Shown here: piece after piece, positions 1 through 64,000 of the stretch
How the letters are laid out: each line of letters starts with the position of its first letter
Numbering within the stretch: the stretch's first letter is position 1
IMG/VR virus record: IMGVR_UViG_3300042876_000313
Location: 1-64,000 of that record
Origin: a virus
Reading direction: 5' to 3' (one strand)
Length of the DNA: 64,000 nucleotides
Translations under genes and position numbers: made by a program
The notes under the pieces: generated by a model
What the model was told of the DNA's origin: nothing
Database searches by the model: none
What the model saw: only the letters and a program-made list of their open reading frames with translations

Positions 1-2175
1 AACGCCACGCAGATCAAAGCCCTTCGCAACCTGAATGAATGGGCTGCCGCCTCGCTCCTTGAGCAACGGCGCAAGTGGCAGACCTACCAGGATTTGGGGT
101 TGGATTCCAACATGATGTTGCGGGATCGGTTCTGGGCCTATATGAACCAGTTCGAGACTGGCGGCGAGTCGGTTGACAATCCCGTTACCCCGCCGTCCGG
201 TTCCCGTCTGATGGAGCGCCTGTCGTCCGGCAGCCGGCTATCGCGGATACTCCGCAACCCCGGCAACGCAGCCAAGGCGGCGGCCATCGCCATCTCCGAA
301 GTGTCAGCCCAAGGCGGTGTGGCCTGGGTGGACGCGGTTATCAACCGGGCCGTGGCCGGCAATCTGGCGACCGACTTCGAGCAACTGATGCAGGTTCTCG
401 CCCACCAAGTCATGCCCGCCAAGGCCGAGACTGCCGGGGTGAACTGGAAGGATGCCAATGACCCGGCCAATTTCTGGACGCCGCAGGAGATCGCCCATTC
501 CAATAAAGGTGTCGAGGCTGAGAAGATCGGTATCGCCCGGCGCAACCTCGTCCGCCTGACCGGCAACACTTGGGAGCAACTGATGACCGATTACTGGAAT
601 CGGTACACGCAATGGCTCGACGGCGGCAAGCAGGGCGAGCAACCGCGTTTTCTCAAGGATGACAAACAGCGCAACGCCTTGCTCCTGGCCGTGGCCACCC
701 GGACGAACTGGGCCGATTTCACCGTGCGCCCGCTCGCCACCCATGCCGGCGGTGCCCAGGAGGCGATGATGTACCTGTTCGGTTGGCCGATCTGGGGCGT
801 CCAAGAGATGCTGTCGGCCTTCGCCAAGCCGTCCAGTAAGACGGGTCGGCGCCTGCTCCCGGAGTCCGCCGACCTCGCCAACGTCTCGACGTTCATTGCC
901 TTGGCCATCCCATTAGCCATGCTCGCCTTGACCTTCCCAACGCTCCGCGATTACTGGGCTGAGAAGGCCAAGGGCTACCGCATCAAAGCTTTGACGCCCC
1001 GGTACTTCATCGAGAAGGGACTGGCCGGTGAGTCCGTTGACCCAATGGTGGCGACCAAGATCATGGCCAGCAGCATGGCCACGTTCATTCCGTTCTTCGG
1101 GTCGGTGATGAACAACTGGCTGGACAACGCTTCCCGCAACGGGTTCGACCTTCAACAGCAAATCCTCGCCTTGAACTTGGCCAATGACGCCTGGAACACG
1201 GTCAAGGAGGCCGGGGAAACCGGCGATCCGACGTTCTCCGCGCTCCGGTTCGCGTCCCGGTGGCTCCTGCCGGACGTGGCCCCCCGCCTGATTCCCAACA
1301 TCCTGCCCATCGAATCGGCCAAAACCCTGTCCGGCTCCCTCGAAAACCGTTCGGCCAATAACATCGCCGCCCAAGCTGCCGCCCTCGCCAACATCGAGAA
1401 CCGCCGATCCTCGACCGGCCAGGCCACCTTCCGCTACACCGAGGCCACGCCCCTCATCCGGGGTTGGATGGCCGCGATGGCGACCGGCGATGACCGCGCC
1501 CGCGCCGACTTCTTTGAACGCCTCGTCGCCCAGAAGCGCGAGGACATCATCGCCAAGACCCCGGAGATTGACCCCGGCCAAGCGGACACCGAGGCCCGCG
1601 CCGCCGCCCTATCCTCTCTCCGAACCCGCAACCCATTTGTCACCGCCTTGGGCCGGATGCCCACCGAGCAGGAATACGCTACGATGATGGGCAAGCTGAC
1701 CCCGGACGCCCGTGAGAAGTTGACGGCGTACATGGCCGGGTACGACCGGGCCATCCAGCAGGATTCCGGCGGGACGGCTACGATTCGCTCCTTTACCACT
1801 CCCGGCGGGGCTTCTGTCACCACGGCCCGCGCCTCCACGGCTGGCCCTGCAGGCTTCGGGGGCGGCGGTCGGCTCCCAAGTGTCGGCTCAGGCGGTCAAC
1901 GGCTGCCCAGTGCAGGCGTAGGCGCGGCGGCAGGCGGTTTAAGCGGTGGTCTGCCGTCCATTACCCGGATCGGCGGGACTTCCCCCCGGTTGACCCGGTT
2001 CAGTGTCGCCCGGCGCATTGCTGGCGTGGGCCGAGCTAAGCTTCCCCGACTCCGGTTGCCCGGCGCCAAGCTCCCGTCGCTGGCCGGTCGAGTCAAACGC
2101 CCGCGCCTGCCCCGGCGAGGTTTGAAAATGATTGCCGCGAAGAAACCACGGCTGCGGAGAACGACGCTCGCTTGA
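1..2175 (+). CDS. Internal virion (ejection-type) protein, 5' end outside window
   Basis: The frame is open from base 1, so the N-terminus is missing; TTG at 94 and later ATGs are internal codons. About 724 residues are visible. One hydrophobic stretch (codons for ANVSTFIALAIPLAMLALTF, near 880-940) could span a membrane. The last ~150 residues are Gly/Ser-rich and then strongly basic (repeated Lys/Arg-Leu-Pro), as in proteins that contact packaged DNA. It follows the order of the rightward virion genes that end the window. Role as an ejected internal protein is inferred from size, composition and position; no family was recognised. Confidence 0.6.
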   Translation, partial: NATQIKALRNLNEWAAASLLEQRRKWQTYQDLGLDSNMMLRDRFWAYMNQFETGGESVDNPVTPPSGSRLMERLSSGSRLSRILRNPGNAAKAAAIAISEVSAQGGVAWVDAVINRAVAGNLATDFEQLMQVLAHQVMPAKAETAGVNWKDANDPANFWTPQEIAHSNKGVEAEKIGIARRNLVRLTGNTWEQLMTDYWNRYTQWLDGGKQGEQPRFLKDDKQRNALLLAVATRTNWADFTVRPLATHAGGAQEAMMYLFGWPIWGVQEMLSAFAKPSSKTGRRLLPESADLANVSTFIALAIPLAMLALTFPTLRDYWAEKAKGYRIKALTPRYFIEKGLAGESVDPMVATKIMASSMATFIPFFGSVMNNWLDNASRNGFDLQQQILALNLANDAWNTVKEAGETGDPTFSALRFASRWLLPDVAPRLIPNILPIESAKTLSGSLENRSANNIAAQAAALANIENRRSSTGQATFRYTEATPLIRGWMAAMATGDDRARADFFERLVAQKREDIIAKTPEIDPGQADTEARAAALSSLRTRNPFVTALGRMPTEQEYATMMGKLTPDAREKLTAYMAGYDRAIQQDSGGTATIRSFTTPGGASVTTARASTAGPAGFGGGGRLPSVGSGGQRLPSAGVGAAAGGLSGGLPSITRIGGTSPRLTRFSVARRIAGVGRAKLPRLRLPGAKLPSLAGRVKRPRLPRRGLKMIAAKKPRLRRTTLA

Positions 2176-2282
2176 CCGGCAAAATGTCCACCGTTTTGTC
2201 CGCCTGCCCAGCTTGATTACAAACCACTTGCGTTTATTCAGGCACGGTTCATTTCCAGTGATTTGTCCACCCGCCGCTCAGT

Positions 2283-2846
2283 TTATTTCTCAGCGGGGGT
2301 TGACATTGGAGCGGCGACCGCCTTCCTAAGCATCATAATTTTAGCGACACAAAACGCCGTGATATACAGCTTCATCCCCTCCGGGCGGTATTTAGACTTT
2401 CTTCGGCGAGCGGTGACGCTTCCAAAGCTCTTTATCAAAGTGTGCCGGTATTCGATGGCTTCTTTGTTCAGCCTTCGGAGTTCCCGCTTGTTCTTGGAGA
2501 CGTTATCTTTAAGCACTCTCCACCATTGGCGATGTGCCATGCTTTTGAATATGCGGGTAAGCCGTGTGTACTCAAGGTCAACCGCGTCTATTTTCTTGAG
2601 CTTGATCCCCATCCTTCTGCACAATTTTTCCTTTTCCATGTCTCGCTGCCTGACGGCTCTTAAATCGGGAGAATAATCGGTTGCTTGGTAATGGTGATCC
2701 CCTTGAAATTCCAACGCAAACCTGCGGCTTGGGAAAAAGAAATCAAGTTCAAGCCCTCGAAGCCACGGTGGACGGCAGTTCTTCTCGTATCGGAAATCCA
2801 CCATCAGGTTGATGTATCGCTCAAGAATTTGCTCGCCGTAACTCAT
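2283..2846 (-). CDS. PD-(D/E)XK (DUF559/Vsr-like) homing-type endonuclease
   Basis: 187 residues. The core reads E-L-D-F-F-F-P, then A-L-E-F-Q-G-D-H-H-Y, then D-M-E-K-E-K-L-C-R-R-M-G-I-K-L-K-K-I, which matches the D...ExQ/K...H-Y and K..C...GI pattern of small Vsr/DUF559-type nucleases often found as free-standing phage homing endonucleases. I chose ATG 2846, which has AAAGGTG upstream; a GTG at 2885 would extend it through a structured leader. The C-terminal third is basic. It is convergent with the virion gene to its left. Fold assignment is fairly safe; homing activity is inferred from the family. Confidence 0.7.
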   Translation of the reverse strand: MSYGEQILERYINLMVDFRYEKNCRPPWLRGLELDFFFPSRRFALEFQGDHHYQATDYSPDLRAVRQRDMEKEKLCRRMGIKLKKIDAVDLEYTRLTRIFKSMAHRQWWRVLKDNVSKNKRELRRLNKEAIEYRHTLIKSFGSVTARRRKSKYRPEGMKLYITAFCVAKIMMLRKAVAAPMSTPAEK

Positions 2847-2955
2847 GTTGCACCTTTGGGGAACCCCCGGCTTGGGGTGCAACACTCGCCCTTGTGGCGA
2901 TATGAAACCGTGAGGTTTTCCAAGCCGGGAGTAAATCTGACGTTATGTGTTGCAC
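2847..2955 (-). promoter_or_regulatory. Structured 5' leader able to hide the ribosome site
   Basis: On the minus strand, GTGCAACAC (2955-2947) pairs with GTGTTGCAC (2885-2877), and CCCGGCTTGG (2929-2920) pairs with CCAAGCCGGG (2875-2866). The order of arms makes an H-type pseudoknot. Two small hairpins (AAACC/GGTTT around 2905-2917 and TCGCC/GGCGA around 2886-2900) lie between. A third copy, GGTGCAACAT (2854-2845), contains the Shine-Dalgarno and start codon and could compete for the same anti-sequence GTGTTGCACC. The pairings are visible; the switch is inferred. Confidence 0.5.
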
Positions 2956-2994
2956 GGGATCAACGTCGCACTGGTTCTGCGATTCGTCAACCGG

Positions 2995-3059
2995 AAAATT
3001 AAAAGGGCGGCTGGTGTGCTTTCAGAGGTGTGAACAGTGACCGCACGAACCAACCGCCC
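2995..3059 (-). terminator. Intrinsic terminator closing the array and small-RNA transcripts
   Basis: On the minus strand GGGCGGTTGGT (3059-3049) pairs with ACCAGCCGCCC (3015-3005), 11 bp with one G-U, a loop of 33 nt, then TTTTAATTTT (3004-2995). The loop is long, but the stem and U-tract are convincing. Confidence 0.7.
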
Positions 3060-3081
3060 CGCCAGCTTTCGCCGGCTAACT
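2995..3081 (-). ncRNA. Candidate ~85-nt small RNA beside the array
   Basis: Downstream of a good promoter (3116-3088), the minus strand folds as GCCGGC-GAAA-GCTGGC (3076-3061; a GNRA-capped hairpin with one G-U pair), followed directly by an 11-bp terminator stem and TTTTAATTTT. There is no reading frame of note. The unit would begin near 3081 and end near 2995. It lies at the distal end of the quasi-repeat array, so the same bases would also form the 3' end of a read-through array transcript. Existence of a separate RNA is inferred. Confidence 0.45.
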
Positions 3082-3087
3082 CGCAAG

Positions 3088-3116
3088 ACCATACCCCCCT
3101 TAAATCGGACTGTCAA
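3088..3116 (-). promoter_or_regulatory. Sigma70-type promoter for the candidate small RNA
   Basis: On the minus strand TTGACA (3116-3111) is a perfect -35, followed by exactly 17 bp and TATGGT (3093-3088) as a 4/6 -10 box. It points into the GAAA-tetraloop hairpin and terminator. Confidence 0.5.
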
Positions 3117-4071
3117 CTGCGCGTCACATTGCCGTTCCATGCCATTACCCGACGGGGCAATACATTACGGCACCCCGCCATTACCGCACGGGACCCTACC
3201 ACGCCCACACATTGCTTGACTTCACAGTGCTTTACTTCGCCGTTTCCGCGCCACTCCCGACCCCGCCTTGCCCTAACGGCGCTTGACCCGACGGCTCGCG
3301 GCGTCACCGACACCGTGCGCGACCACGCGCAACAATGCCTTGCCTTTGCTGTGCTTCACTCTGCTTTACCCAGACCCGACTTTACCACGCATCACCGGGC
3401 GTAACATAACCCCCGCGTCACTAGACCGCGCTTTGCCGATACCGCACGTCTCCCTACCCTACCCTACCTTACCCCGGCGCCACACTGCATAGCCACTGCC
3501 GCACTCTGCATTGCCTAACCGTTGCTCAACTACACCCTGCGACACCTCACCCAACCAGGACAGCACTCGACCATTCCACCGCTAGACGTGACGTTACATG
3601 TCGGTGCCAAAACCAAACAAGACCGAGCCAGTCGCAACCGCGCCATCGCAAGACCTCACCTTACCAACGCTCTGCTTGACCTTACTACCGCCCAACCAAT
3701 CTATGCCCCTCCGAAACCACGTTTTACCATTGTGCGCTACACCACTGCGTTACTTTGCTATACTATACTCCACCGACTCAGAACCACGCACAGCCTACGC
3801 TTGACGAGACGACACCATTCGCTGCCATGCCACTGCGCTGCCCCACCTGACGCCGCCACGCACAACCACAGCGACTCGCTACCGTACCGTTACTGCACAT
3901 AACTAGACTCTACCGATACCATACGAGGCGTCACCGTACCGCCGCAGTTCTGTTCATTGCCGTCGCATGACGACACCTCGCCTCACAACGCCATTACCCG
4001 ACCGCATAACGCCATACCAGCACTATACTTCACAAGTCCTTGCCCAAACATTGCCTTGCCCGTCCACGCCT
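3117..4071 (-). repeat. Pentanucleotide-phased quasi-repeat array (G-rich on the minus strand)
   Basis: Read on the minus strand from 4071 to about 3117, the sequence breaks into mostly 5-nt words that begin with G followed by T, C or G, with variable remaining bases. Examples are GTAAA GCAGA GTGAA GCACA (3369-3350) and AAGGTAGGGTAGGGTAGGGA (3470-3451). Occasional 6-nt words break the phase. No unit is copied exactly, so it is not a tandem or CRISPR repeat. It starts within a base of the RAMP-like gene's stop codon and ends before a promoter and terminator. The minus frames carry many stops; the long plus-strand frames exist only because that strand is G-poor. Probably transcribed as a long 3' extension of the upstream mRNA (inferred). 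Confidence 0.7.
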
Positions 4072-4791
4072 TCACTCGTCCATGCGCTCGTAGGTGAAGC
4101 GCCCGTAAGATGCGTTGCGCCACTGGCCGAATCCCGACATCTGACCATATCCAAGCCATTCCTCGATCAACGCCTCGGCGTCCACCGCATCATCGCCCTT
4201 GCCAATCTTCTTGGACAGGCAGGTGATCGTGAACTCAAACGTCGCGCCGGCCAGCACCACTTCCGAACGCACCACCGTAACCCGTGGCCCCATCGCCGTC
4301 TCGGCCCGCAGCGAACGCTCACACAGCAGGACGCCGCTTTCCGAGCGGATGATCTTAGGCGGCAATTCCATGTCCGCCGCAATCGGCAACTGGATGACCG
4401 GAATGAAGCGCGGAAACACGAAGATGATCTGGTCAATCTTCGATTTGTACGCCGTGATGGACTTGCTCAGGGTGTCATCCGAAATCCGCAGCGCACCGCA
4501 GGCCGACTTGAAGAATCCCCGGATCATGTAATCTTCCAGGCAGACGAATTTCTCGTTGGGATCGCCGTCTTTCGGAATACTGGTGACGCCCCGCGCCAGC
4601 AGGTCGCTGCGCTTGAGCCGGGTAAAGCCGGTCGTGCCCGCTTCCTCCTTGTGTTCGGCGGTTTCCAATTCCTCCTTGCGCTTGTCGTCATCGGGGGCTT
4701 TGGACGCCACGAAGGACGCAAAGACTTCTTTGTTTTGGGGTTTCGTGCCGAGCATTGCTTCGGTCAACGTGAGTTTATACTTTAGCTTCAT
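4072..4791 (-). CDS. RAMP/Cas7-like phage protein preceding the array
   Basis: 239 residues from ATG 4791 (M-K-L-K-Y-K-L-T-L-T, a beta-strand start); a longer frame to 4908 overlaps the upstream small gene and is less likely. No Shine-Dalgarno is obvious. The C-terminus has G-F-G-Q-W-R-N-A-S-Y-G-R-F (residues 220-232) after G-Y-G-Q-M, which resembles the glycine-rich loop of Cas5/Cas6/Cas7 RAMP proteins. Mid-protein F-V-F-P-R-F-I-P-V and G-F-F-K-S-A-C-G are typical of a conserved phage family of unknown function that I recall. The quasi-repeat array starts right after its stop. RNA binding or filament formation is inference. Confidence 0.6.
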   Translation of the reverse strand: MKLKYKLTLTEAMLGTKPQNKEVFASFVASKAPDDDKRKEELETAEHKEEAGTTGFTRLKRSDLLARGVTSIPKDGDPNEKFVCLEDYMIRGFFKSACGALRISDDTLSKSITAYKSKIDQIIFVFPRFIPVIQLPIAADMELPPKIIRSESGVLLCERSLRAETAMGPRVTVVRSEVVLAGATFEFTITCLSKKIGKGDDAVDAEALIEEWLGYGQMSGFGQWRNASYGRFTYERMDE

Positions 4792-4835
4792 TTGTTTTGT
4801 GTGTTTTTGTTTATCCCCGCCGTCGTGGCGGGAAA

Positions 4836-4958
4836 TCAGAAAAGAAAAATGATCGTCCAGTAATTCATACCTCGCCATCGGTAATGGAGTTGCAGGCTGC
4901 GTTTCCAATTCGCATCACCCGGCCAGTATTCAATCTTGAATCGCGGTCCTTCGATCAT
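4836..4958 (-). CDS. Small protein, 40 aa
   Basis: ATG 4958 to TGA 4836. The sequence begins M-I-E-G-P-R-F-K-I-E-Y-W-P-G-D and is rich in aromatic residues, ending in a hydrophobic tail. It fills the gap between the 57-aa gene and the RAMP-like gene on the same strand. A short GC hairpin (CCCGCC/GGCGGG, 4832-4816) follows. Not recognised. Confidence 0.45.
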   Translation of the reverse strand: MIEGPRFKIEYWPGDANWKRSLQLHYRWRGMNYWTIIFLF

Positions 4959-4975
4959 TTTGTGGGTTATAATGT

Positions 4976-5149
4976 TCACGGTCTGTAAACCCCGTCGCCC
5001 TCGTTAAATGCCTGCGACAGAAATTCCGGTTGCCCGTTCTGGCTTTTGATTGCGTCCTCTTGGATTTGTTTTATTATGACCAGAAGATCGTTTCGAGTGA
5101 CGCAAGGCCTTGCCTCCATATCTTCAAGCCATTGTTTTGGTGTTTTCAT
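4976..5149 (-). CDS. Small protein, 57 aa
   Basis: ATG 5149 to TGA 4976, two bases after the stop of the upstream gene, so probably co-translated. Acidic and helical (K-Q-W-L-E-D-M-E, L-V-I-I-K-Q-I-Q-E-D). No known motif. Part of the short leftward operon that ends in the RAMP-like gene and array. Confidence 0.55.
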   Translation of the reverse strand: MKTPKQWLEDMEARPCVTRNDLLVIIKQIQEDAIKSQNGQPEFLSQAFNEGDGVYRP

Positions 5150-5151
5150 AA

Positions 5152-5493
5152 TTACTCAATCCCTTTCGCTCTCCGCTGGTCACGCGCACGGATAATCAAA
5201 ACCTGCGCCTGCGACACCAGGTTCGCGGACGAATGTTCGACTTCCTCAATGCTCGCTCGCTGGACGTAGCAGTAGCCGCGCTGTCCAGAGATTATCCGGC
5301 CACCCGATTGGCTGGCCAATTCGCGGACGATTCGTTTTCCGGCCTCGCCGGTTCCGAGTTGGAGCTTTGAGCTAATCGTGCTGGCGAACACCCAAGGTTC
5401 AGGCGAGTCAATCAATAGCTGCTCCATCTGTTCGACCATTGACGCCGTCACTTTCGGGCGCGAAAACTGCAATTCAGGTTGGCACATAATCAT
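5152..5493 (-). CDS. Putative winged-helix protein, first gene of the array operon
   Basis: 113 residues. The middle (V-F-A-S-T-I-S-S-K-L, then G-K-R-I-V-R-E-L-A and a G-Q-R-G-Y wing) reads like a winged helix. A TTGACA lies just upstream of ATG 5493 and the HU-like gene diverges from 5542, so the 48-bp gap probably carries back-to-back promoters. It could regulate the RAMP/array operon; this rests on position only. Confidence 0.5.
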   Translation of the reverse strand: MIMCQPELQFSRPKVTASMVEQMEQLLIDSPEPWVFASTISSKLQLGTGEAGKRIVRELASQSGGRIISGQRGYCYVQRASIEEVEHSSANLVSQAQVLIIRARDQRRAKGIE

Positions 5494-5541
5494 GTCATTT
5501 TCCAGTTGTCAATCAACCGTTTGTGGTGGTAGGTTCCAGTT

Positions 5542-5892
5542 ATGAGAACCAAAACTGCGGTCGTCCGTCGTACCGAGCTTGAGAAAGCGTTTGCCCGTGA
5601 AGCTGGTATATCCGCCGAGAACGGCAAGCGTTTGCTCGCCACATTTTTCCGGCTCTTGTCCGGTTGCCTGCTCGACCGGAAAACCGTTTGCATGGGGCGC
5701 GTTGGCCGGCTGAATGTTTATCAGAAAGCCGCCCGCATCGGGCGCAATCCACGCCACCCGGATGATGAAGTGATTATTCCTGCTCATTGGGAGGTTCGCT
5801 TTGTTCTGCGCGGCCCGCTACGGGCGGAACTGCGGCGTATTCCGGTTGATGTGGATAGACCTTCCCCGGCCCGCCCAGATACAGAGCCGTAG
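5542..5892 (+). CDS. HU/IHF-like DNA-bending protein
   Basis: 116 residues. It shows the HU pattern: an N-terminal helical pair with A-G-I-S and L-L-A-T-F-F, then G-R-V-G-R-L-N-V-Y, A-R-I-G-R-N-P-R and I-I-P-A-H-W-E-V-R-F (residues ~50-90). A ~25-residue Pro/Arg tail follows, overlapping the 3' end of the integrase gene on the other strand by 119 bp. HU/IHF proteins assist tyrosine recombinases, so its position beside the integrase suggests an accessory role in integration or excision (inferred). Confidence 0.7.
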   Translation: MRTKTAVVRRTELEKAFAREAGISAENGKRLLATFFRLLSGCLLDRKTVCMGRVGRLNVYQKAARIGRNPRHPDDEVIIPAHWEVRFVLRGPLRAELRRIPVDVDRPSPARPDTEP

Positions 5893-7111
5893 TCTCTGCG
5901 TCCAAGTGGGTCAACAACTGCCTGATGTGATCCGTAGAAAGCCCGGCGGCCCGGCACTCAAATGCGTAGGTCACGCGCAGGCCGTGAAAGCAGCACTTGC
6001 GACTGTCCAACCCCGACCGCTTCACATAATCCCGAAACCGCGCCGAGCATAGCGTTCGGCTCTCGGTGTATCGCCGTTGTAATTCGCGCCAGACCCAACG
6101 CTCATGGTTGCGCTGGCCAATGATCTGCGGCATCAGTTCCTTGATCTGCGGCGGCATCGGGACGCATAGGCGCCGATCTTTTTTGTGGGTATAGACCAGC
6201 AAGTTCTTCCCGCCATCGTTAAACTCATTCGGAAGGATGGAATCCCATTCCAAGTTGATGCAGTCGTACATCCGCAGGCCGGCGTATCGAGCCAGGTACA
6301 TAGAACACTTGAACGCGAAATCAATCCGCCACAGGTCACGGTGCCGGTCCAATTCACTGACGGCCACCAGCCCAGCCTTGTCCCCGGTAACTTGAATCAT
6401 CGCCATTTTCTTTTCTTTCCGCGCCATGATCCGCTCAATGTAGCCCATGCACCGCTTAAATTCATCATCCGTCCACGGCTGCCTGTACCTCGGCTCCTTG
6501 GCTGAGATGGGCAGGGCGCGGGAATTGACCCGGCGCAAAATGCGGGCGATGTTGCCCATGACGTAGCCCTTGACGGCGCACCAGTCCAAGAACCGCCGAA
6601 TGACAACGTGATTCTGTTTCCGGTAGCTCATCCGGTGATCCTTATCCATGCCGTTGATCGCCTCGATTATGTGCTTTTCCTCGATGGAGCTTACCGGCAA
6701 CGTCAACAGATTGAATCGCCGGGCGAACAGTGAAACCTTGTAGATGTACGGCTCAATCGTGGTAGGTTGAAGTCCCTCGTTGCGGTCGAGGTGATCCCGC
6801 CAGGCTGCGATGCAGTCTGCGAAAGTCGGCTGGCGATCCATTATTTCTTGCAATCCCGTCTTGGTGATGGAGTCCGTGATTAAATCCGTGATGCGCCGTT
6901 TGATGTCCGCCGATTGCATAACCAACTCGATGTCGGCCTTGGCGTGCGTGTTCATCATTATCCATTGCACCCCCCGGCTGGTCAGCATCCGCAGTCGCCA
7001 ACCAGTTGCCTTGAAATAGACGAACGTGCGCCCGTCCAGTTCAAACGTCGGTCGCTCGAAAGATTTAGCTTCCGGCGCGTCAACTGGCTCAATGGTGGTT
7101 TCCTCGCTCAT
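5774..7111 (-). CDS. int: Tyrosine recombinase (phage integrase)
   Basis: 445 residues. An SAM-like core-binding domain lies near residues 95-200, and the catalytic domain carries Arg280 (A-R-Y-A-G-L-R-M-Y-D), Lys310/311 (Y-T-H-K-K-D-R), His376-x-x-Arg379 (F-H-G-L-R-V), His402 (L-L-T-H-L-D) and Tyr411 (T-A-L-Y-L). All catalytic positions are present. The ATG at 7111 overlaps the upstream gene's TGA (ATGA), indicating coupled translation. The N-terminal ~95 residues are an extension that may bind arm-type sites. An attachment site was not identified. Confidence 0.9.
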   Translation of the reverse strand: MSEETTIEPVDAPEAKSFERPTFELDGRTFVYFKATGWRLRMLTSRGVQWIMMNTHAKADIELVMQSADIKRRITDLITDSITKTGLQEIMDRQPTFADCIAAWRDHLDRNEGLQPTTIEPYIYKVSLFARRFNLLTLPVSSIEEKHIIEAINGMDKDHRMSYRKQNHVVIRRFLDWCAVKGYVMGNIARILRRVNSRALPISAKEPRYRQPWTDDEFKRCMGYIERIMARKEKKMAMIQVTGDKAGLVAVSELDRHRDLWRIDFAFKCSMYLARYAGLRMYDCINLEWDSILPNEFNDGGKNLLVYTHKKDRRLCVPMPPQIKELMPQIIGQRNHERWVWRELQRRYTESRTLCSARFRDYVKRSGLDSRKCCFHGLRVTYAFECRAAGLSTDHIRQLLTHLDAETTALYLGGPGKVYPHQPEYAAVPPVAGRAEQSEPPNEQE

Positions 7112-7335
7112 ACGGTCACGTTAAAAGCTTTCGCGTCGTGCAACTGTTTAGCCGCGCACTCCCGGCACATCCCATGCGAAGTGACCAGCGGCTTGATCCA
7201 CGCCCGGCGCATCGGTTTCGCGCCCGGCCCGCACCACGCGCAGACCTCCTGGAAGAACAGCCGGCCCATCAGCCAGCGCATGAATCGGGAGCGCGGTTTC
7301 CCGCTCGGTTGAATCCAGTTTGCAGTCGTTTTCAT
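7108..7335 (-). CDS. Small two-CxxC zinc-finger-like protein
   Basis: 75 residues from ATG 7335; the longer in-frame extension overlaps the previous gene out of frame. It has C-A-W-C and C-R-E-C about 35 residues apart in a basic protein. It lies 15 bp downstream of a TTGACA/TTGTAATAC promoter-operator and is coupled to the integrase by ATGA, so it may be an excisionase-like or regulatory partner (inferred). Confidence 0.6.
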   Translation of the reverse strand: MKTTANWIQPSGKPRSRFMRWLMGRLFFQEVCAWCGPGAKPMRRAWIKPLVTSHGMCRECAAKQLHDAKAFNVTV

Positions 7336-7350
7336 ATCTTGCTGGTTCAC

Positions 7351-7376
7351 TGTATTACAAAAATTACAACTGTCAA
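7351..7376 (-). promoter_or_regulatory. TTGTAATA-type promoter/operator of the integrase operon
   Basis: On the minus strand TTGACA (7376-7371) is followed by TTGTAATTTTTGTAATAC, two TTGTAAT boxes spaced 9 bp. The same doublet is found at 27835-27818, and related sites at 30420-30414 and 53788-53803. Confidence 0.5.
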
Positions 7377-7567
7377 GCGGTTTGTTTGGCGATTTCTTCG
7401 GCGGAAAGTTCACGCGCCGACATGAACCACCACCCGCGCTCCAAGGCGATGGCCTTGCCCCATGCCACGGCTTTGGCTTTTGACGTTGCCTCGCCACGCT
7501 CAAACACGTCGTCAAGCTGGCCGTTCTGGCGGTGGCGGAAATGAATTTCAAATGTCTTAGTTTTCAT
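7373..7567 (-). CDS. Small hypothetical protein, 64 aa
   Basis: ATG 7567 overlaps the upstream stop by ATGA. Sequence K-T-K-T-F-E-I-H-F-R-H-R then E-R-G-E-A-T-S-K-A-K-A-V-A-W-G-K-A-I suggests a strand plus helix. Its stop codon lies in the -35 region of the integrase-operon promoter. Unknown function. Confidence 0.6.
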   Translation of the reverse strand: MKTKTFEIHFRHRQNGQLDDVFERGEATSKAKAVAWGKAIALERGWWFMSARELSAEEIAKQTA

Positions 7568-7803
7568 TGGGTTTGTTTGGCTGATTTTTGGATGCGCCGA
7601 TTACAGGCAGCCGTGTTTCGGCAACGTCCAAGGTTTTCAAAGATGGAGATTTCAACTCCGCACCTTGGGCACAGAAAAGTTTCGTGTCGCGCAACCGTGC
7701 GAATGACGACCGCCCCGCCGTGCAACTCGACGGTTTCACGGATGGGCGATTGGCCGGCCAGCACCAGGGCCGCGATCTGGAATGGTTCAATTTCGGTTTT
7801 CAT
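7564..7803 (-). CDS. Small zinc-ribbon protein, 79 aa
   Basis: ATG 7803. It has C-P-R-C-G and a later C-R-N-T-A-A-C-N, a typical four-Cys ribbon at the C-terminus. Overlaps the next gene by ATGA. Probable nucleic-acid-binding accessory protein; no family recognised. Confidence 0.6.
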   Translation of the reverse strand: MKTEIEPFQIAALVLAGQSPIRETVELHGGAVVIRTVARHETFLCPRCGVEISIFENLGRCRNTAACNRRIQKSAKQTQ

Positions 7804-7806
7804 GGT

Positions 7807-7956
7807 TTAGCCTTTCATCAAGCAGACAATTAGACCGACAACCAGCAGGCCGATGGACAGCACAATCAGTCGCTCAATTTGACGACTGGCCCAGGCGTGC
7901 TTTCGCTCGATCTCCATTTCGGCTTGCTCCCGTTCGATTTCGCGTTGCGTCATCAT
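7807..7956 (-). CDS. Small single-span membrane protein, 49 aa
   Basis: ATG 7956 (or 7953), one base after the upstream stop. A charged helix (Q-R-E-I-E-R-E-Q-A-E-M-E-I-E-R) precedes a C-terminal hydrophobic span I-V-L-S-I-G-L-L-V-V-G-L-I-V-C. Unknown role. Confidence 0.55.
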   Translation of the reverse strand: MMTQREIEREQAEMEIERKHAWASRQIERLIVLSIGLLVVGLIVCLMKG

Positions 7957-7957
7957 G

Positions 7958-8356
7958 CTAGCTGCCCTCCTTCTCGCACAGGGCGATGGCCGCCTCGACT
8001 TCATCATGTGCCAGACGGTCGCCCGGCCCTTGGTCGGGAGTCATGGCCACATGGTCGGCCAAGTAGGGCAGCGCACGCTTGCAGGCGGCCAGCAGCAAAG
8101 GCGCGGCAGCGATAAGTCGGGCGTTAAACTTGTTTTCTTCCGGCGTGTTCGATGGACTGCGGCAGTCCGCGATCTGGTTTCCGTTCTGGTCATAGACAAT
8201 CGGGCCGGGTTTAAGGCCGACGTGCCAAGCCTTAATCGTTTTCAGCTTATCGAACCTCTCCCGCGATTCAATTAGCAGTATCTCCCGGCATTGCCGGAAG
8301 TTAATGCCGTGCGCCTTTTGCGCGGCCCTTGCCTGCTTGTTCAGGTGATTACTCAT
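7958..8356 (-). CDS. NARLIAAAP-family phage protein, 132 aa
   Basis: The motif N-A-R-L-I-A-A-A-P-L-L-L-A-A followed by a C-terminal helix ending A-L-C-E-K-E-G belongs to a widespread phage early-gene family of unknown function. Similar helices occur here at 8392-8751, 10285-10689 and 13358-13645, so the family is duplicated in this arm. Its leader, CCAAACGACTAAGAAT before the ATG, is repeated before 10689. Confidence 0.65.
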   Translation of the reverse strand: MSNHLNKQARAAQKAHGINFRQCREILLIESRERFDKLKTIKAWHVGLKPGPIVYDQNGNQIADCRSPSNTPEENKFNARLIAAAPLLLAACKRALPYLADHVAMTPDQGPGDRLAHDEVEAAIALCEKEGS

Positions 8357-8391
8357 ATTCTTAGTCGTTTGGTTTTGCGGTTGGTGGTTTA

Positions 8392-8751
8392 TTAAATCTC
8401 GACCTCTTGCGCGGCGGCCAAAGTAGCGCGGGCATTGGCCAGGGCTTTGCAGTTCCTAAGCCCGTCATGCGTTGCCGACTGGTTTATCAGCCCGCTTGCT
8501 AGCAGGATCATGGTTTCCAATTCCGATACCAGCGCGGGCAGGTGGTTCGCACAGTGGGCGAGGTAGTAGGCATCTGCTTTTTGCTGCCCTTCCTTGGTTG
8601 AGGGTATCACTTCCGCAATGGTTTCCTCATAGGATTCACCACCATCCTCGTTGTGCTGCACGTTAATCCCAAGCGTGTCTCCGCTTCGGATAGGTGCACC
8701 GACATATCGCCTGCCCTTCGTAATCCCGGCCATCAGTTCAATCAGTTTCAT
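8392..8751 (-). CDS. Hypothetical early protein, 119 aa
   Basis: Start ATG 8751 chosen because the upstream in-frame part is repeated leader sequence. An N-terminal strand region (G-D-T-L-G-I-N-V) leads to a helix L-P-A-L-V-S-E-L-E-T-M and C-terminal L-A-N-A-R-A-T-L-A-A-A, similar in kind to the NARLIAAAP proteins around it. Function unknown. Confidence 0.6.
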   Translation of the reverse strand: MKLIELMAGITKGRRYVGAPIRSGDTLGINVQHNEDGGESYEETIAEVIPSTKEGQQKADAYYLAHCANHLPALVSELETMILLASGLINQSATHDGLRNCKALANARATLAAAQEVEI

Positions 8752-8842
8752 AATTTGTCGTTTGGTTTGTTGGTTTTCGTGTCGTGCAACCGTCTGTTTA
8801 ACCGTCCCGTCTGCCGCACCCGCAGGCCGGCAGAGGGGGCGA

Positions 8843-9025
8843 TTATTTGATGTACGCATTGACGCCCACCACCACCAGCTTGCCCTCGACCAGGAGCGCC
8901 GTCGCCTGGTTGCCGTGACTGCTCGCCACGATCTTGGTTTTCCCGGTCTTGGAATTGACCGGCACAGGATTAACCGGCAACGTGATTACCAGGTTGCCGC
9001 CGATGATTTCCGCTTTGATGCTCAT
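8843..9025 (-). CDS. Conserved small phage protein, 60 aa
   Basis: ATG 9025. L-V-I-T-L-P-V, then K-T-G-K-T-K-I-V-A-S-S-H-G-N-Q-A-T and V-V-V-G-V-N-A-Y-I-K form the all-beta pattern of a common small phage protein of unknown function. Confidence 0.65.
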   Translation of the reverse strand: MSIKAEIIGGNLVITLPVNPVPVNSKTGKTKIVASSHGNQATALLVEGKLVVVGVNAYIK

Positions 9026-9057
9026 TTGCTTTGCCTTTCGTGTTTGTTGTTTAACCG

Positions 9058-9348
9058 TCAAAAGCACTCTGAATTTTGGTGATGCACCGATTTACAACGT
9101 GGGCAAAGTCTCACTCCCGCCATGTAATCCCGCTGCCGTTTCCATTTGAGCCGGGTTGCCGTGCTAACCCGCAATGGATCAAATGTTCCCGGAAGCTTTC
9201 CGTGCCGACCATCGCCAACGTGAGGAAACCGCAGATCGTAAACCTCGGACAGAAACCAGTGGTATAAATCGCCCGCCGCAAAGAAAAGTGATCCCAAGCT
9301 TCCAACTCTGGCTATCCGGTGCAATTCTCTGAATTTTGTTCTGCTCAT
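9058..9348 (-). CDS. Hypothetical protein with C-terminal zinc motif, 96 aa
   Basis: ATG 9348. Basic N-terminus; the C-terminus reads C-P-R-C-K-S-V-H-H-Q-N-S-E-C, a compact CxxC...HH...C metal site. Function unknown. Confidence 0.55.
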   Translation of the reverse strand: MSRTKFRELHRIARVGSLGSLFFAAGDLYHWFLSEVYDLRFPHVGDGRHGKLPGTFDPLRVSTATRLKWKRQRDYMAGVRLCPRCKSVHHQNSECF

Positions 9349-9378
9349 TTTCGTGTTGTGCAACTGCGTTTTTGGTTT
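9348..9378 (-). repeat. 31-bp intergenic leader repeat, copy A
   Basis: The 31 bp here are identical to 10706-10736. Both lie in intergenic leaders of leftward early genes; the core on the plus strand is GTGTTGTGCAACTGCG. Shorter matches are at 8778-8805 and 9694-9712. Possible promoter or translation leader, or a recombination linker between mosaic genes. Confidence 0.6.
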
Positions 9379-9379
9379 T

Positions 9380-9691
9380 TTATCTGCCCAATCGTTTATC
9401 CGACATTGCCGACCGCCATTCCTCCGCCCAAGCGTAGGCATCAGCTGCCGACATGTCGCAAGGCCCAATCACCCGGCCTGGCGTGCGAAGGATGAAATCA
9501 AACAGCGCCATGCGTTGCCCGTCTTTCATTAAGGCGGTTCTGGTGAATTGCTCACGGTGAATAAACCCCACCCCAAACAATCCGAAGTCAACGCGCACCG
9601 CCTCCGCTCGCAAATGCGCGGGCATGTCTTTTTTGAAAGCCCAAACCTTTGGGTGCAAGTAACCTCCGCCAATCCATTTGTAAGTTATCAT
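9380..9691 (-). CDS. Hypothetical early protein, 103 aa
   Basis: ATG 9691. Y-K-W-I-G-G-G-Y start, aromatic-rich core (F-G-L-F-G-V-G-F), and a C-terminal acidic/aromatic helix A-A-D-A-Y-A-W-A-E-E-W. No family recognised. Confidence 0.6.
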   Translation of the reverse strand: MITYKWIGGGYLHPKVWAFKKDMPAHLRAEAVRVDFGLFGVGFIHREQFTRTALMKDGQRMALFDFILRTPGRVIGPCDMSAADAYAWAEEWRSAMSDKRLGR

Positions 9692-9756
9692 TTTGCGTTT
9701 TTGGTTTAACCGTCAACTTCTGCCCAGTCCCCCAGGCCGGGCAGTGGGTTGATGGT

Positions 9757-9945
9757 TTAATTGATCCGCAGATATTTCGTGCCTTTGGGCATCCGCTTTA
9801 CCGGCGGAAGTCCATCGTGCGACCTGGCGCTGTTATACTGCGCGAGGGCATTGCCCCGGTACGTTTCCAAGTAGGCACCCGAACAAACGTCCGAATGGCT
9901 GCCCTGTTCCATTGTCGGCGGCACCGTGAATTTGTATTTGCTCAT
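9757..9945 (-). CDS. Hypothetical early protein, 62 aa
   Basis: ATG 9945, after a leader in the same A-rich style as its neighbours. The sequence S-K-Y-K-F-T-V-P-P-T and R-M-P-K-G-T-K-Y-L-R-I suggests strands. Unknown. Confidence 0.5.
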   Translation of the reverse strand: MSKYKFTVPPTMEQGSHSDVCSGAYLETYRGNALAQYNSARSHDGLPPVKRMPKGTKYLRIN

Positions 9946-10016
9946 ATTGTTTTGGTTTTGGTTCACTGTCACCCGTTGGCCTAGCCTCACCCGAAGCCGG
10001 CCAAGGGGTGAAGGTG

Positions 10017-10283
10017 TCACCAGTCGGCCAGCAGTTCCCGCGCTTTGGCCAGCTTATCAGCCGGCACACCCCGCGCCAGCGGTGCGACCTCCGCACGTGT
10101 GGCTGGTCTGGTGGCCTTATGGGTAAGGTGTGGCGTGCATCCGCCGTGCTGGCCAACGTGCTGGTAGCTGTTGCAAGTCCATCCCGTAGAATCCGCAGGC
10201 TCCAATGGAAACATTGCAATCACAGGATCAGCCCCACCATCCTTAAACGTCCGGTAAATGACCGCAGTTTTTTCAGGTTTCAT
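10017..10283 (-). CDS. Conserved phage protein, 88 aa
   Basis: ATG 10283, one base after the upstream stop (ATG 10295 is an alternative). A-V-I-Y-R-T-F-K-D-G then I-A-M-F-P-L-E-P and S-Y-Q-H-V-G-Q-H-G-G-C-T-P match a very common phage early protein of unknown function. Confidence 0.75.
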   Translation of the reverse strand: MKPEKTAVIYRTFKDGGADPVIAMFPLEPADSTGWTCNSYQHVGQHGGCTPHLTHKATRPATRAEVAPLARGVPADKLAKARELLADW

Positions 10284-10284
10284 A

Positions 10285-10689
10285 TTACTTTCCATCCTTT
10301 TCGCACAGGGCGAGGGCGGCGCGGGTAAGTTTTGCGGCGTCGGAAAATGCCTTCACAGCATTGTCACGAACAGATTGCTTTGCCAAACTTTCAACCTCGC
10401 ATGGTCTGGTGGGCACATTCGCCCATGACTCCATGAATATCGCACAGCCAAGCAGCACTTCCAGCAGCGCGTCCCGCTGGCGCTTGGTTTCGGGGGCGGC
10501 GGCATAATCACAGTCCGATTTGAAGTAAACCGCGCTCTCGGCATGGCCCCGGTTTTTGGTGTAGTAGTAAGCTTCCGACTCGGAATCAAGGATCGCCAGA
10601 ATTTTCCCGTCCGGGTTGACGACCAACCAATTAAGGCTTTGACCGTCTCGCGCCTGAATCGGCACCTGCATTTTGTTTTGTTCGCTCAT
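10285..10689 (-). CDS. Hypothetical early protein, 134 aa
   Basis: ATG 10689 with the repeated leader. N-terminal beta region (W-L-V-V-N-P-D-G-K-I-L-A-I-L), then helical R-Q-R-D-A-L-L-E-V-L-L-G-C and a C-terminal A-L-A-L-C-E-K-D-G, which echoes the end of the protein at 7958-8356. Likely a divergent NARLIAAAP relative. Confidence 0.55.
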   Translation of the reverse strand: MSEQNKMQVPIQARDGQSLNWLVVNPDGKILAILDSESEAYYYTKNRGHAESAVYFKSDCDYAAAPETKRQRDALLEVLLGCAIFMESWANVPTRPCEVESLAKQSVRDNAVKAFSDAAKLTRAALALCEKDGK

Positions 10690-10705
10690 ATTCTTAGTCG
10701 TTTGG

Positions 10706-10736
10706 TTTTCGTGTTGTGCAACTGCGTTTTTGGTTT
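10706..10736 (-). repeat. 31-bp intergenic leader repeat, copy B
   Basis: Identical to 9348-9378, between the methylase-like gene and the 134-aa gene. Confidence 0.6.
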
Positions 10737-10749
10737 AACCGTCAGATTA

Positions 10750-11382
10750 TTACGCGTTCAGCAGCACTAAGGCCGCGCCGATCCCCGTCCCGCTTTCCTT
10801 GAAGCTGCCCGCCGGGAGACTGACCCACATCGCCGCCCCCGCGAACGCTTCCCGCCGCCGTCGTTCATCCATGCACACCGCCGCCAGCCGTCCACCAGGC
10901 CGGACAAACCGCAAGGCGTGTTGGATGTGGCGAATGTCGGCCCGCAAATGAAACGGCGGATTCATTATCACGGCGTCAAATTGCCCCAGGTCATCCGGAG
11001 TAAGGCTCAGGAAATCGCGCTGCTTGATCGTCACCCCGTCCCGGTTCTGCCGGTACAGTTCCGCCGCGCACTCTGGCGCCTGCTCGACTGCTACGACCTC
11101 GCCCGGCGAGAATGGCAAGACCGCATCCAGCAACCGGCCAAGGCCCGCCGATGGCTCAAGCACCCTGGCCCCCGGCTTCAAGTCTAGGAGCGCGGCCAAC
11201 TGGGCAGCGACCGCAACCGGCGTTTGGAAAAGCTGATAGACGGACACCGCACGCGGGGCTGTCCCGTTTTCGTGTCGTCCCGCCATACGATCAAAGCGCG
11301 GGCGCATTTCCTGCATGGCGAATCCGGCGGCGTCGTTCTCCATGCGGAGACTGTGTAAGCGGTTGAATGTTTCGGCGTTCAT
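10750..11382 (-). CDS. SAM-dependent methyltransferase, N6-adenine type
   Basis: 210 residues; ATG 11382 overlaps the upstream TGA (ATGA). Motif I is V-L-E-P-S-A-G-L-G-R-L-L, and motif IV is N-P-P-F in D-A-V-I-M-N-P-P-F, the signature of amino-methyltransferases acting on adenine N6 or similar. No target-recognition domain is evident, so specificity is unclear. Short phage enzymes of this type often sit with DUF3560 proteins, as here. Confidence 0.75.
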   Translation of the reverse strand: MNAETFNRLHSLRMENDAAGFAMQEMRPRFDRMAGRHENGTAPRAVSVYQLFQTPVAVAAQLAALLDLKPGARVLEPSAGLGRLLDAVLPFSPGEVVAVEQAPECAAELYRQNRDGVTIKQRDFLSLTPDDLGQFDAVIMNPPFHLRADIRHIQHALRFVRPGGRLAAVCMDERRRREAFAGAAMWVSLPAGSFKESGTGIGAALVLLNA

Positions 11383-11561
11383 CGCGTACACTCCGGGTTA
11401 AGCATCGTATAAACCAAAAACGCTTGGATTTCCTTGTCGTCCGCCGTCAAAATTCCGGTCGTGCCATCGGAAAACAAAACGCGCATTGATCCATCGTTTT
11501 GCTTTTCCACTGAAACGGCCTTGATTTTTGCCGGTTTAATTACTGTGTTTTGCGATCTCAT
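11379..11561 (-). CDS. Hypothetical protein, 60 aa
   Basis: ATG 11561. Strand-rich: K-I-K-A-V-S-V-E-K-Q, M-R-V-L-F-S-D-G-T-T-G-I-L. Coupled to the methyltransferase. Unknown. Confidence 0.55.
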   Translation of the reverse strand: MRSQNTVIKPAKIKAVSVEKQNDGSMRVLFSDGTTGILTADDKEIQAFLVYTMLNPECTR

Positions 11562-11613
11562 ATTTTTGTTAGTTTTGAAGCCTGCCGCAGCCGAAGCCCG
11601 GCAGGGTTGAAAA

Positions 11614-13287
11614 CTAAGCAAGCTCCCGAACTTCGCTTTGAGCGTAACTGTCCAAGACCGATTGCCCGGCGCTTTCTTTCCAATATTTTTCCGTGGCGTC
11701 CTCGGTGGGCTTGACGTAGGGCTGCCACACCGCCGCCGGCAACGGGTTTTGCGGCTTGTCCGTCAACACAATAACCCGGTCGGCCCGGTTGGTGGTTGAG
11801 CCATCGCCCCAGGTGATCCGCACCTTGCACACCGCCGGCCCAATCCGCTTGGCGCGTTCCGAAGCGTGCCGCGTCCAAAGGTTGCTTTCCCGGTTGCTCA
11901 ATTCGCCGTTGGCGCAAAGCTCCCGCGTTTCCGCCTTGGCAAAGCTGCCTTTGCTGTTGGCCGAATAGACCGCTTGCGGCACCCGGCAGACGGTTGACGG
12001 CTTGAACTGGTCGGAATGGCATTTCCGCGCCTCCGGGCTGGTGTACTCGTTCCGCGCTTCCCATTCCACCCGCGCTCGCTCATTCCAGAGGGCTTGCAGC
12101 CGCTCGGCGTCGGCGTCGGTGGGGTTAATGAGTGGGCACGGCGCTTTTTCCGGCTTGCTGGCCTGGCGCTCGGCCTCCATCGCCTCCAGTTCTGCCAAGT
12201 TCTCAGGCGTCGGCCCGGTGTAGGCGGATTCCGGCAGGCGTTCAGTCTCGATCTGGAACAGTGACCACGACCGCCCCGCCTCTTGTTTGGTGCGATAAGC
12301 CCAACCGGAAACCGGCGGCGCTTTAACAAACACCGAGACAACCCGCCCGGTGGCCGGCGATTTGCACACCTTCACAATAAGCTTTCCGCCGATCCGCCCG
12401 CCCTTCTCAATTTCCACAAAGGCCGCCCGCCCGCCCTGCGCCTTAAGCATTTGGTTTTCATAGGCCAGCCGCAAAGTAAGGTGTTGTGTCCAATCGTCCT
12501 CGGCTGCCGGCTCAGAATGACGGGCCAACCACAGCGCCGCCGCCTGCGCCCCGGTGATCCTGTCCGGGTTATCGTTCCGCAGGTGATCCCACAGCGACGC
12601 CTCTTTGCCGGTAACAGGGTGCGCGTAATCGCTCGAACCGTAACCCATTCCGGCGTAACGCTCGGCAATCATCGTTTGCTTGTCCGGGTCGGTCATGGCC
12701 GCGATCTTCTGCCATGTCTGCCACGTTTTCAGCCGCTCGGCAATGTCCGCCCGGCATTTCCTCAATTCCGCCTCAAGCGTTTTGATCCGCCCCATGCGGA
12801 CACCCGGCGACGACTTATAAAGCGCGTGCGCGATTACTCCCGCCGTCCTGCGCTGCCAGTATTCGGCCTTACTCCAAGCATCCACCGCCCGCCCCGCAAT
12901 GCGATCATGCCGCGCCGCTGCCCGGTCGGCCCTGGCCTGGCTCTGGTAGCCGTGAACCGCTGGCCCGGCGTCGTAACTGTCCGCCTGCCCTGTCGCCTCA
13001 TCCGTCCGTTTGTCGCGGTATTCCCCGAAACGCTCCGCCCGATCCGCCGCCCGTTCCTCTGGCCCCATGTCCTCATCCTCGATAATATCAGCATAAGACA
13101 GCGCCGTGTCACGCCGGGAAGGCGTCCAAGTTGCGGCGAAGTCGCCCCCGCCGGCCTCCCGCTGCTTGTGCAACGCTTTCCAGCCGTCCGCCCGCAGCCG
13201 CTCATACTCGGCACGAGGCACCCGGCCCACATAGAGCCTCAGTTTATTATCTTCCGGGCTATATGTTGCCCTGTTTTCTTCACTCAT
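11614..13287 (-). CDS. DUF3560-domain protein, 557 aa
   Basis: The central R-A-A-D-R-A-E-R-F-G-E-Y and Y-W-Q-R-R-T-A-G-V-I-A-H-A, followed by R-I-K-T-L-E-A-E, is the hallmark of DUF3560, found in phage and plasmid proteins next to methylases. The N-terminal L-R-L-Y-V-G-R-V-P resembles the small strand module that precedes the domain in relatives. The C-terminal ~150 residues look like a separate beta region. Function unknown; a DNA-modification or anti-restriction link has been suggested by neighbourhood only. Confidence 0.7.
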   Translation of the reverse strand: MSEENRATYSPEDNKLRLYVGRVPRAEYERLRADGWKALHKQREAGGGDFAATWTPSRRDTALSYADIIEDEDMGPEERAADRAERFGEYRDKRTDEATGQADSYDAGPAVHGYQSQARADRAAARHDRIAGRAVDAWSKAEYWQRRTAGVIAHALYKSSPGVRMGRIKTLEAELRKCRADIAERLKTWQTWQKIAAMTDPDKQTMIAERYAGMGYGSSDYAHPVTGKEASLWDHLRNDNPDRITGAQAAALWLARHSEPAAEDDWTQHLTLRLAYENQMLKAQGGRAAFVEIEKGGRIGGKLIVKVCKSPATGRVVSVFVKAPPVSGWAYRTKQEAGRSWSLFQIETERLPESAYTGPTPENLAELEAMEAERQASKPEKAPCPLINPTDADAERLQALWNERARVEWEARNEYTSPEARKCHSDQFKPSTVCRVPQAVYSANSKGSFAKAETRELCANGELSNRESNLWTRHASERAKRIGPAVCKVRITWGDGSTTNRADRVIVLTDKPQNPLPAAVWQPYVKPTEDATEKYWKESAGQSVLDSYAQSEVRELA

Positions 13288-13357
13288 AATTTGATCCTTT
13301 CACTTGGGCTTGATTGCCCCCGTGAGCGGCAGCACGCGGCCCCGCTCAAGGGAGAAG

Positions 13358-13645
13358 TCAGGCGGGCGCTTGGCCGGTCGCTTTGGCGATGGCGGCCCGA
13401 ATTTCGGAATGGAGAAGGACATTGCCGGAACCGTTCCGGGCCATTAACGCCGCAACCTTTTCCAGCGCCGCCAGCAGATCAGGCGCCGCCGCGATTAATT
13501 GGGCATTGGCTTGATTCTCCGCCCGCCCGCACCAGTCGCAATCCGCCACCATGCCCGAACTCCCTTGCACCGTTACCCGGCGCTCCGGTTGCTCTGGAAA
13601 AGCGACAACCCGCCAAGGCCCGCTTGTGTAATTGGTTTTGCTCAT
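13358..13645 (-). CDS. NARLIAAAP-family phage protein, 95 aa
   Basis: ATG 13645. G-P-W-R-V-V-A-F then N-A-Q-L-I-A-A-A-P-D-L-L-A-A-L is the archetype of this phage family. C-D-W-C adds a CxxC. Unknown function. Confidence 0.7.
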   Translation of the reverse strand: MSKTNYTSGPWRVVAFPEQPERRVTVQGSSGMVADCDWCGRAENQANAQLIAAAPDLLAALEKVAALMARNGSGNVLLHSEIRAAIAKATGQAPA

Positions 13646-13731
13646 AATTCGCTCTTTAGTTGGTTGATTGATCCGATTTATAGCCGTTCGACTAAACAGC
13701 CCCAGTCCCCAATGCACAACTTCCCGTTGAA

Positions 13732-13932
13732 TTAGGAAATGGATTTATTGAGGGCGTTTTGATGTCGCGCAAGCAACTCCGAAGCCGTGAACCCGTTCAC
13801 CGGTTTTCCGGTGCGCTTCGCTTGCTGGTGCATCGCCAAAAGCTGATCGGCGTTTTTGCCGTATTGCGCCCGGACTTGGGAAGGGGAGCAACCAAACATC
13901 TTAGCAACTTGCGAGACAGTGTAAGTCCTCAT
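13732..13932 (-). CDS. Small HTH protein, 66 aa
   Basis: ATG 13932. T-V-S-Q-V-A-K-M-F-G-C-S-P-S-Q-V-R is a MerR/excisionase-like helix-turn-helix. Likely DNA binding and possibly regulating this leftward cluster. ATG 13947 is an alternative start. Confidence 0.6.
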   Translation of the reverse strand: MRTYTVSQVAKMFGCSPSQVRAQYGKNADQLLAMHQQAKRTGKPVNGFTASELLARHQNALNKSIS

Positions 13933-13936
13933 GGTG

Positions 13937-14107
13937 TTAATTCTCATAATCTCCAATATCGTGACCGTGAAACTCTTTGACCGCCGACCGGATAACCTCA
14001 TAAGCCTTGCGGCTGGCTTCGCTCCCGTAAGGGTTCACTTTTTGGATCGCTTGCTGTTCAGCAATAATCCGGTCAAACTCTGCTTTCGTCATTTTGCTTT
14101 TACTCAT
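13937..14107 (-). CDS. Small hypothetical protein, 56 aa
   Basis: ATG 14107. Helical, charged (K-A-E-F-D-R-I-I-A-E-Q-Q-A-I-Q-K). First gene of the leftward early cluster after the control region. Confidence 0.5.
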   Translation of the reverse strand: MSKSKMTKAEFDRIIAEQQAIQKVNPYGSEASRKAYEVIRSAVKEFHGHDIGDYEN

Positions 14108-14344
14108 GCCATACCCTTTAGCAACCACCATGCCAACACCTTACACCACGAAAACACCAACCTTTAACGTGAACGCTACTTTATAAAGTGTCCCATTTCT
14201 GGACATGTACATTTGAGACTGTCCAACCGCAGGACACAACACCCGGAAAGATAGATAATGAGACTCAATCTCAAACCCTCCACAAATGCCCCAGGATCGT
14301 CTTTGGTTGGATGACCGGCACAAAGACGTGGGCAATATCCGCCC

Positions 14345-14875
14345 GTTTAGCCCTACCCAAGCCCAAGCACGCCGCCAAGCCTTCCCACCAATCACCCCAC
14401 CAACCGATTGACCAGACACCAGAACAACACCCCAAACGACCGGACGCCAGCCAACCCAACCGGATTGCAGGAACTACCCGCAGCCGCTCCTGCAACCAGG
14501 ACGCCGGCCACCTCGCCAACCGGACGACTGCCCGCCCGGCGCCATGATCCACCAACCAACTGGACAGGACGCCGGCCAGGCGATCAGCTAAGCAACCGCA
14601 CACCCGGCCCGGACTGGTGACGACCAACCCGCCAACCAGCACGACGACCGAGCAGCCGAACACCAGATCGGCGCCGACCTTCACCAGCCGACCGGAAAGC
14701 CGGGAAGGTGATCCGCTAACCAGGTGCCCGGCCAAGTCACCCGCCGACCTGCCACCGGGCCGGATGAACTGGACGACGACCGCCACCGCAAGCCAACCGC
14801 CGGCAGGACGCCACCACCAGCACCTAATCAGCCGGCCAACCACACCACCACAACCACGACCACACAAATCGTTGT
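14345..14875 (-). repeat. Second G-rich token array (GG/TGG/CGG words) in a gene-poor region
   Basis: Read on the minus strand, GG doublets recur every 3-8 bases, usually followed by T or C, as in CCGGTTGGGTTGGCTGGCGT (14423-14404). Motif variants such as GGCCGGCGTCCTG recur (14580-14568 and 14510-14498) without exact tandem copies. The 209-codon minus frame across it is a Gly/Leu/Val/Trp/Arg string with no protein character. Unlike 3117-4071 there is no 5-nt phase. It would be the leader of leftward early transcription if the promoter lies near 14900 (inferred). Confidence 0.5.
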
Positions 14876-14878
14876 AAC

Positions 14879-15068
14879 TAGGGCCATTCAGCCCTACCAA
14901 CTAGAGCCATTCAGACTGGATAAATGAACGTATGGTTGGATGTGAATCGTTGCAATTTTTTCACCCACAAAGACTTACACTTGAAACGCAGACACTAGCA
15001 CCGAACGGACCTATCCAAACGGCCCTACTGGACTAGGGCCAAATGGCCCTATCTGACCACGGTGGTCA
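14879..15068. promoter_or_regulatory. Clustered TAGGGCC dyads and a 15-bp palindrome in the control region
   Basis: Half-sites TAGGGCC (14879), GCCCTA (14891), TAGAGCC (14902), GGCCCTA (15021), TAGGGCC (15034) and GGCCCTA (15045) form dyads, including GGCCCTA-6-TAGGGCC. AACTAGGGCCATTCAG and AACTAGAGCCATTCAG are near-identical direct repeats. TGACCAC-G-GTGGTCA (15054-15068) is a perfect palindrome. Suggests repressor operators or iterons; no repressor gene lies directly beside it. Confidence 0.5.
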
Positions 15069-15363
15069 AAAATAACCAATCGTTGAAGTGGCAGGCATTT
15101 GATCCCGTTATTTTTCGTATTTGAGTTACAGTCAGCAGGTTTGGCGAACTCCTGGCCGGCTGGACTGGCGGGCCGATACCGGGGGGAGTCGAGGGGTGGG
15201 CGGGGGTGCGGACCGCGCAATGATATGCCCACTCTCTCTATCTTGGGTTCAGTTGTGCGATTTTGGGGAAAGTTGGCCGGGTGGAGATTTGGGTGGTAAC
15301 GGAAGTGATGGTTGGAATTTTTACAAATTCCCCCAGACCCCCTGATATGGTGATATGATGATG

Positions 15364-15417
15364 TTCTACGGGTGTTCTACTGTTAATCTACGTTTTCTAC
15401 GTAGAATTCTGTTGACA
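15364..15417 (+). promoter_or_regulatory. TTCTAC operator cluster and -35 box before the rightward genes
   Basis: TTCTAC at 15364 and 15375, CTACG near 15388, and the perfect 12-bp palindrome TTCTACGTAGAA (15395-15406), followed by TTGACA at 15412. No good -10 box was found. Between 15068 and 15364 I see no gene, only two GATATG repeats near 15346. Confidence 0.45.
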
Positions 15418-15480
15418 TGGATTGGTTTTTGGTGGATTGTGGGTGAGTGAAAACTGAAACAAAAAACTGAAAGGCCATGT

Positions 15481-16026
15481 ATGGGAGGAATTTACACTTC
15501 GATATTCAACCGGATTATGGACAGCAGCGTGTGGAGTGAGGAACCGCATGTGGTTAAAACGTGGCTGACGTTGCTGTTCAAGAAGAATGAACACCAGCAA
15601 ATATTTGGGACGGCCTACAATATTTCGCGGTGGGCGGTTTTGGATGAGAAGGACGTGATTGAAGCTTTGAAGGTGCTGTCGTCGCCGGACACCCGGCGGT
15701 TGGAGCCTCAACCACATGAGGGAAGGCGGATTCAAAAGATCGAAGGCGGGTGGTTTATCATCAACGGTGAGAACTACGACAAGGAGTTGGCGAAGATTCG
15801 GAACCGCATATCGAAGGCGAACTGGGCGAAGGAAAACCGGGCCGAACAAAAGCTGAAAAAGGGGAATCCTCTGCCTGGTGAAGATGCTTTTGTGAAGGCT
15901 CAAAAAGCTGGTGCGCCGGCTGCGGTTCTGGACAAGTTGAGTGAGCCGGTGGTTCGGAAGCAAGACCCGTCAATTCTGGGCGACTCGGAGACGCAGGATG
16001 ACCAACCTTCCATCACGTCGGTATGA
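15481..16026 (+). CDS. Phage replication-type protein with N-terminal winged helix, 181 aa
   Basis: I-F-N-R-I-M-D-S-S-V-W, V-V-K-T-W-L-T-L-L-F, then E-G-R-R-I-Q-K-I-E-G-G-W-F-I-I-N-G-E-N-Y belong to a familiar phage protein family with similarity to replication initiator N-termini. A charged linker follows. It is the first rightward gene after the control region. Exact role unknown; replication or regulation is inferred. Confidence 0.65.
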   Translation: MGGIYTSIFNRIMDSSVWSEEPHVVKTWLTLLFKKNEHQQIFGTAYNISRWAVLDEKDVIEALKVLSSPDTRRLEPQPHEGRRIQKIEGGWFIINGENYDKELAKIRNRISKANWAKENRAEQKLKKGNPLPGEDAFVKAQKAGAPAAVLDKLSEPVVRKQDPSILGDSETQDDQPSITSV

Positions 16027-16072
16027 TCGTTGAATTATTAGAAAGCCCCGCAAACGTCAGGCGCATTTGGGC

Positions 16073-16228
16073 ATGGTCAAGGGCGGTGATGGGATCGAGT
16101 ACCGCTGCTGGTATTCGGGCGGACGGGTGTGGTTCCGGCGGTGGCATGGCCGGCGTGTCAAAGATGTTTCGGTTTCGTTGGGAGACGTTTACGCTTCTGC
16201 GGTGGGGCAGCGGTTGCTGCCGTTGTGA
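16073..16228 (+). CDS. Small basic protein, 51 aa
   Basis: ATG 16073. G-I-E-Y-R-C-W-Y-S-G-G-R-V-W-F-R-R-W has protein-like alternation, unlike the competing long frame at 16023-16562. Its 3' end overlaps a leftward gene. No family recognised. Confidence 0.4.
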   Translation: MVKGGDGIEYRCWYSGGRVWFRRWHGRRVKDVSVSLGDVYASAVGQRLLPL

Positions 16229-16412
16229 GTTTACGTACCTGCTTGAGCCGATAGAGCGCGTGCTGCAATGCTTGCAGATTGAGTTCTTTCTTGAACTTCT
16301 CCGCTTGTCCTGGCGGCAGCAGGAAATCGTAACGCTTAGTTGGTTTCATCTGCCGATCGAGCCAATCGCGGTACGCCTGGGCAGTGGTTATGAAGTCGCG
16401 GATGGTGTTCAT
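16158..16412 (-). CDS. Hypothetical protein, 84 aa
   Basis: ATG 16412 overlaps the upstream stop (TAATG). N-terminal helical D-F-I-T-T-A-Q-A-Y-R-D-W-L and a basic Lys/Arg/Pro tail. Last gene of the long leftward operon. Confidence 0.55.
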   Translation of the reverse strand: MNTIRDFITTAQAYRDWLDRQMKPTKRYDFLLPPGQAEKFKKELNLQALQHALYRLKQVRKLTTAATAAPPQKRKRLPTKPKHL

Positions 16413-16624
16413 TATTCCCTCCAATTCGCTGGGCAGAGCAAGATGTCGCTGGCAGTGGTTCCGTCGTCGCAGATTCGGCAGTTCAGGAGTTCGATAGCGA
16501 CACACTGGCTGGAAACGTCAGGGCCGGTTAGAATCCAGACTTCGGTTGGTTCGCCCAGGTGATTGGTTTCGGGCCAGTCTTTGATGCGGCGCTTAAGTTC
16601 GGCGACGGTGATGGGGGTGTTCAT
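16412..16624 (-). CDS. Hypothetical protein, 70 aa
   Basis: ATG 16624. I-T-V-A-E-L-K-R-R-I then E-V-W-I-L-T-G and S-D-I-L-L-C-P: a small alpha/beta protein. A related style of phage protein (helix, acidic loop, strand) is common but uncharacterised. Confidence 0.6.
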   Translation of the reverse strand: MNTPITVAELKRRIKDWPETNHLGEPTEVWILTGPDVSSQCVAIELLNCRICDDGTTASDILLCPANWRE

Positions 16625-16648
16625 GCGTCAAAGCAGATGCGCGGGCAG

Positions 16649-16933
16649 TTATTTGGTTAGCCTGGGTTGTTTGCCTGGTTCATAGACCCATATTTCAAAA
16701 TCAGTCCAGTGTGGTTTTGTTTGGAATATGTGCATGAGTTTAATCCCCCATTCATCAGCAAGCGTCTGGTTCACCGAGTTCATCCAACCGATATATTGGC
16801 GAATCTGATTTTGCTTCGGCTTGCCAGTCCACTCGCAGGAAACTATGTGCGAAGTTCCTTTTTCCGGGGCAGTGTCGCTTACCTTTATCTGGCACTCAAC
16901 TCCCATGCCAAAATTACATCTGAATGTTTTCAT
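16649..16933 (-). CDS. Hypothetical protein, 94 aa
   Basis: ATG 16933, overlapping the methyltransferase stop by ATGA. Alternating strands (C-N-F-G-M-G-V-E-C-Q-I-K-V) and helix R-Q-Y-I-G-W-M-N-S-V-N-Q. Unknown. Confidence 0.6.
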   Translation of the reverse strand: MKTFRCNFGMGVECQIKVSDTAPEKGTSHIVSCEWTGKPKQNQIRQYIGWMNSVNQTLADEWGIKLMHIFQTKPHWTDFEIWVYEPGKQPRLTK

Positions 16934-18210
16934 TGGTTCAGGTAGGCTTTGATGAACTCCGCCGCGACTTGGGGGACTATGGAATTTCCGTACCCCCTGA
17001 GTCGCATGACGGCTGCTTCACCGCATCTTTCAGCAACAATTTCCGGTTGGCGATCACCGCGCTTACGCACCACTCGGTCGGAAACCCTTGCAAATAACAG
17101 GGGAAGGCCGGGTTTAACGCGCCGGGCCTTTCCGTCGCGGCAGGGGAGCCAGATGGCATTGTCCCACGCGCCTGGTTGCCGAGTCCTTGGGTCACATTCA
17201 CCGCGTTCGTCCCCTTGCACGGCGCATCCGGCATCGTGTCCGGTGTTCTCCATCCGTCCACCGCCATCGCGGCTTGTCTCGGCAACTGGTCGAGCCGTTC
17301 CCGTGTCGAGCCGTCCGGGTTCACGCCTTCCGTCGCCATCCCCGGCGTGTCCTTCCAGTCGCGGCTGCTCGGGCTCGCCCATCCACTCAGCATCTTGACA
17401 TCCGTGGCGAGGTTGGTTTGCAGCACCCGGCCCGTCTTGGTGTTCACCCATTTCTCGCCCCGGCGTTCCAAGTCCGCGCTCGTCTCCCCCGCGCTGCCCT
17501 CGCTGGACGGGGTTGGCCAGCCTGCCATCTCCACCTGATTCGCCAGCGGAACCGTTCCGTGAGCGCACTTTCTTGGGTAGAATGTCCGCTCGTTGGCCTC
17601 CGGTGTGTGCCACCCCGCCATCGCAACCGCACTCAACGACGGCCCCTTGTTCCGCGCAACTTCCGCTTCCGCACCCGCAATGCTTCGGCCGCCATTCCCC
17701 GCGTTCGCATCGGGACTCGGCCACCCAGTACAATCGCTGCCGGATGTGCGGCGCGCCGACAGCCCCAGCGCCAAGTACCGCCGCCCCGATGGTGTAACCT
17801 TCGCCTTCACAGTCGTCGCATATTCTATCGAGCCACCCGTGGCCAATCGCTGAACTAACTTGCTCACCCATGACGGTGACAGGTTTGCACGCTTTGATGA
17901 GTCGGAACAAATGCGGCCATAAATCTCTTTCGTCCGTGATGCCTTTTTGCTGGCCGGCGGATGAGAAGGGTTGACAGGGGCAACTTGCAAACCAAATAGG
18001 TCGAGTTGTTGGCCATCCGGCGAGTTTAGCTGCGTATGCCCAGCCTGAAATTCCGTTGAACAGGTGGACTTGGGTGTAGTTTTTGAGTTCATCTGGTTGA
18101 ATGTCGGTTATGGATTTGCAGACGACATCGCCTGCGGGAATGAGTCCGGCGCGGATGAGTTCTTCCGTCCACGCGCAGACTTTAGGATCGTTGTCATTGT
18201 AATAATTCAC
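16930..18210 (-). CDS. DNA cytosine-5 methyltransferase
   Basis: 426 residues from GTG 18210, preceded by GGAGGG; the GTG overlaps the upstream TGA. Motif I L-F-N-G-I-S-G-W-A-Y (about 50-59), motif IV S-C-P-C-Q-P-F-S-S-A-G with catalytic Cys (about 77-87), motif VI as G-E-Q-V rather than ENV, motif VIII I-R-Q-R-L-Y-W-V, and C-terminal R-L-R-G-Y-G-N-S-I-V-P-Q. Between motifs VIII and IX lies a ~190-residue Gly/Arg-rich region with repeated L-A-N-P / V-A-H-T words. That region is read in a second frame by 16977-18092. Probably protects phage DNA from host restriction. Confidence 0.85.
   Translation of the reverse strand: MNYYNDNDPKVCAWTEELIRAGLIPAGDVVCKSITDIQPDELKNYTQVHLFNGISGWAYAAKLAGWPTTRPIWFASCPCQPFSSAGQQKGITDERDLWPHLFRLIKACKPVTVMGEQVSSAIGHGWLDRICDDCEGEGYTIGAAVLGAGAVGAPHIRQRLYWVAESRCERGEWRPKHCGCGSGSCAEQGAVVECGCDGGVAHTGGQRADILPKKVRSRNGSAGESGGDGRLANPVQRGQRGGDERGLGTPGREMGEHQDGPGAANQPRHGCQDAEWMGEPEQPRLEGHAGDGDGRREPGRLDTGTARPVAETSRDGGGRMENTGHDAGCAVQGDERGECDPRTRQPGAWDNAIWLPCRDGKARRVKPGLPLLFARVSDRVVRKRGDRQPEIVAERCGEAAVMRLRGYGNSIVPQVAAEFIKAYLNQ
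16977..18092 (-). CDS. Overprinted GWPTP-family protein inside the methyltransferase gene
   Basis: 371 residues, fully inside the methyltransferase gene in another frame of the same strand. It starts ATG 18092 and has Q-Q-L-D-L-F-G-L-Q-V-A-P, C-S-D-S-S-K-R-A-N-L-S, A-R-R-T-S-G-S-D, repeated G-W-x-(T/S)-P words (G-W-P-S-P, G-W-H-T-P, G-W-P-T-P, G-W-A-S-P, G-W-R-T-P) and the terminal N-P-A-F-P-C-Y-L-Q-G-F-P-T-E-W. These marks at both ends match a phage protein family I recognise as occurring beside cytosine methylases. Function unknown. That both ends are conserved argues it is not a chance frame. Confidence 0.7.
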   Translation of the reverse strand: MNSKTTPKSTCSTEFQAGHTQLNSPDGQQLDLFGLQVAPVNPSHPPASKKASRTKEIYGRICSDSSKRANLSPSWVSKLVQRLATGGSIEYATTVKAKVTPSGRRYLALGLSARRTSGSDCTGWPSPDANAGNGGRSIAGAEAEVARNKGPSLSAVAMAGWHTPEANERTFYPRKCAHGTVPLANQVEMAGWPTPSSEGSAGETSADLERRGEKWVNTKTGRVLQTNLATDVKMLSGWASPSSRDWKDTPGMATEGVNPDGSTRERLDQLPRQAAMAVDGWRTPDTMPDAPCKGTNAVNVTQGLGNQARGTMPSGSPAATERPGALNPAFPCYLQGFPTEWCVSAVIANRKLLLKDAVKQPSCDSGGTEIP

Positions 18211-18362
18211 GCGACCGTCCCTCCACAGAGCCAGGCGCGTTTCCCGGTTTCGATGCCGCGCTTGGCCATGCACTCCTTGAATCGGGCGTTGAATTTCTTC
18301 AAGTCCTTCTGTGAGAAATCGCGGGGCTTGACGATTTTGCGGCGGCGTTTGAAAAAGTTCAT
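18207..18362 (-). CDS. Small basic protein, 51 aa
   Basis: ATG 18362. F-F-K-R-R-R-K-I-V then K-D-L-K-K-F-N-A-R-F-K-E. Coupled to the methyltransferase (GTGA overlap) and to the upstream 50-aa gene (ATGA). Confidence 0.6.
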   Translation of the reverse strand: MNFFKRRRKIVKPRDFSQKDLKKFNARFKECMAKRGIETGKRAWLCGGTVA

Positions 18363-18511
18363 GGTCTGGTGATTCCGTAGATGATCCAAGCGATGATTCC
18401 GGTGGAAATGCAGCCAGTGAACAGGCCGATGAAAAAAATGAGCAGGTTGGCGTCGCGCTGTTCGGCCTGGCATTGCTCGCAGAGGTTTTCCGGTTGGTTG
18501 GTCTTTTTCAT
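18359..18511 (-). CDS. Small membrane protein, 50 aa
   Basis: ATG 18511. N-terminal C-E-Q-C motif, then one span L-L-I-F-F-I-G-L-F-T-G-C-I-S-T-G-I-I-A-W-I-I. Overlaps the next gene by ATGA. Unknown. Confidence 0.55.
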   Translation of the reverse strand: MKKTNQPENLCEQCQAEQRDANLLIFFIGLFTGCISTGIIAWIIYGITRP

Positions 18512-18557
18512 AAACGGTCGGCAGACTCAGCACCCGGTCTGCCAGCGGTTTGGGTGG

Positions 18558-18842
18558 TCACTCGGTCGGTTTACCCATCGCGGCGGCGGGCGGCGGCGTG
18601 GTCGGCGCATTGGCCGGATCATCGGTCGGAAGCCCAGGAAGTTGCTCGGTCTTCGGCTTGGCCTTCGCCTTGCGCGGCCCACGCTTCTTGATCGGCCCCT
18701 TGAGAATCAGCCGCACCGATTCGTTGACCTGTTTCAGCTTCTTCTTGGCGGTCTTGGCTTCGGCCAGGATGCCTTCCAATCGCTGGGCCTCGGCTTGCAG
18801 CGGCGGCAGTTTGTCCAGTTCGTCTTTCGTTGGGATGTACAT
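18558..18842 (-). CDS. Coiled-coil, basic hypothetical protein, 94 aa
   Basis: ATG 18842. A coiled-coil helix (L-Q-A-E-A-Q-R-L-E-G-I-L-A-E-A-K) precedes a Lys/Pro/Ala-rich tail. Possibly nucleic-acid binding. Confidence 0.55.
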   Translation of the reverse strand: MYIPTKDELDKLPPLQAEAQRLEGILAEAKTAKKKLKQVNESVRLILKGPIKKRGPRKAKAKPKTEQLPGLPTDDPANAPTTPPPAAAMGKPTE

Positions 18843-18882
18843 GTGTTTGTTCTTTCTTCGTCCCGGCGTCATTGCCGGAAAT

Positions 18883-19128
18883 TCATTTGCACGTCTCGCA
18901 GAGCAACCGACCGTTCGCGTCCATGAACCCAGTCCCTTTCGCAACCAGGCAATAGCACTCCCGGCAGTAGTCCAGATCGTGGTTCTTCGCCACCAGCTTC
19001 GTCAACTCCATTCGCGGCCAGTCGGCGATCTCGCTCCCGGTAGGCTCTACGACTAGCGGATTGTTGTCCTTCATGGCCTTCGCGTAGGCCGTCAGGTCGC
19101 GCAAGAATTTGTCGAGTTTCGGGGTCAT
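18883..19128 (-). CDS. Small zinc-finger protein, 81 aa
   Basis: ATG 19128. The C-terminus has C-R-E-C-Y-C and C-E-T-C, a four-Cys site after a helical N-terminus. Unknown target. Confidence 0.6.
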   Translation of the reverse strand: MTPKLDKFLRDLTAYAKAMKDNNPLVVEPTGSEIADWPRMELTKLVAKNHDLDYCRECYCLVAKGTGFMDANGRLLCETCK

Positions 19129-19135
19129 AAATCAA

Positions 19136-19807
19136 TCATTTTGCCAACCGATAAAACAGCATCGCGGGATTCTGGTTCGTGGACTCCACCCACGGCACCA
19201 GCGTTTCCGACTTTGACACCCTCCATCCCGCCGGGGAGTTTGTCAAGAATGACGACTGCCACGCCGGTTCAATGTCCAGTTCCCACGCCGTCACCGCGTT
19301 CGTTCCGCCGCGATCCACGTCGGCCATGAACAGCGTCCACTCCCCGGCCACCGGCATCCCCGCGAAGTCGCCCAGGCGATTGACCCTCGGCGAAGTGTCC
19401 GTAATCGTGGAAGGGTCGTCCATCCGCCCGTCCGGTTGCAGGCGCCCGGTCAAATTCGTCGCCGTGTGACTGTCCCCGGCGGCCCGGTCGTCGAATACCA
19501 CGTCCAACCCGCCATCCAGTCGGCCCCACGGGTTGCCCGCCGTCCGGCCCGTCCGGTTCAGAAGCACCACCAGGTTCGTCCGGCCCGGCGTCATGTTCCG
19601 CAGGTAGGCGTACAGATCACCGTTTGACTGGCCGGCGACCCGCACCCGGCAGGTCAACCGCGCAATCGTCCCCTCGTTCGTCACCGTCATCCGCAGCGAC
19701 CGCCCGCTTGCGCTCCCGTCCGGGATCGCCACACTCAGGTTCGTCGCAGAAAACGTCTGCGCCATCAAACCCGAACATACCAGCATCAGCATCATCGTTG
19801 TTTTCAT
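19136..19807 (-). CDS. Exported P-domain (proprotein-convertase-like) protein
   Basis: 223 residues. Signal peptide M-K-T-T-M-M-L-M-L-V-C-S-G-L-M-A, then N-L-S-V-A-I-P-D-G ... V-R-V-A-G ... G-D-L-Y-A-Y-L ... L-N-R-T-G, G-E-W-T-L-F-M-A-D and A-W-E-L-D-I, the P/Homo-B beta-sandwich. No protease domain is present. The end F-Y-R-L-A-K is typical of verrucomicrobial exported proteins. An exported protein among replication genes is odd; lysogenic conversion or exclusion are possibilities. Confidence 0.75.
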   Translation of the reverse strand: MKTTMMLMLVCSGLMAQTFSATNLSVAIPDGSASGRSLRMTVTNEGTIARLTCRVRVAGQSNGDLYAYLRNMTPGRTNLVVLLNRTGRTAGNPWGRLDGGLDVVFDDRAAGDSHTATNLTGRLQPDGRMDDPSTITDTSPRVNRLGDFAGMPVAGEWTLFMADVDRGGTNAVTAWELDIEPAWQSSFLTNSPAGWRVSKSETLVPWVESTNQNPAMLFYRLAK

Positions 19808-19810
19808 AGT

Positions 19811-20077
19811 TCAACCTTTCCATTCTTCGGCGGACAAAAAGAGCCTCCGGGCGCGTTTGAATTTGTTCGCACCAAGCCATACCTCGTAAAATCCCTGCTG
19901 CTTGATGATCGAAACCCGGATGCCCCTTGTTTTCGCCGGCTTGTAAAATCGCGTGGCCTCGTCGAGACTGTCAACCCGGATGCAGTCCTTGGCCGTCAGT
20001 GAGGCCAATGCTAGGGCGAATTTGTGCTTGGCAATCTTCACAGGTCGGGGCGCGTTTCGGATGATCTGGATGCTCAT
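19811..20077 (-). CDS. Hypothetical protein, 88 aa
   Basis: ATG 20077. Basic; V-D-S-L-D-E-A-T-R-F and G-I-R-V-S-I-I-K-Q-Q-G-F-Y-E-V-W-L suggest an alpha/beta fold. Overlaps the upstream stop by ATGA. Confidence 0.6.
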   Translation of the reverse strand: MSIQIIRNAPRPVKIAKHKFALALASLTAKDCIRVDSLDEATRFYKPAKTRGIRVSIIKQQGFYEVWLGANKFKRARRLFLSAEEWKG

Positions 20078-20274
20078 AACGGTTGGCTTTTGTCTGCCCA
20101 GGAGTCCGGGCGATTGTCGGGTTTGGATTTAGGGCGTCGGCCACCGTGGCATTGCTCGCAGACAACGTGCTTGGACAGGCTTTCCAGCAGGTCGGCCAAA
20201 GACTGGCTGATGTTGTCCGGGACTTCAATCTCAATTTCCCGACCGCATTTGGCGCATGGGATTCGGTGATTCAT
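20074..20274 (-). CDS. Zinc-ribbon protein, 66 aa
   Basis: ATG 20274. C-A-K-C-G near the N-terminus and C-E-Q-C-H later, with a helix between. ATGA overlaps on both sides with the loader and the 88-aa gene. Confidence 0.65.
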   Translation of the reverse strand: MNHRIPCAKCGREIEIEVPDNISQSLADLLESLSKHVVCEQCHGGRRPKSKPDNRPDSWADKSQPL

Positions 20275-20825
20275 ACGTTGAAGTCCGGGGCGTGGATTTC
20301 GCAGACGACCGAACTGTGGCGGATAAGACGGCTGATTATCCGGCTGTCCATTGTGGCGATCTGCTTAGTGGAAAGGTTGGTGGTGAACATCGTCCATTGT
20401 CCTTCACGCATGGACATCATCGTGTAAAGGTTGTCTGCGGAGAACCCGTTCGGGTCTCGCTCGGCACCGAAGTCGTCAATCACTACAAACGGCCAAAGCT
20501 GGATGTCCCGGAACCATTCCCACGCATCGCCGTTCCGCAGCCGGTTTATCACGTCCGGCCATTTCAAGAACTTCGGAAAGTATTGCTCTCGACCGGAGTT
20601 TCTCTCGAACCAGTCCGATCCTCTGATGGCCTCCCAAAGGCGACCGGCGCAATGGGTTTTCCCGATGCCAGAGTTTCCGCAGAGCGTCAACCAGCGCGGA
20701 GACAACCCTTCCTTCCACGCGGTTGAAAATCTAGCCACAGCGTCAATCATTGGCTCGATCTCCGAGCGCGGTTCAAGTTTTAACCACTTTGCCCACGTTT
20801 GCGTATTGATTTTCAAGTCCTTCAT
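20271..20825 (-). CDS. DnaC/IstB-like helicase loader ATPase
   Basis: 184 residues from ATG 20825 (an upstream ATG at 20897 is possible). Walker A G-N-S-G-I-G-K-T (50-57), Walker B V-V-I-D-D-F-G (114-120), sensor-like T-T-N-L-S, and R-I-I-S-R-L near the arginine-finger position. It follows the replisome organiser, with a ~50-bp overlap, as in many phage replication modules. Loads the host replicative helicase at the phage origin (family role). Confidence 0.8.
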   Translation of the reverse strand: MKDLKINTQTWAKWLKLEPRSEIEPMIDAVARFSTAWKEGLSPRWLTLCGNSGIGKTHCAGRLWEAIRGSDWFERNSGREQYFPKFLKWPDVINRLRNGDAWEWFRDIQLWPFVVIDDFGAERDPNGFSADNLYTMMSMREGQWTMFTTNLSTKQIATMDSRIISRLIRHSSVVCEIHAPDFNV

Positions 20826-21609
20826 TGAGGGTTCCGATATTACGGTTAGCGCGGTTTGGAGCCGTTTGCTCATGGACTGGCATGGTTCGGTTGGCATAAT
20901 ATTCGTGGAACTTAGTTGCGTTGAATAGGGTTTGAGGTCGGAGATATTCCATCATTTTCTCATCGGTTCCCCAGCGTTTGACTTGCCGGGTTATCATAGC
21001 CTTGATTCCATCGACATCGCCATTCACTTCTTTGAGCCGGCACATGATCGGCTTAAGGTGGCTGGCGCACTCGTGGTACTGGCGTCCGGCGGTTTCGTTT
21101 AGGAAGGCTATGAGGATTCGGGCTTTGGCAATATCGTTTTCCGGGATTTGGTCTGGCTCAGATTTCAACTCCAACTCGACAATAGATTCCTTTCCATTCC
21201 CTGATCCTTTCCCTGTTCCATTCCCGCCTGGAACGCTATTGGAAGATTCTTGGAATGTTCTTGGAATGTTCTTGGAATTCTTCACAAGTTCCTCAAGTTT
21301 AGACTTTTGCGGTTTGTCAATTCGTTGGTGCTTCCTAAAATTGATGATTTTACCGACTTCCCGGCCATCTTCAAGCGCAAGCACTTCCAAATAGCCTATG
21401 CGGGAAAGCTCTTGGATGCTTACGAGAATGTTCTTGGAATCTTCTTGGAATGGAAAAAGGTTCCCCCGGATCAATGCCGGATTGCAGTTGAAGTACCCGG
21501 CGTCATCGGCGTAGTTCAGAAGTGCTAGGGCGAGCAGTCTTGTGAACGGCGGAAGGGCAGACATCAGTTCGTGCTGCCAAAACTCTGGCTTAACGGTTCG
21601 GATTCTCAT
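20773..21609 (-). CDS. Phage replisome organiser (Phg_2220_C-type)
   Basis: 278 residues; ATG 21609 with GGGAG upstream. N-terminal I-R-T-V-K-P-E-F-W, L-A-L-A-L-L-N-Y-A-D-D-A-G-Y-F winged helix. Ser/Gly-rich linker. C-terminal L-I-A-F-L-N-E-T-A-G-R ... Y-L-R-P-Q-T-L-F matches the conserved phage C-terminal domain seen in replication initiators. Binds the origin and recruits the helicase loader encoded next (family role). Overlaps the HNH gene by ATGA. Confidence 0.8.
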   Translation of the reverse strand: MRIRTVKPEFWQHELMSALPPFTRLLALALLNYADDAGYFNCNPALIRGNLFPFQEDSKNILVSIQELSRIGYLEVLALEDGREVGKIINFRKHQRIDKPQKSKLEELVKNSKNIPRTFQESSNSVPGGNGTGKGSGNGKESIVELELKSEPDQIPENDIAKARILIAFLNETAGRQYHECASHLKPIMCRLKEVNGDVDGIKAMITRQVKRWGTDEKMMEYLRPQTLFNATKFHEYYANRTMPVHEQTAPNRANRNIGTLNEGLENQYANVGKVVKT

Positions 21610-22277
21610 AGTGATTCTCCCTTCGCTGAATTGCACGGGCGGCAAAGGGTTTGAAGATTGTCCAGGTCGTTGGTTCCGCCCTTCGACACTGGGATTATGT
21701 GGTCAATCGAAAGGCAGTCCATGCGCTTGCAGATTTTACACCGATGACCGTCGCGCTCAAAAACCTGTTTTCTGAGCCTTGAATCCGCGATGGCTTTATT
21801 GGCGGCGTCTCGACATGCCTCATATGTGGTTCCGCATTTTTCAGCCAGTTCGCTTTTTACAGTGTTGATCTTCTGCCAAAAAATCTCCATCTTATCAATC
21901 GCCATCTGAGCTTCGGATGCCTTTTTTAAGAAATCAGACCTAAGCCCAGCCATGAATTTTTCAAGCTCGTTAATCTTAACCCCAAGAGCAATCATTTTGT
22001 TCAACTGAGTGTTTTCGTTGTACCCATGAACATTTGCTGAGAAACCGTCAATGGCTCTAGCAACCACAATGTCTGACGGGCAAAACGACGGGTGGATTTC
22101 GCGGTCAGCTAAACGCTTAAAACAAGGGCCGCAAAGAGGAAGCCGGATGGGAGATTGAAGCCTTACTTGAATGCGAACGATTGAGATTGGCTTTTCAACC
22201 ATCATAACATCGGGCGTTGACTTACCGCAATATTGGCACGGAAACCCATGTGATTTATAAACTTTTGTTGATTGCAT
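21606..22277 (-). CDS. HNH endonuclease, 223 aa
   Basis: Start ATG 22277 just after a terminator-like hairpin. N-terminal C-Q-Y-C-G ... C-G-P-C zinc site; C-terminal R-D-G-H-R-C-K-I-C, S-I-D-H-I-I-P-V-S-K-G-G-T-N-D-L-D-N-L-Q-T-L-C-R-P-C-N is a complete HNH domain with its own Cys pairs. Could be a homing nuclease inserted in the replication module. Confidence 0.8.
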   Translation of the reverse strand: MQSTKVYKSHGFPCQYCGKSTPDVMMVEKPISIVRIQVRLQSPIRLPLCGPCFKRLADREIHPSFCPSDIVVARAIDGFSANVHGYNENTQLNKMIALGVKINELEKFMAGLRSDFLKKASEAQMAIDKMEIFWQKINTVKSELAEKCGTTYEACRDAANKAIADSRLRKQVFERDGHRCKICKRMDCLSIDHIIPVSKGGTNDLDNLQTLCRPCNSAKGESL

Positions 22278-22280
22278 AAA

Positions 22281-22347
22281 CAAAAAGGCGAACGCCGCGT
22301 GATAGACAGCTTTGGGCAGGAGAGCTTCCCAAAGGACACGCGGCGTT
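22281..22347 (-). terminator. Strong hairpin plus U-tract just before the HNH gene
   Basis: Arms 22291-22301 and 22337-22347 are perfectly complementary over 11 bp (AACGCCGCGTG/CACGCGGCGTT), with an inner 7-bp stem CTTTGGG/CCCAAAG. On the minus strand it is followed by CGCCTTTTTGTTT and, within 14 nt, the HNH start. Acts as terminator or attenuator for leftward transcripts; 22348-22448 upstream holds no clear gene. Confidence 0.65.
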
Positions 22348-22448
22348 GCGCCAAATTCGTTCATTGCTGTTTGCATGGCTGTCTATTTCCAATGCGTCAC
22401 CCAAAAAATTCAGGTGACGCGCCAACATCGCACTTTACCGATAACGTG

Positions 22449-22625
22449 TCAAGCTGGATGTTCGGTTGAGTGGTTGGATGGTTGCGGCGCCTGGTAGCCG
22501 GTCGTGGGGCTGTACGGATGTTTGACGAGGCGACCGTCAATTCTGGCCCAGCGGACGGATCGCGGGTGATTGGCGTGCTGTCGGCTCAGTGAGGCGCGGG
22601 AACGGGTGGTTTGGTGGGTGGTCAT
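22449..22625 (-). CDS. Small hypothetical protein, 58 aa
   Basis: ATG 22625 in an ATGA overlap. Basic, Ser/His-rich (R-A-S-L-S-R-Q-H-A-N-H-P). Unknown. Confidence 0.45.
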   Translation of the reverse strand: MTTHQTTRSRASLSRQHANHPRSVRWARIDGRLVKHPYSPTTGYQAPQPSNHSTEHPA

Positions 22626-22717
22626 GGCTTCTGGGTCTTTCTTCGCCGGGTGGACGGTTTCCAGGTGATCCTGACGCCGGCACGTTTCAGGCTTTTGAGC
22701 GACTTCGCGGGCTTCAT
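22622..22717 (-). CDS. Very small basic peptide, 31 aa
   Basis: ATG 22717 to TGA 22622. It overlaps both neighbours by exactly ATGA, which is the main support. Lys/Arg-rich (K-S-L-K-R-A-G-V-R-I-T-W-K). Confidence 0.45.
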   Translation of the reverse strand: MKPAKSLKSLKRAGVRITWKPSTRRRKTQKP

Positions 22718-22944
22718 GTGATTTGGTCGAGCGTACCCCCGGCGTCGAGGAACTGTTGCAGGGGGATTTCGGTTTTGGTTGCGTGGATTTGGACACGGAC
22801 TCGGGTGATGTCTAGCAGCCACATCTCGCCGTTGGGTACGGTTCCGCAGACCAGGCTTTTGGTCAGGGCCGGGAAGTTTGGCCGGCGCAGGCACTTGACT
22901 GCCAGATCGGGCAACTGGTCGCGGTGGTAGGTGGCGGTTATCAT
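22714..22944 (-). CDS. Hypothetical protein, 76 aa
   Basis: ATG 22944, ATGA overlap upstream and downstream. Strand-rich (E-M-W-L-L-D-I-T-R-V-R-V-Q-I) with C-terminal I-P-L-Q-Q-F-L-D-A-G-G. Unknown. Confidence 0.55.
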   Translation of the reverse strand: MITATYHRDQLPDLAVKCLRRPNFPALTKSLVCGTVPNGEMWLLDITRVRVQIHATKTEIPLQQFLDAGGTLDQIT

Positions 22945-23204
22945 GGATGGGTGGCCTCCTTGTTTTCGAGGGCGGCATCGGCCATGCGAATTGCTTGCCA
23001 ATAATCCGCGTCCCCGGTTTCAACTCTGTCCTCTGAATGATTTTTCAAATTTAGCATGACTTCCCGCAGATACCTGCACTCCTTTTCCTTGTCGGCCAGC
23101 GCGGCTTCGAGGCGTTCGATTTCGGCGGCGGCTTCAAGGCAGACGTTTGGCGACGAGTATTTAAGCCAAGCGACGGTTTTCAGTTTGTCAGCGTGTGTGT
23201 TCAC
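22941..23204 (-). CDS. Coiled-coil hypothetical protein, 87 aa
   Basis: ATG 23204. A central heptad helix (A-A-E-I-E-R-L-E-A-A-L-A-D-K-E-K-E) and A-I-R-M-A-D-A-A-L-E. Resembles small phage proteins with a conserved helical pair; function unknown. Confidence 0.6.
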   Translation of the reverse strand: MNTHADKLKTVAWLKYSSPNVCLEAAAEIERLEAALADKEKECRYLREVMLNLKNHSEDRVETGDADYWQAIRMADAALENKEATHP

Positions 23205-23383
23205 TTCCTCACTCCTTTCTTTTTGGGTTGGTGGCAGCGGCAGGTCTTTCCCTCACTTGGAAACATTCCAGCCCGATATGCAAGCGCCCCATCCACAGAA
23301 TCGGGTGTTGGTACGTTGCACGACCCAGGCCATCCTTTGTCTCTTGGTTTAGTAAACCACTTGCACGTCTTGCAGGTTTTCAT
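23201..23383 (-). CDS. Small Cys-rich protein, 60 aa
   Basis: ATG 23383 in ATGA overlap. C-K-T-C-K-W at the start, C-N-V-P, and C-R-C-H at the end: a conserved phage four-Cys metal site. Confidence 0.6.
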   Translation of the reverse strand: MKTCKTCKWFTKPRDKGWPGSCNVPTPDSVDGALAYRAGMFPSEGKTCRCHQPKKKGVRK

Positions 23384-23733
23384 TCTTCCCTCCACAGGTT
23401 TAGCGTTTTCAAAAGTGCCTCGCAGCGTTGTGGGGCGGTGGCGGTCAACAGTTCACCGGCCATTGGCCATGTCATTTTGTTGAAATATCCCGGCTCGACT
23501 TCATGGATTAGTGAAATCAACTCGTCAACGTAACGCTCAAAAACGTCTTGGGTGAGTTTCTTCTCCGCCTCATGCACCGCGTTCAGGTCGGCGTGGTAGT
23601 TGGGATGCTCACATTCAGATTCTGTTGCTTGTCCTTCCCAAACCCAAACAAACTCGTCGGGATAATCTGAATCTGGAATCTGTTTCCACCCGCACCACTC
23701 CGCGATGGCGATGTTTTGTTGTTCTGGTGTCAT
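23380..23733 (-). CDS. Conserved phage protein, 117 aa
   Basis: N-I-A-I-A-E-W-C-G-W, P-N-Y-H-A-D-L-N-A-V-H-E-A-E and A-T-A-P-Q-R-C-E-A-L-L-K-T-L-N match a very widespread small alpha/beta phage early protein. Unknown function. Confidence 0.75.
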   Translation of the reverse strand: MTPEQQNIAIAEWCGWKQIPDSDYPDEFVWVWEGQATESECEHPNYHADLNAVHEAEKKLTQDVFERYVDELISLIHEVEPGYFNKMTWPMAGELLTATAPQRCEALLKTLNLWREE

Positions 23734-24116
23734 GCTACCTCCTTAATCCGCTTGCCGCAGTAGGGGCAGAACGGGCGTTCGCTGTTTGTCTCAAGCGTTG
23801 TTTCCATTCCACATGTCGTATCAGATACGATGCAACCAAGCTTGGTTCTCCACTCGCAAAACTCGGAGGCGGAGAGTTCGGCAAGGAGGGCGTCGGCGGA
23901 TTTAACGCAATGCTCGCTAATGTTTCCATAGTGAACATCGGTTATGTTCACCATGTTCATTGACGCATACCATCCCTGCATCGACATCGCCGCGAGCAGT
24001 TCGCGTTTGGTGAGGCCGAGGCTTGCTGGTTCCCATCCTTGCTCCCACTGTCCAGTTGAGTCTCGTTGTTGTCCGTGCTGTTCAGGCACGGGATAAGCTG
24101 GTTCGTTCGGGTTCAT
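23730..24116 (-). CDS. Phage protein joining LTKRELLAAM helix and zinc finger
   Basis: 128 residues. G-L-T-K-R-E-L-L-A-A-M-S-M-Q-G followed by S-A-D-A-L-L-A-E-L-S is one known phage module; C-terminal C-...-P-F-C-P-Y-C-G-K-R-I is a zinc ribbon that is separate in many phages. Unknown role. Confidence 0.7.
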   Translation of the reverse strand: MNPNEPAYPVPEQHGQQRDSTGQWEQGWEPASLGLTKRELLAAMSMQGWYASMNMVNITDVHYGNISEHCVKSADALLAELSASEFCEWRTKLGCIVSDTTCGMETTLETNSERPFCPYCGKRIKEVA

Positions 24117-24343
24117 ATTTGGTTTCCTTTCTTAAAGTCGGCGCGGTTGTCAGCCGCCGCCAGTTTCCGTTCGTGGTCGGACTCGTCGGGTTCAGGATAC
24201 CACTCTGCGGCGTATTGCAGCTTGTGCAATCCAACTTCGATAGCGTTCAACATTTCGATTTGTTCGCTGCGAGACTGGTCTTTAACAAGCAGTTCGATTT
24301 CGTGCAGCATTTCCTTGACGGACGTTGCGTTTGTATGGGTCAT
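24113..24343 (-). CDS. Helical hypothetical protein, 76 aa
   Basis: ATG 24343. Helix V-K-E-M-L-H-E-I-E-L-L-V-K and amphipathic I-E-M-L-N-A-I-E-V-G-L. ATGA overlaps on both sides. Confidence 0.55.
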   Translation of the reverse strand: MTHTNATSVKEMLHEIELLVKDQSRSEQIEMLNAIEVGLHKLQYAAEWYPEPDESDHERKLAAADNRADFKKGNQI

Positions 24344-24966
24344 GGCTTAATCCTCCTGAATTCCACCACCCACACCCAAGGATTCGCGTTCCACGAGCCG
24401 GGGCCGTTGATGGATTCCCAAAGTATTTCATAAAGCTGCTTATCTGTAAGCGTTTCGTCAAAGTCTCCGCACGCACCACTCCATTCATCGCGGACGCTCG
24501 AAATGCCTTCCGCTCGCGCATCCGCCTCGCTTATTTCCCGCAACCGCTCGACACGCACGCCGGTTATTTCCAGCGTGATCCTGGAGGCCCAGCGCGGCAT
24601 GAAGATTGAGGGGCGCAATCGTTCCTCGGTTTTTGGACGCGGCCTGAGCGGGTTATTCTCGCTCTGGTCGTCGGTTGCGGCGTAGCAGATTCCCCAGCCT
24701 TCGCCCATTGCTTCCTTGGTTGGCTTAGGGTGTGGCGATGAGTATTCTGAAAACCAGAAGGTTTCTTTCACCCAAATCTGGTCGCCGGGTTGTCCGCAGG
24801 GGCATTTGATTACCGAAACCCCATCAGACCACATGTTGCGCCTCTCGAATCCGCAAACCATCCCCGCGACTGGCTGCGGCTTGATAATCCGACGCGTCTG
24901 CGATTTGCTGCCGCCCAGAATCGCTCGTACCATCGGGCCGCTGAATAAAATCGGACGTGATTTCAT
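24340..24966 (-). CDS. ASCH-like phage protein, 208 aa
   Basis: ATG 24966. R-P-I-L-F-S-G-P-M-V-R-A-I-L-G-G-S-K-S-Q-T-R-R-I-I-K-P starts a well-known phage family; G-D-Q-I-W-V-K-E-T-F-W and M-P-R-W-A-S-R-I-T-L-E-I-T-G-V-R-V follow. Related to the ASCH fold, which binds RNA or modified bases. Specific function unknown. Confidence 0.75.
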   Translation of the reverse strand: MKSRPILFSGPMVRAILGGSKSQTRRIIKPQPVAGMVCGFERRNMWSDGVSVIKCPCGQPGDQIWVKETFWFSEYSSPHPKPTKEAMGEGWGICYAATDDQSENNPLRPRPKTEERLRPSIFMPRWASRITLEITGVRVERLREISEADARAEGISSVRDEWSGACGDFDETLTDKQLYEILWESINGPGSWNANPWVWVVEFRRIKP

Positions 24967-25040
24967 TTCGGTTCCTCCGTCACGGTGAACGGTTTCCCCG
25001 GCGGCACGTCTGCCGGGCATAATGGTTGTTTGGTTTTCAT
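24963..25040 (-). CDS. 25-aa peptide between two overlapped genes
   Basis: ATG 25040 overlaps the upstream TGA (TGATG) and its TGA overlaps the next ATG (ATGA). The sequence M-K-T-K-Q-P-L-C-P-A-D-V-P-P-G-K-P-F ends in V-T-E-E-P-K. The tight coupling on both sides supports translation. Confidence 0.5.
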   Translation of the reverse strand: MKTKQPLCPADVPPGKPFTVTEEPK

Positions 25041-25228
25041 CACACGTACCTTTCCAAGAATTTCGGCAGCGGGATACCAGCGCGTGCGGGTCTGGTTTTG
25101 TCCCGGTGACGAAGGATTTCAAGTTTCCGAGCGGTCTGCTGAACGCGCATTTGCTCGGCCATCTGTCCGCGTGACAGGATGTAATCGGCGGTGGCCATTA
25201 TGGCGACCATGTATTTGGTTGATTTCAT
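25040..25228 (-). CDS. Small helical protein, 62 aa
   Basis: ATG 25228. Helical with basic C-terminus (A-R-K-L-E-I-L-R-H-R-D-K-T-R). Not recognised. Confidence 0.55.
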   Translation of the reverse strand: MKSTKYMVAIMATADYILSRGQMAEQMRVQQTARKLEILRHRDKTRPARAGIPLPKFLERYV

Positions 25229-25233
25229 AAGCA

Positions 25234-25593
25234 CTAGAACGGAACGCTAGACCCCTCTGGATCGCTCCCAGGATTGAACCCATCGGGATTCGCGGGATCA
25301 CCCAGCGGAACAGCCGGCGCAGTTCTCGGCGGTACTGACGGTTGAGACGACATCCGGTTTGACGGTTGACTGGCTGGTTGCGGAGACTGCCTTGGTTGGC
25401 CTTGTGGGGCGTCCTTGCGACGGAACCGCAAACCAAACCTCGGCCCTCTGCCTGGCTGATTCTCCCAGCAATCAACCCAGTATTGGACGCCACCGATCAA
25501 AGCAGAGCCTTGGTATTGCGAGTCCTGCTTACCTTCCCGCATACGAGTGTTCGGGAACAGCGATCCACTGTCAGGTTTTTGTTCGTAAGCCAT
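25234..25593 (-). CDS. DUF736-like phage protein, 119 aa
   Basis: A-Y-E-Q-K-P-D-S-G-S-L-F-P-N then Y-Q-G-S-A-L-I-G-G-V-Q-Y-W-V-D-C-W resembles the beta-barrel phage/plasmid family with an N-terminal S-G-x-L-F motif; a low-complexity Pro/Ser/Gln tail follows. Lies beside the RecE-like exonuclease and may bind DNA (inferred). Confidence 0.55.
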   Translation of the reverse strand: MAYEQKPDSGSLFPNTRMREGKQDSQYQGSALIGGVQYWVDCWENQPGRGPRFGLRFRRKDAPQGQPRQSPQPASQPSNRMSSQPSVPPRTAPAVPLGDPANPDGFNPGSDPEGSSVPF

Positions 25594-25594
25594 A

Positions 25595-26524
25595 TTATTT
25601 CAACATCCACATTTCAGGTTGAACCGGAGTCCATCCATCAATCAGTCCGTTGGTATCGTACCCCGGCCATTCGTTTTTCTCAAGGCACCGGGCGTACCGG
25701 GCGAGAGCCAACTGGTATTCCACCCGGCCAATCGAGATGAATGAGGCCATGTCATCCTCACAATCGGACATGGTTCGGCGCCCAACTTCAAACGGTGCTT
25801 CGGACTCTTGGATTAGGTGGCGGAACTCTACCCGATCTTCGCCCGTCGCGGCCCGGTAAACGTCCAGGTACATGGCCCCTTGGTTGTGGTATCCCCACTT
25901 TTTAACCTCACGACCCCATGCTGAGTGCGATGCGTTGGTTCCAGTTTTAAAGTCGGCCAGAATTTTTCCAAGCTTTCCGTGCGCCTTGTCAGGCACCAGG
26001 TCAATCAGAATTTTAACCGGGACGACGATGCCCGTTTCGTCATCCCTGTAATCCGCCGTACAAAACACTTGATGCTTTGACGAATTAACGGCATCAGAAT
26101 TGATCGGGTCGCTCATCAAAATCTCAATAGCATCGCTGGCAGCGTCAAAAACGTCGCGCTTTACTACCATTCTCCCAGCGTCCTTCTGTTGCTGGTTCCA
26201 TTCCCGGCAGACCTTGGCATTATTGTTCCAATCCTTTTCCTCACTCTTTTCATTGGTGTAGGTTTCGGGCGTGATGGCGATCTTCGATTTAACCAAATGC
26301 GGTTGGAGCAGCATCATGTCGCACAACGCACCCCAATCCTTGCAATCCGAATCGTCCTCATGGAAACCGGCGATCCACTTGTGCGGGTTACGGGAGAAGA
26401 TTTGGAGTTCTGACCGGGACATGACGAATTTTGGATCGCCGCGCCGAAACTGGCTGTTGTGATAGACGCTCGGCTCAGTGTTCTCGCTGACGACCTTCGC
26501 GTTGGTGAATGGATTTTTGGTCAT
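25595..26524 (-). CDS. RecE-like exonuclease (PD-(D/E)XK)
   Basis: 309 residues. H-N-S-Q-F, M-S-R-S-E-L, W-G-A-L-C-D-M-M-L-L-Q at the start, then V-K-I-L-I-D-L-V-P-D and I-L-A-D-F-K-T-G, with Y-H-N-Q-G-A-M-Y. This matches the phage RecE/exodeoxyribonuclease VIII-type nuclease family (catalytic D, then D-F-K). It would resect ends for recombination with the ATPase at 26812-27798. Confidence 0.75.
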   Translation of the reverse strand: MTKNPFTNAKVVSENTEPSVYHNSQFRRGDPKFVMSRSELQIFSRNPHKWIAGFHEDDSDCKDWGALCDMMLLQPHLVKSKIAITPETYTNEKSEEKDWNNNAKVCREWNQQQKDAGRMVVKRDVFDAASDAIEILMSDPINSDAVNSSKHQVFCTADYRDDETGIVVPVKILIDLVPDKAHGKLGKILADFKTGTNASHSAWGREVKKWGYHNQGAMYLDVYRAATGEDRVEFRHLIQESEAPFEVGRRTMSDCEDDMASFISIGRVEYQLALARYARCLEKNEWPGYDTNGLIDGWTPVQPEMWMLK

Positions 26525-26528
26525 ATCG

Positions 26529-26807
26529 TTAGTTTTCCAACTTCACCAGTTTATAACCGGATGCAGCGGCTTCTTTTTCGAGCTTTTCCAGCGGGTCATT
26601 CGCCATGTAATTTTTGATCGCCTCGCTGATGGCTGAATCCAAATCACGATTCGCCGAACTTCCACGATGACGCGCCATCACGTTTCCAATGTGACAGTGA
26701 TACCAAACACCGTCACTTTGAACGTCAAGTTTAACAGCGCACTCGACTCCAAACTTAGCTTGAAGTGCGCTCGCCTTTTCAGTCAGTATCTTGATTGCAT
26801 TTTCCAT
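26529..26807 (-). CDS. Hypothetical protein, 92 aa
   Basis: ATG 26807. Between the exonuclease and the ATPase. W-Y-H-C-H-I-G and helical A-I-S-E-A-I-K-N-Y; possible recombination accessory by position only. Confidence 0.55.
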   Translation of the reverse strand: MENAIKILTEKASALQAKFGVECAVKLDVQSDGVWYHCHIGNVMARHRGSSANRDLDSAISEAIKNYMANDPLEKLEKEAAASGYKLVKLEN

Positions 26808-26811
26808 AATT

Positions 26812-27798
26812 CTACGCTTTCGGCAGCAGTGGTGCCGCCTTGATGATGAGTTCTTCGATTTCCGGTTCCGTCAATTCTTCCATCGGCTTGGTGAACAGGT
26901 TGACGAATTTCAACCATTCCACCAGCGCGTCCTTCTTGCCTTCATGGACGATTTCCGTCAACTCCCACAGGCGTTTCTTCGCTGCGGCGATGGTGTTCTT
27001 GGGGGCCGGGGTAGCCACCGGACTTCCCGGAAGCCAACCCGGTTGCAGGCACCATTGCCGCAGAAGCTCGCCGTGCTTGATACTGATTCGCTCACCGCCA
27101 GCCGCCAGCAGTTTCGGGATGCTGTGATGGGTTTTCTTGCAGAACTTCGACGACAGGCTGAAATATCCACCGTCACCTTCGCGGGCCTCGATCTCCGCAG
27201 CGAACAGCATCTCAAAAATCAGTTCGTTGTCCTGAATGGCCGATGCCGCATCGTCAACGCCGACAACCGTTTTCCCGCCTTCTTTTCCCATGTGGAACTT
27301 TTCCTTGGCACGAAGGCACAGGATGATTGGCATTGGCGACCGGATGATTTCGTTGATGAACATCATGTGGGTCTTGGGCTTGACGCGGGCGGCAGCGGCC
27401 CCGGCGCACATATCGCGCTTGCGCCAATCGTCACCGCACATGCGTTGAAGCTCCTGCTCCTTCAAATCCAGGTAGCCACCTTCTCCGCCCCATTCGTGCG
27501 TGGCCGAATCAATCACCAACGCTCTCACGCCTTCTTCGTGGGCTGCCCTGATTTTCTTGACGTACTCAATCGGGTGGAACGGCGGATCGAAGTCGTGAAC
27601 CATGTAGCCGCCGGGGATGTCGTTCTTGTAAATGCTGCCACGGCGGTTCTCGGTGTCAATTAAACCGATCTTACCATCCGGCCCCGCGATGCCACGGGCC
27701 AGCAAAAGGGCTGAGTAGGTTTTACCACTGCCGGACTTTCCGAAGAATCCGACCACCGGCTTGAACGGTTCCGATGTTGGTTGGCTAAATATGCTCAT
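26812..27798 (-). CDS. RecA/Sak4-like recombination ATPase
   Basis: 328 residues. Walker A G-K-S-G-S-G-K-T (20-27), I-G-L-I-D-T-E-N-R-R-G-S, Walker B-like A-L-V-I-D-S-A-T-H, then P-I-I-L-C-L-R-A-K-E-K. Typical of phage AAA/RecA-core proteins that replace RecA or annealases. Starts 20 bp downstream of a TTGTAATA doublet, so probably the first gene of a recombination sub-operon with the exonuclease. Confidence 0.75.
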   Translation of the reverse strand: MSIFSQPTSEPFKPVVGFFGKSGSGKTYSALLLARGIAGPDGKIGLIDTENRRGSIYKNDIPGGYMVHDFDPPFHPIEYVKKIRAAHEEGVRALVIDSATHEWGGEGGYLDLKEQELQRMCGDDWRKRDMCAGAAAARVKPKTHMMFINEIIRSPMPIILCLRAKEKFHMGKEGGKTVVGVDDAASAIQDNELIFEMLFAAEIEAREGDGGYFSLSSKFCKKTHHSIPKLLAAGGERISIKHGELLRQWCLQPGWLPGSPVATPAPKNTIAAAKKRLWELTEIVHEGKKDALVEWLKFVNLFTKPMEELTEPEIEELIIKAAPLLPKA

Positions 27799-27817
27799 TT
27801 GAATGTTTCGTCGTTAC

Positions 27818-27852
27818 GTATTACAAATATTACAAGTGTTACGCGATTGCAA
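27818..27852 (-). promoter_or_regulatory. TTGTAATA doublet promoter/operator of the recombination genes
   Basis: On the minus strand TTGCAA (27852-27847), 17 bp, TATTTG, embedded in TTGTAATATTTGTAATAC (27835-27818). Same doublet as before the integrase operon. Confidence 0.5.
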
Positions 27853-27861
27853 GAACTATTT

Positions 27862-28077
27862 TCAACTATTTTGTTTGGGGATTCCATCGTTCCAGCACGG
27901 GCAGTTTTGGCCGTCGTACTGCCAGATTCCAGAGCGCGAAACAACAATACGGTCGCACTCAGGAACAACCATAACCCCGTTAATGTACGTGCAATCTCCT
28001 GAAATCGTGGTCTTGATATTTCCCTTGCGAGTTAATTGCCATTTCGCGTGGCAACAAGTTTTGCAGCATTTATTCAT
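27862..28077 (-). CDS. Cys-rich protein, 71 aa
   Basis: C-C-K-T-C-C-H near the start and C-D-R, C-P-C-W at the end; several strands between. Likely metal binding. ATGA overlap upstream. Confidence 0.6.
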   Translation of the reverse strand: MNKCCKTCCHAKWQLTRKGNIKTTISGDCTYINGVMVVPECDRIVVSRSGIWQYDGQNCPCWNDGIPKQNS

Positions 28078-28511
28078 AGCAGTTTCCTCATCTCGCGCAC
28101 CAGCCGGCCAATGCGGCGTTCGGCTGATTTACCTCCCGCGTCATCGTGCTTCGATTTGATCGTCAGGGGATCGCCGCCGTCAACCGATTTGCCTTCCTCG
28201 ACGGCCTTCTGGTCAACTAGCAGCGGGACGAGTTCGCCAGCGAGTTCGGCCATTTTGTTGTGGGTTTGAAGGAGCGGCCAATGGGTTATCAAAACGAGTT
28301 TCATCTTGGCCGGGGCCGGGATGACCACGCAGCCGTCCCACTCAAAGTACGGAGGAATGGTTTCCCATTTCTGCCCCATCAGGTTCATGGCCTGAGCGAA
28401 CATCTCATCGTAAGCCTCCTGCTGAATCAGGCAGATGTTGGGTTGCTTGCCGTCCAGGTGCATTTTAATATTCACCAAGGCGAGTCGGAATTGTTCGAGC
28501 ATCAAGTTCAT
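28074..28511 (-). CDS. Hypothetical protein, 145 aa
   Basis: N-terminal helix L-E-Q-F-R-L-A-L-V-N-I, strand W-D-G-C-V-V-I-P-A-P, and a basic C-terminus R-R-I-G-R-L-V-R-E-M. Unknown. Confidence 0.55.
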   Translation of the reverse strand: MNLMLEQFRLALVNIKMHLDGKQPNICLIQQEAYDEMFAQAMNLMGQKWETIPPYFEWDGCVVIPAPAKMKLVLITHWPLLQTHNKMAELAGELVPLLVDQKAVEEGKSVDGGDPLTIKSKHDDAGGKSAERRIGRLVREMRKLL

Positions 28512-28514
28512 AAA

Positions 28515-28721
28515 TTAAAATCCTCGGTCAGCTTTACGTTGTTCTTTGGCTGCTTTTTCTTCGGCATACCGCCGGTTTCTCGAAGCGGTCTTTGAGTCGC
28601 ACGGGGAATGACCAGCGCATCCATGCTCCACCGTCCAGATGCCCATAATCGCAGCGGCTTTCTGGTTTGGAACTTCGCCCTTCCATTGCGCCCCACAAGT
28701 GCAGTTCAAGTCGAGTTTCAT
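28515..28721 (-). CDS. Small Cys-containing protein, 68 aa
   Basis: ATG 28721 in ATGA overlap. C-T-C-G-A-Q-W-K-G then H-G-C-A-G-H: a ribbon-like start and a basic helical tail. Confidence 0.55.
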   Translation of the reverse strand: MKLDLNCTCGAQWKGEVPNQKAAAIMGIWTVEHGCAGHSPCDSKTASRNRRYAEEKAAKEQRKADRGF

Positions 28722-28963
28722 AGTCTCCATTTCCTACCGCTGTAATGGACGTGCTTCACCGTGGCGATGGCGCGGTTTGCACCTTCCAACATCCATTGTC
28801 GTTTTGCTTGAACATCTGGGCCGACAGATTCCAGACATTCAGCCATCATGTCCGCTTGAAGATTAGCCAACTGGCCCAATACGAATTTCCGGTAATAAGC
28901 CAGCCGCTTGGTCTTGTGCTTGAGCGCGGGCGGGATCGGGATGGTTTTCAGGTTTGGGTTCAT
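28718..28963 (-). CDS. Hypothetical protein, 81 aa
   Basis: ATG 28963. Helical with K-H-K-T-K-R-L-A-Y-Y-R-K and Q-A-D-M-M-A-E-C-L. ATGA overlaps on both sides. Confidence 0.55.
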   Translation of the reverse strand: MNPNLKTIPIPPALKHKTKRLAYYRKFVLGQLANLQADMMAECLESVGPDVQAKRQWMLEGANRAIATVKHVHYSGRKWRL

Positions 28964-29181
28964 AGTTTCAATTTGTAACACCCCGACTTGCAGGCCGCAA
29001 TCCAGCGGGCGCGTTCGGCGGGGTTTTTGAAGGTGGTCGTTTCAATCGCCTTGCCATCGTCCCATTGGGTGATGTGCTGCTCGGTGATGTGAAATTCCCG
29101 GTGAACGTCAACACCCGGCCCGCCGTGGTCGCGGATGACTTTCTGGAAAACCAGACGGGCGGGTGTGACTTCGATGCTCAT
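28960..29181 (-). CDS. Hypothetical protein, 73 aa
   Basis: ATG 29181. E-F-H-I-T-E-Q-H-I-T and F-K-N-P-A-E-R-A-R-W-I-A-A-C. ATGA-coupled to rusA. Confidence 0.55.
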   Translation of the reverse strand: MSIEVTPARLVFQKVIRDHGGPGVDVHREFHITEQHITQWDDGKAIETTTFKNPAERARWIAACKSGCYKLKL

Positions 29182-29636
29182 ATTTCTCCAATGGTTATCG
29201 TGCATCCGGCAGCACCGCACGCGCAACCTGTCCCGCAGGAAAGCGGAATCGCTTTGACGTAACTTTTACTGACCCGCAGCACGGCCACCTGAGAATCGTC
29301 CTTCCAGATTCCCAGATTCGTGAGCGCGTCCATGATCGCCTTGGCGAGGTTGTCAGCGTCAGGCCGGCCAACGTGATGGTTCGGTGCCGTAGCCTTCAAT
29401 CCCTTTCGGTTGAAATGGTCTTTCGGCCTTGGCATGGAGAATTGGAGTGTCAGCGACACCGGGCCTTCCCACGGCTGACCGTCCCATCGCGCCTTCACTT
29501 CCTGCCGCACGATGCCCTTCCATTCCTCGGCGGTGCCAGGGTCATAGACGCCCGCATGGTTTCCCCGCGAGAAAGCCTTGGGGCGCGGTTGCCCTTTCGG
29601 CTTTCCAGCGACGAACACTTCGAGGGTCGGTTTCAC
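29178..29636 (-). CDS. rusA: RusA-family Holliday junction resolvase
   Basis: 152 residues. G-R-P-D-A-D-N-L-A-K-A-I-M-D-A-L (90-105) followed by G-I-W-K-D-D-S-Q-V gives the conserved RusA aspartates. N-terminal G-Q-P-R-P-K-A-F. A C-terminal C-A-C-G-A-A-G-C is unusual for RusA. Resolves junctions in phage recombination or before packaging. Confidence 0.85.
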   Translation of the reverse strand: MKPTLEVFVAGKPKGQPRPKAFSRGNHAGVYDPGTAEEWKGIVRQEVKARWDGQPWEGPVSLTLQFSMPRPKDHFNRKGLKATAPNHHVGRPDADNLAKAIMDALTNLGIWKDDSQVAVLRVSKSYVKAIPLSCGTGCACGAAGCTITIGEI

Positions 29637-29920
29637 GCCCCCGCCTCCGGTTCCAGCGGGAGTTTGATTTGGTCGGGGTCATCCACCAACACCGAATCGT
29701 CAACCTCGTCGGTGAACTTTCGGGAGTACGCGAGGCTGGTGGTGGCATGAACGCGATCCTTGACGGCCTTCAACTTGACCGATAGCGAGACGTTCAGTTT
29801 TCCTTCGGGGTTCTCGTACAGTTCAGTGGTGATGGCGTCAGCGTTTTGCGCCAGCAAATCCTGAACTTCGCCCTGAATGAGCGTTCGGATTTTCTCCGAC
29901 ATGTCGAATTTATTACTCAT
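29633..29920 (-). CDS. Hypothetical protein, 95 aa
   Basis: ATG 29920. Helical N-terminus, then G-K-L-N-V-S-L-S-V-K-L-K-A-V strand. Directly upstream of rusA with overlap; relatives commonly accompany recombination genes. Confidence 0.6.
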   Translation of the reverse strand: MSNKFDMSEKIRTLIQGEVQDLLAQNADAITTELYENPEGKLNVSLSVKLKAVKDRVHATTSLAYSRKFTDEVDDSVLVDDPDQIKLPLEPEAGA

Positions 29921-30108
29921 GGTGTTGTGTTTTTGTTTTGGTTATCGTCCGGTGCAATGTCCGTTACGAAATTGATTAACATGCCCATGCGAGCGTGATA
30001 AACTTCCTCGTTCTCAGCGATTGAATACCCCGACTTGTTCTTCATCCAGTCCATTGCGAAACGGATCAGTTCATCGCGGGAGAAGTATTTTCTCAACGGT
30101 TCAGGCAT
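29917..30108 (-). CDS. Hypothetical protein, 63 aa
   Basis: ATG 30108, only a few bases after a terminator-like hairpin. E-L-I-R-F-A-M-D-W-M. Unknown. Confidence 0.55.
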   Translation of the reverse strand: MPEPLRKYFSRDELIRFAMDWMKNKSGYSIAENEEVYHARMGMLINFVTDIAPDDNQNKNTTP

Positions 30109-30111
30109 AAA

Positions 30112-30181
30112 ATCAAAAAGCCATCGCCACGAACGTAAGACGCGGCGGGGTGGGGGAGATTCCGCCGAACGTGGCGATGGC
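30112..30181 (-). terminator. Strong hairpin plus U-tract before the 63-aa gene
   Basis: Arms 30120-30131 and 30170-30181 pair perfectly over 12 bp (GCCATCGCCACG), with an inner CGGCGG/CCGCCG stem. On the minus strand CTTTTTGATTTT follows and runs to the next start. It would end transcripts of the regulators upstream or attenuate entry into the operon. Confidence 0.65.
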
Positions 30182-30239
30182 CAAATGTTGTTGGGTTGTC
30201 TGCATGGGACGGGTCTTACTCCGTCGTTCGACCGGCGTG

Positions 30240-30407
30240 TTATTTGGACGGCTTGAAAAGTTTACGAAACCGGCGCAGCCCCTCGTTGATCGTCCACGTC
30301 TTGGGGTGGCCTCGATGAACCATCACCTCCAGAAAGTCCCGGTTCTCCGGGGTCGGCCTGAACGTCATTCCCGGCCTGTTTTCCGAATTGCTCTGTGTTT
30401 TTTTCAT
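30240..30407 (-). CDS. Small ribbon-helix-helix-like regulator, 55 aa
   Basis: ATG 30407. G-M-T-F-R-P-T-P-E-N-R-D-F-L-E-V-M followed by W-T-I-N-E-G-L-R-R-F resembles the strand-helix-helix of Arc/CopG repressors. It overlaps the end of 30262-31200 in another frame. A TTGACA promoter and TTGTAATAC box lie right before its start, suggesting self-regulation. Confidence 0.55.
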   Translation of the reverse strand: MKKTQSNSENRPGMTFRPTPENRDFLEVMVHRGHPKTWTINEGLRRFRKLFKPSK

Positions 30408-31200
30408 TCGTTTGTATTACAAGTAATTCACGATTGGCCATCTTGTCAACATTTTTTATGGAATTTTCTTTGAGCCTTTTCAACTCGTTGTAAACCTCAA
30501 CCTGTTTCACGTCATCCCAAAGGTGGAAGTAATACTGCGGCTTGGCGTTTTTCGAGCGGTAAATATTGCGGGCGGCCAGCACGGCTGGCATTTGTTCGAT
30601 GCGCGTCCGGGCGGCCCGGACAGCGGACAATTTGATGTTCCACCGCTTGGACAACTCGACCGCGCTCTTGCGCCAGTCCATGTCGTACCACCGGCTCCCG
30701 GCCACGTACACGTCCGAGACGTTATGCTTGGCCGTCCGGTAGCGCAGTTTTTCGCACGCCTTGGCGACCTGGCCGGGGGACACATGGCAGGCAACGGCGA
30801 TCTCGTCAATCGAGTACGCCCGGTTCTTATTTTTGATTAGCCGGATGTAATCATCCAGCACCTTCAACTTCTCGGTGGCCGACATTTCGCTGAGTTTGGG
30901 AATCTTGGTCAGGGACTTGCCCCACATGAAGATCGCCTCGACCGACGTGAACGCGGACAGCAGTTTGTCCGGGCATGTGTCCAGCATATACATGAACCAG
31001 ATTACCCGCTTCACCAGCTTGTCGCACTCCCGCTTGCCTGCCGCCACCAGCGGCCAGTGGCCGGCGGAAACTCCAGTCAACAACCGGAACTGTTGCTGGG
31101 TGAATCGGTCGGACAGGTGGGAAACCATCGCCGCGAATTCCTCCATGCTCGGCTCAAACGATGTGTCCAAGAGTTCAGAGTCAGAATTGCTGTTTGCCAT
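30262..31200 (-). CDS. DNA-binding-type protein with two HTH-like regions, 312 aa
   Basis: F-T-Q-Q-Q-F-R-L-L-T-G-V-S-A-G-H-W and Y-S-I-D-E-I-A-V-A-C-H-V-S-P-G-Q-V-A-K-A look like helix-turn-helix segments, with a third helical pair near L-S-K-R-W-N-I-K-L-S-A-V-R. The last ~50 residues are low-complexity and overprinted by the RHH gene. It is the first gene of the leftward operon, divergent from the late genes across a 50-bp gap. Candidate early/late switch regulator. Confidence 0.55.
   Translation of the reverse strand: MANSNSDSELLDTSFEPSMEEFAAMVSHLSDRFTQQQFRLLTGVSAGHWPLVAAGKRECDKLVKRVIWFMYMLDTCPDKLLSAFTSVEAIFMWGKSLTKIPKLSEMSATEKLKVLDDYIRLIKNKNRAYSIDEIAVACHVSPGQVAKACEKLRYRTAKHNVSDVYVAGSRWYDMDWRKSAVELSKRWNIKLSAVRAARTRIEQMPAVLAARNIYRSKNAKPQYYFHLWDDVKQVEVYNELKRLKENSIKNVDKMANRELLVIQTNEKNTEQFGKQAGNDVQADPGEPGLSGGDGSSRPPQDVDDQRGAAPVS
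30413..30449 (-). promoter_or_regulatory. TTGACA promoter with TTGTAATAC box before the RHH gene
   Basis: On the minus strand TTGACA (30449-30444) and, 24 bp on, TAATAC inside TTACTTGTAATAC, 6 bp before ATG 30407. One box only, unlike the doublets at 7351 and 27818. Confidence 0.5.
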
Positions 31201-31250
31201 AAATCATGTTGACTTTATCGGTAACGTCCACGACATTCGGTTGGTTGTCA

Positions 31251-31649
31251 ATGAAAACCGTGATTCAGTTCATAGCCGCTGTGATCGTGGGCACGGCCTA
31301 CGAGTGCTTCAAATTCGTCCAATTCAAGGCGTCTGGACTCTGGCTATCGGCCACCGGGAAGATTCCCCGTGTGTCCAAGGAATTGGCCAATGCTCGCCTC
31401 GCCGTGTGCCGCCAGTGCCCGATCTTCTATTCGCCCACCCAAACCTGCGGAAGCCCGTTCAATCGCAAAGCGCGGGCGCGGGGACGCCCCGCCGGGTGCC
31501 TGTGCTTCATGCCATTCAAGGTGAAGTTTGAGTGTAATTGCTGGCTGTGGGAGGAACTTCAATGCAACATGTTGACTCCCGAACAGAAGCAGGACTGGTT
31601 GTTTTCAGGATGGAAAGGCAGTTTGAACACCGACTATGCCGAAGGATAA
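31251..31649 (+). CDS. Membrane-anchored Cys-rich protein, first late gene
   Basis: 132 residues from ATG 31251. N-terminal span V-I-Q-F-I-A-A-V-I-V-G-T-A. C-R-Q-C-P, T-C-G, C-L-C-F and C-N-C-W form a Cys-rich cluster that could bind metal. TTGACT at 31209 may serve its promoter. Confidence 0.6.
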   Translation: MKTVIQFIAAVIVGTAYECFKFVQFKASGLWLSATGKIPRVSKELANARLAVCRQCPIFYSPTQTCGSPFNRKARARGRPAGCLCFMPFKVKFECNCWLWEELQCNMLTPEQKQDWLFSGWKGSLNTDYAEG

Positions 31650-32166
31650 TGGAAAAGACCTGGCCGCCGACGCGCTGGTAAAGGCCGGCGAAGTCGAGAT
31701 CATGGCCCCGGAGATTCTCAAGCAGGCCCAGCTTGGGCTTGACCCGAATAAGTATTTCGCCCGCGAACAGGTTGGCAAAGCCCTGCTCGGTCATACCCTG
31801 GGCCTCACCGTGGCGTCCAATCTGAAAATGCGGGAGAACCTTGAACGGGCATCCGACACGCTGGTTGCCGACATCGTTGACCGGCCAATCCCGGAGAACG
31901 AGGAACTGGCCTGCAAGGTGATGAGCCTCAAGATTCGGGCGGCGTCCGGGCTGGCGATCCTGTCTGCCAGGCACATCAGTCTGACGATGGAACTGACCAA
32001 TCTGGCGGAATTACAGGGGCGCGTTAATCTCAAGGGAGCCGCCAAATCACTTGCCCCGCAAACCTTTGTTGGCACGAATTTCGTGCAGATCAACGGCAAC
32101 CAACCAACCGTTGCATCGGAACCAAAACCAGTGGAAGATGATAGCGACAAAACGACGAATTTATGA
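31636..32166 (+). CDS. Hypothetical late protein, 176 aa
   Basis: Overlaps the previous gene by 14 bp. Mostly helical with a central L-K-I-R-A-A-S-G-L-A-I-L-S-A-R. Position at the head of late genes is compatible with a small terminase or packaging factor, but no motif proves this. Confidence 0.5.
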   Translation: MPKDNGKDLAADALVKAGEVEIMAPEILKQAQLGLDPNKYFAREQVGKALLGHTLGLTVASNLKMRENLERASDTLVADIVDRPIPENEELACKVMSLKIRAASGLAILSARHISLTMELTNLAELQGRVNLKGAAKSLAPQTFVGTNFVQINGNQPTVASEPKPVEDDSDKTTNL

Positions 32167-32726
32167 ATACCATAACGTTCCCGATCCCAGTGGCACCGGC
32201 CCCGCCGGAAACGCCTGACCACGGCAAGATCATTCGCGCCGAACTGACTTTCCCGGCGGTGCCCGTCCAGTACGCCGACAACGATGCCATCGGTAGCGGG
32301 TACATTGAATTCCCGCTTTGCCCGAAGATTGACGGTGGCGCCGGGCTGATTGTCCACCTGGACATGATTACCGAAGTGGTCGCCGCCACGGCCTTGGAAG
32401 CGGAGCTTTGGATTTTCAACGCCCCGCCGACATCCCAGTTCGACAACGTGGGATTTATTAAGTCGGACGCGGATTTGGATCATCTGGTGGCAGTTCTGGC
32501 ACTGGGCGATTCCAAGTTTGAATCCGCCGAGGAAGGGGGATACGCCGGGTATCCGTTCTACGGCGTCTATGCCACGGTCACGGCGTCGTCCTGCTGCGGC
32601 ATCAGTCGGGCGTTCCGGTGCATGTCCGGGTCGAAGTCCCTTTACGGCGTTCTGGTTGCGCGTTCGCTTTACACGCCGGCAGCGAACGAGAAGCTGAAAC
32701 TGAACCTGCATATCGTGCAGGGGTAA
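32163..32726 (+). CDS. Beta-rich virion protein, 187 aa
   Basis: ATGA overlap with the upstream gene. The C-terminal C-M-S-G-S-K-S-L-Y-G-V-L-V-A-R-S-L-Y-T-P-A is a hallmark of a common phage virion beta-sandwich protein. Possibly decorates head or tail. Confidence 0.65.
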   Translation: MNTITFPIPVAPAPPETPDHGKIIRAELTFPAVPVQYADNDAIGSGYIEFPLCPKIDGGAGLIVHLDMITEVVAATALEAELWIFNAPPTSQFDNVGFIKSDADLDHLVAVLALGDSKFESAEEGGYAGYPFYGVYATVTASSCCGISRAFRCMSGSKSLYGVLVARSLYTPAANEKLKLNLHIVQG

Positions 32727-32730
32727 TGGT

Positions 32731-32889
32731 ATGACTGGAATCCCGCTCATCCGAATTGCGGCCATGCTTCCGAAAGGAATCATTATCCCGCCGATGCCGC
32801 CGCCTCCGCAGGGAGATGAAGGCGTCACGAACGAGGAAGGTGAGGTGGTGGTTAATGAATTTGGTGATGCGCCAATCGGTGGAGACTAA
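32731..32889 (+). CDS. Small Pro-rich protein, 52 aa
   Basis: ATG 32731 to TAA 32889. I-I-I-P-P-M-P-P-P-P-Q-G-D-E followed by an acidic tail. Unknown. Confidence 0.5.
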   Translation: MTGIPLIRIAAMLPKGIIIPPMPPPPQGDEGVTNEEGEVVVNEFGDAPIGGD

Positions 32890-32892
32890 AAA

Positions 32893-34506
32893 ATGATGAA
32901 AAAACATCTGTTGTTTTTGATGGTTTTTATCGCCGTCACGCTGATGACGACGTGCGCCACTGCGGCCACGAACGTCTGGCTTGGAGATCAAATCAAGACG
33001 AACTCGATATACCCGACGAACTACGTCCAGTTGATGGTGCAGAGGCCGGGAACATCGGGAGCCGGGTCGAACGGTCTTTGGCGTTTGATTCGCGGCGACC
33101 AACTGATTTACAGCCTGATTAATTCCACGCAATTTGTCACGAACAGCGACGGAAAACTGGTCATTAAAGATGGTGCGTTCACGACCAACCAGACCTTGTT
33201 CAACCCGTACCTTAACTACGACGGAGGTGGGGTCGGGTACATCGTCCAGGAACCTCGCAACGAAGGCATCTGGTGGTATCAAGACGTAAACGATTTCTTC
33301 AAGATTGACGCCACCAACATTCAGGCGTACATACCAATTCGAGGTATTGATCCTGTTGCGACTAACGATCTGGTGACGAAAAACTATGCTGACGCCATTA
33401 CTGGAAGCACAAACCAGCCACACATTACCGTTACCAATGGGATAAACTTTCTCACAAACGCTCCACTTAAGCTGTATGGCACAGGCTACGAAAGTGGAAC
33501 CGATTATAGCTATGGTCGTTTTTCAATGACTTCAACTGGACTCAATATTTGCACTCTCAGAGCCGGTTCTTCCACGACCAATAATCAGGTGATTTATTTC
33601 TGCACAGATGGAACGAATCGTTGGGGTATTAATCAAATTGGAAATTTTATTCCATTAGGAGCAGACGGTGCATATAACATAGGAAGTCTTACGTCTCCGA
33701 GAATTGGTGCTGTTTATGGAAATATTATACAGTCTGTAAACAATATGGTTAGTGGAGCGGCGATAACTGCAACAACGCACTTTGAATCTCAAGGAAGGAT
33801 TCAGTTGTCTGGTGGAGGGACGCAATACGGATTACTTCAACTAAACGCGGCAAATAACGGTGGGGCATTCATGCAAACCACAAACGCATGGGGTATCTCG
33901 TTTGGCACTTTCAACGCGGCGCACCCGTTCATCATGTCATCAAATCGCAATCTTGCTTTCACTCACGGAGGCGACCCGTCTGGAGCATCGGCAACAGTAG
34001 TGATTGATTCGATTAACAACACGAATATGTTTCGCGGCTCCACCACCATCACCAACCTCACAAACTCAGGCCCAGTGGCGTGGACTTATGGCGGCCGTTG
34101 CACTATGATTATCAGCAATTCAACCGTGCAGTTTGACACGACGGTAACACCTATCGCACTCAGCAACTACACGCGCACGACGGTTTCTCGAAACATCGGA
34201 GCAGATTTGACAGCGGGAACCTTGCAACTCACAAATGCTGGGACGTACATGGTTTATTTCAATCTCTCTTTTGAGACGACCACACAGCCAGCGGACGCGG
34301 TTGCGGAAGTGTACTTGGACAGCACAGCTACTGGCTTGCGCTTCAAACGCGACATGACCGCGAACAGCGCATCTGGTAGCGCGACCATCAGCGGATTGAT
34401 TACCGCAACCGCTGGCCAGTTGTTGTCGGTTAAAATGTCCACAACCTCGACAGAAACTATGATTGTCCGTTGCGCTCAGTTAACAGCTAAACAAGAACCT
34501 GATTAA
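32893..34506 (+). CDS. Fibre-like protein with signal peptide and C1q/TNF-like end
   Basis: 537 residues. Hydrophobic N-terminus L-L-F-L-M-V-F-I-A-V-T-L-M-T-T-C-A-T-A-A, then T-N-V-W-L-G-D-Q, N-Y-V-Q-L-M-V-Q-R-P-G-T and N-G-L-W-R-L-I, shared with 34938-37892. The middle is Thr/Asn-rich beta repeat. The last ~130 residues (L-T-N-A-G-T-Y-M-V-Y-F-N-L-S-F, L-S-V-K-M-S) resemble a C1q/TNF jelly roll, as in phage fibre tips. A signal peptide on a fibre is unusual. GC content appears lower than in the head genes. Confidence 0.65.
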   Translation: MMKKHLLFLMVFIAVTLMTTCATAATNVWLGDQIKTNSIYPTNYVQLMVQRPGTSGAGSNGLWRLIRGDQLIYSLINSTQFVTNSDGKLVIKDGAFTTNQTLFNPYLNYDGGGVGYIVQEPRNEGIWWYQDVNDFFKIDATNIQAYIPIRGIDPVATNDLVTKNYADAITGSTNQPHITVTNGINFLTNAPLKLYGTGYESGTDYSYGRFSMTSTGLNICTLRAGSSTTNNQVIYFCTDGTNRWGINQIGNFIPLGADGAYNIGSLTSPRIGAVYGNIIQSVNNMVSGAAITATTHFESQGRIQLSGGGTQYGLLQLNAANNGGAFMQTTNAWGISFGTFNAAHPFIMSSNRNLAFTHGGDPSGASATVVIDSINNTNMFRGSTTITNLTNSGPVAWTYGGRCTMIISNSTVQFDTTVTPIALSNYTRTTVSRNIGADLTAGTLQLTNAGTYMVYFNLSFETTTQPADAVAEVYLDSTATGLRFKRDMTANSASGSATISGLITATAGQLLSVKMSTTSTETMIVRCAQLTAKQEPD

Positions 34507-34511
34507 AGAAT

Positions 34512-34922
34512 ATGAAAAAAACTCTGTTATTTTTACTGGCGAGTGTTTGTGTCTTAACCGCGCAGACGCCGAACACAAATGACATCAAGGCAACTTGGAA
34601 TGTGCCTTGCCAGTATTCCACCAACCAATGGACGGCTTTGGTTTGGCAATATCGGAATTTGACGAATTCAATTCCTTTGGTTACGAATGTTGTGCAGGGA
34701 GTTTCAACCAACGTCACCACATCAACACCAGTCCCGTCAATAACTGACTGGCATATTGCAAACGTGCGCCGGATGTCAGGTCAAATGGCTGACTCATACG
34801 TTGAACAGCGCAAGGCCGCTGAGACTTCGGTTTCAGGTTGGATTTCACTTCGGGACGCTTGGGCCGACCTTACGCCGGCCCAACGCACGGCGGTTCTTAA
34901 CGCGGCGGGATTGAATCCTTAA
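34512..34922 (+). CDS. Exported small protein, 136 aa
   Basis: M-K-K-T-L-L-F-L-L-A-S-V-C-V-L-T-A-Q-T signal peptide; Thr/Asn-rich middle and a C-terminal helix A-W-A-D-L-T-P-A-Q-R-T. Lies between the two fibre-like genes; may be a chaperone or partner. Confidence 0.6.
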   Translation: MKKTLLFLLASVCVLTAQTPNTNDIKATWNVPCQYSTNQWTALVWQYRNLTNSIPLVTNVVQGVSTNVTTSTPVPSITDWHIANVRRMSGQMADSYVEQRKAAETSVSGWISLRDAWADLTPAQRTAVLNAAGLNP

Positions 34923-34937
34923 CCAAAAACCGGGAAA

Positions 34938-37892
34938 ATGAAAAGGCTATTACCGATTCTGATGGTTCTGTTTATGGTCGCGCTGGTGACTTCCTGCGCG
35001 ACTGCGGCAACGAATGTTTGGCTTGGAGACCAGGTGCGTACTAACTCGATTAAGCCCACAAATTACGTTCAGTTGATGGTCCAGCGTCCAGGAACGTACG
35101 GAACTGGATCAAACGGACTTTGGCGCCTTATTACCGGGGCCGACTTCATCAGCAGCCTTGGCTTGGCCACGGACACGGAATTGCAGAACGGAACGAATTC
35201 GGTCAAGAACTGGGCCATTACCGCGCTTGGATCAAACCAGTTCAATACGACCCAGTTCGCTACCAATGGATCAGGAAAGGTGACGATCAAGAACGGGGCA
35301 TTTCTGACCAACACGACCGAGTACGCGCCATACCTGACGTACAACGATGGCTCCGGCTACAACACCGTCATTGAGCCTAGAAACAATGGTACGTGGGCGT
35401 ACAATGATGTAACCGATTTTTGGAAATTTGACACGACAAACTGGACGTTTTTCCAATCAGTTTCCGGGCCGACACCAACCCAGCCCAGCAATCTCGTAAC
35501 CAAGGCATACGCGGACAACCTGACCAATGGGCTTGGAAGCGCGTACAATCCGCTGGTCAACTCCAACTTTTTTATTATCTACGCCACCGGACAGGGCACG
35601 AATACCTTGGGTGGAGGAACCAACATCCTGGTGCTTTGCGAGAATTCCAGCAGCACTAACACCGTGATTTTGCCAGTGTCCCCTACCAAAGGTCAGGAGG
35701 TGATCGTGAAGCACTGGGCCGGGTCATGGAGCCATTCGTCGGTGGTAATTGATGGAAATGGGAAGTTTATTGACAACTTCAACTCGCTTGAATTGACGAA
35801 TTACCACGAATCTGTTTGGCTGATTTACAGCACGAACGCTTCAAGGTGGTTCATTGTCTCGCACGTAAACGAAACGCAGACCGGAACTGGAACCGGAGCC
35901 ACCAACACCTTCGACTCAAACTTCACTCTGACGGACGGAACCAATGTGCATCTGGCGGTTGGTGGAAGTTACTCAAATTCATGGTTAAATATTCCCGTCA
36001 CAAAAGGAAATGTAAAGTTTTTCTCAAGCCTTATTAATTTTTACAGCGATATGAATGTTATTATTCCTGGAGTGCTGACAAACTTTACCACTTATGGAAA
36101 AATGGAGAACGGTAAATTTACATATCCAGCAATCGTCGCCAGTGGGAATGGTGTATTAGGTGAATCTCCTGGTCTTGAAGTAACATACCACGCAAGCATC
36201 GGAGGACTGCTTCAAGTCGAAGGCACCACCAACCTTAACGACTGGGCTAGGCTTGGGACGAATGTGCTGGGTTCTGGTGGAGTTGCAACCAATGTTTCAA
36301 CCAACATGGTCGGAATGACTTGGTGGAACCTGAAAGACCACGGAGCGAAGTTTGACGGGGTATTGCTGACTAACGCGGCTTGGACTTTGAACGGGACAAA
36401 TCTGGTCTGCACCAATGCGACTTTTGGGACTGGTGATGTTGGGAAGCTGGTGTTTATATACGGAGCAGACGCCAGCAATACCAACTGGACTGGATACATC
36501 CACACTTACGTCAATATTCACACGGTTGCGATAAACCGGGCGATAATCGGAGGTGCATCTTTTAACGAAGGAACTGGTAAGGTTGTATATGGAAGCAACG
36601 ACCAAGATGCGTGGCAGCTTGCTTTCGACCAAGTGACGAATGGGAGCGTTACGATCTATGCTCCGAATGGAATATCCGTGGTTGGCGGGAGCTTTTCTGC
36701 TACGAAAAACTCACTAATTGCTGTTCCAGATGTTGGGTATTATGGAACCATTGTCCCGACTCTGCGCGTGGTTGGTGAGTCTGCGCCGTGGTCGGGTTAC
36801 ACCGGCCCAGGCTCCTTGGCGCAGTGGACGCACCAAGGATCAGCGATATGGTGCGTGGTTACGGGTAACGGAACGAACCAAACGCTTATTTCGTCAACCA
36901 ACGTCACCAACCCTTACGAGATGGGCGGTGACAAGTGGAACAATGTTCGCGTCCGGTTTGAGAACATCGGGTTTCGATTGCTGCCAAACCCGCAGATGTC
37001 ATGCCTTAATTTGTCGGAAGCTTGCACGGCAGACTTGTTTAACACCTATGTTGATACCGGCTGGGTTGGATACACCGGGCCAGCACCAACCTGCGTGAAT
37101 TCGGTTGCGGTAAAGCTTCCGCGAACGAACAACAGCGGAATCGGGATTAACCGGCTGGATCAGGTGAATGTTTGCGGGACTTACGTTGGCATTGACTCCT
37201 ACGAGGGCGTATGGGGGTCACAGATCGGAATCATGTCTGGAATTATCGGATTGCGCCTGAATGGTTCCTACCATGCCGCAACCTACACCGACGTTATCAT
37301 CACCGGAAATTCCACAAACATTTACGTCACTGGAGCGAACCGGACGACGATTGCAAACTTCAAAACCGAACACGCATCCGATGCCCAATGGTACGGAACC
37401 GACGTTGACCTGTACGACCCAAGCAACTATTTGAAAGGCTCAATTAGCTGGGCGGTTGTGAAGGCCGGCGTTGGCATAGACAGCACTTGGACGCAGGTTG
37501 GTGGAACGAATTGTGTGGTGGTTGAGATGGGAAAATCTCCGGTTGTGAAATACGCAGGCCATTACGATGACGGCTCTTTGTCAAACGTGTTCGGTGGCTC
37601 TTACGTTGCTCTGACTACTAACGCCCCAAGTGACGGGCAGGTATTGACCGCAACTGGAAGCAAGGCGAAATGGGCAGTTGCCGCTGGATCACAGACTCCG
37701 TGGACTCAGGATGTAAATGCGGCTGGCTATGCGCTGACGAATCTTAACGGTCTGTTTGTTACTGGGACAAACCTTCCCGCGAGCAGCATGGGAAATGGTG
37801 AGGTTCAACTTTACAACTCCAACGGGGTTCTTTACGCAATCTGCAAAGACCTTGGAGGAAACGCTACTACGAACAAACTTGCGCCACCATGA
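34938..37892 (+). CDS. Tail-spike-like beta-helix protein with lipoprotein-type signal
   Basis: 984 residues. L-V-T-S-C is a good lipobox after a hydrophobic N-terminus. Residues ~25-70 repeat the T-N-V-W-L-G-D-Q module of 32893-34506. In mid-protein N-L-K-D-H-G-A-K-F-D-G-V resembles the pectate-lyase-3 start of right-handed beta-helix spikes; a long Thr/Asn/Gly beta region follows. Could be a glycan-degrading spike. Catalytic residues cannot be assigned. Confidence 0.6.
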   Translation: MKRLLPILMVLFMVALVTSCATAATNVWLGDQVRTNSIKPTNYVQLMVQRPGTYGTGSNGLWRLITGADFISSLGLATDTELQNGTNSVKNWAITALGSNQFNTTQFATNGSGKVTIKNGAFLTNTTEYAPYLTYNDGSGYNTVIEPRNNGTWAYNDVTDFWKFDTTNWTFFQSVSGPTPTQPSNLVTKAYADNLTNGLGSAYNPLVNSNFFIIYATGQGTNTLGGGTNILVLCENSSSTNTVILPVSPTKGQEVIVKHWAGSWSHSSVVIDGNGKFIDNFNSLELTNYHESVWLIYSTNASRWFIVSHVNETQTGTGTGATNTFDSNFTLTDGTNVHLAVGGSYSNSWLNIPVTKGNVKFFSSLINFYSDMNVIIPGVLTNFTTYGKMENGKFTYPAIVASGNGVLGESPGLEVTYHASIGGLLQVEGTTNLNDWARLGTNVLGSGGVATNVSTNMVGMTWWNLKDHGAKFDGVLLTNAAWTLNGTNLVCTNATFGTGDVGKLVFIYGADASNTNWTGYIHTYVNIHTVAINRAIIGGASFNEGTGKVVYGSNDQDAWQLAFDQVTNGSVTIYAPNGISVVGGSFSATKNSLIAVPDVGYYGTIVPTLRVVGESAPWSGYTGPGSLAQWTHQGSAIWCVVTGNGTNQTLISSTNVTNPYEMGGDKWNNVRVRFENIGFRLLPNPQMSCLNLSEACTADLFNTYVDTGWVGYTGPAPTCVNSVAVKLPRTNNSGIGINRLDQVNVCGTYVGIDSYEGVWGSQIGIMSGIIGLRLNGSYHAATYTDVIITGNSTNIYVTGANRTTIANFKTEHASDAQWYGTDVDLYDPSNYLKGSISWAVVKAGVGIDSTWTQVGGTNCVVVEMGKSPVVKYAGHYDDGSLSNVFGGSYVALTTNAPSDGQVLTATGSKAKWAVAAGSQTPWTQDVNAAGYALTNLNGLFVTGTNLPASSMGNGEVQLYNSNGVLYAICKDLGGNATTNKLAPP

Positions 37893-38881
37893 TAACATTT
37901 TTCACACTACTGCTTACAGCCTGCGCCTGCTTTGGGCAACTGATAATTCGCAATCAAGCCCCAAGCATTGCGCCATCCATCTCCACGCAGCCAACGAACC
38001 AGACCATTCTTACTAACCAGAACGCATCATTCACGGTGGTCGCAACTGGAACGCCAACACTCTATTACCAGTGGCAGACAAATAGCGTCAATGCTTATGA
38101 TGGAGGGCGCATTTCAGGGTCAACCACAACTCAGTTGACCTTTACGGCGGCAACAATAGCGGACAGCAATACGCTGGTGCGCTGCATTATAACTAACTCA
38201 ATCGGAAGCATCACCAGCGATGTTGCCACGCTTACAGTTACAAATGGTGTTGCAAGCACGAACTTTCTGCCTTCTGACATTGCAACACTTGGCGGTTGGT
38301 ATGTTTACACCAACTACTACACGAACGGATCAACTGCAACACTTCCAGACTTGTCAGGAAATGGTCGAGAACTGACGCAAACCACATCCAGCTACATGCC
38401 ATCAACAAATTCAGATGGGCTTATTTTTGGAAACGACACTTCTCTTTCAAAAGCGTCAATTACAAACACACTTCCCATTGAAGTGTGGGTGGTTTGCAAT
38501 ATTACGAACCGTGGAGGGAACGAGTTAATCTCGGCAATTAATCGGGCGGAACCTTTGGCTGCAACTTATCAGCCTGGATCAACAAGAATTATAGCATACC
38601 CATCGGCAGTGCTTTCATTCACAAACACAAACACATGGATGGTGTTGAGTTATTTTTACAGCGCGGCTGGTGCTGGTAATATCAGCTTTAACAACGGAAC
38701 AACTAACACCTCCGGCACTGTTACAGTCGCGTTGAAGCAAATTGACCTTGGAGACTCGCTTAGGAACAGCCCATTTTGGGGCGCGATTAAAGAGGTTGTA
38801 GTTTATACAAACTTAAACTCTGGCGCGGACAAGTTGAAGATTTATCAATACATGACGAACCGATGGGGATTTTCTCCGTAA
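37889..38881 (+). CDS. Exported Ig-like plus LamG-like protein
   Basis: 330 residues, ATGA overlap. Signal peptide I-T-F-F-T-L-L-L-T-A-C-A-C-F-G-Q. An Ig-like domain (I-S-T-Q-P-T-N-Q-T-I ... F-T-V-V-A-T-G-T-P ... Y-Q-W-Q) of the type abundant in Verrucomicrobiota, then a concanavalin/LamG-like C-terminus (G-G-W-Y-V-Y ... P-D-L-S-G-N-G-R ... I-K-E-V-V-V-Y). Adhesin-like. Confidence 0.65.
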   Translation: MITFFTLLLTACACFGQLIIRNQAPSIAPSISTQPTNQTILTNQNASFTVVATGTPTLYYQWQTNSVNAYDGGRISGSTTTQLTFTAATIADSNTLVRCIITNSIGSITSDVATLTVTNGVASTNFLPSDIATLGGWYVYTNYYTNGSTATLPDLSGNGRELTQTTSSYMPSTNSDGLIFGNDTSLSKASITNTLPIEVWVVCNITNRGGNELISAINRAEPLAATYQPGSTRIIAYPSAVLSFTNTNTWMVLSYFYSAAGAGNISFNNGTTNTSGTVTVALKQIDLGDSLRNSPFWGAIKEVVVYTNLNSGADKLKIYQYMTNRWGFSP

Positions 38882-38932
38882 CACGAATATGAGAGAGCGC
38901 ATTTAAACATTAAAACAAAGCAATAGGGTGAA

Positions 38933-39187
38933 ATGGATATGCAAAATATACTCGCAGCATCAGCGTACCCACTCATAGGGGCCAGCACGGCGTTACTGGC
39001 ATTTGGGGAGTCGGCAGTGCCGTTTGCTACGGTAGTTGCCTGCCTGGTATTCGTCTGGAATCAATCGGCCAAGTTCCAAAAGGCCATTGACCAGATTGAA
39101 CACTTGGCTGACAAATTCGACCATTTGCCTTGCGCCAAGTGCGAGGATCACTGCAAGATAGAGCGCGGCGTAGGGCCGCACAGTTGA
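38933..39187 (+). CDS. Small membrane protein, lysis-type, 84 aa
   Basis: ATG 38933 after AGGGTG. Hydrophobic A-V-P-F-A-T-V-V-A-C-L-V-F-V-W, then a helix and C-A-K-C / H-C. Precedes the holin genes; possibly a holin-associated or spanin-like protein. Confidence 0.55.
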   Translation: MDMQNILAASAYPLIGASTALLAFGESAVPFATVVACLVFVWNQSAKFQKAIDQIEHLADKFDHLPCAKCEDHCKIERGVGPHS

Positions 39188-39189
39188 CC

Positions 39190-39525
39190 ATGAATTTGTC
39201 CGACATCGCCTATTCCGACGTGGCCACGCTCAGTCCGACGATCCTGCTGGCGGTCGTGCTGAACGGCGTTGGGGTATTCCTCAAGCGATCCCCGCTCAAG
39301 GATTGGCTGATCCCGTTCGTCCTGATAGCCCTCGGCGCGTTGATCTACCCGTTCATCGCCGATGTAACCGAACTGCACAGCGGAACCCGTAATGCCACGG
39401 CCTACCGGGTGGTTGTTGGTTCGGCCATCGGGGTTATATCTGTGGGCGTCCATGCCACTTTGAAGCAGTTCATAGGCCGGAAAGGGGACAGCGGCCAGAC
39501 CGATTTCATCCAACGGAAACCATAA
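39190..39525 (+). CDS. Holin-like membrane protein, 111 aa
   Basis: Three hydrophobic segments (I-L-L-A-V-V-L-N-G-V-G-V-F, W-L-I-P-F-V-L-I-A-L-G-A-L-I, V-V-V-G-S-A-I-G-V-I-S-V-G) and N-G-V-G-V-F-L-K-R-S match small phage holins with an N-G-x-G-x-F-L-K pattern. Starts 3 bp after the previous stop. Confidence 0.65.
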   Translation: MNLSDIAYSDVATLSPTILLAVVLNGVGVFLKRSPLKDWLIPFVLIALGALIYPFIADVTELHSGTRNATAYRVVVGSAIGVISVGVHATLKQFIGRKGDSGQTDFIQRKP

Positions 39526-39552
39526 ACCACAAACCAAAATCCAAATAAACAC

Positions 39553-40080
39553 ATGAAAAACACGATCAAATATTGGGTGGCCTGCATCATGCTCGCCGCG
39601 TTATTCACCGTTTCGTTGTTCGCGCAGGTGGTCGCCGGGCCGGATTCGATGCCGGCGCCGCCCGAACCGTCAACCCCGTGGTGGATCACCGTCTTGGCGA
39701 TTACCGCGACTGTCATCGGCTCGATATTCGCTTGGATTGGCAAACTGATCGCCACCAAGCTCAAGCTGTCACAGACCCAGGCTGACGCGATGGACGCCTG
39801 CACGGCGGCAGTGGCACAGACCTATCAGGATTACGTCAAGGAACTCAAGAAGTCCGGGAAGTTCGGCGCCACCGAGAAGGCGTTGGCCAAGGAGAAGGCC
39901 ATGTCGCTGGCAAAGGAACTGGCCAAGGGGCCGGCCAAAGACCTGCTGCTGTCCTACGGCAAGGAGCATATTGGGGCGTGGATTGAGCAGATCGTCACCA
40001 AGCTCAAGGGCGGAACCAAGCTGGAAAACGGCGTCATTGACGTGCCAGCAACCATAACGCCTGCTACCCCCGCAAAATGA
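39553..40080 (+). CDS. LL-H-type holin or exported membrane protein
   Basis: 175 residues. A signal-like first span (A-C-I-M-L-A-A-L-F-T-V-S-L-F-A), a second span W-I-T-V-L-A-I-T-A-T-V-I-G-S-I-F, then a long Lys/Ala helix A-V-A-Q-T-Y-Q-D-Y-V-K-E-L-K. This resembles LL-H-family phage holins. Confidence 0.6.
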   Translation: MKNTIKYWVACIMLAALFTVSLFAQVVAGPDSMPAPPEPSTPWWITVLAITATVIGSIFAWIGKLIATKLKLSQTQADAMDACTAAVAQTYQDYVKELKKSGKFGATEKALAKEKAMSLAKELAKGPAKDLLLSYGKEHIGAWIEQIVTKLKGGTKLENGVIDVPATITPATPAK

Positions 40081-40286
40081 CCTTCATCGGCCAAATCATT
40101 TATGCGCTGTTCAAGCCATTCCTTGAGGAACTTTTCAAGCAGTTCAACCTTGCCGGCAGCCGGCCAGTCGTGGCGACGGATGCTGCACCGGCTGACCCCG
40201 GCTTTAAGGCTGCTTGGGATGGCAGTCTTGCTGGCCAGCTTGAGCGGATGCGCCTTGTTCGAGAGAAACAGGGTGGTGTTCGTTGA
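40077..40286 (+). CDS. Small protein, 69 aa, overlaps lipoprotein gene
   Basis: ATGA overlap upstream. I-I-Y-A-L-F-K-P-F-L-E-E-L-F start and a basic C-terminus. Partial out-of-frame overlap with the lipoprotein gene recalls Rz/Rz1 spanin pairs, but the N-terminal anchor is weak. Confidence 0.5.
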   Translation: MTFIGQIIYALFKPFLEELFKQFNLAGSRPVVATDAAPADPGFKAAWDGSLAGQLERMRLVREKQGGVR

Positions 40287-40428
40287 CGGTGGAAGTAGCT
40301 ATCCACGGCTCGACGACGATTGCTGGGGGCACGTTTTCACCGAAGACAAGGCTACTGGCCAATGGGTGCGAAGCTCGAAGAAAGTGAAATTGCCACCCGG
40401 TTGGTACGTTGGGCCTGGGCCAAAATGA
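40180..40428 (+). CDS. Small lipoprotein, possible lysis factor
   Basis: 82 residues from ATG 40180, giving a charged n-region before M-A-V-L-L-A-S-L-S-G-C (lipobox L-S-G-C). ATG 40219 would leave too short a signal. Mature part V-V-F-V-D-G-G and P-P-G-W-Y-V-G. Could be an outer-membrane spanin-like partner of the preceding gene (inferred). Confidence 0.55.
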   Translation: MLHRLTPALRLLGMAVLLASLSGCALFERNRVVFVDGGSSYPRLDDDCWGHVFTEDKATGQWVRSSKKVKLPPGWYVGPGPK

Positions 40429-40625
40429 ACCTGGAATTCCAGATCAATGTCATTTGCGACGGTAAAGTGACCCACTTGGCGCGGGAAGTGGTGAACACGT
40501 CCGGCCTGTCAACCACCCAGAAGGCGATGGCCCCGCGCATTGCCAAGGTCGCAGCCGAACTTTTGGCCGGCGAGAAAGTGCTTACCCGTTCGCTGGATGA
40601 ACACTTCAAGACGGCGGCTGATTGA
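40425..40625 (+). CDS. Hypothetical protein, 66 aa
   Basis: ATGA overlap with the lipoprotein gene. Strand I-N-V-I-C-D-G-K-V and helix A-K-V-A-A-E-L-L. Unknown. Last gene before the convergent terminase. Confidence 0.55.
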   Translation: MNLEFQINVICDGKVTHLAREVVNTSGLSTTQKAMAPRIAKVAAELLAGEKVLTRSLDEHFKTAAD

Positions 40626-40629
40626 TTTT

Positions 40630-40694
40630 CCCCCCGCTCGGTTTTCCGGTGTTGAACTCAGCGGGCAAGACCGGCGTGTTTGCCGGGCGGGGGG
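40630..40694. terminator. Large inverted repeat between convergent genes
   Basis: CCCCCCGC (40630-40637) and GCGGGGGG (40687-40694), with an inner CCGGT/ACCGG stem. No good T-run on either side, so a weak bidirectional terminator at best. Confidence 0.35.
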
Positions 40695-40700
40695 TCTATT

Positions 40701-42230
40701 TCAAGTGTGAATTATCGGATTCCCCGGCTTGGCCAATCGCATCTCAATATCGTTGACCAACTCGCTCCAAGCCTCCATCGCAATCAGGTAGCTCATCGCG
40801 TCGAAAGCATGGCGCAGGGGATCGCCCGACCGCTTGAGCGACCCTTGGGCGTTGGTCTTGAGCATGGTCATGGTCTGAATCAACTGCTCGCACCGGGACG
40901 AGATGAACAGGCGGTTGGCGAAAAGGAGCCGCCGCGTAAGCTGGATGCGCTTGACGACCGAGTTTGGCCCCTTGGTGACGCCTTGTAGTTCGATGGCCTG
41001 GTCGGAAGCGCGAAAGACCTCCTTGGCCTCGTTGGACGCGGAGATGGACTGGAACCCCGACATGGCCGATGAATCCGACCAGTGAACCCAATTAACCTTC
41101 CGGCCAATCACCTTCTCCCAGTACGCCATCAAATCCATGAATTCTAGGGTCAAATCTTCGAGCTTGATGGGGGTATCAATCATTATCAGTTCGTCGAGGA
41201 TTTTGAACACCGGCTGTTCTTCGCCTGGTTTTCCGGCCATGACCTTCTCCGCGATGACGATGGCGTTATGGATGTCGCCCAAATCCCAGCCCGTGTAGAG
41301 CGTGATGCAATCATCTTCCGGCATCAGGATAGCCGGGTTGGGATCGGCTACGGTCGCCATGTCGCCCTGGACATGAATCTCCGGGCGCCACACGCGGGCG
41401 AAGGCGGTATCTGAGGCTGACGACTTCCATTCACCCAGCCAGTGCCGGGCGTACACGTCCGGCCCGGAGAGCATGAACTGGGCCTGCAACTCCTGTTTCT
41501 CGGTATCGGTCAGCCACGGGTTGTCGGATACAGCGAATCGGTATATGGCCAGTTTGTCGCGGAGCGCGATCATCGCCTCGACCGTGTTCGGGAATTGTTC
41601 CTCGATCTGCTTGCGCGTCATTCGCCGGAACACATGGAAAAGCTGGTAAATCCAGTGGGACTGACCTTCCTCGGCGGGGTTGGTGTCAATCAGGAACAGG
41701 AAGTGGGGCTTCCACGAATCATCGTACCCGCGCAAGCACTGCATCATAATCTCGAAGGACGCCCGCCGCTTGAAGTTGGCGGCTTCCGTCAGGTAGATGC
41801 AGGAATAGTACCGTCCTTTGTAGATGCGCTCGACTTCCCGCTCGTTCTTGAGGGAGTCCAGTTGCAGGCGGGAAACGCCACCGTGCGCGTTCGTAATGGC
41901 GCACTCCATCTTATGCGTGAGACTGGATAACTTGGGGGGCGTGTGCCACTTCATGCCGATCCCTGAGTCAATCCATTCGGGCAGGATGTGTTCCACCATC
42001 AGTTGCCAGGTGCCGCCGTCGTAGTTGTCCGTGAGCGTTCTGCCGGCCATTGCAGCACGGGCGTTCGGGCACTCCCACAGGTGACGGGCCAGGCGATGGC
42101 AGGCGCCGAATGTTTTGGACGACTTGCGTGGGCCTTCAACGTCCACAATCAGATGGGAAGATTCGGCCAGGAGTTCGGCCTGCTTTTTGGAAACGGATGG
42201 GAACCATTGGCCTTTTGCGTCTATTGGCAT
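40701..42230 (-). CDS. Terminase large subunit, inverted
   Basis: 509 residues. Walker A variant G-P-R-K-S-S-K-T (33-40; the usual glycine before Lys is Ser), Walker B C-I-Y-L-T-E-A (144-150) and nuclease acidic residues Asp316 (T-G-W-D-L-G-D), Asp386 (W-S-D-S-S) and an Asp near 480 (G-D-P-L-R-H-A-F-D-A). It lies on the minus strand among rightward late genes, separate from the portal gene. Packages DNA into proheads through the portal. Confidence 0.85.
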   Translation of the reverse strand: MPIDAKGQWFPSVSKKQAELLAESSHLIVDVEGPRKSSKTFGACHRLARHLWECPNARAAMAGRTLTDNYDGGTWQLMVEHILPEWIDSGIGMKWHTPPKLSSLTHKMECAITNAHGGVSRLQLDSLKNEREVERIYKGRYYSCIYLTEAANFKRRASFEIMMQCLRGYDDSWKPHFLFLIDTNPAEEGQSHWIYQLFHVFRRMTRKQIEEQFPNTVEAMIALRDKLAIYRFAVSDNPWLTDTEKQELQAQFMLSGPDVYARHWLGEWKSSASDTAFARVWRPEIHVQGDMATVADPNPAILMPEDDCITLYTGWDLGDIHNAIVIAEKVMAGKPGEEQPVFKILDELIMIDTPIKLEDLTLEFMDLMAYWEKVIGRKVNWVHWSDSSAMSGFQSISASNEAKEVFRASDQAIELQGVTKGPNSVVKRIQLTRRLLFANRLFISSRCEQLIQTMTMLKTNAQGSLKRSGDPLRHAFDAMSYLIAMEAWSELVNDIEMRLAKPGNPIIHT

Positions 42231-42336
42231 TAGCGTTAAAGCTTCAAAGATTATCGTTCAAGTTATCGTAAAAGTTTCTGTTGACTTTTGCCAATATCCG
42301 TGCGAATTCATTGTTGGTCAATCGAATAATGCTTTT
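42231..42336. promoter_or_regulatory. Divergent control gap, terminase versus portal cluster
   Basis: Contains two direct TTATCGT repeats (42251-42257 and 42263-42269) and TTGACT (42281-42286) for rightward reading. No convincing -10 box. Must drive both directions unless upstream read-through serves the portal genes. Confidence 0.3.
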
Positions 42337-42702
42337 ATGAAAATGGCAATCTCAGCGAAATCACCCGTCGCAATCACAACCGACGCCCCCAAGGAGTCCT
42401 ACCCTTACGTCTGCTTTCGGGACAAGCAGGTGGACAAGTTGGAAACCTCGCTGGGCGAGATGCCGGAAGTTGGGGATGAAGTCACCGTGACAATGACGCT
42501 GAAATGCACGGCGTTGCGGAAGGATGAGAACGGGAAGTCAGCAGACTTCAACGTGGTGTCGGTGGCCGGCGGTGAAACCAGCGAGGCCGAGGATGAAGGC
42601 GATGACGAAAAAGAGGAAGCCCCGATGGCCGACATGAAGGGCGTCAAGAATCCCGCCCTGAAAAAGGGCATGGCGAAAATGATGGAAGGCAAGAAATACT
42701 GA
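42337..42702 (+). CDS. Small virion-associated protein, 121 aa
   Basis: ATG 42337. Strand-rich core (Y-P-Y-V-C-F-R, V-T-V-T-M-T-L-K-C-T-A-L), acidic spacer and basic tail. Similar small beta proteins precede portal genes in other phages; function unknown. Confidence 0.55.
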   Translation: MKMAISAKSPVAITTDAPKESYPYVCFRDKQVDKLETSLGEMPEVGDEVTVTMTLKCTALRKDENGKSADFNVVSVAGGETSEAEDEGDDEKEEAPMADMKGVKNPALKKGMAKMMEGKKY

Positions 42703-42706
42703 GGCC

Positions 42707-42832
42707 ATGAAAACCGCCGGCTGGAAACCTAAACTGACGAAATTTCAGAAAGCCGTGTTCAATGGCACAAAACCGATTTACATAATCGGCCCGCGTAACG
42801 CTTGCAAAACCTCTGACAAAAATGGCCGATAA
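42707..42832 (+). pseudogene. Terminase N-terminal stump with Walker A
   Basis: 41 codons to TAA 42832. W-K-P-K-L-T-K-F-Q-K-A-V-F, then I-Y-I-I-G-P-R-N-A-C-K-T-S: the start and Walker A loop of a large terminase, ending abruptly four residues past the P-loop. It overlaps the portal start by 11 bp and sits in the usual terminase position. It resembles the N-terminus of 40701-42230 in spacing (P-x-V/L-S/T-K-x-Q ... G-P-R-x-x-x-K-T). Confidence 0.65.
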
Positions 42833-45353
42833 ACCAACCACCGATGCCGAACCTTCGGAATCCACCGGCTACTTCGGGCCGGTTCCGCCCAACTCCGAAA
42901 ACGACCCAATACCTGCCGCCAAGAGCGAGGAAATGGACGATGGGGCGGCGGCCTTCCAAAAGCGCATCGGCGTCACCTTTGACATGCTCAAAGGAAAACT
43001 CGACAAGCCCGACCTCCAATTCGACGATAAGACCAAGCAACTGGTCAATCAAGTCCGCGACATCATTCAGGGTGGCATGGCGTTTTCGTTGAAGGACTGG
43101 CGAATTTACGCCGCCATTGACGAGGCGTACAACGTCTCCTACCAGCAGATCAATCCCACGCTGATTCGGAAGATCATCGGGAAATCGTTCAAGAACTGGC
43201 AGGACATCGTAAAGGAATTCGAGCAGTGGGGATTGAACGCGGAATCGCTTTACAGCACCGTCAAGGGCGAGGACGGCGTGGACAAAAAAGTTCTCAAGGA
43301 AAAGACCTTCTGGAAAATCTTCATTCCGCTGGTCAAATCGTACCTGACCATCCGCCTGGCCAAGCTCTACAATGACCGCGATCAGTACCCGTTCCTGAAA
43401 TACGAGCCGAACAAATTCACCGATGAAGCTTGGATGGTTGGCGAAATACTGACCGAACTGGTGGAGCGCATGGTGCAGAACTACGGCTACCGCGCCATCT
43501 TCCGCCAGCAGCTTCATCAGATGCTCAAGTATTCGTTCTCGTTCATGTTCCCAGCGGAAGCGTGGCACAAGGAAACCGCCCCGGACGATGAAGGCGATGG
43601 CCAACACGCCACGAAGGAAGGGCTGCGTTACAACATCCCGCATCCCACGAAGGTCGCTTGGGACTTGAACTATCGCCCGGCCACGTTCAACACCGATACC
43701 GGATGCGAATGGGCGTTCTATTGGCGCGTCTATAAGTACAAGGACATCTACGGAAACCCGTATTTCTGGCGCAAGGAAATCATCTCCGCTTCCACCAACA
43801 ACTGGCTGAACGCTTATCCGCAATATTTTTCGGAAGTGTTCCCGTGCCGGATGGAGCCGTTCACCACCAGCAACCGGACGGAAACCAGCCGGGAAGAAGC
43901 AAGCGCGTTTTACTCCCGTACATCGGATTCGGAAAAGGCCGTGTTCCTGTCCGACCTGTTCATCAAACTGACTCCCAGCCAATACGGATGGGGCGAGTAC
44001 GCGCACCCGGTCTGGTTCCGGTTCGTGGTGGCGAACGAGGATTGCATCGTCTATGCCGAGCCGCTGGCCTATTGCCCAGTGCTGTACGTCGGCTACGACG
44101 AGGATCAGAACCAGCCGCGCAACCCCGGCATGGCCCTCGAAATCATGCCGTGGCAGGACGCCACCGGGAATCTCCTGAGCCAATGGATTCTGTCCATGAA
44201 ACAGAATCTCAAGAAGATCGTGGCCTACGACAAGAAGGCGGTCACAGCCGAGGCCATTGACGAGCTTACCGCCACGGCCAATGACAGCGAGAAAACCACA
44301 TGGATGGGCGTTGAGAAGCGGCAACTCACCATGCAGGGGGCGGACTTCAACCAGATTTTCTTCCCCGTCAGTTTCCCGATGAACGACATTGGCCAGTTCG
44401 TTATCACGATGGACAAGATGTTCACCATCATGGAACGGACGCTTAACATGTCCGCCGCCGAGACGGGGGCCGCAGGTGTCCACATCCAGACCGCCGAGGA
44501 AATCCGCGTCATCTCGAACAACGTGTCCAACCGCGTGGGCTACACCGGGGCGAGCGTGGACGACTTCGCTGATGCCTGGAAGCGGCAACTCGCCACGGCC
44601 ACGCGCACCTACGCTGACCGGGAGTTCGTCGTCGAAGTGTCCAAGACCAGCGAGGATTCGGCCAAGGTGCTGAAAAACCTTGGGTTTGAACTGGTGGACG
44701 AGAACGGGAAATCCGTCAAGGTCAAGGGGCCGCAGGCCAAGGTGGTGATGAACGCCTACATTTCGTCGCGGGAATTCCAGCAACGCTTGAACGACCCGCA
44801 GATCGGCAACCTGCTCCTGCAAAATCTCGCCGCGCTATCAAAGACGCCGGTGGGTATGCGCCTCGCAGCGGAACAGCCCGAATTCTTCTCTCAGACGTTC
44901 AACCGGATCAACCGCCTGCTGGGCGGCCCGCGTGATTGGAAAGTTCCCGTCAACTTCAAGCCGATGCCCGCTGAACAGCCGGCGCAAGGTGGTCAGCCCG
45001 GCGAGGGTCAGGGTGGCCAGCCACAGGGCAATCCGATGGAAGCGTTGCTGGGCCAGATCAACCAGATGATTCAGCAGCAGATTGGGCAGGCCGGTCAGGC
45101 GATTGTCCAGACGGTGATGCAGCAAGTCACCGAAGGGATGCAGCCGGTGGTTCAGGCCATTCAAGAGGCCAAGCAGGAAAGCGCGAACATCCAACAAGTG
45201 AACGACCAGCAGCAACAGGCCATCGAAAGCATGGGTCAACTGCTGCTCAAGATTGACGCCGTGATAAAAGCCGCAAATTCCGCTCCCGTACCGCCGCCCG
45301 CGATGCCGCCGCAACCGGGGCCAATGCCGCCGCCGGGGATGATGGGAGCGTAA
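42822..45353 (+). CDS. Portal protein
   Basis: 843 residues. Long helical/beta protein with N-D-I-G-Q-F-V-I-T-M-D-K-M and a C-terminal Gln/Pro-rich tail of coiled helices. Size, position between terminase stump and scaffold/capsid, and similarity in style to podovirus portals support the call. The low-complexity tail (about 720-843) could thread DNA or bind scaffold. Confidence 0.75.
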   Translation: MADKPTTDAEPSESTGYFGPVPPNSENDPIPAAKSEEMDDGAAAFQKRIGVTFDMLKGKLDKPDLQFDDKTKQLVNQVRDIIQGGMAFSLKDWRIYAAIDEAYNVSYQQINPTLIRKIIGKSFKNWQDIVKEFEQWGLNAESLYSTVKGEDGVDKKVLKEKTFWKIFIPLVKSYLTIRLAKLYNDRDQYPFLKYEPNKFTDEAWMVGEILTELVERMVQNYGYRAIFRQQLHQMLKYSFSFMFPAEAWHKETAPDDEGDGQHATKEGLRYNIPHPTKVAWDLNYRPATFNTDTGCEWAFYWRVYKYKDIYGNPYFWRKEIISASTNNWLNAYPQYFSEVFPCRMEPFTTSNRTETSREEASAFYSRTSDSEKAVFLSDLFIKLTPSQYGWGEYAHPVWFRFVVANEDCIVYAEPLAYCPVLYVGYDEDQNQPRNPGMALEIMPWQDATGNLLSQWILSMKQNLKKIVAYDKKAVTAEAIDELTATANDSEKTTWMGVEKRQLTMQGADFNQIFFPVSFPMNDIGQFVITMDKMFTIMERTLNMSAAETGAAGVHIQTAEEIRVISNNVSNRVGYTGASVDDFADAWKRQLATATRTYADREFVVEVSKTSEDSAKVLKNLGFELVDENGKSVKVKGPQAKVVMNAYISSREFQQRLNDPQIGNLLLQNLAALSKTPVGMRLAAEQPEFFSQTFNRINRLLGGPRDWKVPVNFKPMPAEQPAQGGQPGEGQGGQPQGNPMEALLGQINQMIQQQIGQAGQAIVQTVMQQVTEGMQPVVQAIQEAKQESANIQQVNDQQQQAIESMGQLLLKIDAVIKAANSAPVPPPAMPPQPGPMPPPGMMGA

Positions 45354-45362
45354 ACCGATGTT

Positions 45363-45647
45363 ATGAGAAACCCGCTGACCCTTGTGCCGTTGACCGATCA
45401 CGACAAGACCGCGCTGGCCGCATTGCAGGCCAACGAAGGTTTCAAAGTCCTGATGGCTTGTCTCAAGGCTGAGTTGGATTATTACCTGCTGAATGGCTCC
45501 TACGTTCGCGTGGATACTCCAACGCCAAACGGGAAAGATGAAGCGGAAGGGTTTTTCCAAAGTGCAGTACAGTACAAGGCCACCATAGAAACCATAGAAA
45601 ACACCATAAAAACACCCAGAGCAAAGGAGATAAAATATGCCAGTTGA
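45363..45647 (+). CDS. Hypothetical protein, 94 aa
   Basis: Follows portal by 9 bp and overlaps the scaffold gene by 11 bp. Helical D-H-D-K-T-A-L-A-A-L-Q and Y-K-A-T-I-E-T-I-E-N-T-I-K. Probably head-assembly related. Confidence 0.55.
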   Translation: MRNPLTLVPLTDHDKTALAALQANEGFKVLMACLKAELDYYLLNGSYVRVDTPTPNGKDEAEGFFQSAVQYKATIETIENTIKTPRAKEIKYAS

Positions 45648-47061
45648 AGCACCCGCACCGCCTGCTGTTCAAACCCCGCCGCCCGCGCCGACGCCCGCGC
45701 CGTCCAAGGTGTCGCCGGAATTCTTGAAGCGAGCCGGTATTCTGCCGAAGGAACCGCCGAAGCCCGCCGAACCGCCGCCCGTCCCGGAGCCGGTCGAACC
45801 GCCACCCCCGGCGGAACCGCCCCAACCAACGCCCACGCCCACTGACCAGACTCCCCCGGAGCCGAAGCCGCAGAAGAAACCCCCGAAGGTCGCCAAGGGA
45901 TACGCGCAGCCGCCCCAGGCCACGATTGAGCAGATCACCGCCGCCGCGACCGCCGCCGCTACCGCCGCCGTCAAGGCCACGCAGCCGCAGCCCGCGCCGC
46001 CCCCGGAGTTGAACCCGGAAGATCAGCGGCAAATCCAGGTGTACGAGGTCATGGCCAAGATGAATCCAGACAAGTACAAGGATTTGCCGGCCAACGCCAC
46101 GAAGTACATCCATGAACTCGACCAGCGCGAAACCGAATGGCGCCGGGATCACCCGGATGCCACCGAGGAATTCGATGTTGACGGTTCAATCGCCGCCGCG
46201 CTCGAAAAGAAGTACAAGCTGGAATTCGCGGAACACGACTTCCGGGATGCCGAGATCGAATCGCGCATCGCCCCGGTGAAGGCCGAACTCGAAACCACGC
46301 GCAAGAAGCTGGCCGAGGCGGAAACTGCCATCTCCACCGAGGCCGTGCAGGAAACCATGCAGAAAGCCGTCAGCGAGGCCAAGGCCGTGCTGGTGGAAGA
46401 ACTTGGGTTCAAGGACGCCGACATTAAAAAGTTGGTGGAAGATGAACCTTACGTCGGCGAGATCGTGCAGAGGGAATTGCAAGCCATTGAAAACACCGTG
46501 GCCGCCGCGCACATTGCCTTCGCCGGTGGAAGCCACCCGAACGCCAACCAAATTGGTCAGCTTTGCAAAGATTACGAGGATGCCATGATGCAGTTGCCGC
46601 CGGATGAGCAGCGCGACGAGAACAACCGGCAGTTCATCACCCGCGCCCAATACCTGCGGCTCCCGGATGACCAGCGCCGGGCGATTGACAGCGGGACGCA
46701 CCAATCGTACTGGGGCATGAACGCGCCCACAGCAGCGGCCATCGGCACGCAAATCATCAAGGAACGCGCCAAGAAGATGGTCGAAGCCGAGAAGGAGCGT
46801 GCTGCCAAGTATTTGGAGAAGCACGGCGTCAAGAAGGCTGCCGCGCCCGCCCCGGCGCCAACCCCGCCCCCGGCACGGCCTACCCCGGCACCGACCCCCG
46901 CCCCGCCGCCGCGTCGGCAGGTGTCACCGCCGTCAACCAACCCGTCGTCGGCAGCGGCCCCGAACACGGCAGGCAACCAGGTTGCGCCTGAATTCAAGAA
47001 GCGATTCCTCTCGAACGCCAATTTTGGTTCTGGTGCAATGCCAGCGGTTGGGACTTCATAA
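45637..47061 (+). CDS. Scaffold-like protein, 474 aa
   Basis: Pro/Ala-rich N-terminal ~125 residues, then an acidic helical core (V-K-A-E-L-E-T-T-R-K-K-L-A-E-A) and another Pro-rich tail with a terminal short positively charged segment (K-K-R-F-L). Position just before the capsid gene is typical for scaffold. A terminator follows. Confidence 0.65.
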   Translation: MPVEAPAPPAVQTPPPAPTPAPSKVSPEFLKRAGILPKEPPKPAEPPPVPEPVEPPPPAEPPQPTPTPTDQTPPEPKPQKKPPKVAKGYAQPPQATIEQITAAATAAATAAVKATQPQPAPPPELNPEDQRQIQVYEVMAKMNPDKYKDLPANATKYIHELDQRETEWRRDHPDATEEFDVDGSIAAALEKKYKLEFAEHDFRDAEIESRIAPVKAELETTRKKLAEAETAISTEAVQETMQKAVSEAKAVLVEELGFKDADIKKLVEDEPYVGEIVQRELQAIENTVAAAHIAFAGGSHPNANQIGQLCKDYEDAMMQLPPDEQRDENNRQFITRAQYLRLPDDQRRAIDSGTHQSYWGMNAPTAAAIGTQIIKERAKKMVEAEKERAAKYLEKHGVKKAAAPAPAPTPPPARPTPAPTPAPPPRRQVSPPSTNPSSAAAPNTAGNQVAPEFKKRFLSNANFGSGAMPAVGTS

Positions 47062-47089
47062 TGTTGTCCATCAACCTTTTGTTGTAGAG

Positions 47090-47125
47090 AACGGCGGGAA
47101 AATTGAATCCCGCCGTTTCCTTTTT
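47090..47125 (+). terminator. Intrinsic terminator between scaffold and capsid
   Basis: Perfect 10-bp stem AACGGCGGGA (47090-47099) / TCCCGCCGTT (47108-47117), 8-nt loop, then TTTCCTTTTT. Would lower read-through into capsid or mark separate capsid promotion. Confidence 0.8.
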
Positions 47126-47181
47126 ACCAAGTGGCCATGTGGTTTTACGCTGTTGGTGTCGAACAAAAATATTGAAAAAAT

Positions 47182-48903
47182 ATGGCTACCACAGACATCT
47201 TTGCAAGTTGCCTCCCGGCAATCCGAACCAACGTCGCAACCTGCGGTGCAGTGACCATCTGCGATGCCGCAATTCCAGCCCCGGCTGACCTGGACACGAT
47301 CTTCAAATCAAGCGGTGATTACCGCTTGAATGAGGCGCTGTTCCATTACCAGTTGGAGGCGAACATGTGCCAGGCCCGCCAGAGCAACCTGTTCAACTTC
47401 CTGATGGCGTCCTCGATGAATCTGTCGAAGAAAATCTCGATGGACAAACTGAACAGCGGCCTGCTCCAAATCAAGCCCTACGTGATGATGAAGCGCAAGG
47501 GCGAGGTGGACAACAACAACTGGCGCGGCACGGGCGGCCAGGCCAGCGGAAACAACTGGCAGATGGATTTCACCAGCGGCACCAACATCCCGGCCAATGC
47601 TGGTTTCTTCAATGCGGGCGAGCGCGTGTTCATCCGGGGCATCACCGCCAACGGCACCTCGACGAATACGGCGTGGATCATCGTCAGTTCTTCGGTGGTC
47701 GGCCAGGCGGTGCGGGTCATTATGACCAGCCAGAACACCAACTCCAATCTGGCGGCTGCCCGGTTGGCGTCGCCGGTCGCGGGCGTGGCGGTGCTTGGAA
47801 CGGCCAACATCAGCGACTTTGAATCCTGGTGCAATCAGGAACCCGGCCTCATCAACACCACCTACGAGCCGTACTGGACTGAGACTGTCCGGGCGAGTTC
47901 GTGCCAGGAGGAACTGTACGACCAGTGGCGCGAGCAGATCATGGCCGGCAACGCCATGTACCGGGAACTGTACGACCTCGACACCATCACCTACAACCGG
48001 CAGATGGCCGAGAGTTGGAAGCGTCGGTGGATGAACACCATTTTCTACTCCAAGGCTCTGGCCAACCAGACATTGGCCGACATGGCCAGCTTGGACGACA
48101 TCAACGCGGTGCTGTGGGATTGGGCGGCGGAAACCGAAACCACCCCCGATGGCTATGTCCGCACCAGCGCGGCCCGGTGCGTGGGCAAGAAGGCGAACGT
48201 CGTGGGCATCTACGAGCAGATGGCCAAGTGCGAGCGCGTCCGCGACCTGCAAGGCGGGGTCATCAACCTGCCGGCCCTGTTCCGCGAGTTCTACAAGATC
48301 AAACGCATCCGCGAGGCCACCGGCCACCCGAACCCCCGCGTGTTCGAGTTGTTCATGCCGGAATCGTACATGGTCGCCTGGCAGACGGCGCTGCTGTCCT
48401 ACTTCAAGGGCCGCTCGCTGGACATGATGCGCCTGAACGAGAATCTGGCCGCGAACGTCGAGCAGTCCCCGATGGGCTTCCGCTACCGGAAATTCCAGTT
48501 GGACTACCCCGACATCGAACTCAGGCTTGTCACCGACAATTATTTCACCGACGAGATGGCCGAGTTCGAGGCCCAGGCCGCCGCCCTTGGCGCCGGGTAC
48601 GAAGGTCTGGCCAACGTGGGCCGGAAGGTTTGGCTGATGGACTGGTCGAACACCTACGTCGGCATCATCGGCAGCGACCGCGTTACCCATCGCTCTGGCG
48701 ACATCCAGACCCTCGCCGCCGTTGACCCGTCGTACATGTGCGTGATGAAGGTTCCGCGCAAGACGGTGACGCTGACCTCGACCCAGTACACGGTGGTCGT
48801 GGAGTGCCCGGCTGCCGGCCTGATCCTGGAAAACATGAGCGGTGCCGCCCCGATCTACGATCAGGACGACGGCAGCGACTACGGCGACAACCCGGCGGCG
48901 TAA
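47182..48903 (+). CDS. Major capsid protein
   Basis: 573 residues, after the scaffold. C-terminal D-I-Q-T-L-A-A-V-D-P-S-Y-M-C-V-M-K-V-P and W-L-M-D-W-S-N-T-Y-V-G-I-I are typical of phage capsid P-domain regions. Fold is inferred from position and style; no signal peptide. Confidence 0.75.
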   Translation: MATTDIFASCLPAIRTNVATCGAVTICDAAIPAPADLDTIFKSSGDYRLNEALFHYQLEANMCQARQSNLFNFLMASSMNLSKKISMDKLNSGLLQIKPYVMMKRKGEVDNNNWRGTGGQASGNNWQMDFTSGTNIPANAGFFNAGERVFIRGITANGTSTNTAWIIVSSSVVGQAVRVIMTSQNTNSNLAAARLASPVAGVAVLGTANISDFESWCNQEPGLINTTYEPYWTETVRASSCQEELYDQWREQIMAGNAMYRELYDLDTITYNRQMAESWKRRWMNTIFYSKALANQTLADMASLDDINAVLWDWAAETETTPDGYVRTSAARCVGKKANVVGIYEQMAKCERVRDLQGGVINLPALFREFYKIKRIREATGHPNPRVFELFMPESYMVAWQTALLSYFKGRSLDMMRLNENLAANVEQSPMGFRYRKFQLDYPDIELRLVTDNYFTDEMAEFEAQAAALGAGYEGLANVGRKVWLMDWSNTYVGIIGSDRVTHRSGDIQTLAAVDPSYMCVMKVPRKTVTLTSTQYTVVVECPAAGLILENMSGAAPIYDQDDGSDYGDNPAA

Positions 48904-48945
48904 GGCTGGCTGGTGAACCAATCTGAAATTTAACAGAAAACGAAT

Positions 48946-49461
48946 ATGAAAAAACTGAGTATCATTGCGGTTCTGGCCTTGACCACGGTGTTTGCGTCCG
49001 CGCAATACTTCGCGGGCACGTCGCCGAAAGCGTTTAACGTCATCCCGAACAACGAGGGGACGCCTATTGTCGTCACCCTGTTTGGCACGAATGTCGTGAC
49101 CAATGCCACTACGCGGGCCTTGACCACGCCGACTTCGGCCATCGAAATCCCAGGTGGCCGTGACGTGGGGATTCTATTGCAGGGCACGATCATCACGAAC
49201 AACGCCGACGTGACGGTGAACTACCAGTTGTCGCCGGACAATGCGAACTGGACGTGGCCGCCGCTGACCATTACGCCCGGCGTTATTTCATCGAACGCAT
49301 CGCCGACCTTCAAGGTGCCGGTGACGCTATCGAACTCGGTGACGTACCCGTTCCGATATTTCCGGGTCTATTCGGCGACGGCAGGCACGAACAGCCTCTA
49401 CCTGTCGAACGCCATCGTCGTTTACAAGTCGAACCCGCAGAACAACAATTATAGCCGGTGA
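48946..49461 (+). CDS. Exported virion-region protein, 171 aa
   Basis: M-K-K-L-S-I-I-A-V-L-A-L-T-T-V-F-A-S-A signal peptide, then a beta-sandwich (V-N-Y-Q-L-S-P-D-N-A-N-W, Y-F-R-V-Y-S-A). Directly follows capsid, where decoration proteins usually lie. Another case of an exported structural-type protein. Confidence 0.6.
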   Translation: MKKLSIIAVLALTTVFASAQYFAGTSPKAFNVIPNNEGTPIVVTLFGTNVVTNATTRALTTPTSAIEIPGGRDVGILLQGTIITNNADVTVNYQLSPDNANWTWPPLTITPGVISSNASPTFKVPVTLSNSVTYPFRYFRVYSATAGTNSLYLSNAIVVYKSNPQNNNYSR

Positions 49462-49496
49462 CGTAATACAGGTACGGCTTTGTAATTCAGCTTGAC

Positions 49497-49529
49497 TCTC
49501 CCGCTCAAGGCTCGTACCTTGGCGGGAGA
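49497..49529 (+). terminator. Hairpin after the exported capsid-neighbour gene
   Basis: TCTCCCGC-T-CAAGG-CTCGTA-CCTTG-GCGGGAGA: an 8-bp plus 5-bp stem with one bulge, then AATTCATTTA. Strong stem, weak U-tract. A degenerate GTAATAC/TTGTAAT pair lies just upstream (49463-49486). Confidence 0.55.
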
Positions 49530-49552
49530 ATTCATTTACAAACACGAATGAT

Positions 49553-50062
49553 ATGAAATACTTCCTCAAGGAAATTGTTCAAAACCCAATTCGCACGCAC
49601 GGCCCGGATGGCAAGCTGATCGTCTGGGAGAAGCTTGGCCAGCATTACGGGGTTCTGGCCCTGGAAGATGCCGACCCAGTGGCCGCGTTTCTGACTGATC
49701 TGGCCGGCAAACACATCATGGGCGTGTCCGTAATCACCGCCGAGGGGTACGAGGACTTAAAAAAAAACATGCCCTACGTGCCTCCCAAGCCCAAGGCGCA
49801 GCAGGAAATAAGGCTGTTGGACTTGAACTTGCCCAAGTCGAAGCGATCACCGGAACCCAAAGCGCAGCCCGTCCTGACCCCACCCACCGATCCGTTACAA
49901 GAACATGTCCGCGCTGCCACGGCACGGGCACTTGCCGCCAATGCGGCGGGAAAAGGAAGTGCTACAAGTGCGGCGGTCGCGGCTACCTCTGAGCAGCCGG
50001 CCTCGGAATATTTCAAGCCCAAGGTGGGTCGCCCTCGACTTCCGAAAACTGAAAGCGAGTAA
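49553..50062 (+). CDS. Hypothetical late protein, 169 aa
   Basis: N-terminal ordered part (L-I-V-W-E-K-L-G-Q-H-Y-G-V) and a Pro/Ala-rich, basic C-terminus. Unknown; likely head-completion region by position. Confidence 0.55.
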   Translation: MKYFLKEIVQNPIRTHGPDGKLIVWEKLGQHYGVLALEDADPVAAFLTDLAGKHIMGVSVITAEGYEDLKKNMPYVPPKPKAQQEIRLLDLNLPKSKRSPEPKAQPVLTPPTDPLQEHVRAATARALAANAAGKGSATSAAVAATSEQPASEYFKPKVGRPRLPKTESE

Positions 50063-50065
50063 CCA

Positions 50066-51700
50066 ATGACGTTCGCCGAACTCCATGCCGCGTCCAAGGC
50101 CAACAACTTCCCGGACGGCCTGCCGTCGAACCTGCGGAACCAGTATCGCAACGCCGTGACGGACGCCCTGATCGCCGCGCAGAAGTATTGCAAGACCGTG
50201 GACGGCGAGGAAGCGTACTACCAGCAGCGGCACATTGACCGATTCCCGTTCTGCTCGACCTACTTCAACTGCGGTGCGACGGTGGTGCCGGCCCCCAACG
50301 GGCGCGTCTTGGAGGTCTATACGGTCGTGGACGGCTTGGAGTGCTGCCGGGTGGATTACACGCCGGTCGCCAACTTCTCGGAATTCCGCCAGTGGATCGC
50401 CCGGTGGACGGAATCATGGACGGAACCGCCGAACGTCGGGATGCCCAAGGTTCAGCCGGGGTTCAAGTTCTCCGAAGCCGTGACCGACAAGGCGATGGGG
50501 CGGGCCGGGTACGGCCATTACTTCATCCATAACCGGAAGATTTTCATCGGGCCGCGCATCGAGAGCGACGAGATCGTGGTGGTGGAATGGGCTGGGTTGA
50601 AGCAATCCTTCGATGACGCCGACATTGTGACCGATGACATTGACCGGGAGTTGGCCCGGTACACCGAACTGTACGCCGCCCATGAGGTCTGGTCCCGGTT
50701 CATGCAGGACACCCAGCAGGCCGGGGTTTTCTTCGCCAAACAGCGGGACGCCATGATCGAACTGATTTCTTCGGCGCAAGACAAGCTGCTGGCGAACAAG
50801 CGCAAGGCTCAATTCCCGTCTCCCCGGTCGGTGGGCGGCTGCGGGTGTCTGTCGAACGAGTGCCGGGTAGTTGCCCCGGCGGCGGACTTCGGCGGCGTTA
50901 CGGCAGCGGCCAACGAGCGGGTTATCGCGTTCACATCCGACATCCAGAACGAGAACGACGCCTTGCTGACCGAGGAACAGTTGGTCGAGACTCTGATTAC
51001 CGGGTGGACGCCGGACGCCATCGTGTTCGGGGGCGACCTTCGGGAAGGCACCTACACCTACCAGGAGATGTTCACCGACATGACTGGGTATGCGGGGTTC
51101 TTGGAGCGCACGGATGCCGCCACGAACCGACTGTGGCCGGTGCTGGGCAACCACGACTGGACGGATGCTGGCGGGCTGCTGGAATGGTACTCGTACTTCC
51201 AGATGTTGCCGAACAACCAGCGGTACTACGAATTTGTCGTTGGGGCAGTCCATTTCTTCGCGCTATCGGGGTACGCCTCGGAGCCGGACGGGATCACTTC
51301 GACATCCCCCCAGGCCGAATGGCTGCGGGTCAAGCTGGCCGCGAGCAACGCCAAATGGAAAGTGGTACTGATCCATCAGCCGCCGTACTCGTCATTGGCC
51401 GGGTATGACGGCACGGTGTACCGCTGGCCGTTCAAGCTGTGGGGCGCTGATCTGCTGATTACCGGGCACGTCCACGCCTACGAACGCTTCCTCGAAGCCG
51501 GGCTGCCAATCATCACCTGCGGTCTGGGCGGCGAAGAACCGCTGGACACGCTGGGCGCACCCATCGCCGGGAGCTTGTACCAGCATGATACAACGCACGG
51601 GGCCGTTCGGATGGTGGCGGGTTGTGACCGGCTGGTGTGCGAATTTTACCCGGTGAACACCACGACGCCCGTTGACACTTTGACCCTGACAAAACCATGA
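50066..51700 (+). CDS. Connector-like protein fused to metallophosphoesterase
   Basis: 544 residues. The first ~240 look like a phage connector/adaptor (A-V-T-D-A-L-I-A-A-Q-K, W-S-R-F-M-Q-D-T). Residues ~285-544 are calcineurin-like: S-D-I-Q (291-294, Gln where His is usual), G-G-D-L (322-325), G-N-H-D (361-364), L-I-H-Q (His437) and G-H-V-H (467-470). A virion-associated phosphatase or phosphodiesterase is inferred. Confidence 0.75.
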   Translation: MTFAELHAASKANNFPDGLPSNLRNQYRNAVTDALIAAQKYCKTVDGEEAYYQQRHIDRFPFCSTYFNCGATVVPAPNGRVLEVYTVVDGLECCRVDYTPVANFSEFRQWIARWTESWTEPPNVGMPKVQPGFKFSEAVTDKAMGRAGYGHYFIHNRKIFIGPRIESDEIVVVEWAGLKQSFDDADIVTDDIDRELARYTELYAAHEVWSRFMQDTQQAGVFFAKQRDAMIELISSAQDKLLANKRKAQFPSPRSVGGCGCLSNECRVVAPAADFGGVTAAANERVIAFTSDIQNENDALLTEEQLVETLITGWTPDAIVFGGDLREGTYTYQEMFTDMTGYAGFLERTDAATNRLWPVLGNHDWTDAGGLLEWYSYFQMLPNNQRYYEFVVGAVHFFALSGYASEPDGITSTSPQAEWLRVKLAASNAKWKVVLIHQPPYSSLAGYDGTVYRWPFKLWGADLLITGHVHAYERFLEAGLPIITCGLGGEEPLDTLGAPIAGSLYQHDTTHGAVRMVAGCDRLVCEFYPVNTTTPVDTLTLTKP

Positions 51701-53736
51701 AATGGGAAACCGTAACCGACGCCCCGTGCAATAACGTGCCGACCAGCGCGAGCGACGTGGAGTGCCAGAATCAGGCCGATGGCGATTCACCGGGCAACGG
51801 GCCGTATGATGCGCCCATGCTGATTATCAAGCCCGCCTACGCCGTGGTGCAGGCCGGGGACACGTTGCAATACGAGACTTTCCTTGTCCAGAACGGCGTC
51901 GAACAGCAAATCAACTCCGGGCTGACGTACACCTCCAATCATCCGGGAATGGCTCAGATCGGCGTCGAGAGCGGTAACGCGGTCGGCCTGGCGGAAGGCA
52001 CCGTGACCATTACCGTGTCATGGGGAGGCATGTTCGCTTCGGCTCAACTGCTGGTGGTCGAGTCCTGTTCGGATACCACGACGGCCATGATGCTGCTGAT
52101 GGACGTTTCGCCTTCGATGGGCCAGGCGATGCCGGGGTACGGCACGAAGCTGACCTTCGCCAAGATGGCGGCTTTGCGGATGAGCAATGAACTGAACGTG
52201 GCCAAGGACTCGATGTTGCTCAGTCAATTCGCAGCGGCCTACGCCGGGGTGGTGGCCGAAACGGTGGACAAGCCGCTGATGGCGACGGCGATCAACTCGC
52301 TGGCCATCGTCAACACGCAGGAAACGAACCTGCTGTCGTCCGTACAATCGGCCTGCCAGGATTTGAACGGAACCGCCGCCACCATCAAAGTGTTGGTGGT
52401 AATCACGGATGGCGTGTGCAAGGAGATCGGCGATCCCACGGTGCCCAACCTGCTGGCGCAGATTGCAGCGACCGGCGTGGTGGTCATGGTGCTGGGCGTG
52501 CGTGCGTCTGGTGACGGGTTCAGCCTGCTTGAACTGCTGGCGACCGGCGGGTTCATGGGCAACGCCTACGACCTTTGGACGGGCCAGAACGCCTTGGACT
52601 TGATGAGCGGGCTGAAAGGCTACCTGTGTGCCGGCGGGTGCAATTCGACCGAGCCGTACACCATCAATCAGGGCGTGGCGGAATACACCGGGTTTGCCAA
52701 CTGGGATGTCGCGTCTGGCAAGGTTGACTTGTTCGGGAATGGCTTCATGGATTTCTTACCGGGGAATGGTCTGTACGTCAATCTGGCGGGAATTGGGACT
52801 GAGGACGGGCCGCTGGCGTTCGCCTATCAGTGGGTGATCTCGGCGCTGCCGATGAACATCAACACGCTCGAAGGACCGAACACGCCGTCAGTTTCGTTTG
52901 CGACTCCCAAGATCGTGGACGGCATCCGCGTGCGAACGTCCCTGTACGATTACAGCGGGACGCCAATTTCGGATTATGCCGCCGGGAAGCTCAAGCAGTT
53001 CTCGGTTTACGGAACCAACGGGCCAATGCCAGGGACGCTCATCAAGACGTTCATCCTGGACTGCACGGATGTCGTTGGGTTGAACAACCTCATCGGCCCG
53101 GCGTCCAACACCATCCTGCACCTTGGCAACAACACGGCGTACACCTCGTTCTACATCCAACTCCAAGACGCCTGCGGGGCTGAAACTGCGGTGGTCGTGA
53201 ACTCGGTTGACTGGTACACCAAGGCCGTGGCCAACGTGCCGTCCAACGGGCGGCTGGTTACGAAGGTGGCGGTTGTCTCGGTGGCCAATGCGGAATACTG
53301 GCTGACCGTGCGACTGGCCGGGAACCAGCGGGCGGAAGCGTATGCCGACCAAGTGCGGATTCGCGTGGGGCCGGTGGGCGGCCCGTATGCGCTGGACGAA
53401 CTGGTGACGGTTCCGTGGGATCAGCCGTTCGAGAGCCAGGTTTTCAGCTTTTTCGCCGACGTGGTGCCTGAGAATTGGTACGTGTCAATCGAGCAGGTGT
53501 CAACGGCGACGGCGGGCGCGGGAATCCTGTTGGATTCAGTGAAGCTTGAGCAAGTCTGGCCGGTGTCGGCGGATGTGTTCGATTTCGGGTTTGATGCGGA
53601 GAACCCGCAGGTCATCCAGCCGCCGTGCCCATCGGCCTACGCCTACATCTACACGAACTGCGGCGGGTACGGTTGTCTGGACAATCCACCAGGGGCGCAA
53701 TCGCCCGACCCGAATCCCCTGCCGAAACTCGAATAA
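51697..53736 (+). CDS. Ig-like plus von Willebrand A protein
   Basis: 679 residues, ATGA overlap with the phosphoesterase gene. Residues ~40-120: I-I-K-P-A-Y-A-V-V-Q-A-G-D bacterial Ig-like (BID-2) domain. Residues ~130-300: vWA with MIDAS D-V-S-P-S (136-140) and V-I-T-D-G (235-239). C-terminal half is beta-rich with possible carbohydrate-binding style. Adhesive tail protein. Confidence 0.75.
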   Translation: MKWETVTDAPCNNVPTSASDVECQNQADGDSPGNGPYDAPMLIIKPAYAVVQAGDTLQYETFLVQNGVEQQINSGLTYTSNHPGMAQIGVESGNAVGLAEGTVTITVSWGGMFASAQLLVVESCSDTTTAMMLLMDVSPSMGQAMPGYGTKLTFAKMAALRMSNELNVAKDSMLLSQFAAAYAGVVAETVDKPLMATAINSLAIVNTQETNLLSSVQSACQDLNGTAATIKVLVVITDGVCKEIGDPTVPNLLAQIAATGVVVMVLGVRASGDGFSLLELLATGGFMGNAYDLWTGQNALDLMSGLKGYLCAGGCNSTEPYTINQGVAEYTGFANWDVASGKVDLFGNGFMDFLPGNGLYVNLAGIGTEDGPLAFAYQWVISALPMNINTLEGPNTPSVSFATPKIVDGIRVRTSLYDYSGTPISDYAAGKLKQFSVYGTNGPMPGTLIKTFILDCTDVVGLNNLIGPASNTILHLGNNTAYTSFYIQLQDACGAETAVVVNSVDWYTKAVANVPSNGRLVTKVAVVSVANAEYWLTVRLAGNQRAEAYADQVRIRVGPVGGPYALDELVTVPWDQPFESQVFSFFADVVPENWYVSIEQVSTATAGAGILLDSVKLEQVWPVSADVFDFGFDAENPQVIQPPCPSAYAYIYTNCGGYGCLDNPPGAQSPDPNPLPKLE

Positions 53737-53763
53737 TCGGCCCCGCAAATATTTCTTGAAAAA

Positions 53764-53803
53764 ACCTGTTGACAGGTTGTGTTGCATGTAATATTTGTAT
53801 TAC
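53764..53803 (+). promoter_or_regulatory. TTGACA promoter and GTAATATTTGTATTAC palindrome
   Basis: AACCTG-TTGA-CAGGTT dyad (53764-53779) covers TTGACA (53769-53774), followed at 17 bp by TATTTG; GTAATATTTGTATTAC (53788-53803) is a near-palindromic version of the TTGTAATA doublet. Rightward, 5 bp before ATG 53809. Confidence 0.55.
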
Positions 53804-53808
53804 AGCAA

Positions 53809-54111
53809 ATGAAAACATCGCTTTATGGAATCGTCAAATTGAAGGGTTTTCCAACAAAACCCGGAAAATATTACCGCTCGCTTGGTTGCTACAAAGTCCA
53901 TGATTTTGTCTTGGTTACAAAATCCATTGACGGAAGATTGCTGGCGACCCATTGCGGTGCAAACTTCCCAACTAAAAAACCTGCCACATGTGGATGTAAT
54001 TGGGTCTTGGACATGACTGGAAAATGGGTTTCCGTTTCCGTTTTTCCTTGGGAACTCAACGCCAAGTCCGCCAACGAACTTCTGGAAACCTGCAAGAAAC
54101 TAACCGCATAA
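53809..54111 (+). CDS. Hypothetical protein with own promoter, 100 aa
   Basis: ATG 53809. Strand-rich (L-Y-G-I-V-K-L-K-G, K-W-V-S-V-S-V-F-P-W) with C-G-A and C-G-C-N. Starts the glycosyltransferase block. Unknown. Confidence 0.55.
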   Translation: MKTSLYGIVKLKGFPTKPGKYYRSLGCYKVHDFVLVTKSIDGRLLATHCGANFPTKKPATCGCNWVLDMTGKWVSVSVFPWELNAKSANELLETCKKLTA

Positions 54112-55152
54112 ATGAAACGCATAACTTTAGTCGCGCCGATAAACACCTACACGGGATTTGGGCAAATCGCGCTTGAGATGTTCCGTAGGCTTGAGCAGCA
54201 GGGATATTTCGTGACCATTCGCAAGACCGGGTTTTCGGAAGCCTTTGGAGCGCGGGTTCCGCTCGAAGTCAAATCGCGCTTCGTGGCCGGCCCGCAGGCG
54301 GAAGATTGGGAGATTGCCATGCAGTCCTTGAACTACCGCTGCACACCGGGCAAAAAGACGGTCTTATTCTCGATGTGGGAGACGACCACCATCCCGCCGG
54401 GAGCAAAGGAGTTGGTGAACGAGGCCACGGTAATCGTTGTCCCGTGCCAATGGAACGCCTCCTGTTTTTCCGCGTGCGGGGTGACGAAGCCGATCCGCGT
54501 TGTGCCGCTTGGAATTGACCCGAAAATCTACTCGATGAAACTGAACACCAACGCGACTGGTGGGCCGTTCAAGTTTGGCTGCGCCGGAAGATGGTTTCAC
54601 GGGGCTGAGCGCAAAGGCATCAACGAGACGGTGGCCTTGTTCCAGCGGGCGTTTGAAGGCAACCCGGATGTTCGGTTGGAGTGCAAGATTTTCGCCGATT
54701 GCCCGTCGCCAGAACTGGCCGATGACCGGATCACGTTCCACAAGGTTTTCTGGTCGGACGAGCAGTTGGCCGCGTGGTATGCGTCACTGGATTGCTTCGT
54801 GTCGCTGGCCACGGGCGAGGGCTGGGGGCTGCACCAGCAGCAGGCGATGGCGATTGGGCGCCCGTTGATCTCTCCAAAGTTCGGAGGGGTGGCTGAGTTC
54901 TTCGACGACCGTGCGGGTTATCCCGTGCGGTTCAACTTGGAGCCGGTGCCGCAGCCGAATCGGTTCCGGTACATTGGTCACTGGTCAAAGTGCGATGACG
55001 ATTCGGTGATTGAGCAGATGCGTTATGCGGCGTCTCACCGGATGGAGAGCGAGCAGAAGGGCCAGGAAGCCGCGAGATTGGCCGGGCGGTTTACCTGGGA
55101 CAACTTCGGCCTTGAACTTGGCAAGGTGATGGATGAATTTGGAGTACAATGA
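54112..55152 (+). CDS. GT4-like glycosyltransferase
   Basis: 346 residues, ATG directly after the previous stop. F-G-Q-I-A-L-E-M-F start, V-V-P-L-G-I-D-P, F-G-C-A-G-R, and E-G-W-G-L-H-Q-Q-Q-A-M-A-I-G-R-P-L-I-S are GT-B/GT4 donor-site patterns. Would add sugar to a phage or host surface target. Confidence 0.75.
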   Translation: MKRITLVAPINTYTGFGQIALEMFRRLEQQGYFVTIRKTGFSEAFGARVPLEVKSRFVAGPQAEDWEIAMQSLNYRCTPGKKTVLFSMWETTTIPPGAKELVNEATVIVVPCQWNASCFSACGVTKPIRVVPLGIDPKIYSMKLNTNATGGPFKFGCAGRWFHGAERKGINETVALFQRAFEGNPDVRLECKIFADCPSPELADDRITFHKVFWSDEQLAAWYASLDCFVSLATGEGWGLHQQQAMAIGRPLISPKFGGVAEFFDDRAGYPVRFNLEPVPQPNRFRYIGHWSKCDDDSVIEQMRYAASHRMESEQKGQEAARLAGRFTWDNFGLELGKVMDEFGVQ

Positions 55153-55158
55153 ACGCTT

Positions 55159-55338
55159 TTGATTTCACCCGGTCAAAGCAAGCTGACACAGTATTACCAG
55201 TGGGTCGCGCCGTCCCGCTTTGCGGACAACGGAGAAACGCGATCTGCCGAAACCGGGAGGAAAGGCTGGCGGCTTTTATCCGCGCATCCAGCGTGGCTGC
55301 CAGCCAATCAATTTTATGAACCTGCGAGAGAAATTTAG
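55159..55338 (+). CDS. Short frame between GT4 and next gene (frame uncertain)
   Basis: Two frames compete. TTG 55159 gives 59 residues with protein-like Q-Y-Y-Q-W-V-A-P-S-R-F-A-D-N-G-E-T. ATG 55149 (to 55319) gives 56 Arg-rich residues but has perfect ATGA overlaps at both ends. Only one is likely real; I favour neither strongly. Confidence 0.35.
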   Translation: MISPGQSKLTQYYQWVAPSRFADNGETRSAETGRKGWRLLSAHPAWLPANQFYEPAREI

Positions 55339-55573
55339 CAATCCACGATTCGAGCAAGATCACTTTCGAGCGCGACAGTTGGCGAGCGATTGTGACCATG
55401 TTCAGTTGACCGAGATCGCGGCTCAGGCTTTGATTCTCCATGAGATGCTGCATGAGAACTGCGGAACCACGGATGAATGGCCGCTGGACTTGGTTGCGCG
55501 TGACGAGGAATCCGCCAAAAAACTGGTCGCAACACTTGAAGATTTGCAGGAAGCTTTGGAGGGTAAAATATGA
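55316..55573 (+). CDS. Helical hypothetical protein, 86 aa
   Basis: ATG 55316. A-A-Q-A-L-I-L-H-E-M-L-H-E and A-T-L-E-D-L-Q-E-A-L helices. Overlaps the next gene by ATGA. Confidence 0.55.
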   Translation: MNLREKFSNPRFEQDHFRARQLASDCDHVQLTEIAAQALILHEMLHENCGTTDEWPLDLVARDEESAKKLVATLEDLQEALEGKI

Positions 55574-55965
55574 ATACCGCTGATAAAATTGACATCATGC
55601 AGGCGTACCTTCGTGGTGCAGAACTTCAAATGAAAGGCCCGAAGGAAAACGATTGGAGCGACTGGCCAAGGGAAGTGTGCAGTGACCCAACGTGGACATG
55701 GGGCACGAATGATTACCGGATTAAACCGGCATTAGAGTTCGTTCCACTTGGGCCAGACGACATAAATCTAGCAGCCAATGTGGTTTATAAGCACAGGTGC
55801 GACCTGGATCAACACTCCCAATGCAGAATCGGATCAAAAACCACACATGTTGTTTGGATGTCAAACGCCACAGTTGGAATATCGTTTGCGGAGTTGCGAG
55901 CCAACTATATGCGCTCATTTGACGGCGGTAAAACTTGGGAAAAATGCGAAAAGAAAAAACCATGA
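55570..55965 (+). CDS. Conserved phage protein, 131 aa
   Basis: W-S-D-W, P-T-W-T-W-G-T-N-D-Y-R-I-K-P is a frequent phage motif (base- or DNA-associated function unproven). ATGA-coupled to the next glycosyltransferase. Confidence 0.65.
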   Translation: MNTADKIDIMQAYLRGAELQMKGPKENDWSDWPREVCSDPTWTWGTNDYRIKPALEFVPLGPDDINLAANVVYKHRCDLDQHSQCRIGSKTTHVVWMSNATVGISFAELRANYMRSFDGGKTWEKCEKKKP

Positions 55966-56657
55966 CCACCATCCGCGTAATCACCGTCGCCACTCAGGCG
56001 AAGAACCCGGTCAGCCCGCAGAGCTACTTCGAGCAGTTCAAGGCGTCGTGGAAGCGGTTCGGCGTCGAGCCGGTAATTCTGGGCTGGGGTCGCCCATTCC
56101 CAACGTGCGGCATGAAGATCAAGTATTTGGAGGAATACTTGGAGGCCAACAAGGATTTCGACTGGCTGATTTTCTGCGATGCGCTCGATACCGTTACCTG
56201 CGCGTCACCGGAAGCTCTGGTGGCCAAGTTCAAGATGCACTTCTCGGATGAGTGCGTGGTATTCGCGGCGGAACGGAACTGCTATCCGCGCAAGGACTGG
56301 GCGACCCTTTACCCGTCAATCAAATCGCCGTACAAATACCTGAATTCCGGGTTGTTCATGGGCAAGCGCGAGAGCGTGATTGCGAACTTGCAAGCGATGA
56401 ACGCGCAGACCAAGCACGTCCTGAATGACCAAGAAAGCTGGACGGACGCCTACCTTCGCCGCGCTTCAATGTGGCATCCGATTGTCACTGACAGCAGGTG
56501 CCGGCTGTTCCAATGCCTGAACGCGGGGTCAATCAATGACCTGGACTTGGACAGCGAATCGAAAATTCAGAACAAACTGACTCTGACCAACCCGCTGGTA
56601 TTCCACGGGAACGGTTCGACGCCGATGGAAAAAATCCTGAAATGGCTCAATTTATGA
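55962..56657 (+). CDS. PLOD-like glycosyltransferase
   Basis: 231 residues from ATG 55962. F-D-W-L-I-F-C-D-A-L-D-T-V supplies a DxD-like metal site; Y-L-N-S-G-L-F-M-G and N-D-Q-E-S-W-T-D match GT-A enzymes of the procollagen-glucosyltransferase type. Confidence 0.7.
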   Translation: MTTIRVITVATQAKNPVSPQSYFEQFKASWKRFGVEPVILGWGRPFPTCGMKIKYLEEYLEANKDFDWLIFCDALDTVTCASPEALVAKFKMHFSDECVVFAAERNCYPRKDWATLYPSIKSPYKYLNSGLFMGKRESVIANLQAMNAQTKHVLNDQESWTDAYLRRASMWHPIVTDSRCRLFQCLNAGSINDLDLDSESKIQNKLTLTNPLVFHGNGSTPMEKILKWLNL

Positions 56658-57151
56658 TCCCACAAACCGACCATTCAATCAGCAAAGATGACGGCGAAAT
56701 GCTGATGCGCTGGTGTAAGAATCTTGGCGTCAGAACCGTGCTTGAATTCGGGCCGGGGTACTCGACAAACTTCTTTCTACAAGCGGGGTGCAACGTAACA
56801 TCCTGCGAGTCGAATATACACTGGTTTCAGGAATTTGCGAAGCATCCAGAGTCTCGACTTGTCAATATGGCGAGGTTCTTTGAGAGCGATTTTCCTTTGG
56901 AAATTCCAGAGATAAAGAGCCGTTATTTCGACCTCGCCTTCATTGACGCGCCAAAGGGCGACGTGTTCCCGGCCAGCCGAATCAACACCGCTCTGTACGC
57001 CTGGTATCGCTGCGGCCTGATTGCCATGCACGACACCAACCGACCGGGCGAGCGGTTGACCGTGCGAATCCTGCAAGCGTTGGGATGCCAGATCATCGCG
57101 GAGTACAGTGAAAGCATTGGCGGTTTAACCCTGTTGAAAGTGAAAGCATGA
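56642..57151 (+). CDS. Class I SAM methyltransferase
   Basis: 169 residues, 16-bp overlap. Motif I V-L-E-F-G-P-G-Y-S-T; acidic ribose-binding C-E-S-N; motif IV-like L-A-F-I-D-A-P-K-G. Small Rossmann methylase between two glycosyltransferases: may methylate the added sugar. Confidence 0.7.
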   Translation: MAQFMIPQTDHSISKDDGEMLMRWCKNLGVRTVLEFGPGYSTNFFLQAGCNVTSCESNIHWFQEFAKHPESRLVNMARFFESDFPLEIPEIKSRYFDLAFIDAPKGDVFPASRINTALYAWYRCGLIAMHDTNRPGERLTVRILQALGCQIIAEYSESIGGLTLLKVKA

Positions 57152-57828
57152 ACCTAATCACCATGACGGCCTGCAATCGGCCTGAGTACACGCGGCGAGT
57201 TCTGGACGCGCTGGCTAAGTGCCACGGGATTGGACGGTATCAGATTCTTGCGAGCGTAGAGCCAGGGTGCCGTGAAGTCGCTTCATTATTTGATTACGAT
57301 TATCGAGCAATTTCAAATCTAAAGGTGAACGAAACAAAACTTGGATGCTGCTTGAACACCTGTCAAGTAATGGACAAGGCTGCTGATTTGACTGACTTCT
57401 GGATTCACATCGAGGACGACACTGTTCCATCGCCCGACTTCCTGGACTACATGGAGTGGGCGCGTCACCAGTACGCCGACGATACCCGCGTGTTTTCCAT
57501 CGCCTCTTACAACCGGGAAGCCCCGCAGCCAGACGAAATTTACGCCGTCAAACGCCGCAATTATTTCACCTGCTGGGCGTTCGGAATCTGGCGTCACAGT
57601 TGGACGAAAGTCCGGGCCGCCGCAAGGGCTGGCAATGACTCTTGGGCAACCCCAACGTGCAAATACGTTGTCGAGCAAGGATTGGTTGAAGTGTTCCCGG
57701 TTTTGAGCCGATGCCAGAACATTGGCGCGGTCGGCGGCGTCCACGTTCCGAGCGCGGAATGGCACGCGAAAAACCACCATTCCGAACACGTAGCCGATTG
57801 TCCTGCTGGCCCTTACTTCGAGAAATAG
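57148..57828 (+). CDS. GT-A (GT2-like) glycosyltransferase
   Basis: 226 residues, ATGA overlap. T-M-T-A-C-N-R-P-E-Y start, I-H-I-E-D-D-T-V-P-S-P-D-F-L metal/nucleotide motif, W-A-F-G-I-W-R. Third enzyme of the block. Confidence 0.75.
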   Translation: MNLITMTACNRPEYTRRVLDALAKCHGIGRYQILASVEPGCREVASLFDYDYRAISNLKVNETKLGCCLNTCQVMDKAADLTDFWIHIEDDTVPSPDFLDYMEWARHQYADDTRVFSIASYNREAPQPDEIYAVKRRNYFTCWAFGIWRHSWTKVRAAARAGNDSWATPTCKYVVEQGLVEVFPVLSRCQNIGAVGGVHVPSAEWHAKNHHSEHVADCPAGPYFEK

Positions 57829-57870
57829 TCCTTGATTTCAGGGGTGATTTGGCTGACATTCCCCTTGAAT

Positions 57871-58098
57871 ATGTCAGGCACCACGCCAGTTAAACCTTCT
57901 GAATTCCGAGCGTTAGTCCCGGACGTAAACGATTCGGTCTGCACGGTGCTGCGGAAGTTTTTCAAATTCATGCTGCTGTTCTGGATTTGGTATCGCTGGA
58001 AATACGTTTTCGACACTGGCGAACTTTCGGACGATTACGGGGACATGGTTTGTGACGCCATTGCCAGTTGCAAGAAAGCCCCTGTCACAGGAGATTGA
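57871..58098 (+). CDS. Short paralogue of the next tail protein's N-terminus, 75 aa
   Basis: ATG 57871. P-S-E-F-R-A-L-V-P-D ... F-D-T-G-E-L-S-D-D-Y-G ... A-I-A-S-C parallels P-T-E-F-K-Q-L-I-P-R ... N-E-D-G-S-F-T-D-E-F-K ... C-A-L-G-C of 58100-59584. A likely partial duplication kept as a gene. Confidence 0.55.
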   Translation: MSGTTPVKPSEFRALVPDVNDSVCTVLRKFFKFMLLFWIWYRWKYVFDTGELSDDYGDMVCDAIASCKKAPVTGD

Positions 58099-58099
58099 T

Positions 58100-59584
58100 A
58101 TGCCAAACTCTGTTTTACCCACCGAATTTAAGCAACTTATTCCGCGCTTTCAAAGCTCCATGTGCGGAAAGTTCATCCCAACCATAACCAATTTCATCCA
58201 GCGTTTTTACGACTACTACTCCTACGAATACAACGAGGATGGTTCGTTCACCGATGAATTCAAGGCCGACCTCTGCGCCCTGGGATGTACGGAAGTTGGG
58301 TTGTGCCCGGTTCTGAAAACCGCTCCCATAATCGTAGCTGGAAACGCGACGGTTTCATTGACCTTTGAAGTGACCGGTCCAGTGCCATACGACTACGACC
58401 TGTTCCGCGCCATTGGCTATAACCAGAAGGCCGTAACGGTGGATGCTGGAACCAACAAGATCGCGCTCGCCACGCACGGCCTTGACGATGGCCGAAAGGT
58501 GAAGTTCACAGCCACCACAATGCCCGGCGGATTGACCGCCAACCAGACATATTACGTCGTCTCATCGGCAGCGGGTGATTTCAAGGTTTCAACATCTTCG
58601 GGCGGTTCTGAAATTGACATCACCAGCAATGGGACGGATGTGAAATTGACCGCTGTGGCACCGACAACCGATTCACTGTGGGATTCCGCCATCCAATCGG
58701 ACACGGACATTGACGATACCACATTGGTTCTGACGGACGCCACGGTGACTAACGATACGGTGTACTACTACCGCTTGGTGGTAAGCAAGTCTGGCTGCGC
58801 GAATTCCGAATACGTCACCAATTCAGTTCTTCCAACCGCTTGCTACGTGACAGGCGATGATTACCTGTTCACCTTAACCCAAGGGGAGTCTGCTTTGACT
58901 GTGAACTTGACGGCGGCGGGGACGACCCCGATCCCCGATGGCACAACGGTAAAAATCTATCGCAGCACGAATCCCGCCGCCATTGGAACATTGGCCAATT
59001 CAGGCGCGTTCGCTGGTGGGACTTACACGTACACCGATGGTAGCCTGCAAATCGGGACGCGCTATTACTACACCGTCAAGGTTCAACAGACCGGGGCTTG
59101 CACGGAATATGAAATCCGCAAGGACGGGTACGCGACATCGAGTAATCAGCTTGACGCTCCAATTCTGTCGCTGAACGCTGGAATTCTAAGTTGGGCTGCT
59201 CAAGATGGGATCGGAGATTACTGGGTATATGCGAATTCAACTTGTGGTGGAGGTTCAGAGCTTGTGGTTCCTGGGTCTGGAACTCATTTAATGAACGCTG
59301 TGAACCCGCTACACGCAACCAAAGACAATGCGACCAACCGATACTCGGTCAACTTGAACACGTTGAAATGGAATTGCTGCTACGGCCAGAACTGGTACGG
59401 AGCAGCCAACCCGTGGGTAAATGCTGGCCCATTACTTACCGGAAGTCAGGCTGAAACCTGCCAGAACATGCTTGGTGCCAAGCCTCAAAAGAGCTACCAG
59501 ATCGTTGTGGTTGGATCAGGCCCACCGTTGAGCGGTGTGGTGACGCACGAAGCCAGAACCGTTTTCCAAATCGTCAGGGGATAA
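58100..59584 (+). CDS. Beta-repeat tail protein, 494 aa
   Basis: ATG 58100 with CAGGAG. Helical first ~65 residues, then Ig/Fn3-like repeats (T-H-G-L-D-D-G-R-K-V-K-F-T-A, Y-Y-V-V-S-S-A-A-G-D-F-K-V-S; Y-Y-Y-R-L-V-V; Y-Y-Y-T-V-K-V). Likely tail or fibre attachment. Confidence 0.6.
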   Translation: MPNSVLPTEFKQLIPRFQSSMCGKFIPTITNFIQRFYDYYSYEYNEDGSFTDEFKADLCALGCTEVGLCPVLKTAPIIVAGNATVSLTFEVTGPVPYDYDLFRAIGYNQKAVTVDAGTNKIALATHGLDDGRKVKFTATTMPGGLTANQTYYVVSSAAGDFKVSTSSGGSEIDITSNGTDVKLTAVAPTTDSLWDSAIQSDTDIDDTTLVLTDATVTNDTVYYYRLVVSKSGCANSEYVTNSVLPTACYVTGDDYLFTLTQGESALTVNLTAAGTTPIPDGTTVKIYRSTNPAAIGTLANSGAFAGGTYTYTDGSLQIGTRYYYTVKVQQTGACTEYEIRKDGYATSSNQLDAPILSLNAGILSWAAQDGIGDYWVYANSTCGGGSELVVPGSGTHLMNAVNPLHATKDNATNRYSVNLNTLKWNCCYGQNWYGAANPWVNAGPLLTGSQAETCQNMLGAKPQKSYQIVVVGSGPPLSGVVTHEARTVFQIVRG

Positions 59585-59585
59585 A

Positions 59586-61736
59586 ATGCCAACGACATCC
59601 GTAAAGCAAATCAGACCGTTGCTCGCCCAGTTGAACAACCGGGAGCAACCGGATGTCTTGCCGATTGGCACGGCCCGGAGCCGGGTGTACCTGTCAACGG
59701 TTGACGGTAAGCTGGCGCGGGCGCACGGCTTCCGCCGGTTCCTTGACCAAGACCCGTACTGCAACCAAGACCTGCACGACCAACTGTTGCCCCTGCAAAT
59801 CCGGTATCTGGACACCGTTCCGAAAACGGACGGAGCGGATGACGTTGAGGCGTACCCATCGGCTAAGTGTGGTGCGGTACTTCAAGTTGGGGATCGCGGC
59901 GTCGAGCATGTGACCCTGCTGCGCGAGATTCAGAGCGCGTTCGGTTCGCGCTACCTGCTGGCCGGCACGCAATCGCGCCTTTATCTGCTGAACGAAACCA
60001 CGGGAAACTACCGGATGTTGGCGGACGGGTTCGGCGGCGAGATAAACGATGCTCTGGAAGTCCGCTGGCGCGTGGCTGTGCTGAATGACGAGGTGGTAGC
60101 CACCAACAATGTTGACCGGATTCAGCATTGGCTGCTGGACGACCCCATAACGGGATGCAACATGCAGGCGTTCCAGCCGATAACCGACCTTGAAACCATT
60201 CGGGTGTACCGGGCCAAGATCGTGGTCGAATACATGGGCTATCTGGTGCTGATGAACCTGCACATTGGAGGGAGTCCTATGCCGGGGAAGGTCACTTGGA
60301 GTCCAAGGTATCTGCCGCTGACCCATGACCCGGTGGACATCAAGATTGACGTGGATTCTCAATCTGACCAGAACCTACCAAATCAGGTCATTCTGAACGC
60401 CGTTGAATTTGAAGGTTTAATGGCGATTTTTACCGATCAAGGCATCTGGTCAATGAACGTCACCGGGAATTCAACCACTCCATTCGACTTCGCCCCGATG
60501 TACCGGCAGACCAGCGGACTTTACAAGTGCCTGGCCTTTCCGAATACACTGGTTTCCACGGGCGAAATGCTGTTCTGGTGCGGGCGCGACCAGATTTATT
60601 CCATGAGCGGCTCGACCAGTGGGCCGATTACCATCGAATGGATCAAGAACGCCTCGAAGAAACTGTTCGATGAGATCAACAAAGGCTGCTGCGAATCGCA
60701 TGTGGCCGTGTTCAATCCAATCACCGAAGAAATTTGGATTTCCTACGCCTCCGGGGATTCGTGCGTGCCCAATCAAACGCTGGTGCTGAATCTCAGGTAT
60801 CAGACCGCGTACTACCGGCCAGAGGGGTACACCGCTTTCGCCATGTTCCGGTCGGATGCGCGGGTGAACTTCCGGGATTTCCTGTGGCAGAACTGCGTAT
60901 GCACCCCAGCCGCGCTGACCACCGAGTACATCAAGGAAGGGCTTCCCTGCACCGATCCTGACTGCGATTTCATCCCGGATGCCGTGTTCACGGCGGACGC
61001 ATCGGTGACAACGGTTGACCCGGACGACGCGCAGAACCCCATCATAACCGAGGATTACGATGCCGCCGAAGCTTCCGAACATTCGCTGTGCGCCCTGTTG
61101 GGTGATAAGAAGGCGAGCGATTACTGTCAGGAGTGCAACGAGGAACAGATTTTCGTGGGTGCCTACGCGGTGGACAAGTGCCTTAAGGACATCGGGCCGG
61201 CGGCTTACTCGCTGGAAATATGCCAGATCGCCGGGCTGTCGGGTGATCGAACCGGGTACACCTTGGCCCCGCCTACGGTTGACGCCAACTCCTACGTCTC
61301 GCTGGGCTACAACTCATCGCTGGTGCTTGGCCCGATTGCGCTAGGCGATTCCGAGCAGGAAGTCAACATGCAATGGGTGAACCTGTTCTACCGTGCGGAC
61401 ATCTCCGCGTGGCCGTGCGCCATCGGGTTGACCGTTGGGGTGGCGTCGGTGCCCCTGGATTCCAACGATGATTCGTGCCCGATTGTCTGGCATGACCCGG
61501 AATACAAGATGCTTGAGTGCATCAACGACCAGTCGCCCGATGAGTACAAATCGAACAACGAGCGTCCAATCCTCAAGATGAACTGGCCATTGCTTCGGAC
61601 GGCGCGGTATTTGTACCTGCGATTCGACATCGTGGGGCTGTCGCAGACCGGACAGATTGACAGCGCGAAGGTGCCAGCCATTGGCGGCGTGTGCGACCTT
61701 TACTCGCTCGAACTGCGGTATCAATCACGCAAATGA
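59586..61736 (+). CDS. Beta-propeller tail (nozzle/stopper-like) protein
   Basis: 716 residues. Repeats of the form L-L-A-G-T-Q-S-R-L-Y-L-L, A-I-F-T-D-Q-G-I-W-S-M and Y-S-M-S-G-S resemble propeller blades seen in podovirus tail-nozzle proteins. C-terminal ~150 residues look like a beta-sandwich. Confidence 0.65.
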   Translation: MPTTSVKQIRPLLAQLNNREQPDVLPIGTARSRVYLSTVDGKLARAHGFRRFLDQDPYCNQDLHDQLLPLQIRYLDTVPKTDGADDVEAYPSAKCGAVLQVGDRGVEHVTLLREIQSAFGSRYLLAGTQSRLYLLNETTGNYRMLADGFGGEINDALEVRWRVAVLNDEVVATNNVDRIQHWLLDDPITGCNMQAFQPITDLETIRVYRAKIVVEYMGYLVLMNLHIGGSPMPGKVTWSPRYLPLTHDPVDIKIDVDSQSDQNLPNQVILNAVEFEGLMAIFTDQGIWSMNVTGNSTTPFDFAPMYRQTSGLYKCLAFPNTLVSTGEMLFWCGRDQIYSMSGSTSGPITIEWIKNASKKLFDEINKGCCESHVAVFNPITEEIWISYASGDSCVPNQTLVLNLRYQTAYYRPEGYTAFAMFRSDARVNFRDFLWQNCVCTPAALTTEYIKEGLPCTDPDCDFIPDAVFTADASVTTVDPDDAQNPIITEDYDAAEASEHSLCALLGDKKASDYCQECNEEQIFVGAYAVDKCLKDIGPAAYSLEICQIAGLSGDRTGYTLAPPTVDANSYVSLGYNSSLVLGPIALGDSEQEVNMQWVNLFYRADISAWPCAIGLTVGVASVPLDSNDDSCPIVWHDPEYKMLECINDQSPDEYKSNNERPILKMNWPLLRTARYLYLRFDIVGLSQTGQIDSAKVPAIGGVCDLYSLELRYQSRK

Positions 61737-62221
61737 TTACCAACACCAAATATTCACCGCCGGAACCGGACTTCCCGGTTCCCCTGCCTGAGTCGGTGTT
61801 GGAGAAATACCCGGAGTTGGAGACGTGGCAGGGTGAAAACAAGATCGCGTGGCGCCGATGGTGGGAACTGCTGAATTCGCCGATCCTTGGGCAGAGTGTG
61901 GCAACCAGATCGCGGGCGGCGTGGCGCGAGCGCATCCGGCCTGTCCCACCGTTTCCCGCCCCGTTACCCCACCGTATGCTGGTGAAATTCCCCGACCTGA
62001 TGCAGTGGCAGCAGGATAACGCGGTGGCGTGGGATGACATTTGCAAGTCGCTGCACATCCTGCGCTCCGGGGAGATCGAGTACGGCGACAACGTGACCAC
62101 CGCCGCCGAGGCGTCACTGGAATCGGTGTACGGAATTCATTACAAACCACAAAACCAACTGGAAACACCGAAGGAATACAAGAATTGGAATAATCCAAAT
62201 GCCAATCGTACCACGCAATAA
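61733..62221 (+). CDS. Repeat protein with two FPxPLP units, 162 aa
   Basis: ATGA overlap. Two units, F-P-V-P-L-P-E-S-V-L-E-K-Y-P-E-L and F-P-A-P-L-P-H-R-M-L-V-K-F-P-D-L, each followed by W-Q-x-x-N-x-x-A-W and a helix. A third unit is in the next gene. Confidence 0.6.
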   Translation: MITNTKYSPPEPDFPVPLPESVLEKYPELETWQGENKIAWRRWWELLNSPILGQSVATRSRAAWRERIRPVPPFPAPLPHRMLVKFPDLMQWQQDNAVAWDDICKSLHILRSGEIEYGDNVTTAAEASLESVYGIHYKPQNQLETPKEYKNWNNPNANRTTQ

Positions 62222-62426
62222 AGTGTTCGCCAATGAATCGGCCCCGCCGTTCCCGGCTCCGCTGCCGCGCAAAGTGGTGCGCCAATTCCCGGAGTTGAAT
62301 GGGTGGGAAAAGAAGAACGCGGAACTGCTGGTGGAAATTCGTAAGAACCTGCACATCACGGCGGGGAGCGATTTGGAAATGATGGACACGAAGCCGCACA
62401 ATATGTACGATTCGGTCTTGGCATAA
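62199..62426 (+). CDS. One-unit FPxPLP repeat protein, 75 aa
   Basis: Overlaps the previous gene by 23 bp. F-P-A-P-L-P-R-K-V-V-R-Q-F-P-E-L is the third copy of the unit in 61733-62221, so the pair arose by duplication or splitting. Confidence 0.6.
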   Translation: MPIVPRNKVFANESAPPFPAPLPRKVVRQFPELNGWEKKNAELLVEIRKNLHITAGSDLEMMDTKPHNMYDSVLA

Positions 62427-62438
62427 GAAAGGCAAATT

Positions 62439-63917
62439 ATGGCTATTGGTGCTGTCAACAAAACTTACGGGAGTTACGGCGACCTGCTGAAAAACTTCGA
62501 TTACCAAGGCGCGGTCAATTCGCTGGGCTACACGGCGCAAGACCCGTTCGGTAAGGTGTACTCGCCAGCGGGCGGCAAGACGGCCACGGCGACGGGGGGC
62601 GGTGCGCCTGCGGCAGGAGCCAATACCAGCACCAGCGGGGCGTTCTGGCGCGAGCAACTGTCCAAGAACCCGGCCTTGAGTTCGGCCTTGGAAACCATCA
62701 TCGGTTCCATGAGCGGGAACACTGCTGCCAATCAATCGGCGGTTGACCAGTTCACCAAGGCCATGCAGGCCATTGCCAAGCAGAACGAGGGGTTGACTGG
62801 CCAGCAGATGGGCGCGGCCAATGCGCCGTTTGACGGGACGCTGGCGGCGAACCTGGGCAAGACCCGGAGCGACTGGGCGACATCGGCGGGGGCGGCGGCG
62901 GACAAGACCAATGCCGACATCACCGGGGCGTTGAACGAGTGGAACACCGGGCAGATTGGCCGGATCGGGTCGCTCAAAGACCAGTTGGCCTCACAGCTTG
63001 GCCAGTCGGTGGACGCTATGCGTAACCAGATCGGGTCTGCTTATGGGCAGGAACAGGCCGCCAACGCGCAGTACGGCACCTTGCGGAACCGGCTATCGGC
63101 TCTGGCGCAGAACCGGGCAATGAACCAGATTTTGGCGCGGACAGCCCCCGGATTGGGGTCTGCCATGTCGGGCTTGAACAGCCGGGTAGCCCTGCGGATG
63201 GGCAGCGATGCCGGGGCGGAAGATGCCCTGCTTATCTCGCAAATGAACCGGGAAGCCTTGGCCCGGAAGCTGGCCGGGGAAGCTGGACTGCTGGAAACCC
63301 AAGCGAACCTTGGCCGGGCGGACATTCAGAACATCGGCGGCTTGGGCATGAACCAGGCCGACAACTATTACAAGCAGTTGGCGGCGACCCAAGGGGCGGA
63401 CGCGGCCCGGCGCCAGTTCATCATTGACCAGATCAGCGGTCAGGGGGCCATCTCCGACATCGGTTACGTGGGTGGCCAGCAGGCCGCTTGGTTTGGCCGG
63501 CCACAGCAGCTTTTGGCGGCGAACGCGGCGAACTACCTGGCCCCGGTGCAGGCCCGGCAGTCGGCTCTTTCGGGCGAGTTGGGGCTTATCAATCAGGGCG
63601 GTCAGGCGTTGAACGCGGCGAACTGGCTGGCGGTGGGCACGCCGGGGAATGTGGGTGGGACACCCCGGTACTCGATGCCGCCGCCAATGGTGGACTACGG
63701 CAGCGCGGTGACCTACGGCTACGATGGCTTTGGGTACGCCCCGCCGACGACCGGGAATCCGAATAACTTCCGGTTGACCACACGGCAGGTTCCGGCGGTG
63801 GCGCAAGCCCCGGCGGTGAACGCCTTTGACCAGTGGTACACGGGCGGCGGGATGGCCGGGATTGACCCGAACTACGCTTGGGATTACAGCAACGTGAATC
63901 CGGCAATGTACGAATAA
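62439..63917 (+). CDS. Internal virion/ejection-type protein, 492 aa
   Basis: Ala/Gly/Gln/Asn-rich helical protein (A-L-E-T-I-I-G-S-M-S-G, Q-I-G-S-A-Y-G-Q-E-Q) without signal peptide; aromatic Gly/Tyr C-terminus. Composition and position suit internal core or ejection proteins. Confidence 0.6.
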   Translation: MAIGAVNKTYGSYGDLLKNFDYQGAVNSLGYTAQDPFGKVYSPAGGKTATATGGGAPAAGANTSTSGAFWREQLSKNPALSSALETIIGSMSGNTAANQSAVDQFTKAMQAIAKQNEGLTGQQMGAANAPFDGTLAANLGKTRSDWATSAGAAADKTNADITGALNEWNTGQIGRIGSLKDQLASQLGQSVDAMRNQIGSAYGQEQAANAQYGTLRNRLSALAQNRAMNQILARTAPGLGSAMSGLNSRVALRMGSDAGAEDALLISQMNREALARKLAGEAGLLETQANLGRADIQNIGGLGMNQADNYYKQLAATQGADAARRQFIIDQISGQGAISDIGYVGGQQAAWFGRPQQLLAANAANYLAPVQARQSALSGELGLINQGGQALNAANWLAVGTPGNVGGTPRYSMPPPMVDYGSAVTYGYDGFGYAPPTTGNPNNFRLTTRQVPAVAQAPAVNAFDQWYTGGGMAGIDPNYAWDYSNVNPAMYE

Positions 63918-63927
63918 GGAGGATTAT

Positions 63928-64000
63928 ATGGCCTACTTTGGAAGCACAATCGAAGGCGCGGCAGGGACGGCGTTGCAGGCGGCGAACAGCATTGCCGACC
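63928..64000 (+). CDS. Next virion gene, truncated by window end
   Basis: ATG 63928 with a strong AAGGAGG upstream. Only 24 codons are visible (M-A-Y-F-G-S-T-I-E-G-A-A-G). Its frame does not continue into the gene at base 1, so the window is not a simple closed circle. Confidence 0.7.
   Translation, partial: MAYFGSTIEGAAGTALQAANSIAD

What the first reader, a model, noticed from the sequence alone, without database searches (positions are those of the whole stretch)
2995..4791. RAMP/Cas7-like protein followed by a ~5-nt-phased quasi-repeat array and a defined transcript end
A protein ending in a Cas-RAMP-type glycine loop (G-F-G-Q-W-R-N-A-S-Y-G-R-F) is followed, from its stop codon, by ~950 bp that is strongly G-rich on the same strand. 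The bases fall into G-T/C/G-N-N-N words of mostly 5 nt with no exact copies. A good terminator closes the unit. Cas7 subunits bind RNA at regular short steps, so a short-period transcript next to a RAMP-like gene invites a filament or RNA-guide-like model. It is not CRISPR: there are no identical repeats and no spacers. I recall the protein family from phages as uncharacterised. The RAMP match and RNA role are inferred; the array and its placement are directly visible.
Basis: partly seen in the sequence, partly recalled or inferred. Interest (0 to 1): 0.95.

Follow-up and report, generated by a model that had tools for sequence, protein, structure and literature searches.

The report
Phage RNA-guide array with RAMP protein
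This phage carries a small CRISPR-related protein gene next to a 950-base tract of rhythmically spaced Gs, which matches the newly described VIPR systems, in which phages use such repeat RNAs as guides to switch off rival DNA; here the rhythm is a distinctive 5.18 bases rather than 5.

Summary
On the protein's strand, 3111-4071 is a single coherent periodic tract: period 5.18 nt, Fourier power 24.9, against at most 5.3 in 200 shuffles. The 239-aa neighbour folds as a Cas7-type RAMP. Of 113 loci with the gene (the window and 112 others), 107 have such an array next to it, almost always G-rich on the gene strand, mean period 5.157 +/- 0.024. The pair is a conserved phage element.

It matches VIPR (PMC13142463, 2026 preprint): a lone phage RAMP (Vipr) plus vrRNAs of GGY/NN pentanucleotide repeats that guide it to DNA. 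I file it as a VIPR-type system, but not as the characterised SUSP1 (type II) form, whose discrete tracts of exact 5-nt repeats end in tails. Here one continuous tract of about 190 units is punctuated every 4-8 units by a 6-nt GG unit (~31-nt blocks). Gs are conserved; N positions vary fast.

Across the GY spacer, bases N4|N2N3 co-vary like adjacent natural DNA (z about 6-11), cause unsettled. No natural target was found, so the targeting code is inferred for this lineage. The preprint mentions staggered, overlapping vrRNA arrays that may cover this form; its supplement was not readable here.

The parts
4072..4791 (-). vipr-like gene: 239-aa Cas7-type RAMP protein with C-terminal glycine loop (GFGQWRNASYGRF)
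   Evidence: ORF; homologues start at the equivalent ATG; AF2 pTM 0.80 and Cas7/Csm3 fold matches
3111..4071 (-). phased vrRNA-like array, about 190 units of G-Y-N-N-N with 35 six-nt gGYNNN units; period 5.18 nt
   Evidence: Fourier, HMM, phase tracking; equivalent arrays at 107 of 113 homologous loci
2995..3060 (-). putative end of transcript: 12-bp stem, 33-nt loop, U-run
   Evidence: direct sequence and script; fold z -2.0 for 2985-3130; not conserved in relatives

Best explanation
The locus is a VIPR-type phage interference module. The 239-aa RAMP (Vipr) binds RNA transcribed from the adjacent array as a multi-subunit filament, with about one subunit per 5-nt unit. The conserved G-Y of each unit is held by the protein, and the variable bases pair with double-stranded DNA of a competing phage or prophage, most likely repressing transcription there. 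Shown here: the RAMP fold; the phased array; its conserved link to the gene and to the gene's strand; conserved Gs with fast-varying N positions; regular 6-nt punctuation units in this lineage. Inferred from the published SUSP1 and P. fulva systems: transcription and processing into guides, protein-RNA binding, non-contiguous DNA pairing, repression of rivals.
For: RAMP fold. Sequence-profile hits to type VII Cas7 (E 2e-4) and Csm4 (E 0.002). Array adjacent in 107 of 113 loci, on either or both sides; the dominant periodic base is G on the gene strand in 117 of 122 arrays; mean period 5.157 +/- 0.024. The detector fires in only 6 of 12,420 background windows. Substitution rates between related arrays: G 0.05, extra G 0.04, Y 0.11, N 0.15-0.18, while the proteins compared are mostly 92-99% identical. 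Published system with the same parts: a single phage RAMP plus GGY/NN repeats (PMC13142463). The SUSP1 Vipr found here (ALH47069) aligns colinearly with this family, hhalign E 3.5e-4, and its vrRNAs are visible GGTNN tracts. N4|GY|N2N3 coupling resembles adjacent natural DNA.
Against: No natural target was found: local loci at decoy level, phage records, three exact-pattern scans of IMG/VR, 300 related genomes. hhalign probability to the SUSP1 Vipr is only 37%. No discrete ~100-nt guides with a shared 3' tail were seen, and no conserved accessory gene. N3_i to N2_i+1 coupling is weaker than a fully contiguous 3-nt-per-unit source would give. No expression data.
Confidence: 0.87

Rival explanations
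1. The array works as double-stranded DNA: a centromere-, origin- or packaging-like site whose half-helical-turn spacing (2 x 5.18 = 10.36 bp) lets the RAMP or another protein polymerise along the helix.
For: The period is close to half a B-DNA turn and the phase is locked over about 960 bp.
Against: Strand is fixed relative to the gene in nearly all loci whether the array lies up- or downstream. Characterised relatives have period 5.00-5.04, which does not fit the helix. Non-integer spacing is explained by discrete 6-nt punctuation units. RAMPs are RNA binders, and published VIPR repeats are RNA guides.
Confidence: 0.06
2. The array is a cis-acting regulatory part of the vipr transcript (decoy or autoregulatory leader/trailer) rather than a set of guides.
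For: Same strand as the gene and abutting it; no target found.
Against: Fast-varying N positions and segment shuffling between near-identical proteins fit guides better than a fixed regulator; some loci have arrays on both sides.
Confidence: 0.05
3. A functionless degenerate tandem repeat that grew by slippage beside the gene.
For: Low sequence complexity; no exact copies.
Against: Present beside 107 of 113 divergent homologues; Gs change three times less often than N positions; phase coherent.
Confidence: 0.02

Closest known systems
VIPR (Viral Interference Programmable Repeat), SUSP1 / type II (PMC13142463)
   Same: Phage-encoded single RAMP with G-loop; pentanucleotide G-Y-N repeats flanking the gene; conserved G/Y and hypervariable N; arrays up- and/or downstream.
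   Different: SUSP1 has discrete ~75-nt tracts of exact 5-nt GGYNN (period 5.00-5.04) with tails and a vap gene. Here there is a continuous tract (961 nt in the window), lineage mean period 5.16, first G relaxed to N, and a 6-nt GG unit every 4-8 units making ~31-nt blocks. May be one of the other VIPR types (the preprint names staggered arrays with overlapping vrRNAs).
Type III Csm3 and type VII Cas7 (CRISPR class 1 backbone RAMPs)
   Same: Fold: Z about 12 over 161-174 residues; G-loop similarity.
   Different: 8-22% identity, lone gene, no other cas genes seen beside it, no repeat-spacer array; guide unit about 5 nt rather than the 6 nt known for class 1 CRISPR effectors.
CRISPR arrays
   Same: RNA-guide function proposed; semi-conserved punctuation with variable stretches between.
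   Different: No identical repeats, no discrete spacers; punctuation is only a 6-nt degenerate unit.

Membership tests
VIPR | Lone RAMP (RRM core, glycine-rich loop), about 200 aa | tested here: met
   AF2 model, Foldseek and VIA matches to Cas7/Csm3; C-terminal G-loop. The thumb was not examined separately.
VIPR | Sequence kinship to the characterised Vipr (SUSP1 ALH47069) | tested here: inconclusive
   hhalign E 3.5e-4, probability 37%, colinear end to end; 35-sequence profile against a 5-sequence profile
VIPR | Carried mainly by phages or proviruses | tested here: met
   Window is an IMG/VR record; 90 viral-contig relatives and 27 in bacterial contigs, mostly clostridial MAGs
VIPR | Flanking tandem pentanucleotide repeats, GGY/NN or a related consensus | tested here: met
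   G-Y-N-N-N units, 107 of 113 loci; first G relaxed to N
VIPR | Conserved G/Y with hypervariable N positions | tested here: met
   Substitution rates 0.05 (G), 0.11 (Y), 0.15-0.18 (N)
VIPR | DNA targeting by non-contiguous pairing with the 1-nt skip rule | tested here: inconclusive
   No natural target found; N4|N2N3 coupling is compatible with xNN triplets
VIPR | vrRNA expressed and bound by Vipr | not testable with these tools
   needs RNA-seq and pull-down
VIPR | Accessory vap gene | tested here: inconclusive
   No recurrent dedicated neighbour; commonest are repressor, SSB and other early phage genes. The preprint says 'typically', not always.
VIPR type II (SUSP1) | Discrete vrRNAs of 9-16 exact 5-nt repeats plus a structured 3' tail | tested here: not met
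   Continuous tract of about 190 units with 35 six-nt units, period 5.18, no internal tails seen. Therefore not filed as type II.
CRISPR-Cas | Identical direct repeats with unique spacers and cas genes | tested here: not met
   TRF finds only short imperfect fragments in the tract; no other cas gene identified among the neighbours scanned

The most novel reading that the evidence does not exclude
A VIPR lineage with its own guide grammar: a continuous tract in which each unit keeps the skipped base of the target as N4, so that target triplets N4-N2-N3 are interrupted by GY, and a 6-nt GG unit about every 31 nt punctuates the tract into short, perhaps overlapping, guides, one per filament turn of about six subunits. 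If so, guides could arise from, or be read against, contiguous DNA triplets.
Probability: 0.3. Interest if true: 0.85.

Novelty: new variant of a known kind. Interest (0 to 1): 0.68.

Why it matters
VIPR was reported only in 2026 and characterised mainly in two clades with discrete guides. This lineage, seen in more than 100 phage and prophage loci, shows a different and quantitatively sharp array grammar: 5.16-nt phase, 6-nt punctuation and cross-spacer coupling. That makes the open questions of how long arrays are cut, read and acquired directly testable. It also shows that such arrays can be found by a simple spectral scan of raw DNA, without protein homology.

Tried and rejected
Direct family searches (Pfam, PHROGs, NCBIfam) of the protein gave nothing significant. 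Rfam: no match in the window or around the locus, and no hammerhead in ten relatives. Target searches under 0-3 nt skip rules and several base choices stayed at decoy level; high scores were low-complexity or codon-repeat matches. One 21-nt exact match, L036 guide to a ribosome-site/start region of a related phage (L054), flanked by 6-nt units on both sides, is suggestive but anecdotal. BLAST of arrays with GY removed against phages and 300 related genomes gave chance-level hits. Exact skip-pattern scans of IMG/VR: 0 hits. Codon-phase analysis of guide triplets did not settle the reading frame. A conserved terminator or accessory gene was looked for and not found. Position-in-block composition was tested as a source of artefact for the N4-N2N3 coupling; the coupling weakened but stayed (z 5.7 and 6.9). 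It is absent after 6-nt units.

Full report
Observation. The 239-aa gene (4072-4791, minus strand) is followed from its stop codon by a tract, about 3111-4071, that is 41% G on the gene strand. Autocorrelation peaks at 5, 10, 15/16, 21, 26, 31 and 36 nt. The Fourier spectrum has one dominant line at 5.18 nt with power 24.9 (plus its half-period harmonic near 2.6); 200 dinucleotide shuffles never exceed 5.3 at any period. The phase drifts by no more than about 1.2 nt over the whole tract. The period is therefore not 5 but 5.18, and the array is coherent. A 12-bp hairpin followed by a U-run at about 2995-3060 is a plausible end.

Protein. Pfam and PHROGs find nothing. AlphaFold2 with 35 sequences gives pLDDT 85.7 and pTM 0.80. 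Foldseek and VIA-align match Cas7-type RAMPs: type VII Cas7 (E 3e-6) and Csm3 (Z about 12, rmsd about 4.0-4.8 over 161-174 residues). A profile search finds type VII Cas7 (E 2e-4) and Csm4 (E 0.002) through the C-terminal glycine loop. The RAMP reading is thus tested and met.

Relatives. Four human-gut phage records encode 35-38% identical proteins. A five-sequence profile then found 90 loci in IMG/VR and 27 in bacterial contigs, mostly clostridial MAGs. Of 113 loci holding the gene (the window and 112 others), 107 have an array of period 5.05-5.27 within 300 nt: 59 downstream, 37 upstream, 11 on both sides. The detector fires in 6 of 12,420 background windows. In 117 of 122 arrays the dominant periodic base is G on the gene's strand; for arrays of 400 nt or more the mean period is 5.157 with s.d. 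0.024. In one sample of 300 genomes of a host family the gene occurs in 4.

Identity. A literature search led to a 2026 preprint on VIPR (PMC13142463). It describes phage-encoded lone RAMPs (Vipr) with vrRNAs of GGY/NN pentanucleotide repeats. There the NN bases pair with double-stranded DNA by a 1-nt skip rule, and targets are competing phages, satellites and prophages. I located the SUSP1 Vipr (ALH47069) and its vrRNAs in KT454805 from the preprint's description of the locus. Its repeats are visible as GGTNN tracts with period 5.00-5.04. hhalign aligns that family with ours end to end (E 3.5e-4, probability 37%). I therefore file the window locus as a VIPR-type system, with sequence kinship still weak.

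Grammar of the array. An HMM trained on 60 of 103 selected arrays gives units G-Y(or A)-R-N-N of 5 nt, plus 6-nt units with an extra G (94%). The 6-nt units lie mostly 5-7 units apart, far from a geometric spacing. Over all loci (mostly clostridial) the 6-nt unit is semi-conserved (GCAANG); in the window only G-Y and the extra G are clear. The array is thus a chain of ~31-nt blocks. Between related loci the Gs change at 0.05 and 0.04 (extra G) per site, Y at 0.11 and N positions at 0.15-0.18, and segments are shuffled between arrays of nearly identical proteins. The array RNA has no fold beyond shuffles.

Cross-spacer coupling. Between neighbouring 5-nt units the last base N4 co-varies with N2 and N3 of the next unit across the GY spacer (z about 11 and 9; 5.7 and 6.9 after stratifying by array and block position). 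The N4-N2 pattern resembles genomic neighbours at distance 1 (r about 0.70) and N4-N3 distance 2 (r about 0.70). This is what one would expect if N4-N2-N3 came from, or were selected against, contiguous target triplets xNN. However, N3 to the next N2 does not show the matching distance-2 signal, and codon-phase tests do not discriminate. I therefore treat this as a lead, not as proof of the skip rule here.

Targets. No natural target was established. The targeting code for this lineage is inference from the published relatives.

What differs from the characterised type II: continuous tract, relaxed first G, 6-nt punctuation, period 5.16, no visible tails, no recurrent accessory gene. The preprint mentions staggered arrays with overlapping vrRNAs and seven types; this lineage may be among them, and I could not read the supplement. 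I therefore rate it a variant of a known kind at most.

Noticed in passing
window 2283-2885 (-): HNH/homing endonuclease-like gene (phrog_559, E 1e-14) directly beyond the array's putative terminator, same strand; possible accessory nuclease, but no recurrent equivalent was seen beside the gene in relatives.
   Followed up: partly
window 5774-7111 (-) and 5542-5892 (+): Tyrosine integrase and an HU/IHF-type DNA-binding protein gene overlap on opposite strands next to the locus, pointing to a temperate virus.
   Followed up: no
L063 10701-11276 and 12026-13376: A 250-kb phage contig carries two arrays; the second, 1351 nt, is the longest seen (period 5.14, power 33.6), beyond a ~750-nt gap.
   Followed up: no
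L069 7551-7976; L009 6276-6776: Very strong period-5.00 and 4.92 signals away from the RAMP gene (power 22.5 and 17.3); unexplained, may be coding repeats.
   Followed up: no
L036 array, about unit 86, against L054 about 5600: With GY removed, 7 units bounded by 6-nt units match exactly 21 nt (AAGGAGGGCAAACATGACAAC), a ribosome-site/start region in a related phage.
   Followed up: partly
adjacent units in the pooled arrays of all loci: The second base (Y position) of neighbouring units is anti-correlated (z about 40; 17 after stratifying by array and block position), i.e. neighbours avoid the same base.
   Followed up: no
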